Source: a virus
DNA length: 27,082 bases
IMG/VR virus record: IMGVR_UViG_3300005613_000343
Span: 1 to 27,082 of that record
Strand: one strand, 5' to 3'
A program made the translations under genes and the position numbers. This document shows positions 1 through 27,082 of the stretch, in pieces; positions within the stretch are counted from its first letter, which is position 1, and every line of letters begins with the position of its first letter. Under the pieces are notes generated by a model that worked only from the letters and a program-made list of their open reading frames with translations, searched no databases and was not told the DNA's origin.

Positions 1-17
1 TTAGTTCATTACGATGA
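1..17 (+). CDS. 3' end of large terminase gene (partial copy)
   Basis: These bases encode the last residues and the TGA stop of the large terminase, identical to the end of the complete gene at 25712-26947. They are the left part of the terminal repeat. In a circular map this fragment is the same gene tail, not a second gene. Confidence 0.8.
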
Positions 18-74
18 TATTTATAATAGATTTTATGTTTAATCCATGGAATCATGCTAACCTTCCAAAACGAG

Positions 75-123
75 AAACCCCTGACGAAAGTTGACCCATA
101 ACACTTTCAGATGGGGTTTTTTT
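75..123 (+). terminator. Rho-independent terminator after terminase
   Basis: AAACCCC at 75-81 pairs with GGGGTTT at 113-119. An inner helix GAAAGT/ACTTTC sits across a small internal loop, and a run of seven T (117-123) follows. It lies about 60 bases after the terminase stop and would end the late terminase transcript before the HNH gene. Confidence 0.8.
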
Positions 124-156
124 ATTTAGAATGACTTTAAATTGTGCCATAATTAA

Positions 157-187
157 CTTTTTAATTGTTGACTTACATATATATATT
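157..187 (+). promoter_or_regulatory. Bacteroidetes-type promoter for the HNH gene
   Basis: TATATTTG at 180-187 is a full match to the Bacteroidetes -7 element TAnnTTTG. About 19-20 bases upstream there is only a T-rich stretch (CTTT) and no good TTTG, so the -33 element is weak. The predicted transcript would start about 20 bases before the ATG at 215. Confidence 0.5.
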
Positions 188-214
188 TGACAATGTAAAA
201 AACATAGGATTATT

Positions 215-679
215 ATGGAATACAAAAGAGTAAAAATCAAGGGGTACGAAGATTATGAGATTGATAATGTGGGTAATGTATACTCACTAAAGAACAATAA
301 TCGTACTAAGAACACATCAGGAAAGTTATCTAATAGAATTACAGGCGATGGGTATCATCAAGTAAGTTTATACGACAATCCTGTAAAGCCAAAACAATTA
401 TTGGTACATAGATTAGTATGGGAAACATTCAATGGACCTATACCAAAGGGAATGGAGATTGACCACATTGACCACAGCAAAACAAATAACGCACTGAACA
501 ATCTTCAATTGATGAGTCACGTTGATAATGTAAAAAAGGCTTGGGATAGAAGAGGTAGGTCTACAATCAAACCTATTATCAAAGATTGGTTGGAAAGAGG
601 ATACTCAAGAAAGTTTATAGCTGATAATCTTGGTGTAAGTCAACCATATATCAGTATGGTTTCTAATGGTAAGAGATAA
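215..679 (+). CDS. NUMOD4-HNH endonuclease with C-terminal HTH
   Basis: This 154-residue protein looks like a free-standing homing-type endonuclease. Residues about 1-50 fit a NUMOD4 DNA-binding module (YEDYEIDNVGNVYSL). Residues about 62-100 fit an HNH_3 nuclease: H65 in VHRLVWETFNG, the DHIDH run at 83-87, and paired asparagines at 91-92 and 95-96. Residues about 120-152 look like a helix-turn-helix (RKFIADNLGVSQPYISMVSNG). The ATG follows AGGATTATT. On a circular map the gene lies about 200 bases downstream of large terminase, separated by a terminator and with its own promoter. It could be a selfish nuclease, or could help in packaging as HNH proteins beside terminases do in some cos phages; the NUMOD4 architecture favours the first. 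The family call is firm, the role is not. Confidence 0.85.
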   Translation: MEYKRVKIKGYEDYEIDNVGNVYSLKNNNRTKNTSGKLSNRITGDGYHQVSLYDNPVKPKQLLVHRLVWETFNGPIPKGMEIDHIDHSKTNNALNNLQLMSHVDNVKKAWDRRGRSTIKPIIKDWLERGYSRKFIADNLGVSQPYISMVSNGKR

Positions 680-682
680 AAC

Positions 683-757
683 TTAACAATTTTTTAACAT
701 TGGAAGTTTGGTAGAGTCAAAAAAAAGTCGTACTTTAGTATAGTAATAATGAGGGTG
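683..757 (+). repeat. Duplicated promoter cassette, copy 1
   Basis: Bases 683-757 align without gaps to 2318-2392, with 62 of 75 positions identical by my count. The first 20 bases (TTAACAATTTTTTAACATTG) are identical, as are the TTTG box and the downstream ATAGTAAT and GAGGGTG segments. The cassette spans the promoter and probably the first transcribed bases of the next operon. Confidence 0.85.
707..738 (+). promoter_or_regulatory. Bacteroidetes-type promoter for the AAA+ operon
   Basis: TTTG at 707-710, a 20-base spacer, then TACTTTAG at 731-738 match the Bacteroidetes -33/-7 promoter with one mismatch in the -7 box. The leader to the ATG at 785 is about 40 bases and contains GAGG/CCTC (751-764), which could form a short hairpin. 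Confidence 0.7.
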
Positions 758-784
758 ACACCTCGATAACCAAAAAGTAAAATT

Positions 785-979
785 ATGATGAACACAAAAC
801 AAAATCCTACTGCTGCTCAGTTCGAGGAACTGGCTTCAGAGGTTGGTAACTTAGTTGTTACTATGGAAGAAATGATGTCCCTTTTGAAATGTGACTTCAC
901 AGGGTGGAACATCTCAGAGAGTATGTCACAACTCGCTTACGAACTCAAGCGTTATAACGATAACAAAGAGAAGAAGTAA
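785..979 (+). CDS. Small acidic hypothetical protein
   Basis: A 64-residue soluble protein rich in Glu and Met, mostly helical in appearance (FEELASEVGNLVVTMEEMMSLL), with a Lys-rich tail. No family recognised. It is the first gene of a three-gene operon. Its TAA overlaps the ATG of the AAA+ ATPase by one base (TAATG), suggesting translational coupling. Two ATGs stand in tandem at 785 and 788 and either could be used. Position right after a host-type promoter suggests early expression. Confidence 0.75.
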   Translation: MMNTKQNPTAAQFEELASEVGNLVVTMEEMMSLLKCDFTGWNISESMSQLAYELKRYNDNKEKK

Positions 980-1857
980 TGGAGTATATAGAGACATTGA
1001 AGAATAAACTTACCACTAAGGAACTTGACCTTATGAAATATGGTGGTTTTGAGTACGATAGCTTTGTAGATGATGTTACTGAAGCTATGACAAACAATCA
1101 GTTTGATGATAACTTTATATTTTATTCTCCACCAGGTTTTGCTAAGACTTGGACTGTAAACGAGTTAGCTGAAAAATTAAACATTCCACTTATTAAGTTT
1201 GATGGTAGTTTTGGGTTATTCTCGTTTGCAGCTGACCTTGCTTCCGTTTCATTACAAGCGCCAGATGATGATAGTAAGATTTATTGTTTGTTGGATGATT
1301 GTGATAGTTTGTTTGATAAAAAGAACCTAAACTACTCTAAAGGTATCTTTGACCAAAAGAGAAAGGTTCTTGCTTATGGTATGTCAATGCCACCTGCTTA
1401 TCATATGTTGGATGATATTCAAAAGGAAGCTATTGATTCATTTAAGACACCAGGTCGTAGTGGTTTCCGTATTCCTACTGACCGATTTGTATTCATCGTA
1501 CTAACCAACAAACCATTTTATAGTGTGAATGATGTAGAGAATGCAAGTGATAGTAAGAAAGAATACTACATGGGACTGAATGCTATTAGACGCCGTGTGG
1601 AATATAAAGACCTTGTTTTTGACAAAGGTGTTGATTGGGGATATTGTGCACATATGATGATGACCAAGCCAGTATGTGAGAAGATATATCCTAACATTAG
1701 TTTGGAACAAAAGTTGGAAATCTTACGATTCACATCAAGACATTGGGATATCATTACTGATAAAAACCTTTCAGTCATTGATAAGATGACCAAACAAATG
1801 ATTCGTTTTCCAGAGAACTACTATGACCGATGGGTATCTAAATACACCGAGAAGTAA
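979..1857 (+). CDS. AAA+ ATPase with altered P-loop
   Basis: A 292-residue AAA+ ATPase. The P-loop region is SPPGFAKTW at residues 50-58, so the usual GxxxxGKT has Ser at its first position and Ala55 in place of the last Gly; Lys56 and Thr57 are kept. Walker B is IYCLLDDCD (101-109), sensor 1 is the Asn in VLTNKP (174-179), and an arginine cluster (IRRR, 203-206) could supply the arginine finger. This is the only apparent replication- or remodelling-type enzyme here, so it may load a host helicase or remodel another host complex; that is inference from context. Middle gene of its operon, joined to both neighbours by TAATG overlaps. The AAA+ call is firm, the substrate unknown. Confidence 0.8.
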   Translation: MEYIETLKNKLTTKELDLMKYGGFEYDSFVDDVTEAMTNNQFDDNFIFYSPPGFAKTWTVNELAEKLNIPLIKFDGSFGLFSFAADLASVSLQAPDDDSKIYCLLDDCDSLFDKKNLNYSKGIFDQKRKVLAYGMSMPPAYHMLDDIQKEAIDSFKTPGRSGFRIPTDRFVFIVLTNKPFYSVNDVENASDSKKEYYMGLNAIRRRVEYKDLVFDKGVDWGYCAHMMMTKPVCEKIYPNISLEQKLEILRFTSRHWDIITDKNLSVIDKMTKQMIRFPENYYDRWVSKYTEK

Positions 1858-2309
1858 TGAGTTGGATTGACAATATCAATAAGCAGTTAGAAAAAAATCG
1901 TGAGTCCCTTCGTAAGAAGGGCTACGATGATAAAAAACTCGCAGAACAACATCGTGGTGAAACACAAGGTAAAGTAAACGCCCAATCTGGCCATATGGAT
2001 ACCATTCGTCATATTGGTGCTCCTTTAGGTGGTAAAATTGCCGGTACAATCCAAGGCTCTAAACAATATGTGTGTCCTAATTGTGGAGATAGTGGTAATA
2101 GTAATGCTTGGAAGGGAAAACACTTTGACAATTGTATTGGTAAGGTTTATCAGTACGACAAAGTTACGAAAGAGCTGGTAGGGATTTATTCATCTACAAA
2201 AGAAGCTATTGAGACTAATGGTAACATTTGGAAAAGACAATTAATCAACAATGTAATCATAGATAAGAAGAAATCAGCTTATGGTTTTATTTGGGAGAGA
2301 AAACTTTAA
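1857..2309 (+). CDS. Zinc-finger and NUMOD1-type DNA-binding protein
   Basis: This 150-residue protein carries one zinc-binding motif, CPNC at 73-76 with HFDNC ending at 93 (C73, C76, H89, C93). This form is known from phage homing endonucleases. Residues about 96-147 match a NUMOD1 module: VYQYD, then YSSTKEAIE, then a final GFIWE. The N-terminal 70 residues are basic and Gly-rich, with a GGKIAG stretch. No GIY-YIG, HNH or other nuclease motif is visible, so it looks like the DNA-binding half of a homing endonuclease, kept alone. It ends the AAA+ operon and could guide that ATPase to DNA or act as a regulator (inference). Confidence 0.7.
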   Translation: MSWIDNINKQLEKNRESLRKKGYDDKKLAEQHRGETQGKVNAQSGHMDTIRHIGAPLGGKIAGTIQGSKQYVCPNCGDSGNSNAWKGKHFDNCIGKVYQYDKVTKELVGIYSSTKEAIETNGNIWKRQLINNVIIDKKKSAYGFIWERKL

Positions 2310-2317
2310 TTAAAAGT

Positions 2318-2392
2318 TTAACAATTTTTTAACATTGCAAGTTTGGTGGACTGAAAAATAATGCGTATCTTTACATAGTAATGATGAGGGTG
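2318..2392 (+). repeat. Duplicated promoter cassette, copy 2
   Basis: Second copy of the 75-bp cassette at 683-757, ungapped and about 83% identical. The changes gather in the spacer and the -7 box, while the AT-rich upstream block and the post-start GAGGGTG are kept. Confidence 0.85.
2342..2373 (+). promoter_or_regulatory. Bacteroidetes-type promoter for three small genes
   Basis: TTTG at 2342-2345, a 20-base spacer and TATCTTTA at 2366-2373 match the -33/-7 consensus except for the last base. The leader to the ATG at 2438 is about 55-60 bases and contains GAGG (2386-2389) and a CCTCCTC run, which could pair. Confidence 0.7.
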
Positions 2393-2437
2393 TGTTCTCC
2401 TCCTCGTCAAAGTGAGAACGAAACTGAAAAATAAAAA

Positions 2438-2710
2438 ATGAAAAATTTAAAAAACAAAAATGTTGAGGTGTCTTTTGAGAAAACACCAGAGTATTATCAT
2501 GAGCAAGGATTTCGTATCTTTTGGAAAGACAAACCATCAGATGTATTTGATACTTACGCAGAACGAACAAAGGTCTACAAACGAGAATCCAAGTGGATAC
2601 CTTGTTGGGAGGAGATTGTAAAGTCTTTCAATGATAAAACAACACCAAATGATATTGGTAAGATTGTAAGTAAGTATGGTGTATCTTATGGATTTTATTT
2701 AGCAGGATAA
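2438..2710 (+). CDS. Hypothetical early protein (90 aa)
   Basis: A 90-residue soluble, basic protein rich in Lys, Tyr and Trp. No family recognised. Its C-terminal part (IGKIVSKYGVSYGF) loosely resembles a segment of the next protein (VKELSDKYGIGHTM), so the two may be distant relatives; this is weak. It is first in a three-gene early operon driven by the second cassette promoter and follows an A-rich leader without a clear Shine-Dalgarno sequence, which is common in Bacteroidetes. Confidence 0.7.
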   Translation: MKNLKNKNVEVSFEKTPEYYHEQGFRIFWKDKPSDVFDTYAERTKVYKRESKWIPCWEEIVKSFNDKTTPNDIGKIVSKYGVSYGFYLAG

Positions 2711-2714
2711 TAAT

Positions 2715-2918
2715 ATGAGTGATAGTATGGTAAATTACAAAGGTAAACAAGTAGAGTTTGGAACACTACCAAAGAACGAACAAAAATATCGATGGGCATT
2801 GTTTATTGAGAGTGATGGTTATGAGAAACGATTAACCAACAAACGAGTAAAAGAGTTATCAGATAAGTATGGTATAGGGCATACTATGGAATATATAAAA
2901 AATTCAAATAAAAAGTAA
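2715..2918 (+). CDS. Hypothetical early protein (67 aa)
   Basis: A 67-residue, Lys-rich soluble protein with no recognised domain. It starts five bases after the previous stop and ends one base before the next ATG, as in a tight operon. The segment RVKELSDKYGIGH could be a short helical DNA- or protein-binding unit, but nothing proves it. The small size and early position suit a host-takeover factor. Confidence 0.65.
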   Translation: MSDSMVNYKGKQVEFGTLPKNEQKYRWALFIESDGYEKRLTNKRVKELSDKYGIGHTMEYIKNSNKK

Positions 2919-2919
2919 A

Positions 2920-3249
2920 ATGAAAAAAGAAGACCAAGAATGGGTAGACGAAACCCTACAAGAAGCACTTTGGGAAGGTAAAAGAAAAAGTTTTAATGAA
3001 GTTTGGAATTTTGACTACCACCCATCTCCAAGATTAGTTGAAAGAGAAGATATTATAGAAGCTAAAGAAGTCTTATTAGATGTATTTAATGATTGGTTAG
3101 CATATCAAGAACATATGATACCCTATGTGTATGGTGAACAAGATAATATTGACGATTTCTTAGATACTTTCACACCTTCAGCACAAGTATTGCTATTTGC
3201 AGATTACCTAAATGGATGGGCTGAGGGTCATTGTAGACCTTCAAAATAA
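2920..3249 (+). CDS. Hypothetical acidic early protein (109 aa)
   Basis: A 109-residue acidic protein, largely helical by appearance, with many Trp, Glu and Asp residues and a single Cys near the end (GHCRPSK). No known motif. It is the last gene of the early operon; the next 400 bases hold no gene. Acidic early phage proteins sometimes mimic DNA or bind host enzymes, but there is no direct sign of that here. Confidence 0.65.
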   Translation: MKKEDQEWVDETLQEALWEGKRKSFNEVWNFDYHPSPRLVEREDIIEAKEVLLDVFNDWLAYQEHMIPYVYGEQDNIDDFLDTFTPSAQVLLFADYLNGWAEGHCRPSK

Positions 3250-3309
3250 CCTAACTCCAGCGTCTCTCTACTTCGGGAAAGGGTGGGGACTAAAAAAGTT
3301 TAAAAATAA

Positions 3310-3341
3310 TTTGGAAATTTAAAAATAAAGTCGTATATTTG
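3310..3341 (+). promoter_or_regulatory. Consensus Bacteroidetes promoter before a gene-free stretch
   Basis: TTTG at 3310-3313, exactly 20 bases, then TATATTTG at 3334-3341: a full match at both boxes and the best promoter in the window. The bases before the -7 box (AAGTCG) are also found before the -7 box at 731. No start codon with a useful reading frame follows; the predicted transcript covers the structured region up to the terminator at 3590. Confidence 0.8.
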
Positions 3342-3345
3342 TAAT

Positions 3346-3590
3346 ATATTGTTTCAAAAGGGATTGAGGGAGTGGCAATTTTTAGATTTTGTATTATATG
3401 TTGTAACGCCACTCCCGACATCCTACCAACTTTAGAAAGAGATTATATAATAATAATGTAAGGGGAGTTATTCAGACTTTTTTCCGTTTATTACTTTCTA
3501 TTGTTATTCACCTTACACAATCGGGGTTACTGCCATTACCCTGTTCTCCGAACCCTCAGTCTAATTCCTGGTACTGGGGGTTCTTTTTTT
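3346..3590 (+). ncRNA. Candidate structured noncoding RNA, ~245 nt
   Basis: This stretch lies between a consensus promoter and a strong terminator and has no reading frame (its ATGs meet stops almost at once). Visible structure: GGGAGTGGC (3368-3376) pairs perfectly with GCCACTCCC (3408-3416). It stacks through a symmetric 3x3 internal loop with a tandem G-A/A-G arrangement on GGGAT/ATCCT (3360-3364 with 3420-3424). TAGAAAG (3433-3439) can pair with CTTTCTA (3494-3500), and TGTAAGG (3457-3463) with CCTTACA (3511-3517); their order would make a pseudoknot, or they may be alternatives. CGGGGT/ACCCTG (3522-3527 with 3538-3543) is a further hairpin before the terminator. I do not recognise a known RNA family. 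It could instead be an attenuating leader, but a new promoter-like box follows the terminator. Confidence 0.6.
3550..3590 (+). terminator. Strong rho-independent terminator of the RNA unit
   Basis: GAACCCTCAGT (3550-3560) pairs with ACTGGGGGTTC (3573-3583) over 11 base pairs with one G-U pair, a 12-base loop and seven T (3584-3590). It is the best intrinsic terminator in the window. Confidence 0.9.
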
Positions 3591-3605
3591 ATGCATACAA
3601 TCAAA

Positions 3606-3627
3606 TATTAGTAATGTACATATAATA
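3606..3627 (+). promoter_or_regulatory. Possible late promoter before the tail genes
   Basis: TATTAGT (3606-3612), five bases, then ACATATAATA (3618-3627), about 20 bases before the tail chaperone ATG. The same two blocks recur with a six-base gap before the protease gene (12137-12159). It does not fit the host TAnnTTTG type, so a phage sigma-like factor could read it. The sequence is AT-rich, so chance is a real alternative. Confidence 0.35.
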
Positions 3628-3646
3628 TAGTATAAGAGGAAATATT

Positions 3647-4399
3647 ATGGGTAAGAAGAAAATAAGCGTAGAAGTGCCTGATTACTTTAGTGTAAAACAC
3701 TACAAGTCTATGGGTCAATACGAACATCAAGAAGAGCTGGATAAAATCGTTTCGGTGGTAGTCGCTACTACTGAACATTCAGAAGAAGAGGTAATGGAAT
3801 GGGCATTACCTGACCTTGTATCTATATACAAAGGTATAAGTGGAATACTTAATGACATAACACCTACATTCTACCCAGTGTTTGAATTCAAAGGTGTAAA
3901 TTATGGATTCCAACCTTTATCCAAGATGAGTGTCGGTGAGTGGATTGACTTATCAAGTAGAATGGAAGACCCTATAAAGAATATGGAAGCGATTCTATCA
4001 ATCTTATATAGACCCATTACGGAAAGCAAATTCGATGGGCTAGAGTGGAAGACTAAATCATACATTAAAACCCTTGTAGGTAAAGCAGAATCGTTGTTTA
4101 AGTACTATAAGATAGAAGAGTATGATTCAGAGAAAAGAGAGTGGAGAGAAGAGATATTCCAAGACCTACCAATTGAGTACGCATTAGGTTGTTATAGTTT
4201 TTTTTTGACTTTTACTCTAATGTTGGAAAAAGATATTCTGTCTTATTCGGAGATAGCGGAAGAGCTGAAGATGGAGATGATGAGGGAGATAGACGACGCA
4301 ATAACGGGCCTACAATCCAACAACACTATGGATGGTTATTCATATTACGAAACGTGGAAACAGGAAAGCTCCTCGACATTACGGGAGCAAAAACAATAA
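3647..4399 (+). CDS. Tail assembly chaperone, short form
   Basis: A 250-residue soluble protein resembling the tail-assembly chaperones of Bacteroidetes and marine phages. It has a globular helical core with FEFKGVNYGF, then GEWIDLSSRM (about residues 100-110), then ILYRPI. It stands at the head of the tail module, where lambda-type phages place gpG. Residues 184-188 are encoded by nine T in a row (4198-4206), containing the slippery heptamer T TTT TTT in the correct phase. The -1 frame is open from exactly there to the stop at 4512, after an in-frame TAG at 4195-4197. A -1 slip would give a fusion of about 288 residues, as with lambda G/GT. The start has AAGAGG upstream. The chaperone call rests on pattern and position. 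Confidence 0.6.
   Translation: MGKKKISVEVPDYFSVKHYKSMGQYEHQEELDKIVSVVVATTEHSEEEVMEWALPDLVSIYKGISGILNDITPTFYPVFEFKGVNYGFQPLSKMSVGEWIDLSSRMEDPIKNMEAILSILYRPITESKFDGLEWKTKSYIKTLVGKAESLFKYYKIEEYDSEKREWREEIFQDLPIEYALGCYSFFLTFTLMLEKDILSYSEIAEELKMEMMREIDDAITGLQSNNTMDGYSYYETWKQESSSTLREQKQ
4198..4206 (+). other. Putative -1 ribosomal frameshift site (T9)
   Basis: In the zero frame the codons are AGT TTT TTT TTG, so 4198-4204 is a canonical X XXY YYZ heptamer of T only. The -1 frame has TAG just before it (4195-4197) and is then open for 102-105 codons to TGA at 4510-4512. Its later part reads sensibly (HYGWLFILRNVETGKLLDI) and runs in frame into the 37-residue ORF at 4399. No obvious strong stem follows the site. 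Confidence 0.55.
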
Positions 4400-4512
4400 T
4401 GGATGTCAACATTAACTTCTTCCTTACTTGGTTATCTATGGAAGTAGAGATTAACAAAGAAGAAGAAAAGAGACAACGACAAATAGAAGCAGCACAAAAG
4501 GCAAGACGATGA
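4399..4512 (+). CDS. 37-aa ORF; end of the chaperone -1 extension
   Basis: A short frame starting at an ATG that overlaps the chaperone stop (TAATG) and ending with a TGA that overlaps the next ATG (ATGA). The product begins MDVNINFFLTWLSMEVEI and ends in a charged helix rich in Lys, Glu, Gln and Arg. The frame continues upstream without a stop to the T9 run at 4198, and the upstream part looks like real protein. It is therefore more likely the C-terminal domain of the frameshifted chaperone, the counterpart of lambda T, than a free peptide. Coupled re-initiation at the TAATG remains possible, and both may happen. Confidence 0.6.
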   Translation: MDVNINFFLTWLSMEVEINKEEEKRQRQIEAAQKARR

Positions 4513-4955
4513 AAACATACTTAGAAATAGTAGACAAATTCCAATCAGCAGCTAACTACCATACAGCTATCAATTCATTTGGTCATGGTAGTTTAGATAA
4601 GCTGAATGATAATGTAAATATAAACTATCCTTTACTTTACGTTAGACCACTTGCATCTCAAGGTGTACAACCCTATGGGCAAAGACAATTAACATTTGAG
4701 GTGTATGTGTTGGACATTCCTAAATTGGATAGGACTACTGATATTCAAACAATGTCAGATGCTGAAAGAATGTTGTATGATGTATATACCTTCTTCAGAG
4801 ATGGAGCAGAACAACAAACGTATGAGATTGGTATGACAGGCATTACACCTGTTCAAGAAGCTTTCCAAGACCGAGTATTTGGTTGGGTAGGTATCTTCAA
4901 TGTTGTAACTGATTCAAGTGGTTTAACAATATGTAATATTCCAACTAATATGTAA
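4509..4955 (+). CDS. Tail terminator-like protein
   Basis: A 148-residue protein with the make-up seen in a group common in Bacteroidetes phages just after the tail chaperone. It has an N-terminal helix (IVDKFQSAANYHTAINSFGHGSLDKLN), then NYPLLYVRPLA, a beta strand FEVYVLDIPK, and a helix with DAERMLYDVYTFF. These proteins are thought to cap the tail tube or join it to the head. The start overlaps the preceding stop by four bases (ATGA). The next gene is an HK97-gp10-like protein, the usual partner at the head-tail joint. No catalytic motif is seen. Confidence 0.5.
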   Translation: MKTYLEIVDKFQSAANYHTAINSFGHGSLDKLNDNVNINYPLLYVRPLASQGVQPYGQRQLTFEVYVLDIPKLDRTTDIQTMSDAERMLYDVYTFFRDGAEQQTYEIGMTGITPVQEAFQDRVFGWVGIFNVVTDSSGLTICNIPTNM

Positions 4956-4966
4956 TGGAGTAATTG

Positions 4967-5386
4967 ATGGCTAACTTTGAAAGAATAAAAGATGTAGTTT
5001 TAACTTATACAGATGAGTATGCAAGAGAATTCGCTAATGAAGCTCCTGTTGATACTGGTAGGTTAAAGAACTCTTATAGAGGTGTAGCACAATTACAAGA
5101 GAATAAATTTACCATTGAGATATATGGTGAGTACTATGGACCATTCCAATCTTATGGTGTAGGTCCAGCAGTTAGTCCATTGACTGTGCCAGAAGGAATT
5201 AATCCACCTCCATTGAATGGAAGTACTTATATGTTCAAGAATCCAAACCGATACATCAAGGCAAATCCATATATGCAACGAGCATCAGATAGGGTAACAC
5301 CAAGGTTTGAAAAAGCATTGACTGAGGCTGGAGTAAAAGACGTAGAAGAATTTTTTAATGATTTATCTAAAATAAAGGTATCATAA
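4967..5386 (+). CDS. HK97 gp10-like head-tail joining protein
   Basis: A 139-residue protein with the hallmark APVDTGRLKNSYR at about residues 26-38, as in HK97-gp10/tail-completion proteins. A beta strand with EIYGEYYGPFQSYGVGP follows. In that family the protein sits at the neck or tail top. ATG at 4967 is preferred over the TTG just before it at 4964, because GGAG at 4957-4960 is then well spaced. The TAA overlaps the next ATG (TAATG). Confidence 0.7.
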   Translation: MANFERIKDVVLTYTDEYAREFANEAPVDTGRLKNSYRGVAQLQENKFTIEIYGEYYGPFQSYGVGPAVSPLTVPEGINPPPLNGSTYMFKNPNRYIKANPYMQRASDRVTPRFEKALTEAGVKDVEEFFNDLSKIKVS

Positions 5387-6714
5387 TGGCAATTACACAA
5401 AGACAATCACCAACAACGCCTAATATGGTTGAGTCTGATTTAATATATGCAGTCTCATCCAACAATGGTAGTAGACCACAATTTCAGTTTGTAGCTAAGA
5501 TTAGAGACAAAGATAATAATGAGGTAGTTATAAAACAACAACCAGTTCCAACTGGTACATTACCTGCTGCTAAGGGTGTTTTTAACATCTCTCAGATAGC
5601 AAGAGACTATATGGGTAACGATACCCCTTGGAAGACTCAGAAAGTCTCTCAGAACGAATCTTGTAATGAGTTTGATGTTATCTTCTTTGAAGAGACTGGT
5701 TCATCAGTATCATCATCAGTTAGTATTGTAAATGGTACGTCAGGTTCTTCAGTATACCTTATTGATGGTGTAGTTGAAATGAATAGTGGTGATTGGAATT
5801 GGGCTAGTGGTTCTTACTATGTTAAAGAAAGAGCGTCAGTTGCTAATTCATTCTCACATCAGAACGCATTAACTACCTCACCTATTTCACAAAGTATTAG
5901 AGAGGATGAGTACGCAACCATCTCTATTATCAATGGTAACTTTGATGGTGACAACGGAAACGCTCAAGATATACATACTATACAAGTAAGTTTCTTTGAT
6001 GAAGGTAGAACACCACAAACTGTATTCTCATGGCCTAATACAACTGGTAATGGTGGTGGACCAAGAAGTGGTTCAGTACAACCATGGCAGGATGCATATG
6101 ATGAACAAACTGCAGCAACAAGAATGATTCACGTTGCGGCAGGACCACAAAACCTTATTGATAGAGGTCTTAGTATACCAGCTGATTGGGCATCTTATAA
6201 AGTAGAAGCGTTTAGTCAAGATGATGCTGGATTAGATAATTCAAATGGTATATGGTTTCAAAGATGGTTTACAAGACAAGAGCCAGAGTGTGATTATGAA
6301 GGTACACGATTCGCTTGGTTAAATGAATTGGGAGGCTGGGATTATTTTACATTCCCATTCGCTGTTGGTAAAAGTGATAGTATAGAAAGAAAGACTTACA
6401 AACAATCTTTTGTAGATTACTCATCAGCTAATTCATACCTTGTAGGATACGATAAGAGTAGAAGAGGTACTAACGTATTCTCTATAAACTACGATGAAAC
6501 AAGGACTGCAGAATCAGATTATCTAACTCAAGAAGAGGCTGATTGGTTAAGAACATTGGTGGAAAGTCCCGATGTGTACATACAAGAAGGAAGTGATTTC
6601 TTACCTATCGTTATACAAACTGCGGATTACGAATACAAAACCAATCCAAGAACTCAGAAGTTATATAGATTGAGTTTGACATACAAATTAGCTAATAATA
6701 GAAGAAGTAGATAA
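5386..6714 (+). CDS. Tail structural protein (442 aa)
   Basis: A 442-residue protein rich in Ser, Thr, Asn and aromatic residues, mostly beta in character, with no signal peptide or membrane helix. The segment TRFAWLNELGGWDYFTF (about residues 304-320) is typical of a tail protein found before the baseplate protein in Bacteroidetes and marine phages. Near the C-terminus there is SDYLTQEEADWLRTLVESP. It sits between the gp10-like protein and a 1095-residue baseplate-like protein, suggesting a part of the tail tip or distal tail. The exact role cannot be told from sequence. Confidence 0.5.
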   Translation: MAITQRQSPTTPNMVESDLIYAVSSNNGSRPQFQFVAKIRDKDNNEVVIKQQPVPTGTLPAAKGVFNISQIARDYMGNDTPWKTQKVSQNESCNEFDVIFFEETGSSVSSSVSIVNGTSGSSVYLIDGVVEMNSGDWNWASGSYYVKERASVANSFSHQNALTTSPISQSIREDEYATISIINGNFDGDNGNAQDIHTIQVSFFDEGRTPQTVFSWPNTTGNGGGPRSGSVQPWQDAYDEQTAATRMIHVAAGPQNLIDRGLSIPADWASYKVEAFSQDDAGLDNSNGIWFQRWFTRQEPECDYEGTRFAWLNELGGWDYFTFPFAVGKSDSIERKTYKQSFVDYSSANSYLVGYDKSRRGTNVFSINYDETRTAESDYLTQEEADWLRTLVESPDVYIQEGSDFLPIVIQTADYEYKTNPRTQKLYRLSLTYKLANNRRSR

Positions 6715-6715
6715 T

Positions 6716-9700
6716 ATGAATAATGGACTAATTTTAAGATGTAGGCTATCAGATACTTCTTCCTTTGATTCAAGGGAGATATTTGATTTAGATACCTTCG
6801 AAGACATTGACTTTCGTTTAGATATATCAGCAATACAAAACAATGAGATTGGTTCTAACTTTGGTTTAGCTTCTCAAAACATTACCTTGCCTGGTTCTAA
6901 GAACAATAACAAGTTCTTTAAATCAGCCTTTAATGTAAACTCATTTGGAGTACGAGGATTCAAACAATCAGTTCCTTGTCAAGTACTACAAGATGGTGCA
7001 GAGGTATTCAATGGTAATCTAATCCTCAATGATGTTGTAACCGATGGAAGTTCAGATACCATATACAACGTAACATTGGTTAACGAGACTGTTGACTTCT
7101 CAACCTTGATTGCAGAACAATATCTGACGCAGTTAGATTTTTCTGATTTAACTCACACATATTCCCCAACGTCAATTACTGCATCGTTCGAAACCTCATC
7201 GTTTCTAAATGGTGATGTGTTTTATCCATTGGTAGAATATGGACAAGATGGAACAGTGCCTGATATGTACGCTATTGCAATGGGTGGTGGAACTGGTAAA
7301 GTAGATAATCCAAATACACCAATGTTGGTTCAACAATTCAAACCAGCGATTAGAGTAAAAGCTCTTGTAGATAAAATCTTTGATTCGGTAAACTATCAGT
7401 ACTCATCATCATTCTTTGATACTGATGAGTTTAAGTCAATGTATATGTTGACTACCAATAGTGATAAGAATGGTATTGTTTTAAACTCTCCTACTGACGC
7501 AGGGTTTTCCGCAGGTGGTAGTAACTCTCTTAATCTTATAGGTCGACCGGCATCATTTGGTAAACTTGATTTCAATAGTGAAATATATGACCCAGGTAAT
7601 TCATACGACCAATTCCTATCAGAGTTCACGGTTGTTAACACAGGTCAGTACGCATTCCAAGCATCACTTCCGTTTACACATGGACCTGCTGGACAAGGTG
7701 GATTTTGTGAATTAACTTTATATCTAAAAGTAAATGGTAGTATAGTAGCACAACAATGGTATAACATTACTCAAACTAACAATGGTACTATTGGATTCTC
7801 AACTGCTGGATTTAACCTAACGGCAGGTGATGTTGTTCAGTTAGATTACTACTATGAAGGATTTACAATTGGTCTTTCATCGGTAGATTTATTTATACCA
7901 TCATCAAGAACATTTGGTACACTATATGCTCCAATTGCAACGGTAGGTGCCACTGTGGATATGTCACAACAATTCGACCCAAGTATCAAGTCATTAGATT
8001 TCCTAAAAGGATTGATTCAAAAGTTCAACTTGGTTATCGAACCTAAGAAGGATGAAAGAAACACCCTTATCATAGAGCCATTCAATACATGGGCTGATTC
8101 TGGTAGATTAAAAGATTGGAGTGATAAGTTTGATAGAGCTGAAAAGATATCTATTACTCATCCTATTCAATCACAACCTCTAAGAATTAAACTTGAGGAT
8201 TCCTACGATAATGATGTATTGATTCAGTACGCTAAAAACAATTTTGATGATTTAAGACCTTATGGTTCTTGGACATACACATCAAATTCAGACATTCCAA
8301 GAGGAGAACGTAAGGTAGGTGGGTTCTTCTCACCAATTCCTACAAAAGGTATACCAGGCGCTCCTAATATGATTATTCCACTCTTGTATCGTTCGGAGGG
8401 AAGTGAATCAAAAGCATTTAAGTTTAAACCAAGGTTAGCATATCGTATAGACAATCAAGGAGCTGTTGGAGCAAGTCAAGGTAGATTCTTCCTTGCAGAC
8501 CCAGTAACTGGTGTACCTCACGAGATTTCAAATTACTCTACGTTAGGTCCTATCCAACAATACCCTTCGAACAATTGTAATTCTATTCACTATGATGGTC
8601 AATGGTATCCATTCCATCAAGCAGTATCGGATGGATTTACACCATTTGGTGCATATAACTTGTATTGGGCTAGATACATTAATGAGTTGTATGATGATGA
8701 GGCAAGATTGTTGACCTTGAATATGAACTTTAAACCAACTGATTTAATTGATATTCAGTTGAATGATAAAATCTTCATAGACAACGCCTACTATCGTATT
8801 AATAAGATTAGTGGGTTCAACCTATCTAAACAAGATACTGTTACAGTAGAACTCTTAAAAGCGCCTGTCCGTAAGGCTCAGTATGGTAAAAGAAGAATAT
8901 ATGTAAATCAATACGATGATGGTCGTGATGTAGGTGTATTTGACCCAGGTGATTTTAAACCACAAGGTGATGTTGTTGTTAAAGACTTTGATACTGGTGA
9001 TGTAGTTACCGATACTGATGTTTTAAGGAAATTTGCACTTGTTGAAGGATACCAATTTATTTCAAGTTCTGTTTATTGGAAATCAGAATTCAATAGAAAT
9101 AATTTGAATGCAAACGCTGAACAGCAAATTAGAGGTTCAATAGATATAGACCCAACTGCAGGTGTAATCATTGGAGCAGCTGATAGTGGTTCTATTGGTC
9201 AAGATGTAGACAAGGCAATTATAATTGGTACTCAGATAAACATTGAAAGAGAAGTAAAGAATTCTTACATTGGTGGTAGTGATATCACTATTGGTTCTGG
9301 TTCTGACAATATATCAGTATTCTCATCAGTTAATTCTACAATTGGGCCAGGTACTTTAGATAGTACTTTATTATCTACTTCAGGTTCTTACTCTAATGGT
9401 ACTTTAAATACTCAAATTGGTACATTTGCTTCTAACATTAGTAATGGAGCAATACAAAGTACTTTAATTGGTACGAGAGGTGTTAATTTAAATAGTGCAG
9501 CTAATACCTTTGAAAGAACTACCCACATTGGTGGTAATAAGTTTGAATACTACAATACAAGTTCTGGTGAGGATTACTCTAACTCAGTAGGGTTAGGTCA
9601 ATTACCTGATGTACCAACTAACGCAGGTGTAGATAAAGCAAATAAGGTTATTATTGGAGATTCCCTATACACGGGTGGTGTATGGTTAAAGATTCAGAAC

Positions 9701-10003
9701 AAAACAGCAACCGCTGGAGGTACTGATGATTTCATTGGAGATAACTCAACCTTTATGGTTAGTTATACATGGAGTGGTGCTAATGGAACGTATAATTTAA
9801 CTTTACCTGATGCAAGTGTAAATAGAGGTAGATGGATGCAGTTCTTTACTGATGGTACATTCAATGGTTCAACAACCTTGAATCTTGTATCAAGTGGTTC
9901 TCAGTCTATCAATGGTAGTCCTGAGTTCCCTATTAACCAATCTTATAAAGGTGCTGGTATTATATCTGATGGTAATGATTGGTTTGTTATTGGAGGGGCT
10001 TAA
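6716..10003 (+). CDS. Large tail/baseplate protein with fibre-like end
   Basis: A 1095-residue protein. The N-terminal part contains LASQNITLPGSKNNNKFF (about residues 51-68), a signature of a tail-tip or hub-like protein in Bacteroidetes phages that precedes or follows the tape measure. The middle (about 400-760) is mixed, with FLKGLIQKFNLVIEP and later NDKIFIDNAYYRINKI, as in hub proteins. Residues about 815-985 are short repeats with IIIG, YIGG and IGS/IGT turns, like a trimeric beta-roll or beta-helix. The last ~100 residues look like a small beta-sandwich tip ending DGNDWFVIGG. It may thus be hub and fibre in one chain. It starts one base after the previous stop. Confidence 0.55.
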   Translation: MNNGLILRCRLSDTSSFDSREIFDLDTFEDIDFRLDISAIQNNEIGSNFGLASQNITLPGSKNNNKFFKSAFNVNSFGVRGFKQSVPCQVLQDGAEVFNGNLILNDVVTDGSSDTIYNVTLVNETVDFSTLIAEQYLTQLDFSDLTHTYSPTSITASFETSSFLNGDVFYPLVEYGQDGTVPDMYAIAMGGGTGKVDNPNTPMLVQQFKPAIRVKALVDKIFDSVNYQYSSSFFDTDEFKSMYMLTTNSDKNGIVLNSPTDAGFSAGGSNSLNLIGRPASFGKLDFNSEIYDPGNSYDQFLSEFTVVNTGQYAFQASLPFTHGPAGQGGFCELTLYLKVNGSIVAQQWYNITQTNNGTIGFSTAGFNLTAGDVVQLDYYYEGFTIGLSSVDLFIPSSRTFGTLYAPIATVGATVDMSQQFDPSIKSLDFLKGLIQKFNLVIEPKKDERNTLIIEPFNTWADSGRLKDWSDKFDRAEKISITHPIQSQPLRIKLEDSYDNDVLIQYAKNNFDDLRPYGSWTYTSNSDIPRGERKVGGFFSPIPTKGIPGAPNMIIPLLYRSEGSESKAFKFKPRLAYRIDNQGAVGASQGRFFLADPVTGVPHEISNYSTLGPIQQYPSNNCNSIHYDGQWYPFHQAVSDGFTPFGAYNLYWARYINELYDDEARLLTLNMNFKPTDLIDIQLNDKIFIDNAYYRINKISGFNLSKQDTVTVELLKAPVRKAQYGKRRIYVNQYDDGRDVGVFDPGDFKPQGDVVVKDFDTGDVVTDTDVLRKFALVEGYQFISSSVYWKSEFNRNNLNANAEQQIRGSIDIDPTAGVIIGAADSGSIGQDVDKAIIIGTQINIEREVKNSYIGGSDITIGSGSDNISVFSSVNSTIGPGTLDSTLLSTSGSYSNGTLNTQIGTFASNISNGAIQSTLIGTRGVNLNSAANTFERTTHIGGNKFEYYNTSSGEDYSNSVGLGQLPDVPTNAGVDKANKVIIGDSLYTGGVWLKIQNKTATAGGTDDFIGDNSTFMVSYTWSGANGTYNLTLPDASVNRGRWMQFFTDGTFNGSTTLNLVSSGSQSINGSPEFPINQSYKGAGIISDGNDWFVIGGA

Positions 10004-10164
10004 CCATGTGTAAAGAAATCTGGTATATTATTTCCCTTGAAAGCTTAGATGCTTAATTATATAAGTTATAAGGAAAGTTGGTCATGAATTGTAAGAATTT
10101 AAGAAAACTTTAACAATTAAATGAGTAAACGATAGGTTTTATTGATTAAACGAAAAGGAAAACT
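10004..10164 (+). other. Gap before the tape measure gene
   Basis: This 161-base gap holds a 16-codon ATG frame (10006-10056) that I do not support as a gene, and a box TTATATAAG near 10055-10065 of the late-promoter-like kind. TTTCC and GGAAA near 10030-10076 could pair weakly. AAAGGAAAA lies just before the tape-measure ATG as ribosome-binding site. No tRNA is seen. Confidence 0.4.
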
Positions 10165-12126
10165 ATGGCAACATTAACGTTCGGTGTAGAAGTGGATGCT
10201 GGGAATAGTCCCAAGACTCTAAAGTCTCTCAAGGATGAACTTGAGGCAATCAACGAAGAATTAGAACAAACGGAGATTGGCTCCAAGGCATTTACTAAAC
10301 TATCTGACCAAGCCAGAGCAACATCTTCAGAGATTAAGACACTCGAAAAAACGTTCGAGGGGTTAGAACCTCAGCAAAAGACTGAAGCGTTCGTAAAAGG
10401 ATTCGAGGCAGTTGCTGGTGCTGTTGCCGTAACGGCTGGTTCTATGGCACTCTTTGGTGTAGAGTCAGAGAAACTCGGTAAACTTGAAGAGAAGGTTCAG
10501 GGAGCGATTGCAATTGCAGTTGGTGCAAGAAGTATCGCAGAAGGTGCTTTACAAGCAAAAGTAGCCGCAAGATTGATTGCTGAGAAAGCGGCAACTGCTG
10601 CTACTAAAGCACAAATCGTAGTACAAAGGGCTCTGAACGTTGTCTTAGCTGCAAACCCAATTGGTCTTATCATTGCTGGTGTAACTGCAGCAGTTTTAGT
10701 CTTCACTAAGTTTGGTGATAAGATTATGGGATTCATCAAGACTGCACTTGGTCCGTTGAATACTGCATTAGAGAAAGCAGGTAAATTCCTTCGTATGGTA
10801 GGTTCAGCTATTGGTCTTGTTGCATCAGAAGAAGAACTTGCTGCTGAAAAAGCAAAAGAACTTTCGAATGCTAAGATTGAACAATACGAGAGAGAATTAA
10901 AGATTGCTAAAGCAAGGGGTGAAGATACTATTGAGATTGAAAAGAATATCATCAAAGAAAAGATGAAACTTTACGAACAAGATAGTAAAGAGTATAAAGA
11001 CCTTCAGGCAGACTTATTAGCACTTACTGAACAACGAGAAAGGGAAGAAGAAGCTAAGAGAACAGCGGCCGCTCAAAAGAGACGAGAGGACTATGCTAAT
11101 AGATTAAAAGAAGCTAAGAAGTTAGAAGAAGAGATTGCTAATGAAGCTGAATTAATTGGATTAGATGCAGAACAAAGAGCAATCGAGTTGGAGACTCGTA
11201 AATACGAACAACAACTTGCTACACTTAAAAAGTTCAATCTTGATACATCAGAACTTGAAAGATTACATCAAGACAACTTAGCAAAGATTCAGGCAGATGC
11301 TCAAGCAAAACGAGATGCAGATGCTAAGGCAGCAGACGATAAGAAAAAAGCTGAAGATGCTCAGAAAGAAAGTGATTACCAATCATTACTTACAAATATT
11401 CGTGATGCAAGAGCAGTAACTGAACAACAACAAAGAGACTTAGAACTCCTTAAACTTGGTGAGTACTATGACCAATTAATTACTGCAGCTCAAGAAGCAG
11501 GTTTAGCAACTCAAGATTTAGAAGATGCTAAGAACACTGCACTATCCTTGAAGAAGGATGAATTTAGAGAAAACGATAAACAAAAAGAAGAGGCATATCA
11601 ACAGCAAATTGCTGATTTGACTATTGGTGCCGCTACTAACGTTATCTCCACTCTTGGGTCACTTAACGAGTTATTCGCAGGTGAAAGTGAAGCAGAACAA
11701 AAGAAAGCATTTAAAAGACAACAGGCATTACAAATTGCTCAGACAGTTATTGATACATTCCGTTCTGCGACTGGTGCATATTCATCACTTGCTGCTATAC
11801 CAGTAGTAGGACCTGGTTTAGGTGCTATTGCAGCTGCGGCTGCTGTTGCTGCAGGTTTAGCAAATGTCAAGAAGATTAAATCTCAAAAGTTTGAAGGTAC
11901 TGCCGCTAGTGGTGGTTCTACTCCATCAGCTGGTGGAGGTGGTGGTAGAGTAGGTTCTACTCCACAAGTTGGTTCAACAGGTACTATATCAATTCCTGAA
12001 GGTAGTATAAAGACTCCACAAGCTCCTCAAAATGGTAGTGGTGCTATCAAGACATATGTTTTAAGTGGAGATGTTTCCAATGGTCTTGAAGCTGATAGAA
12101 GAATTGAACAAAGAAGAACACTATAA
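10165..12126 (+). CDS. Tape measure protein
   Basis: A 653-residue protein setting tail length and taking part in DNA injection. The N-terminus has long coiled coil (LKSLKDELEAINEELEQTE), followed by hydrophobic stretches at about 77-100 and 156-184 (NVVLAANPIGLIIAGVTAAV). Residues about 225-480 are a charged coiled coil. A Gly/Ala-rich hydrophobic segment lies at about 542-568 (IPVVGPGLGAIAAAA), preceded by the IAQTVIDTFRSATGAYSSL stretch common to Bacteroidetes tape measures. The C-terminus ends TYVLSGDVSN and an Arg-rich tail, also typical of that group. At about 1.5 Angstrom per residue the tail would be near 100 nm (inference), fitting a siphovirus. Confidence 0.85.
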   Translation: MATLTFGVEVDAGNSPKTLKSLKDELEAINEELEQTEIGSKAFTKLSDQARATSSEIKTLEKTFEGLEPQQKTEAFVKGFEAVAGAVAVTAGSMALFGVESEKLGKLEEKVQGAIAIAVGARSIAEGALQAKVAARLIAEKAATAATKAQIVVQRALNVVLAANPIGLIIAGVTAAVLVFTKFGDKIMGFIKTALGPLNTALEKAGKFLRMVGSAIGLVASEEELAAEKAKELSNAKIEQYERELKIAKARGEDTIEIEKNIIKEKMKLYEQDSKEYKDLQADLLALTEQREREEEAKRTAAAQKRREDYANRLKEAKKLEEEIANEAELIGLDAEQRAIELETRKYEQQLATLKKFNLDTSELERLHQDNLAKIQADAQAKRDADAKAADDKKKAEDAQKESDYQSLLTNIRDARAVTEQQQRDLELLKLGEYYDQLITAAQEAGLATQDLEDAKNTALSLKKDEFRENDKQKEEAYQQQIADLTIGAATNVISTLGSLNELFAGESEAEQKKAFKRQQALQIAQTVIDTFRSATGAYSSLAAIPVVGPGLGAIAAAAAVAAGLANVKKIKSQKFEGTAASGGSTPSAGGGGGRVGSTPQVGSTGTISIPEGSIKTPQAPQNGSGAIKTYVLSGDVSNGLEADRRIEQRRTL

Positions 12127-12136
12127 TTTGTATCAG

Positions 12137-12165
12137 TATTAGTTGTTAAACATATAATAATATGT
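12137..12165 (+). promoter_or_regulatory. Possible late promoter/operator before the protease gene
   Basis: TATTAGT (12137-12143), six bases, then ACATATAATA (12150-12159), matching the blocks at 3606-3627. Here the second block is also part of an inverted repeat, ACATAT-AATA-ATATGT (12150-12165). AGGAG (12166-12170) before the ATG at 12176 is the ribosome-binding site. Confidence 0.35.
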
Positions 12166-12175
12166 AGGAGAGTAC

Positions 12176-14443
12176 ATGAAGAAATCGCCAAAAATTATTA
12201 AGCTAGATATCAACGAAGAGGATGAGTTCTCTGGTGTTGATGCTATTGCTTTAGTAGAGAGTCCAGCTATCGAAGCCGGATGGATGTTCTTCAATGACCA
12301 AAAGTTCGAATCTTATACTGATTACCCTGACGCAGTATCTAATAATGCTAAAAGAGGTATCGAGTTGAATGAGAAAGTCAACAATCGTTGTGCAACCCAA
12401 GTGGGCAAAGTAAGAGCGCAGCAGTTGGCTAAAAAAGAAGCAATATCAGTTGAAACGATTAAACGCATGTATTCTTACTTGTCAAGAGCAGAAGAATATT
12501 ATGATGAGGGTAATACTGAGGCCTGTGGAACTATTTCATATTTGTTATGGGGTGGTCTTGCAGGTAAGAGATGGTCAGAGTCTAAATTAAAAGAACTTAA
12601 CTTATTCCAGGGTGACCTTGATGTAAGTGACTTGCCTGATTATGTAAATCAACCAAGTGGTTCTATTATTGTCAAAGATGTCTATGGTATCGAAAGAGAC
12701 AAAGACATGATTGATGGTGTAGTAGATTTATTATTACAAGTAGAAGACATTGAGAATCGTAAGAAGATGGTAGTAAAAGCTATTAGTGATTTTGCGTTAG
12801 AAGGTGTCTATTATGATTTAGATGATTTCCTACGAAGAGTAGGTGTTTCTATGTCAGACCTACAATTTGTAGAGAATGCTGGTGGATTTAGTGTTGGTGA
12901 TTATGTATCATGGACATTTGCTGGTAGAGGTGAAGATGCAGATAGAGGTAGAGGACAAATAGTTGACTTGAGAATTCAAGGTGAGGTACAAGTACCTGAA
13001 ACTGATGTCACACTTACTGCAAGTGAGGAAGAGCCAGTAGCACTTATCAGAACTCGTAGTGGTCAAATCGTAGGACAATACACAAGAAACCTCAGACAAA
13101 TTCAAAAGCCAGAAGGTTTTGTAAAACCAAGAGCAGGTGAAGGTGAGGATGAATTTATTTCTCGTTGTATGTCTGATTTGAATGTAGAGTTCCCTGATGA
13201 AGACCAAAGAGCTGCAGTATGTTACTCATATTGGAGAGAAGGATTCGAAGCAAAGACCGAAGATTACATGACTCAGTTGTTCGACTTTTTAGGATACATT
13301 GACGAACTACCAGTTTATTCAACTCCAGAGGAAGCTATGGAAGTTTCTAAAATCGCAGGATGTGAGGGGTATCACGAACACCAATTAGGTGAACTTACAG
13401 TCTATATGCCATGTGAATCTCACGAAGAAAGTTGGGATTCTCTACTTAAAGAATTATATGAGTCTTGGAAAGCATCTAAATACAAGTCTTGGAATGATTT
13501 AAGTGAGGATGATAAAGATAATCTTTTAGCTTACTTAGATAAAGTTGCAGTTTATGCTCCTAATAGAGACCAATTCAATGATGTAAAAACATCTAAGATA
13601 AATGGTGTAGATATTAGTGGTCTTGGTGTTAGTTTCTTGGATACACCAAATACAAAATATAGATACCAATACGATGGTCCAGTTGATTCTAAAAATCGTG
13701 ACTTTTGTCGTATCTTAATGGAAAGATATACTCGAAGAGGTAAAGTGTTCAGAAAAGAGGACATTAATAATATGTCTTTTGCTGGTGTTAATACCGGCTT
13801 TGGACCAAATGGTATCAATGAATATAATATATTCCTATATAGAGGTGGAAACAATTGTAGACATACTTGGAAAACAGTAACTTATAGTCGTGAAAATGGT
13901 AAGTGGGATGATTCAACCAAAGTTGTTGAGTCAATTGCTAACTTGATAGATGTTACTCCAAGAAGTCCACAAACTACCTTAGAAGGTACAATTCTTGGTC
14001 CTCTTGCTATTGGTACACAATTCAGTAAACAAGAGTTCGCTGAACAACAAATCGTTGCTGGTCCGTTTATGATTCCAAATAAACTGATTTATCGTAACGA
14101 TGAGAATGGAGAATACTATGTGTATTTCTCCGATGAGACTATTAAAAAGATTGCATACAAGTATATGCAAAGAAAATATACGGATTCTACAAACTTAGAA
14201 CATCTTTCTGAGTTAGCACTTGACGATGTATTCGTTGTTGAGAGCTGGTTAGTAGAAGACCCGAAACGAGACAAATCCCTCATCTATTCAGGTGGGGAGG
14301 AGTATCCTAAAGGAACTTGGTACGGACTTATGAAAGTCAAGAACAAGGAAATTTGGGACAATTATGTTAAATCAGGTTTAGTTAAAGGATTCTCGGTGGA
14401 AGGATTTTTCATTGATGAATTATTAAACAAAACCAAAGTTTGA
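12176..14443 (+). CDS. Multidomain XkdF-type prohead protease
   Basis: A 755-residue mosaic. The N-terminus (IKLDINEEDEFSGVDAIALV) and C-terminus (about 618-752: IVAGPFMIPNKLIYR, then GTWYGLMKVKN and LVKGFSVEGFF) match the XkdF-type head protease of PBSX-like phages. Inserted between are modules also seen in other phage head proteins. About 49-137 has YPDAVSNNAKRGIELN and IKRMYSYLSRAEEY. About 314-356 has EFISRCMSD and QRAAVCYSYW. About 381-416 has EEAMEVSKIAGCEGYH and YMPCESH. About 470-565 has YDGPVDSKNRDFCRILM and NNCRHTW, like a Mu gpF-type C-terminal region. It heads the head module, before the scaffold-like and capsid genes, as expected for a maturation protease. Catalytic residues cannot be named with confidence. 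Confidence 0.7.
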   Translation: MKKSPKIIKLDINEEDEFSGVDAIALVESPAIEAGWMFFNDQKFESYTDYPDAVSNNAKRGIELNEKVNNRCATQVGKVRAQQLAKKEAISVETIKRMYSYLSRAEEYYDEGNTEACGTISYLLWGGLAGKRWSESKLKELNLFQGDLDVSDLPDYVNQPSGSIIVKDVYGIERDKDMIDGVVDLLLQVEDIENRKKMVVKAISDFALEGVYYDLDDFLRRVGVSMSDLQFVENAGGFSVGDYVSWTFAGRGEDADRGRGQIVDLRIQGEVQVPETDVTLTASEEEPVALIRTRSGQIVGQYTRNLRQIQKPEGFVKPRAGEGEDEFISRCMSDLNVEFPDEDQRAAVCYSYWREGFEAKTEDYMTQLFDFLGYIDELPVYSTPEEAMEVSKIAGCEGYHEHQLGELTVYMPCESHEESWDSLLKELYESWKASKYKSWNDLSEDDKDNLLAYLDKVAVYAPNRDQFNDVKTSKINGVDISGLGVSFLDTPNTKYRYQYDGPVDSKNRDFCRILMERYTRRGKVFRKEDINNMSFAGVNTGFGPNGINEYNIFLYRGGNNCRHTWKTVTYSRENGKWDDSTKVVESIANLIDVTPRSPQTTLEGTILGPLAIGTQFSKQEFAEQQIVAGPFMIPNKLIYRNDENGEYYVYFSDETIKKIAYKYMQRKYTDSTNLEHLSELALDDVFVVESWLVEDPKRDKSLIYSGGEEYPKGTWYGLMKVKNKEIWDNYVKSGLVKGFSVEGFFIDELLNKTKV

Positions 14444-14460
14444 CATACTTATATAAAAGA

Positions 14461-14550
14461 ATGGTGAACGAGATGCCAAATACCGAGATGGAATTCTGCG
14501 GAAAACATAAGGTGAATGGGTTCGTTCTAATTCAGATGTTTAACAACTAA
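14461..14550 (+). CDS. Possible 29-aa ORF in the gap before the scaffold gene
   Basis: An ATG frame of 29 codons (MVNEMPNTEMEF...) fills most of the gap between protease and scaffold-like genes. It has no good ribosome-binding site and resembles nothing I know. The same bases contain GAACGA near the start and TCGTTC near 14522-14527, which could pair, and a TTATATAAAAG box (about 14451-14461) lies just upstream. It may be a leader rather than a gene. Confidence 0.25.
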   Translation: MVNEMPNTEMEFCGKHKVNGFVLIQMFNN

Positions 14551-14567
14551 TAAAAAAGGATTGACCT

Positions 14568-15218
14568 ATGAGTTCAATGAAAGAATTAGTAAAGAAGCAC
14601 TTCAACTTGGTTGATGCTCCTGCTAAAGAATCTTTTGGAGAAATTATGACTGCTGACGGTCAGTTGACTCTTACCTATGAAGGTGACGAGTTGGCTCAAG
14701 GTCTTGCTGTTTTTGTTGTTACTGAAGATGGTAATGTTCCCGCACCAGATGGCGAGCACGCACTCGAAGGTGGGATTACTATTGTAACAGCAGATGGTAA
14801 GATTGAAGCAATCAAAGAAACTCCTGCAGAGGAAGCTCCTGCAGAAGGTGAAGAAGTAACTGCCGAAGAACATGAAGATGAAGAAATGGAAGTAGCTGAA
14901 TCACCTGCAGAAGCAGTAGCAGAAGTTGTATCAGATGAAGTTGCTGAAGAAGTAGCTGAAGTAGTAGAAGAAGCAATCTCAGAAGAGATTGTTATTGCTG
15001 TTGCTGAAGCTGTATCAGAAGCAGTTGGTGAAATGATGAAAAAATACGAAGAGAGAATGGCTGCCCTTGAGGGTAAGTTTAGTTCTTTTGCATCAGCACC
15101 TGCAACTGAAAAGACAAACGCTAGAAAGTCTAGCACAACAAAATTCAATAGTGATGTAGCTCCCGCTAAAAACCAAGCATTGGTTGAGAAGTTCATCGCT
15201 TTAAAAACAAGAAAATAA
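14568..15218 (+). CDS. Acidic scaffold-like protein
   Basis: A 216-residue protein, strongly acidic in the middle. Residues about 1-85 are a small beta domain (FGEIMTADGQLTLTYEGDEL, then EDGNVPAPDGEHALEGG). About 86-150 is Glu/Ala/Val-rich repeats, and the remainder is a coiled coil (MKKYEERMAALEGKF) with a basic Ser/Lys tail. It lies directly before the major capsid gene and after the protease, the usual place of a scaffold. The beta domain followed by Glu-rich helix is common before capsid genes in Bacteroidetes phages. A decoration role is the alternative. AAAAAAGGA precedes the ATG. Confidence 0.6.
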   Translation: MSSMKELVKKHFNLVDAPAKESFGEIMTADGQLTLTYEGDELAQGLAVFVVTEDGNVPAPDGEHALEGGITIVTADGKIEAIKETPAEEAPAEGEEVTAEEHEDEEMEVAESPAEAVAEVVSDEVAEEVAEVVEEAISEEIVIAVAEAVSEAVGEMMKKYEERMAALEGKFSSFASAPATEKTNARKSSTTKFNSDVAPAKNQALVEKFIALKTRK

Positions 15219-15235
15219 TTTAAAGAGGTATTATT

Positions 15236-16165
15236 ATGGCATTTGATGTATCTGCATTAAGTCCTTTCAACAACGAAACCGCTGGTGAGATGTTTGTAAA
15301 GGCAATCATGGAGGGAAGTACGATAGAATACGCTACTGTAAAGGAAGGCGTTAAGTACAAAGAACCCATTAATTTATTCGAAGTTGACCTTGACATCGTA
15401 GATGGTCGTGGTTGTGTAACTGCATTGGCAGGAACTTCATCATTCACTCAACGTGACATCGAAGTATGTCAGCGTTCATCTCACGATGGTTTATGTCTTC
15501 GTGACTTAGATACTAAGTATTTAGGTGTAATGCAACCAGAAGGTTCTTACAACGAATCATTTACTTTGGTACAAGAGTACTCTGAGCAAATCGTAAAAGG
15601 ATTTCAACGTGCAAACGACCAATTCATTTGGGGTGCTACTACTGGTGCTGGTGACTGTGTTGATGGTTTGAAAACTATCATCTCTGGTTCTACTACTGGT
15701 GTAGTTGTTCCTAGCTCAATCACTGGTTCTGCTCCAACTTCAACTACTATCGGTGACAACGTTGATGTAATGATTGAAAACTTGGCAGCTGACGTACAAG
15801 ATAGAGAAGATTTGACTGTATTCATGTCAATCACTAACTTCCGTAAGTACATTACTTGGTTGAGAAATGAAAACAACTATCACTACGACCCAAGTGCAGT
15901 TGAGAATCGTGTAAACTTTATGGCTATGAAGCACCCATTTACACCAAACGTAACTATCGTTGGTACAATTGGTCTTCAAGGTTCTAACCGAATGGTTCTC
16001 GGACCTGCTAAGCACATCGTAGTTGGTACTGACTTATTGTCAGACGTATCTAATTTCCAATTATGGTACGATATCAACGATGATAAGTTGAAACACAGAG
16101 TAGTAACTAAACTTGGTATGAATATTGCTTATCCAGAATTCTGGGTTAGTAACGACCAAGCCTAA
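15236..16165 (+). CDS. Major capsid protein
   Basis: A 309-residue protein placed between a scaffold-like gene and further virion genes. It has no membrane segment or signal peptide. The layout fits an HK97-fold capsid of the Bacteroidetes-phage type: an N-terminal helical part (FNNETAGEMFVKAIMEGSTI), a middle with EQIVKGFQRANDQFIWGATT, then LTVFMSITNFRKYITWLRNEN, and a C-terminus with GPAKHIVVGTDL and PEFWVSND. Codon use and a good ribosome-binding site (AAAGAGG) suit a highly expressed gene. The call rests on position, size and these patterns. Confidence 0.75.
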   Translation: MAFDVSALSPFNNETAGEMFVKAIMEGSTIEYATVKEGVKYKEPINLFEVDLDIVDGRGCVTALAGTSSFTQRDIEVCQRSSHDGLCLRDLDTKYLGVMQPEGSYNESFTLVQEYSEQIVKGFQRANDQFIWGATTGAGDCVDGLKTIISGSTTGVVVPSSITGSAPTSTTIGDNVDVMIENLAADVQDREDLTVFMSITNFRKYITWLRNENNYHYDPSAVENRVNFMAMKHPFTPNVTIVGTIGLQGSNRMVLGPAKHIVVGTDLLSDVSNFQLWYDINDDKLKHRVVTKLGMNIAYPEFWVSNDQA

Positions 16166-16195
16166 TTGTTGAAATTAATAAAAAAAGGATAAGAT

Positions 16196-16747
16196 ATGAG
16201 TACTTGTGATATTACATCAGGATTTACACTAGGTTGTCGTGACAACACTGGTGGATTAAAGAACATCTATATCTTGTCTGGCTCTATTGATTCAACAAGT
16301 GGTACGACTGGTTTGCTTAGTGTAATTAGTGGTTCAGGTAGTTTCTACAAATTTGAATTGACTCGTCAAACAGGTGATTTCACCGAGGCAATCAACTCAA
16401 ACGTAGAAAACGGAACTATTTTCTATGAGCAAACTGTAAACGCACCATTCCATAAGCTTCAGTCCTCAACTCGTAACCAAGTAAGAGTTCTCGCTAAAAA
16501 CCCAGATATCAGAATGATTGTTGAAACAAACAATGGTTCAGAAGATGGTGTTGGCGTTTTCTTCTTATTAGGTCAAACTCGTGGATTGTCACTTAGTGGT
16601 GGACAAGGCCAGACAGGTACTGCTTTTGGTGATTTGAATGGATATACTCTTACCTTTACAGGTCAAGAGCCCGAACCAGCGTCAGAACTTTCGGGTTCTT
16701 CGTTGGCTGGAGTCCTTTCAGGTATCAGCATTAACGGCGGAGTCTAA
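16196..16747 (+). CDS. Major tail tube or head decoration protein
   Basis: A 183-residue beta-rich virion protein directly after the capsid gene. It begins with a Cys-containing stretch (STCDITSGFTLGCRDNTGGL) followed by KNIYILSGSI, a pattern common in the protein after the capsid in Bacteroidetes phages. The end has TGTAFGDLNGYTLTFTGQEPEPAS, which recalls the closing strand of tail tube proteins, and then a Ser/Gly-rich tail. No other major tail protein is evident here, which favours tail tube, though the tail module lies elsewhere. AAAAAAAGGAT precedes the start. Confidence 0.5.
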   Translation: MSTCDITSGFTLGCRDNTGGLKNIYILSGSIDSTSGTTGLLSVISGSGSFYKFELTRQTGDFTEAINSNVENGTIFYEQTVNAPFHKLQSSTRNQVRVLAKNPDIRMIVETNNGSEDGVGVFFLLGQTRGLSLSGGQGQTGTAFGDLNGYTLTFTGQEPEPASELSGSSLAGVLSGISINGGV

Positions 16748-16756
16748 TATTTATAT

Positions 16757-16797
16757 AATAGTATGATGGGGGGGATTATTCCCCCCCTTCTACTATT
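16757..16797 (+). other. G7/C7 RNA hairpin between virion genes
   Basis: Seven G (16768-16774), a six-base loop ATTATT, and seven C (16781-16787), inside an outer stem AATAGTA (16757-16763) with TACTATT (16791-16797). The two stems are joined by a small asymmetric internal loop. No T run follows, so it is not a classical terminator. It is striking in such AT-rich DNA and could protect or process the capsid-gene mRNA. Confidence 0.7.
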
Positions 16798-16812
16798 TAC
16801 TTGGGAAATAAA

Positions 16813-17262
16813 ATGATAAAACTTACACCATCATCATCAAATGTATTTGCTTTTCAACCCACAGCTTCATTCGCTGATGGGTCTTCGTTTGTATATAAGT
16901 TTACGGATGTATTTTCTCAAGAAGAATTTGAAGGAGTTGCAACTGGCTCCAAATATGGTAATTGGATAGAATTACCAATAACACTTTCAACATCATCGAT
17001 TGTTAGTGTAAACACTTCTACACTTCCTCTTGGTGGAGGAACTTATGAATTAAAGGTTTATAAGGGTGTTGGAGGAGATGCGATTTGGAGTACCGAATCA
17101 AGAAAATGGAGTTTGATATCAGACACATGGTCAACGATAGAAAGCATATCATCTTCAGGAAACGCAATATGGACCTCAAGAGCGTGGGTTTCGGAGAGTA
17201 TTGATAGAATGAACTATTCTTCTACTAATGAAAACGCAGCTTATGTGGTGTATCAAGGATAA
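16813..17262 (+). CDS. Small virion protein, beta-rich
   Basis: A 149-residue protein, Ser/Thr-rich and mostly beta. It contains repeated Ig-like strand patterns (GGGTYELKVYKG, then WSTESRKWSLI). No family is named with confidence. It lies between the tube/decoration protein and the portal, and its stop overlaps the portal ATG (TAATG), so it belongs to the head operon; a virion-surface or neck part is likely. ATG 16813 is chosen over an upstream in-frame TTG at 16801, which lacks a ribosome-binding site. Confidence 0.5.
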   Translation: MIKLTPSSSNVFAFQPTASFADGSSFVYKFTDVFSQEEFEGVATGSKYGNWIELPITLSTSSIVSVNTSTLPLGGGTYELKVYKGVGGDAIWSTESRKWSLISDTWSTIESISSSGNAIWTSRAWVSESIDRMNYSSTNENAAYVVYQG

Positions 17263-18461
17263 TGGATATGGAAAAAAATAAACATAAGTTTTCAATAATT
17301 CCAAAATATGGGGAATACTATTACCCTGATGGGATGATGTTTGAAGACGATAAGGGAGACATAGTTTACTTTGGTGGTGACAATAAATTTCCACAACTCC
17401 TTATAGAATTATACCACAAGTCTTCAGTTCACTCTACTTGTGTAAATGCTAAACACCAAGCAGTAATAGGTCAAGGTCTTACAGGTCTTGACGAATCTAT
17501 TTTAGAGACTGCAAATAAAGAAGGTGAAACTTGGAATGACATTTTCAACAAAGTAGCTTTAGACCGAGTTCTTTACGGAGGATTTGCTTTAGAGGTAATT
17601 TGGTCTAATGACAGAACAAGAATAGCTGAAGTATACCATCTTGATTATTCATATGTAAGGGCACATAAATGTGACCATAGAGGGAATGTACCTGGTTATT
17701 ACGTTTGGAATGGCTGGGGTAAGAACAAATCAATAGTTCCCTATAAAAAAGATATTCCCTATCTACCAAAATTTTCAAAGGTAGATAGAACATCACCATC
17801 TCAAGTATTTTATTTCAAACCATATTCTTCAGGTTTGGATTATTACCCATTACCAGATTATATGGGTTCATTAAAGACTATTGAGTTGGATGTACAAGTG
17901 GATAACTTCCACACTAACAACTTAAAGAATGGACTTGCACCATCTCTTGCTATCACAACATTTACTGATGCTAATGATGAAGATAGAGAAGCAATCGAAA
18001 GAATGTTGAGACAGGCATACGCAGGAACTGATAACGCAGGTTCATTGATGTACATGGATGTAGCAAATAAAGACCAAGCACCAATAATCACACCGATTCC
18101 ACAAAATGGTGCTGATGGTTACTATACAACTGTAAATGATATGGTAACTCAGAAGATTCTAACAGGACATAGAATTACATCCCCTATGTTGTTAGGTATC
18201 AAAACTGAGGGTCAATTGGGTGGTAGAACTGAATTACTTGACGCCTACCAACACTTCTTGACTACTGTGATATATCCTATGCAGTCAGACATTTTAAAGA
18301 CGTTTGAGAGTATTTTTAAAATTAATGGAGTTGACACAACTCTTGGTATTCAACAAATCCAACTATTTGAAGATGGTGAACAAATTGATGTGGTGACATC
18401 AGTTGAGTCGGATGTAGCAGAATCAGATGTATTGGAAGCTAAAGTAGAGGGAGTAGAATAA
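17262..18461 (+). CDS. Portal protein
   Basis: A 399-residue portal protein, the ring at the capsid vertex through which DNA passes. Typical portal features: FPQLLIELYHKSSVHSTCVN near residues 43-62, then GFALEVIW (about 107-114), an interior SPSQVFYFKPY, LAPSLAITTF, and a C-terminal region GHRITSPMLLGIKTEGQLGG (about 307-326), characteristic of PBSX-like and Bacteroidetes portals. The C-terminus is acidic. It sits after the capsid genes and is joined by TAATG overlaps to genes on both sides. The reversed order, capsid before portal, is unusual. Confidence 0.8.
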   Translation: MDMEKNKHKFSIIPKYGEYYYPDGMMFEDDKGDIVYFGGDNKFPQLLIELYHKSSVHSTCVNAKHQAVIGQGLTGLDESILETANKEGETWNDIFNKVALDRVLYGGFALEVIWSNDRTRIAEVYHLDYSYVRAHKCDHRGNVPGYYVWNGWGKNKSIVPYKKDIPYLPKFSKVDRTSPSQVFYFKPYSSGLDYYPLPDYMGSLKTIELDVQVDNFHTNNLKNGLAPSLAITTFTDANDEDREAIERMLRQAYAGTDNAGSLMYMDVANKDQAPIITPIPQNGADGYYTTVNDMVTQKILTGHRITSPMLLGIKTEGQLGGRTELLDAYQHFLTTVIYPMQSDILKTFESIFKINGVDTTLGIQQIQLFEDGEQIDVVTSVESDVAESDVLEAKVEGVE

Positions 18462-19039
18462 TGACGACTACACTTTTCATATCAGAAAACAAGTTGAAAA
18501 ACTTCTCTGATTTAAATAACGGCCTCGACCCAGACTTGTTGAAAAACGCAGTTCGTGAAGGTCAAGACATTCATATTCAAAGAATGTTGGGTAACAAGTT
18601 ATACCTTGAGATGATTGATAGAGTCAACAACTCAAATGTAACAGGCAACTATCTAATCCTAATGGGTTATATACAAGATGCATTGTTATATTGGGCTTAC
18701 TACGAAGCTCTCGAATCAATTTGGTTGAGACCAAGAAACAATGGATTGTTAATTCCACAAGGTGGTGCAGAAGCAACTGCTGCTGATACTGCTATTTACG
18801 ATAAAAAAAGACAATCAGTAAAAAATAAAGCTGAATGGTATGGTGAAAGAATGGTTGGTTATCTAATTGATAATGAGACACTCTTTCCTGAGTTTGGTAC
18901 TGAGACTGGTATGGAGATAGTTCCTGACCAAAGTAGTCAGTTTAAATCACCATTCGTTACAAGAAGTGGGTATGTTGACCAAATGGAAAAACTTGGTGTT
19001 AAAGTTATTGACTCACGATATAAATATTTACCACAATAA
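18461..19039 (+). CDS. Head-tail connector protein
   Basis: A 192-residue mainly helical protein. The N-terminus (LFISENKLKNFSDLN) and IQRMLGNKLYLEMIDRV match connector-type proteins that follow the portal in Bacteroidetes phages. The rest has YLILMGYIQDALLYWAYYEAL and AIYDKKRQSVKNKAEWYGERM. Such proteins form the ring beneath the portal. The gene starts at a TAATG overlap with the portal stop and closes the head module; the next gene is a fibre. Confidence 0.65.
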   Translation: MTTTLFISENKLKNFSDLNNGLDPDLLKNAVREGQDIHIQRMLGNKLYLEMIDRVNNSNVTGNYLILMGYIQDALLYWAYYEALESIWLRPRNNGLLIPQGGAEATAADTAIYDKKRQSVKNKAEWYGERMVGYLIDNETLFPEFGTETGMEIVPDQSSQFKSPFVTRSGYVDQMEKLGVKVIDSRYKYLPQ

Positions 19040-19050
19040 GAGGATACACG

Positions 19051-21285
19051 ATGGGATTTAATTTAACAAACGAAAGAATACAAGACACCTACGAACAACT
19101 ATTACAAATTAGTGGGTCTACTATTGTGGATGGGACAGGGAGTGTTGCTCCTATTCTTATTACATCTGCATCATACGCAGTAACTGCTTCATTCGCATTG
19201 AATGCTGGTGATATAGATACATCATCTCTTACTCCATTAACAACGTTCAATGCATATACAAGTTCTAATGATAGTAGAGTTGATTCATTAACAGCTGCTA
19301 CATCATCTTATTTAACCTCAGCTGATATTGCTGGTAAGTTAGATACAAGTACATTCAATTCTTATACGTCATCTAATGATAGTAAGGTTGATGCTTTGAT
19401 TGCGGCTACCTCATCGTATTTAACATCACTTCCAAGTGGTGTAATTAGTTCATCGGCTCAGATTGCTGACGATATTAGTGGTTCATTTACTTCTACTTCA
19501 GCATCTCTTGCGGCTGATATTGCTACAAATAAAGGTAACATCTCTACACAAACATCTCGTGTAGATAGTTTAGTATCAGCAACATCCTCTTACGCAGTCA
19601 AAGTAGAGAACAATACATTTAGTGGTTTACAAACCTTCAATAATATTGCAGTCAATGGAACTGCAAGTATTGGTTACTTACAATCAGTAACTGGTTCTGC
19701 TAAAGTAATCGGTGATGCTTACATCATTCTAAACAACGATACACCTGCTCAAAGATATGCTGGTGTAAAAGTATTTGATAGTGGTTCTACTAACAACAGT
19801 GCATCATTTGAGTTTGATGGACAAACAAACGATTGGTTCTACGAATACACCGATGATGGTGGTGCAACCGAAGAGTTTGGTGTTGTGATGTTCGGACCTG
19901 GATACAATACAAGAGGTTCTCACGTATATCCATCAAACAATACAATACTAAAAGGAACTGGTGACCACCACATTGTAGACTCAATTATCACCGATGATGG
20001 TTCAACAGTAACAGTAGGTGGTGATATAGAAGGTAATGTAGTAACGGCAAATACTTATTTTGCTGGTGATTTGATAGGAACTGCAAGTCTTGCTAGTACA
20101 GCATCATACGCATTGAATGCAACGCCGCCCGGACTTGTAAGTGGTACTGGTACTGATTCTATACAATCATCTGCTGACCTCACTACTACACCAGCAACTG
20201 CAAGTAATCTTGAAAGTATCGCTATTGGTGATGGTGCAAGTGCTACTGGAGAGTATTCTATATCAATAGGTTCTGACTCAACTGCTACTGGTAATGAATC
20301 TATTTCCATTGGTAAAACCTCAGGCCGTGGTGTTGGTCCAGACTTTCGTTCAATAGCTATTGGTTCGGATGTCTATGCAAATGGTAGTTATTCAGTTATA
20401 ATTGGTAGTAGTACTGAAACTGAAGCTAATTATACGACTATTATAGGTTATGACGCTGCAGGTGGGGGTAACGAAGGTTCAACAGCATTAGGTTATCAAG
20501 CATTATCTCGTGGTCAAAATTCAACAGCAGTTGGTGCATCATCCCGTGCAGATGGTCAACAAGCTATTGCTATTGGTTATAGTAATATTGCAGATTATAC
20601 TAATAATATTATCATTGGTAATAGTATTAATGCTACTGATAATAACGAAATCAACATTGGTAATAAGTTTAAATACGATGGAACGTCAGAGGTAAGACTT
20701 GAAGGTAACGTTAGCACAAGTGGTTCAATCGTAGTAAGTGGTTCTATCACATTAGGTTCAGAAGACATTGTAAACGTATCAAGTGGTTCTGCTACTGGTT
20801 CGTTGATAGATAACATCCACCCAGCAATCGCAAGTGGCTCTACTGCAATCAAACACATTGTAACTTTAACTCAAGACCAATATACTTCTTTGAGTGGTAG
20901 TGGTAATGTTAATGATGATACTTACTATATTGTAACTGATGGTACTGCAACTGTATGGAATAATAATCTACAAGTAAATGGTCAGATAAATACACCAATA
21001 TTTGCTGGTTCTATTGCATCATCTACCTCATCAATTGATTTCGATGGTGGTAACTTTGCGACATTGAATTGTGCTAGTTCAACTTTCTTGGCAAACCCAT
21101 CAAGTTTGAAGAGTGGTACTACATATACTATCATCATCACAAATGGTGCAAACATTAGTGGTTATGGAACTTCTTGGAAGTTTGCAGGTGGTACTGAACC
21201 AACACTTTCAGCAAATACTGATGTCTTGACTTGTGTAAGTGATGGTACTTCATTGTACGCTACTGCACTTGCTGACTTCTCATAA
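19051..21285 (+). CDS. Tail fibre with YadA-like head repeats
   Basis: A 744-residue fibre. Residues 38-50 and 344-357 carry SASYAVTASFALNA-type repeats typical of marine phage fibres. About 65-180 is a repeated segment (FNAYTSSNDSRVDSL, again FNSYTSSNDSKVDAL) alternating with SSYL, probably a trimeric coil. LPSGVISSSAQI at 127-138 is another marine-phage hallmark. About 388-540 is a run of YadA-head-like repeats (SIAIGDGASATGEYS, SISIGSDSTATGNES, TALGYQALSRG). The last ~90 residues look like a beta tip domain. It is likely to trimerise and bind the host surface. GAGG precedes the ATG, which comes 11 bases after the connector stop. Confidence 0.75.
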   Translation: MGFNLTNERIQDTYEQLLQISGSTIVDGTGSVAPILITSASYAVTASFALNAGDIDTSSLTPLTTFNAYTSSNDSRVDSLTAATSSYLTSADIAGKLDTSTFNSYTSSNDSKVDALIAATSSYLTSLPSGVISSSAQIADDISGSFTSTSASLAADIATNKGNISTQTSRVDSLVSATSSYAVKVENNTFSGLQTFNNIAVNGTASIGYLQSVTGSAKVIGDAYIILNNDTPAQRYAGVKVFDSGSTNNSASFEFDGQTNDWFYEYTDDGGATEEFGVVMFGPGYNTRGSHVYPSNNTILKGTGDHHIVDSIITDDGSTVTVGGDIEGNVVTANTYFAGDLIGTASLASTASYALNATPPGLVSGTGTDSIQSSADLTTTPATASNLESIAIGDGASATGEYSISIGSDSTATGNESISIGKTSGRGVGPDFRSIAIGSDVYANGSYSVIIGSSTETEANYTTIIGYDAAGGGNEGSTALGYQALSRGQNSTAVGASSRADGQQAIAIGYSNIADYTNNIIIGNSINATDNNEINIGNKFKYDGTSEVRLEGNVSTSGSIVVSGSITLGSEDIVNVSSGSATGSLIDNIHPAIASGSTAIKHIVTLTQDQYTSLSGSGNVNDDTYYIVTDGTATVWNNNLQVNGQINTPIFAGSIASSTSSIDFDGGNFATLNCASSTFLANPSSLKSGTTYTIIITNGANISGYGTSWKFAGGTEPTLSANTDVLTCVSDGTSLYATALADFS

Positions 21286-21299
21286 ATAAAAGGATAGAT

Positions 21300-21917
21300 A
21301 TGGCTACATTTTATAAAGGAACTACACCCATACTTAACCCAGCTAAAATAGGTGGTGAAGCGCCTGTAAGGGTTTATCAAGGAGGAGCTGCATTAGGAAA
21401 TGTTCCTAAAGTGGGTGATGATGTTGGATATGGTTATATCTATAAAGTCGATGATAATGGTCAGGCCATGGTTGTATCAAACGAAGATTATACGGGTTCT
21501 TTATCATCTCCATATCTTTTTCAATGGTCCAATGGTTTTTGTTCAATAAGTCCAGCAGAATCCTTAACCGATGGTAGACAAAATATGTATAACTTGTGGT
21601 ATAATTCAACTGGAGGTTGTCTATTCCAATTAGGTTATGATGTATATGAAAATTTGTATATAACTGGCTCTTTGTGGGGTGGGGAAGGTGGATGGTACAT
21701 CCCTGCTGAAAATGAGTTAGAAGAAGTATATAATAGTGGTGTATTGTTTTCTGGAAGATATACTTCAGGAGATGGTGGATATTATTTTTCATCAACAGGT
21801 GATTTAGGTATTGGGGCAAATCCTTATGGTAGAATGCTATCATTCAATACAGGGGTTTGGGCTAATAGTAGTGAGTCTGACCCTGATGCAAGATGTAGAT
21901 TGATAAGGAGACTTTGA
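21300..21917 (+). CDS. C-type-lectin-like (DUF1566-type) adhesin
   Basis: A 205-residue protein whose C-terminal half fits a DUF1566/Lcl-type C-type-lectin fold: GWYIPAENELEEVY (about 137-150), then YYFSSTGD and a closing ARCRLIRR. The N-terminal 40 residues (ATFYKGTTPILNPAKIG) look like a short virion-attachment peptide. This fold is used by phage receptor-binding proteins and by targets of diversity-generating retroelements. No reverse transcriptase or template repeat is seen here, so plain host binding is the better reading. It lies between the fibre and the holin candidate. Confidence 0.6.
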   Translation: MATFYKGTTPILNPAKIGGEAPVRVYQGGAALGNVPKVGDDVGYGYIYKVDDNGQAMVVSNEDYTGSLSSPYLFQWSNGFCSISPAESLTDGRQNMYNLWYNSTGGCLFQLGYDVYENLYITGSLWGGEGGWYIPAENELEEVYNSGVLFSGRYTSGDGGYYFSSTGDLGIGANPYGRMLSFNTGVWANSSESDPDARCRLIRRL

Positions 21918-21918
21918 T

Positions 21919-22077
21919 ATGGAAATAAAAGATACTGTCGCTAACGCAACAACAATGGGTGGTATATTCGCATACTTGATGCAGATTCAAGGTGAATTAA
22001 CTGTTTTACTTTTACTTACAGGTTTACTATTGAATCTAACTCGTTTAGTCGATTGGTTTAGAAAGAAAAAAGGATAA
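21919..22077 (+). CDS. Small membrane protein, holin candidate
   Basis: A 52-residue protein. Residues about 26-45 (LTVLLLLTGLLLNLTRLV) are a strong membrane helix. A weaker hydrophobic segment lies at 11-22 (TTMGGIFAYLMQ). The tail DWFRKKKG is very basic, as in many holins. It starts one base after the lectin-like gene stop and ends three bases before the LamG gene. A holin is the best guess from size and layout. No endolysin is recognised next to it, which weakens the case. Confidence 0.55.
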   Translation: MEIKDTVANATTMGGIFAYLMQIQGELTVLLLLTGLLLNLTRLVDWFRKKKG

Positions 22078-22080
22078 GAT

Positions 22081-22791
22081 ATGTTTACACCAATAGGATT
22101 TTATGCAGCAGCAGCAGGTGGTGGAATAGTCACCGATAACCTACAACAATGGTTACAAGTGGAGACAGGAACTGAAGGTGGTACACTTGGTGATAGTAGT
22201 GGTAATGGTAACAATGCTACTAAATATGGTGGTAGTGATATTCTTTACGATACCGTGAATAAATGGTGGGATATAACTGCTGATGATACTGATGACCGTA
22301 TAGATAGTGAATATCAACCTGCTAACTGGCTTGGGTCTTGGACTATCGAGTGTTGGATAAATATGACATCACTTGAAGGTGGTGCATGTTCAATCGTTGG
22401 TAATAGAGAGACTGCAGGTACGAACTTTTGGATTCTTGCTGCTAACGAAGGTAATGGTAAGATTGAGATTTATTGGATTGGTGGTGGTGAAACTGCTATA
22501 TCACCAACTCCAGCATCTTCTTACTTTGACTCACAATGGCATCACGTTGTAGCAACTCACGATGGTTCTACTATGAAATTATATGTTGACAAAACTGAAG
22601 TAGGTAGTGCATCGACATCGGGTCGTACAGCACCAACGAATGGAAACAATCTAAGTCTAATGGGTAGGTATATAACTAATAGATGGTGGGATGATGCCCT
22701 ATTCGGTTCTTATAGACTTTACTCATCAGATATCGGTTCTGCAGGTATTACACAAAACTACGATGCAGAGAAATCACATTATGGTTTATAA
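22081..22791 (+). CDS. LamG/concanavalin-like lectin protein
   Basis: A 236-residue protein with a LamG-type sugar-binding fold over residues about 17-230. The opening is LQQWLQVETG with DSSGNGNNATKYGG, then WTIECWINM, SQWHHVVATHDGSTMKLYVD and LSLMGRYIT, and a final FGSYRLYSSDI. Such domains decorate virions of marine phages and bind polysaccharide. The N-terminus (MFTPIGFYAAAAGGG) is short and not a signal peptide, so the protein is probably part of the particle. Last gene before the bidirectional terminators. AAAAAGGAT precedes the start. Confidence 0.7.
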   Translation: MFTPIGFYAAAAGGGIVTDNLQQWLQVETGTEGGTLGDSSGNGNNATKYGGSDILYDTVNKWWDITADDTDDRIDSEYQPANWLGSWTIECWINMTSLEGGACSIVGNRETAGTNFWILAANEGNGKIEIYWIGGGETAISPTPASSYFDSQWHHVVATHDGSTMKLYVDKTEVGSASTSGRTAPTNGNNLSLMGRYITNRWWDDALFGSYRLYSSDIGSAGITQNYDAEKSHYGL

Positions 22792-22847
22792 CCAACATTA
22801 GATTTTAGTTAAACTCCCACCTGAAAGATGGTGTCTATATATAAATG

Positions 22848-22872
22848 AGGGGCTTCGTGCCCCTTTTCTTTT
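22848..22872 (+). terminator. Terminator after the fibre/lectin genes
   Basis: AGGGGC (22848-22853) pairs with GCCCCT (22859-22864) over a TTCGT loop and is followed by TTTTCTTTT. It ends + strand transcription after the LamG gene. Confidence 0.8.
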
Positions 22873-22881
22873 GCGCAAAAA

Positions 22882-22927
22882 GAAACCCCTAACTAAGATG
22901 AACACAACTTCGGAAGTTAGGGGTTTC
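22882..22927 (-). terminator. 13-bp inverted repeat, terminator for the minus strand
   Basis: GAAACCCCTAACT (22882-22894) is a perfect inverted repeat of AGTTAGGGGTTTC (22915-22927). On the + strand no T run follows, but on the - strand the hairpin is followed by TTTTT (from AAAAA at 22877-22881). It would therefore stop leftward transcripts, although no leftward gene is seen. Confidence 0.55.
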
Positions 22928-23089
22928 AGAATCCAAAAGTAAAATTTAGGAGATACAAATAGGTGGCTTAATTCCCAATTGAATCTTCTACTATATTATA
23001 TGTCAGAAAAAAAAGTTGGTCTAATTTATCGTTTATTTCGGTTTTTACATATTTATATGTATAACCCAAAGTAAAAATAAGGAGACAAA
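22928..23089 (+). other. Gap before the sigma-like gene
   Basis: Together with the terminators this makes a 298-base gene-free stretch. It contains the palindrome ACATAT-TT-ATATGT at 23047-23060, TATATTATATGTC near 22991-23003, and AAGGAG (23079-23084) as ribosome-binding site. No clear TAnnTTTG promoter is visible, though one should exist for the sigma-like gene, as the terminators lie upstream. Confidence 0.45.
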
Positions 23090-23095
23090 TTGGAC

Positions 23096-23608
23096 ATGAA
23101 TTCATACCTACAAGAGAATTGGAAGCAAATCCGTAAAAAAGTTCAAGCAGTAACAAGAGGGCATCAGAATACTGATGACTTACTAAGTGACTTAGTGATG
23201 GTTTTATTAGAGAAACCTAAAGAATATCAAATGAGCTTATTAGAAAACAATAAGGTCCACCATTGGTTCACCTCATCAGCTCAACTACAATTTAAATCTA
23301 AAACATCGCCATTTTGGTACAAGTATAAGAAGTTTCAATCTGATACTACTGAGATTAAAGATTGGTTAATTTACTATGATGAAGAGCAAGAAGATGTTAA
23401 GGAAGAAATCATTGAATTTATCAAGAAAGAGTTAGACCTATATAATATATATGAGAGGACACTTGCTATCGAGCATATTCTTGGTGGGCAATCTTATTCA
23501 GAGATTGGTAGAGAATATGGTATCAATCGTAGATACATAAGTGAAACAGTAACTCCTGTCAAAGAAGAAATATTTAATAAAGTGAGGTCAAAATGGAAGA
23601 ATTTTTAG
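23096..23608 (+). CDS. Sigma-factor-like transcription regulator
   Basis: A 170-residue protein resembling small sigma-70-type factors. Residues about 15-60 (NTDDLLSDLVMVLLEKP) fit the region-2 helices that bind core polymerase and the -10 box. Residues about 120-165 (ERTLAIEHILGGQSYSEIG, then REYGINRRYISETV) fit a region-4 helix-turn-helix. The acidic middle links them. It is the likely switch to late genes. An in-frame TTG at 23090 sits closer to AAGGAG (5 bases) than the ATG at 23096 (11 bases), so the start is uncertain by two residues. It heads the packaging operon and overlaps the next gene by 16 bases. Confidence 0.65.
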   Translation: MNSYLQENWKQIRKKVQAVTRGHQNTDDLLSDLVMVLLEKPKEYQMSLLENNKVHHWFTSSAQLQFKSKTSPFWYKYKKFQSDTTEIKDWLIYYDEEQEDVKEEIIEFIKKELDLYNIYERTLAIEHILGGQSYSEIGREYGINRRYISETVTPVKEEIFNKVRSKWKNF

Positions 23609-23751
23609 CATACATTGGTATCGTATCCCTCATTGGGGGATTTGGTTGGTTAGGATATTGGTTGTTCAAAAGAATCAAATGGAAGAACCCTATCCAGTCT
23701 TACATTAGAAAAGAAGTTATGAATTATTTAGAAGAGTTAAGAAATGATTGA
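23593..23751 (+). CDS. Small single-pass membrane protein
   Basis: A 52-residue protein with a hydrophobic Gly-rich N-terminal helix (residues about 5-25, IGIVSLIGGFGWLGYWLF), then a basic segment (KRIKWK) and an amphipathic C-terminal helix. It overlaps the sigma-like gene by 16 bases and the next gene by 8, in different frames. Topology with the helix first and a basic turn suggests N-out, C-in. It may be a second holin-like or lysis protein, or an inner-membrane factor; no family recognised. Confidence 0.6.
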   Translation: MEEFLAYIGIVSLIGGFGWLGYWLFKRIKWKNPIQSYIRKEVMNYLEELRND

Positions 23752-24001
23752 GGTAGTTGGTATTGCAGTCTTAGTTAATCTATTTACACATTGGTTCAGA
23801 CCAATACAATGGGTTAAAGAGAAGATTGGGTGGTATAGACTACCTGATTTGTTTATGCACTTAAATTGTAGTAAGTGTTTAGGATTATGGGTTGGATTGA
23901 TAGTTACTCAGAACATTTATCTTGCAGCAATTACATCCTTATTGTCTTATTTGATAGACAACACAATTTATTTTGTTGATAATAAACGTAAAGAATATTA
24001 A
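23744..24001 (+). CDS. Membrane protein with CxxC motif, DUF1360-like
   Basis: An 85-residue membrane protein. It has hydrophobic segments at about 3-15 (EVVGIAVLVNLF) and 46-72 (LGLWVGLIVTQNIYLAAITSLLSYLI). Between them is HLNCSKCLGLWVGL, the CxxCxGxW pattern seen in small phage membrane proteins of the DUF1360 type. Function in that group is unknown. The cysteines could bind metal or form a disulfide. It overlaps the preceding membrane-protein gene, suggesting that the two act together. Confidence 0.55.
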   Translation: MIEVVGIAVLVNLFTHWFRPIQWVKEKIGWYRLPDLFMHLNCSKCLGLWVGLIVTQNIYLAAITSLLSYLIDNTIYFVDNKRKEY

Positions 24002-24002
24002 T

Positions 24003-24401
24003 ATGGCAAAGATAGAACCAAAGTTACCAAAGAATGAATTTAACAAACTCGTTAATGAGTGGGTTGAGTTTAAGAAGAAGTCTCCCTCAAGGATTCCGAG
24101 AGATTTGACTTATAAGTTATATAATCAGTTATTCAATGTTAAACAAAGAGATGTAAATGCATGCACTTGCCTTGACCGTGATTCTGATTATAAAGTTACA
24201 AAAGAATTAGAGAAATATCTAAAATTAGACCCTTTACCAATTGAATCAAATGTTAAGATTGATATGTCTTCTATGACTTCAGGTGGTGATGTTTTAAAAG
24301 TTTACGATGAAGAAGAAAAACCAAAACCAAAAAGAAAGTACACTCGCAAAAAGAAGGCAAGTACCAAAACCCCTATCGAACGAGACGATAGTTCACAATA
24401 G
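24003..24401 (+). CDS. Hypothetical basic protein with CxC motif
   Basis: A 132-residue soluble protein. Residues about 1-65 form a helical domain (KNEFNKLVNEWVEFKKKSP, PRDLTYKLYNQLFN), then VNACTCLDRDSDYKV (CTC). The C-terminal third is disordered and basic (KPKPKRKYTRKKK). Similar proteins lie just before small terminase in some marine phages, but no function is known. The ATG at 24003 is preferred to an upstream one at 23973, which would overlap the membrane gene by 29 bases. The next gene starts inside it, 95 bases before its stop. Confidence 0.55.
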   Translation: MAKIEPKLPKNEFNKLVNEWVEFKKKSPSRIPRDLTYKLYNQLFNVKQRDVNACTCLDRDSDYKVTKELEKYLKLDPLPIESNVKIDMSSMTSGGDVLKVYDEEEKPKPKRKYTRKKKASTKTPIERDDSSQ

Positions 24402-24786
24402 TGGTGAGGACCTTTGGAATTATCTTTTCTATGGCACAAAGCTAGAGAATTGTGATGATACATCTTCTGATGTTTCAGATTGGTATGATGAAGGTATTCG
24501 ATGGATACTTGATGAACTTTTAGATGGTGAGATGTATGAGGTTGTAGAAGATAATCCTGTTTATGTATACACCTCTTTAGGTAGATTTGCTAATATCAAG
24601 TCTAAAGGATGGAGACATTTAAATCTACAATGTCATAGTATTGCTGGTAATATGACAGGTGGTGCATTCTCAATGACTAAGCTTGTAAAGGAAAGATGGG
24701 GTATTGAGTTAAAATACGATACTCTTCATAAGGAGTCTAAGAAATGGATTAAAGTTAGGATAGAACCTAAAAAGAAAAGGAAATAA
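24307..24786 (+). CDS. Hypothetical protein overlapping its neighbour by 95 bases
   Basis: A 159-residue protein in a different frame from the preceding gene, sharing 95 bases with it, both basic there. The core (about 33-140) has DLWNYLFYGTKLENCDD, then SDWYDEGIRWILDELL, and VYVYTSLGRFANIKSKGW, which has a faint NUMOD4-like look (not firm). It ends with a basic tail (RIEPKKKRK). No better ATG lies nearer the core, so either the overlap is real or a non-ATG codon is used. Placed immediately before small terminase, it might bind DNA. Confidence 0.5.
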   Translation: MKKKNQNQKESTLAKRRQVPKPLSNETIVHNSGEDLWNYLFYGTKLENCDDTSSDVSDWYDEGIRWILDELLDGEMYEVVEDNPVYVYTSLGRFANIKSKGWRHLNLQCHSIAGNMTGGAFSMTKLVKERWGIELKYDTLHKESKKWIKVRIEPKKKRK

Positions 24787-24788
24787 TT

Positions 24789-25172
24789 ATGGGCCGAAAA
24801 CAAGGTAATACAAACGATAGGTATAAAGCAATCTTAGCTGATTGTATGATAAGAATATCAAGGGATAATTACTCTCACAAACAATGGTGTGAGTATGCTT
24901 CTGAGAAGTATGATATAACCATAAGACGTACAGAGATGATTTGGTCACAATGTTGGTCAGATATTAAAGACAAGTTTGCAAAAGACGCTGAGACCAATCT
25001 ATTACAAGCAGTAGCAAGACTTGATGACTTATATGCTCAAGCAACTGAACAAGGTGGAGATTGGAATACAAGAGCTAACATTTTAAGAGAGCGTCATAAG
25101 TTATTAGGGCTGGGAGTAGAGAAGCATGAAGTTAAGTCTGACATCAAGTTATCTTTTGACTTTGATGAGTAA
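24789..25172 (+). CDS. Terminase small subunit
   Basis: A 127-residue DNA-binding packaging protein. Residues about 10-60 form a helix-turn-helix (SHKQWCEYASEKYDITIRRT). A central coiled helix (AETNLLQAVARLDDLYAQA) would oligomerise. The tail LGLGVEKHEVKSDIKLSFDF is typical of small terminases, which contact the large subunit by that end. It starts two bases after the previous stop. Unusually it is separated from large terminase by another gene with its own promoter. Confidence 0.75.
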   Translation: MGRKQGNTNDRYKAILADCMIRISRDNYSHKQWCEYASEKYDITIRRTEMIWSQCWSDIKDKFAKDAETNLLQAVARLDDLYAQATEQGGDWNTRANILRERHKLLGLGVEKHEVKSDIKLSFDFDE

Positions 25173-25218
25173 TGCTTATCTTTAATCATTCTAAATTAGA
25201 AAAAAAGATACTGAAATA

Positions 25219-25250
25219 CTTGACTTTCTCAGGAACTTTTCGTATATTGT
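25219..25250 (+). promoter_or_regulatory. Host-type promoter before the inter-terminase gene
   Basis: CTTG at 25219-25222, a 20-base spacer and TATATTGT at 25243-25250 match the TTTG/TAnnTTTG type with one or two changes, with the CG before the -7 box as in the early promoters. The leader is short: the next ATG is at 25279. It implies that large terminase can be transcribed by the host sigma factor. Confidence 0.55.
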
Positions 25251-25278
25251 GTTAGTATAATAAATAAATCTATTAGAT

Positions 25279-25710
25279 ATGTTAGTAAAAGCAGACAAAT
25301 GGTTAGTTCTTGAGGATGGAACTTGTATGAACCTTGACAATGGTGGTATTCTTTGGGCAAGTAAGAATCAAAAAGGTCAGAAGCATTTCAAATTAATTGA
25401 TGATAAGGGTAAGACCCACTTCTACCTTCAGAGAGACTTGTTAAATGAAAGAAGAGAAATTGAAAGGGTTGAAAGAGCTATAGCAGCTCAAATGGATTAT
25501 GAAGAATATGGGGATAATGTAATTAGTCAGCATATTGAAGGTATTCCTCAAATTGTAGAAGACTTTCAAGATTCAGTTGAGGTTTCATATGAAGAAGCAA
25601 ATAAGAAACTGAAGCACTCTATTGTGAATAGTAAATCTAAAGAAGAGAAACTAAAGAACAAAGAGGTCAGAGATAACATTAAAACGATTATGGACTTCAT
25701 AGAATCATAA
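25279..25710 (+). CDS. Hypothetical protein between the terminase genes
   Basis: A 143-residue soluble, charged protein. The N-terminal part (about 1-50) is a small beta domain (KWLVLEDGTCMNLDNGG, KGQKHFKLIDDKGK). From about 53 there is a helix (RDLLNERREIERVERAIAAQ), and the last 60 residues are acidic-basic helices. No family recognised. It is preceded by a host-type promoter and ends one base before large terminase, so it is probably co-expressed with it and may assist packaging or act early. Confidence 0.6.
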   Translation: MLVKADKWLVLEDGTCMNLDNGGILWASKNQKGQKHFKLIDDKGKTHFYLQRDLLNERREIERVERAIAAQMDYEEYGDNVISQHIEGIPQIVEDFQDSVEVSYEEANKKLKHSIVNSKSKEEKLKNKEVRDNIKTIMDFIES

Positions 25711-25711
25711 T

Positions 25712-26947
25712 ATGAAACTAACCGGCTTTAAACCATACACTAAACAAAAAGAGGTCATAGAGAGCATTATCAACTCAGATAATGTATTCCATACTATGGT
25801 TACAGGTCGTCAATCTGGGAAATCCACAACACTAATGGGGTTGTTGCTATATTACTCTATAAATAAAGCAAAATCAACTTCGTTGTGGGTTTCACCAGTA
25901 TATAGCCAAATTAATAAAGTTCTAACCCAAATAATGGATGCATTGGGTGATAGTGGTGCAATTGTATCAGCTAACAAGGCTAATTACGAAATCAAACTCG
26001 TAAATGGTTCTATGATATACTTTAGGTCAGCTGAGAGAGCAGATACCATTCGTGGTCTTGCAATTGATTACCTATTCATTGATGAGTCACAAGACATCAA
26101 GACATCAGACTTTCAGAAATCTATTCTACCTACTATTACAGCAAGAGGAAAGAAATGTGTATTGGGTGGTACTCCTAAAAAGAAGAACTTCTTTCATGAC
26201 TATTACCAAATGGGTAAGTCAAATGAGTTCCCTAATCATAAGTCTTATAACTTCCCATCGTGGGAATCTCCTTATGTATCAAAAGACTTTATAGAAGAGC
26301 AGAAGAAGTCTCTGCCAGAAAATATCTTTAAACAAGAGTTTGAGGCTATCTTTATTGATGATGATGGTCAAGTATTCAAAGGATTGGGAAATGTCCTTAT
26401 AAACGATGCCTGGCCCCAAAGAACAAATGGATTGAATGTTTACGCTGGATTGGATATTGGAACAAGAGAAGATTACTCAGTCCTAACTATTATAGATGAG
26501 ATGGGTAGAGTACTTTTTGTTTGGAGAGATAGACATATAGAATATTCACGAATAGTAGAACGAGTAGTAGAGTTATGTAAACAATACAACGTAAGAGAAT
26601 TACTTGTAGAATCCAATGGACCAGGTGATGTTATGTATGAGACCATAAAGAAACAATTCTCAAGAGCTGAACCACTATTCCAAACCAATGATACTAAGTC
26701 TAACATCATCAGAAGATTGATGACTGATATAGAGGATATATCAATTGAACTTCCTTCTGCTAAGTTATTCCCACCCTTATCAGATGAGATGGAGATATTT
26801 GAATATTCAATCCTACCATCAGGCAAGATTCGTTATGGACACCCAAATGGATTCCATGATGATACAGTCCTATCACTTGCAATGGCTAATTGGAGTAGAG
26901 TTAACCCAAAAAGAGGTGGAGGCATAAGGATTAGTTCATTACGATGA
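25712..26947 (+). CDS. Terminase large subunit
   Basis: A 411-residue packaging motor. ATPase: Walker A GRQSGKST (32-39), Walker B YLFIDESQD (120-128) and motif III GGTP (152-155). Nuclease: the first aspartate in GLDIGTRED (D248), E300 in LLVESNG, and the last acidic pair in GFHDDTVLSLAMA (D383, D384), so all key residues are present. The length is that of a compact two-domain large terminase. It pumps DNA into the capsid at the portal and cuts the concatemer. It starts one base after the preceding stop, and the last residues are encoded in the terminal repeat. Confidence 0.95.
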   Translation: MKLTGFKPYTKQKEVIESIINSDNVFHTMVTGRQSGKSTTLMGLLLYYSINKAKSTSLWVSPVYSQINKVLTQIMDALGDSGAIVSANKANYEIKLVNGSMIYFRSAERADTIRGLAIDYLFIDESQDIKTSDFQKSILPTITARGKKCVLGGTPKKKNFFHDYYQMGKSNEFPNHKSYNFPSWESPYVSKDFIEEQKKSLPENIFKQEFEAIFIDDDGQVFKGLGNVLINDAWPQRTNGLNVYAGLDIGTREDYSVLTIIDEMGRVLFVWRDRHIEYSRIVERVVELCKQYNVRELLVESNGPGDVMYETIKKQFSRAEPLFQTNDTKSNIIRRLMTDIEDISIELPSAKLFPPLSDEMEIFEYSILPSGKIRYGHPNGFHDDTVLSLAMANWSRVNPKRGGGIRISSLR

Positions 26948-27082
26948 TATTTATAATAGATTTTATGTTTAACCCATGGAATCATGCTAACCTTCCAAAA
27001 CGAGAAACCCCTGACGAAAGTTGACCCATAACACTTTCAGATGGGGTTTTTTTATTTGGATTGACTTTAAATTACTCCATAA
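26931..27082. repeat. Imperfect terminal direct repeat, right copy
   Basis: Right copy of the 152-base repeat found at 1-152, with six substitutions. It contains the end of the large terminase gene, including its stop at 26945-26947, the following gap and the terminator. Confidence 0.9.
27005..27053 (+). terminator. Terminase terminator, right copy
   Basis: Same hairpin as at 75-123: AAACCCC/GGGGTTT with inner GAAAGT/ACTTTC, followed by seven T. None of the six differences between the copies lies in it. Confidence 0.8.

Follow-up and report, generated by a model that had tools for sequence, protein, structure and literature searches.

A promoter-to-terminator unit without a gene as a candidate bipartite noncoding RNA of a phage

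Does a stretch of phage DNA that runs from a promoter to a terminator with no gene in between make an RNA with a role of its own, or is it what a lost gene has left behind? The locus considered here lies in a virus record of 27,082 bases, which was analysed in full and is called the window; it has genes for a portal and of head and tail type, and its right end holds a terminase gene. A reading made from the sequence alone (the sequence-only reading) had proposed that this place makes a phage RNA which contains no gene and has a start and a stop of its own, and the promoter and terminator that we predict, together with the conservation and covariation of the unit in related phages, uphold that proposal.

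Promoter, hairpins and terminator in the window

The features on which the argument rests are the following.

3310-3341, plus strand: host-type (Bacteroidetes sigma-A) promoter, TTTG-N20-TATATTTG
3346-3590, plus strand: predicted full transcript of ~245 nt without an ORF, predicted start at ~3346
3360-3423, plus strand: hairpin P1, with compensatory changes in relatives
3423-3457, plus strand: phage-type promoter-like motif, ctaccaac-N11-attatataataataat, just before P2
3458-3516, plus strand: hairpin P2, GTAAGG/CCTTAC, with compensatory changes in relatives; predicted 5' end of a short RNA
3522-3543, plus strand: hairpin P3, CGGGGT/ACCCTG; a stem stands here in all six lineages, with unrelated sequences
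3550-3590, plus strand: intrinsic terminator P4, an 11-bp stem followed by T7 (hairpin 3550-3583)
3598-3634, plus strand: phage-type promoter motif, caatcaaa-N13-catataatatagtata, before the tail operon
3647-4399, plus strand: 250-aa gene, conserved anchor downstream of the unit
23096-23608, plus strand: sigma-factor-like protein (phrog_1740, RNA polymerase sigma factor, E 3.5e-5)

The promoter conforms to the Bacteroidetes -33/-7 consensus, in which the start site lies 4-5 nt beyond (PMC6847099), with TTTG at 3310-3313 and the second block at 3334-3341. With either strand scanned, it was the only full match to this consensus in the window, where 0.28 full matches are expected per shuffled strand, in agreement with its earlier description as the best host-type promoter; compared with the E. 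coli consensus it has 9 of 12 matches and is one of many such in the window. Early transcription, which had also been proposed, would fit a promoter of this type. Between 3250 and 3646 the plus strand holds no ORF of at least 40 aa, so the ~245 bases described as free of reading frames are indeed free on that strand, and a single 43-aa ORF on the minus strand (3290-3421) overlaps the unit. The terminator was recovered as well, although our first terminator scan missed it because the P4 loop exceeds the limit of 8 used there. A terminator stands at the place of P4 in all the relatives with the unit, in ORF-bearing and ORF-less forms.

The whole unit folds with a z of -2.9, 1 of 200 shuffles being equally good. 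P1 consists of an outer GGAT/ATCC stem, a 3x3 TGA/GAC internal loop, the 9-bp stem GGGAGTGGC/GCCACTCCC (3368-3376/3408-3416) and an AU-rich loop, which is the extended hairpin that the sequence-only reading described, and its folding is stronger than that of shuffled sequences (z -3.4 when the promoters define the boundaries). Segments cut at the stems gave -4.0 for P1 and -4.7 for P4, values that are optimistic because of the way in which the segments were cut. P2 and P3 together, taken from the window alone, were no better than shuffles (z -0.9), and the support for these two hairpins is therefore comparative. Two 7-bp helices in pseudoknot order had been described in addition. One of them, TGTAAGG/CCTTACA, is the conserved P2; the other, TAGAAAG/CTTTCTA, is at chance level (p about 0.35), has no counterpart in the relatives and was rejected.

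Just upstream of the host-type promoter, at 3258-3292 on the plus strand, lies a conserved hairpin with a CTTCGG loop and without a T run, which also occurs in relatives (for example CCCTCTCCCTACTTCGGTGAGGTGGGGGC in L157). It is perhaps the 3' end of the upstream operon.

The unit and its inner ORF in related phages

Relatives were gathered from the capsid, the terminase and the 250-aa gene, and the region upstream of the 250-aa gene was compared among them. They are metagenomic IMG/VR contigs and one contig of a MAG named Muriicola (Flavobacteriaceae). A Bacteroidetes host, as judged from the sequence, would be compatible with the promoter type, bearing in mind that MAG bins may contain stray viral contigs. 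Besides the window, six relatives carry the RNA unit, five of them IMG/VR contigs (L150/L151, L153, L094, L154 and L156) and one a flavobacterial MAG contig (L205). Common to all carriers is the series of host-type promoter, P1, P2, P3 and terminator P4, and its position is constant, before the 250-aa gene that opens the tail operon (the L094 contig ends before that gene). L153 and L094 were counted as one lineage for the RNA, giving six lineages in total, the window included. An extra hairpin, P0, stands between the promoter and P1 in L153, L094, L154, L156 and L205; the window is without it.

In a tree of the 250-aa protein the unit is limited to one clade, two members of which (L152 and L155) are without it. 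In farther relatives the 250-aa gene comes immediately after the terminase, or accessory genes of other kinds lie in between. L157, L160 and L161, which have HNH genes with a 3' hairpin and a terminator and show no clear P1, were excluded from the core family. Searched with the 250-aa protein, genome contigs yielded L205, a MAG contig that has the unit, and L206, a fragment; searched with the capsid, they yielded nothing. When about 400 genomes of the family and about 400 of the class were sampled, the 250-aa profile gained two weak matches, and the ~148-aa ORF described below appeared only in L205's own genome. Isolated phages, searched by DNA and with the 250-aa and ~148-aa proteins, yielded no homologue of the unit; their DNA matches were promoter-like only, as in Riemerella and Flavobacterium phages.

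Among the carriers P1, P2 and, where it is present, P0 differ in sequence and stay paired through compensatory changes. In the tabulated pairs, whose arms were picked by eye and among which there is no non-standard pair, both sides had changed in 7 of the 9 columns of P1, 4 of 10 in P0 and 2 of 6 in P2, with none broken. The P0 arms AGCTCTC/GAGAGCT, AGTTCTC/GAGAGCT and AGTCATC/GATGACT all pair, both sides being changed in 3 of 7 columns, and P2 occurs as GTAAGG/CCTTAC, GTAGGG/CCCTAC and ATAGGG/CCCTAT. The arms of P1 and P3 are not alignable base by base across the most distant relatives. RNAalifold, run on its own alignment, recovered the P1, inner P0 and P2 stems, with 3 and 2 doubly changed pairs, and did not report the outer P0 stem, where MAFFT had placed a gap. 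When promoters, ORF starts and terminators defined the boundaries, z ranged from -3.4 to -5.6 for the 5' domain of every lineage and from -2.1 to -4.8 for the 3' domain of five, the exception being the window; control tiles of the window averaged -0.2, one of them being as low as -3.8.

Most relatives have an ORF between P1 and P2. In L150 this encodes an HNH endonuclease (HNH_3), in L153, L154 and L205 a protein of ~148 aa, and in L094 a distant relative of the latter. The L153 copy of the ~148-aa protein had no significant match in Pfam, and its predicted structure is of low confidence (pLDDT 54). Since the RNA flanks of L153 and L094 are 98.8% and 98.5% identical and their inner ORF proteins 27%, the ORF has been exchanged as a cassette. 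The window and L156 lack it altogether, with clean junctions and no visible remnant. In the tree, L156 falls inside the ~148-aa group and the window elsewhere, which means either two or more separate origins of the ORF-less state or more than one entry of the ORF.

Upstream of the unit the window has an HNH endonuclease with a NUMOD4-like start (215-679) and an AAA ATPase at the family cut-off (979-1857), and in L094 the stretch 2270-3250 contains small accessory genes, several of them after near-repeated promoter-like stretches (GTTTGGAAATACAAAATATATTTCGTACTTTAG). A leader motif, CCAAAAGTAAAA..AGGAG, recurs before ORFs, in the leaders of L153, L094 and L205 and at 23066 in the window, in contrast with the report that Bacteroidetes lack Shine-Dalgarno sequences (PMC6847099).

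A second promoter motif and a sigma-like protein

A matrix of two blocks, trained on what precedes the 250-aa gene in 20 relatives (the window was left out), describes the motif (CAATCAAC or ATACCAAC)-N11-13-AATATAATATAGTATA. It precedes the 250-aa gene in all 20 training relatives, those without the RNA unit included, and the best instance in the window (score 23.1, at 3619) is the one before the tail operon. We call this putative phage-type promoter late because of its position before structural genes.

A weaker instance of the motif, a candidate promoter and probably a late one, stands just before P2. Its score of 11.5 falls within what shuffled windows yield (their best scores average 13.7 and reach 21.1) and is insignificant alone, so the evidence for it is its recurrence before P2 in the five unit-bearing genomes scanned, where it ranks second (L153 and L203, the contig of L156), third (the window and L091) or fourth (L102). 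The sigma-factor-like protein is a candidate reader of these promoters, and the unit therewith offers a candidate phage promoter class together with a candidate sigma factor.

What the RNA may be and do

The reading that we favour, with a probability of about 0.55, is that the unit is transcribed independently in the phage and yields a structured noncoding RNA in two parts, a small RNA of the 3'UTR type that has outlived its ORF. Transcription by host RNA polymerase would begin at about 3346, pass through P1, P2 and P3 and end at P4, and later in infection the phage-type promoter before P2 would also make the 3' half alone, an RNA of ~130 nt (3458-3590). The layout of the unit, its conservation, its compensatory changes and the absence and exchange of the ORF come directly from the comparison of sequences, from which we infer transcription from both promoters and its timing in two phases. 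In the relatives the two halves of the RNA flank an exchangeable ORF, so that the 5' half is there a leader with structure and the 3' half a 3'UTR equipped with a candidate promoter, the arrangement known from 3'UTR-type small RNAs. Since the RNA persists in the window without an ORF, it, and above all its 3' half, is likely to have a function of its own. The most likely mode of action would be base pairing with mRNA through the loops, which we put forward tentatively and at less than even odds. Because forms with and without the inner gene occur naturally, a gene-independent function of the RNA is directly testable.

Small RNAs derived from 3'UTRs and having an internal promoter are exemplified by MicX of Vibrio cholerae (PMC9438474). 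The unit resembles them in its predicted promoter at the 3' end of a coding unit, shared intrinsic terminator and length of ~130 nt, and it ends at that terminator, P4, both downstream of the ORF and in the ORF-less forms. It lies 3' of an ORF in L150, L153, L154, L094 and L205. In the window and in L156 no ORF stands upstream, and for this reason the window element is not filed as a 3'UTR-derived small RNA; it may work like one. Unlike MicX, the unit is phage-borne, and its RNA stays whether the ORF is replaced or absent. Phage noncoding RNAs and 3'UTR small RNAs are already known, and a noncoding RNA that encloses a replaceable ORF, and outlasts it, adds a variant to these; few structured RNAs seem to have been catalogued from flavobacterial phages. 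A search of Rfam 15 at the gathering threshold, with the window and its relatives, reached no family, sub-threshold matches being far below gathering, and a search for tRNA and tmRNA found none. In a thin search of the literature on phage small RNAs, 3'UTR small RNAs and structured RNAs of Bacteroidetes, no title or abstract described such a unit.

The alternative that survives best, though we consider it rather unlikely, is that the unit is a leftover accessory-gene cassette, the leader and trailer of a lost ORF, without an independent function in the window phage. Most relatives do have an ORF here, the window is without P0 and its P2 and P3 are weak by folding energy. Against this, the window's P1 is perfect even though its end branch is long (0.51 changes per site), the promoter and the terminator are intact, and the junctions are clean. 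L156, also without an ORF, keeps P0, P1, P2 and P3, and its P2 is 94% identical to that of the ORF-bearing L154, compared with 74% for the neighbouring 250-aa gene. It is chiefly this conservation across forms with and without the ORF that makes us think the RNA is maintained for its own sake, although the likeness could also come from a recent exchange of the RNA segment. "Moron" cassettes with their own promoter and terminator are similarly autonomous units, and the unit shares with them a place in an accessory region near the terminase and an exchangeable ORF, HNH endonucleases included. It differs from them in the conserved, covarying RNA on both sides, which is maintained in the ORF-less forms.

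We also think it unlikely that the structures only serve expression of the inner ORF, through translation control in the leader and protection of the 3' end. P0 and P1 do stand directly before the ORF start in most relatives, and in an antisense search P3 matched the start region of the inner ORF, which in L154 was the best of 46 start regions (shuffle p 0.001) and in L153 scored more weakly (p 0.02). The pairing fails in L094, L205 and L150, thus holding in two of five relatives, and is therefore not a general mechanism; moreover, the structures persist where there is no ORF. Compared with the phage genes at large, the loops had no consistent antisense target. A regulator of phage mRNA, which the sequence-only reading had also suggested, may nevertheless be what the RNA is, the P3 pairing being the one antisense match obtained.

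Control in cis of the tail operon, with nascent P2 and P3 making polymerase read through P4, appears improbable. The unit is like HK022 put RNA (PMC9378689) and the lambda late leader in its order of promoter, hairpins, terminator and phage operon, here a late operon, an order found in all the unit-bearing relatives; P2 lies at the very 5' end of the predicted phage-type transcript, and its internal sequence is conserved in L153, L154 and L156. Unlike in those systems, a separate and stronger phage-type motif follows P4, before the first tail gene, and does so also in relatives without the RNA, which makes read-through unnecessary. The size and sequence of P3, besides, vary.

A long shot would be an RNA shell, in which two covarying domains hold a swapped ORF, the late 3' RNA made with the phage sigma factor silences the early ORF via its start codon, and the RNA is kept for a job of its own in phages that no longer have the ORF. 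The regulator of host RNA polymerase that the sequence-only reading had suggested can practically be set aside: a 6S-like RNA would agree with a host-type promoter, a small, discrete predicted RNA and host polymerase as the proposed partner, but the folds show no long terminal stem with the central bubble that defines 6S RNA, and Rfam gave no 6S match.

Returning to the preferred reading of a stand-alone noncoding RNA unit, we observed a second candidate of this kind at 23030-22873, on the minus strand, with a phage-type motif (score 19.2), ~115 nt and a terminator (13-bp stem, T5). L014, L091, L093, L022, L097 and L098 have a comparable unit, upstream of the sigma-like gene and in antisense, and in L034 it is inverted. 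In the window, the best predicted pairing of the unit with a start region is with the leader of the adjacent sigma-like gene (-25.5 kcal/mol), which is also the best in L091, and not in L093 or L022. Finally, at 16753-16790 in the window, between two structural genes, the motif ATATAATAGTATG is followed by a G7/C7 hairpin.
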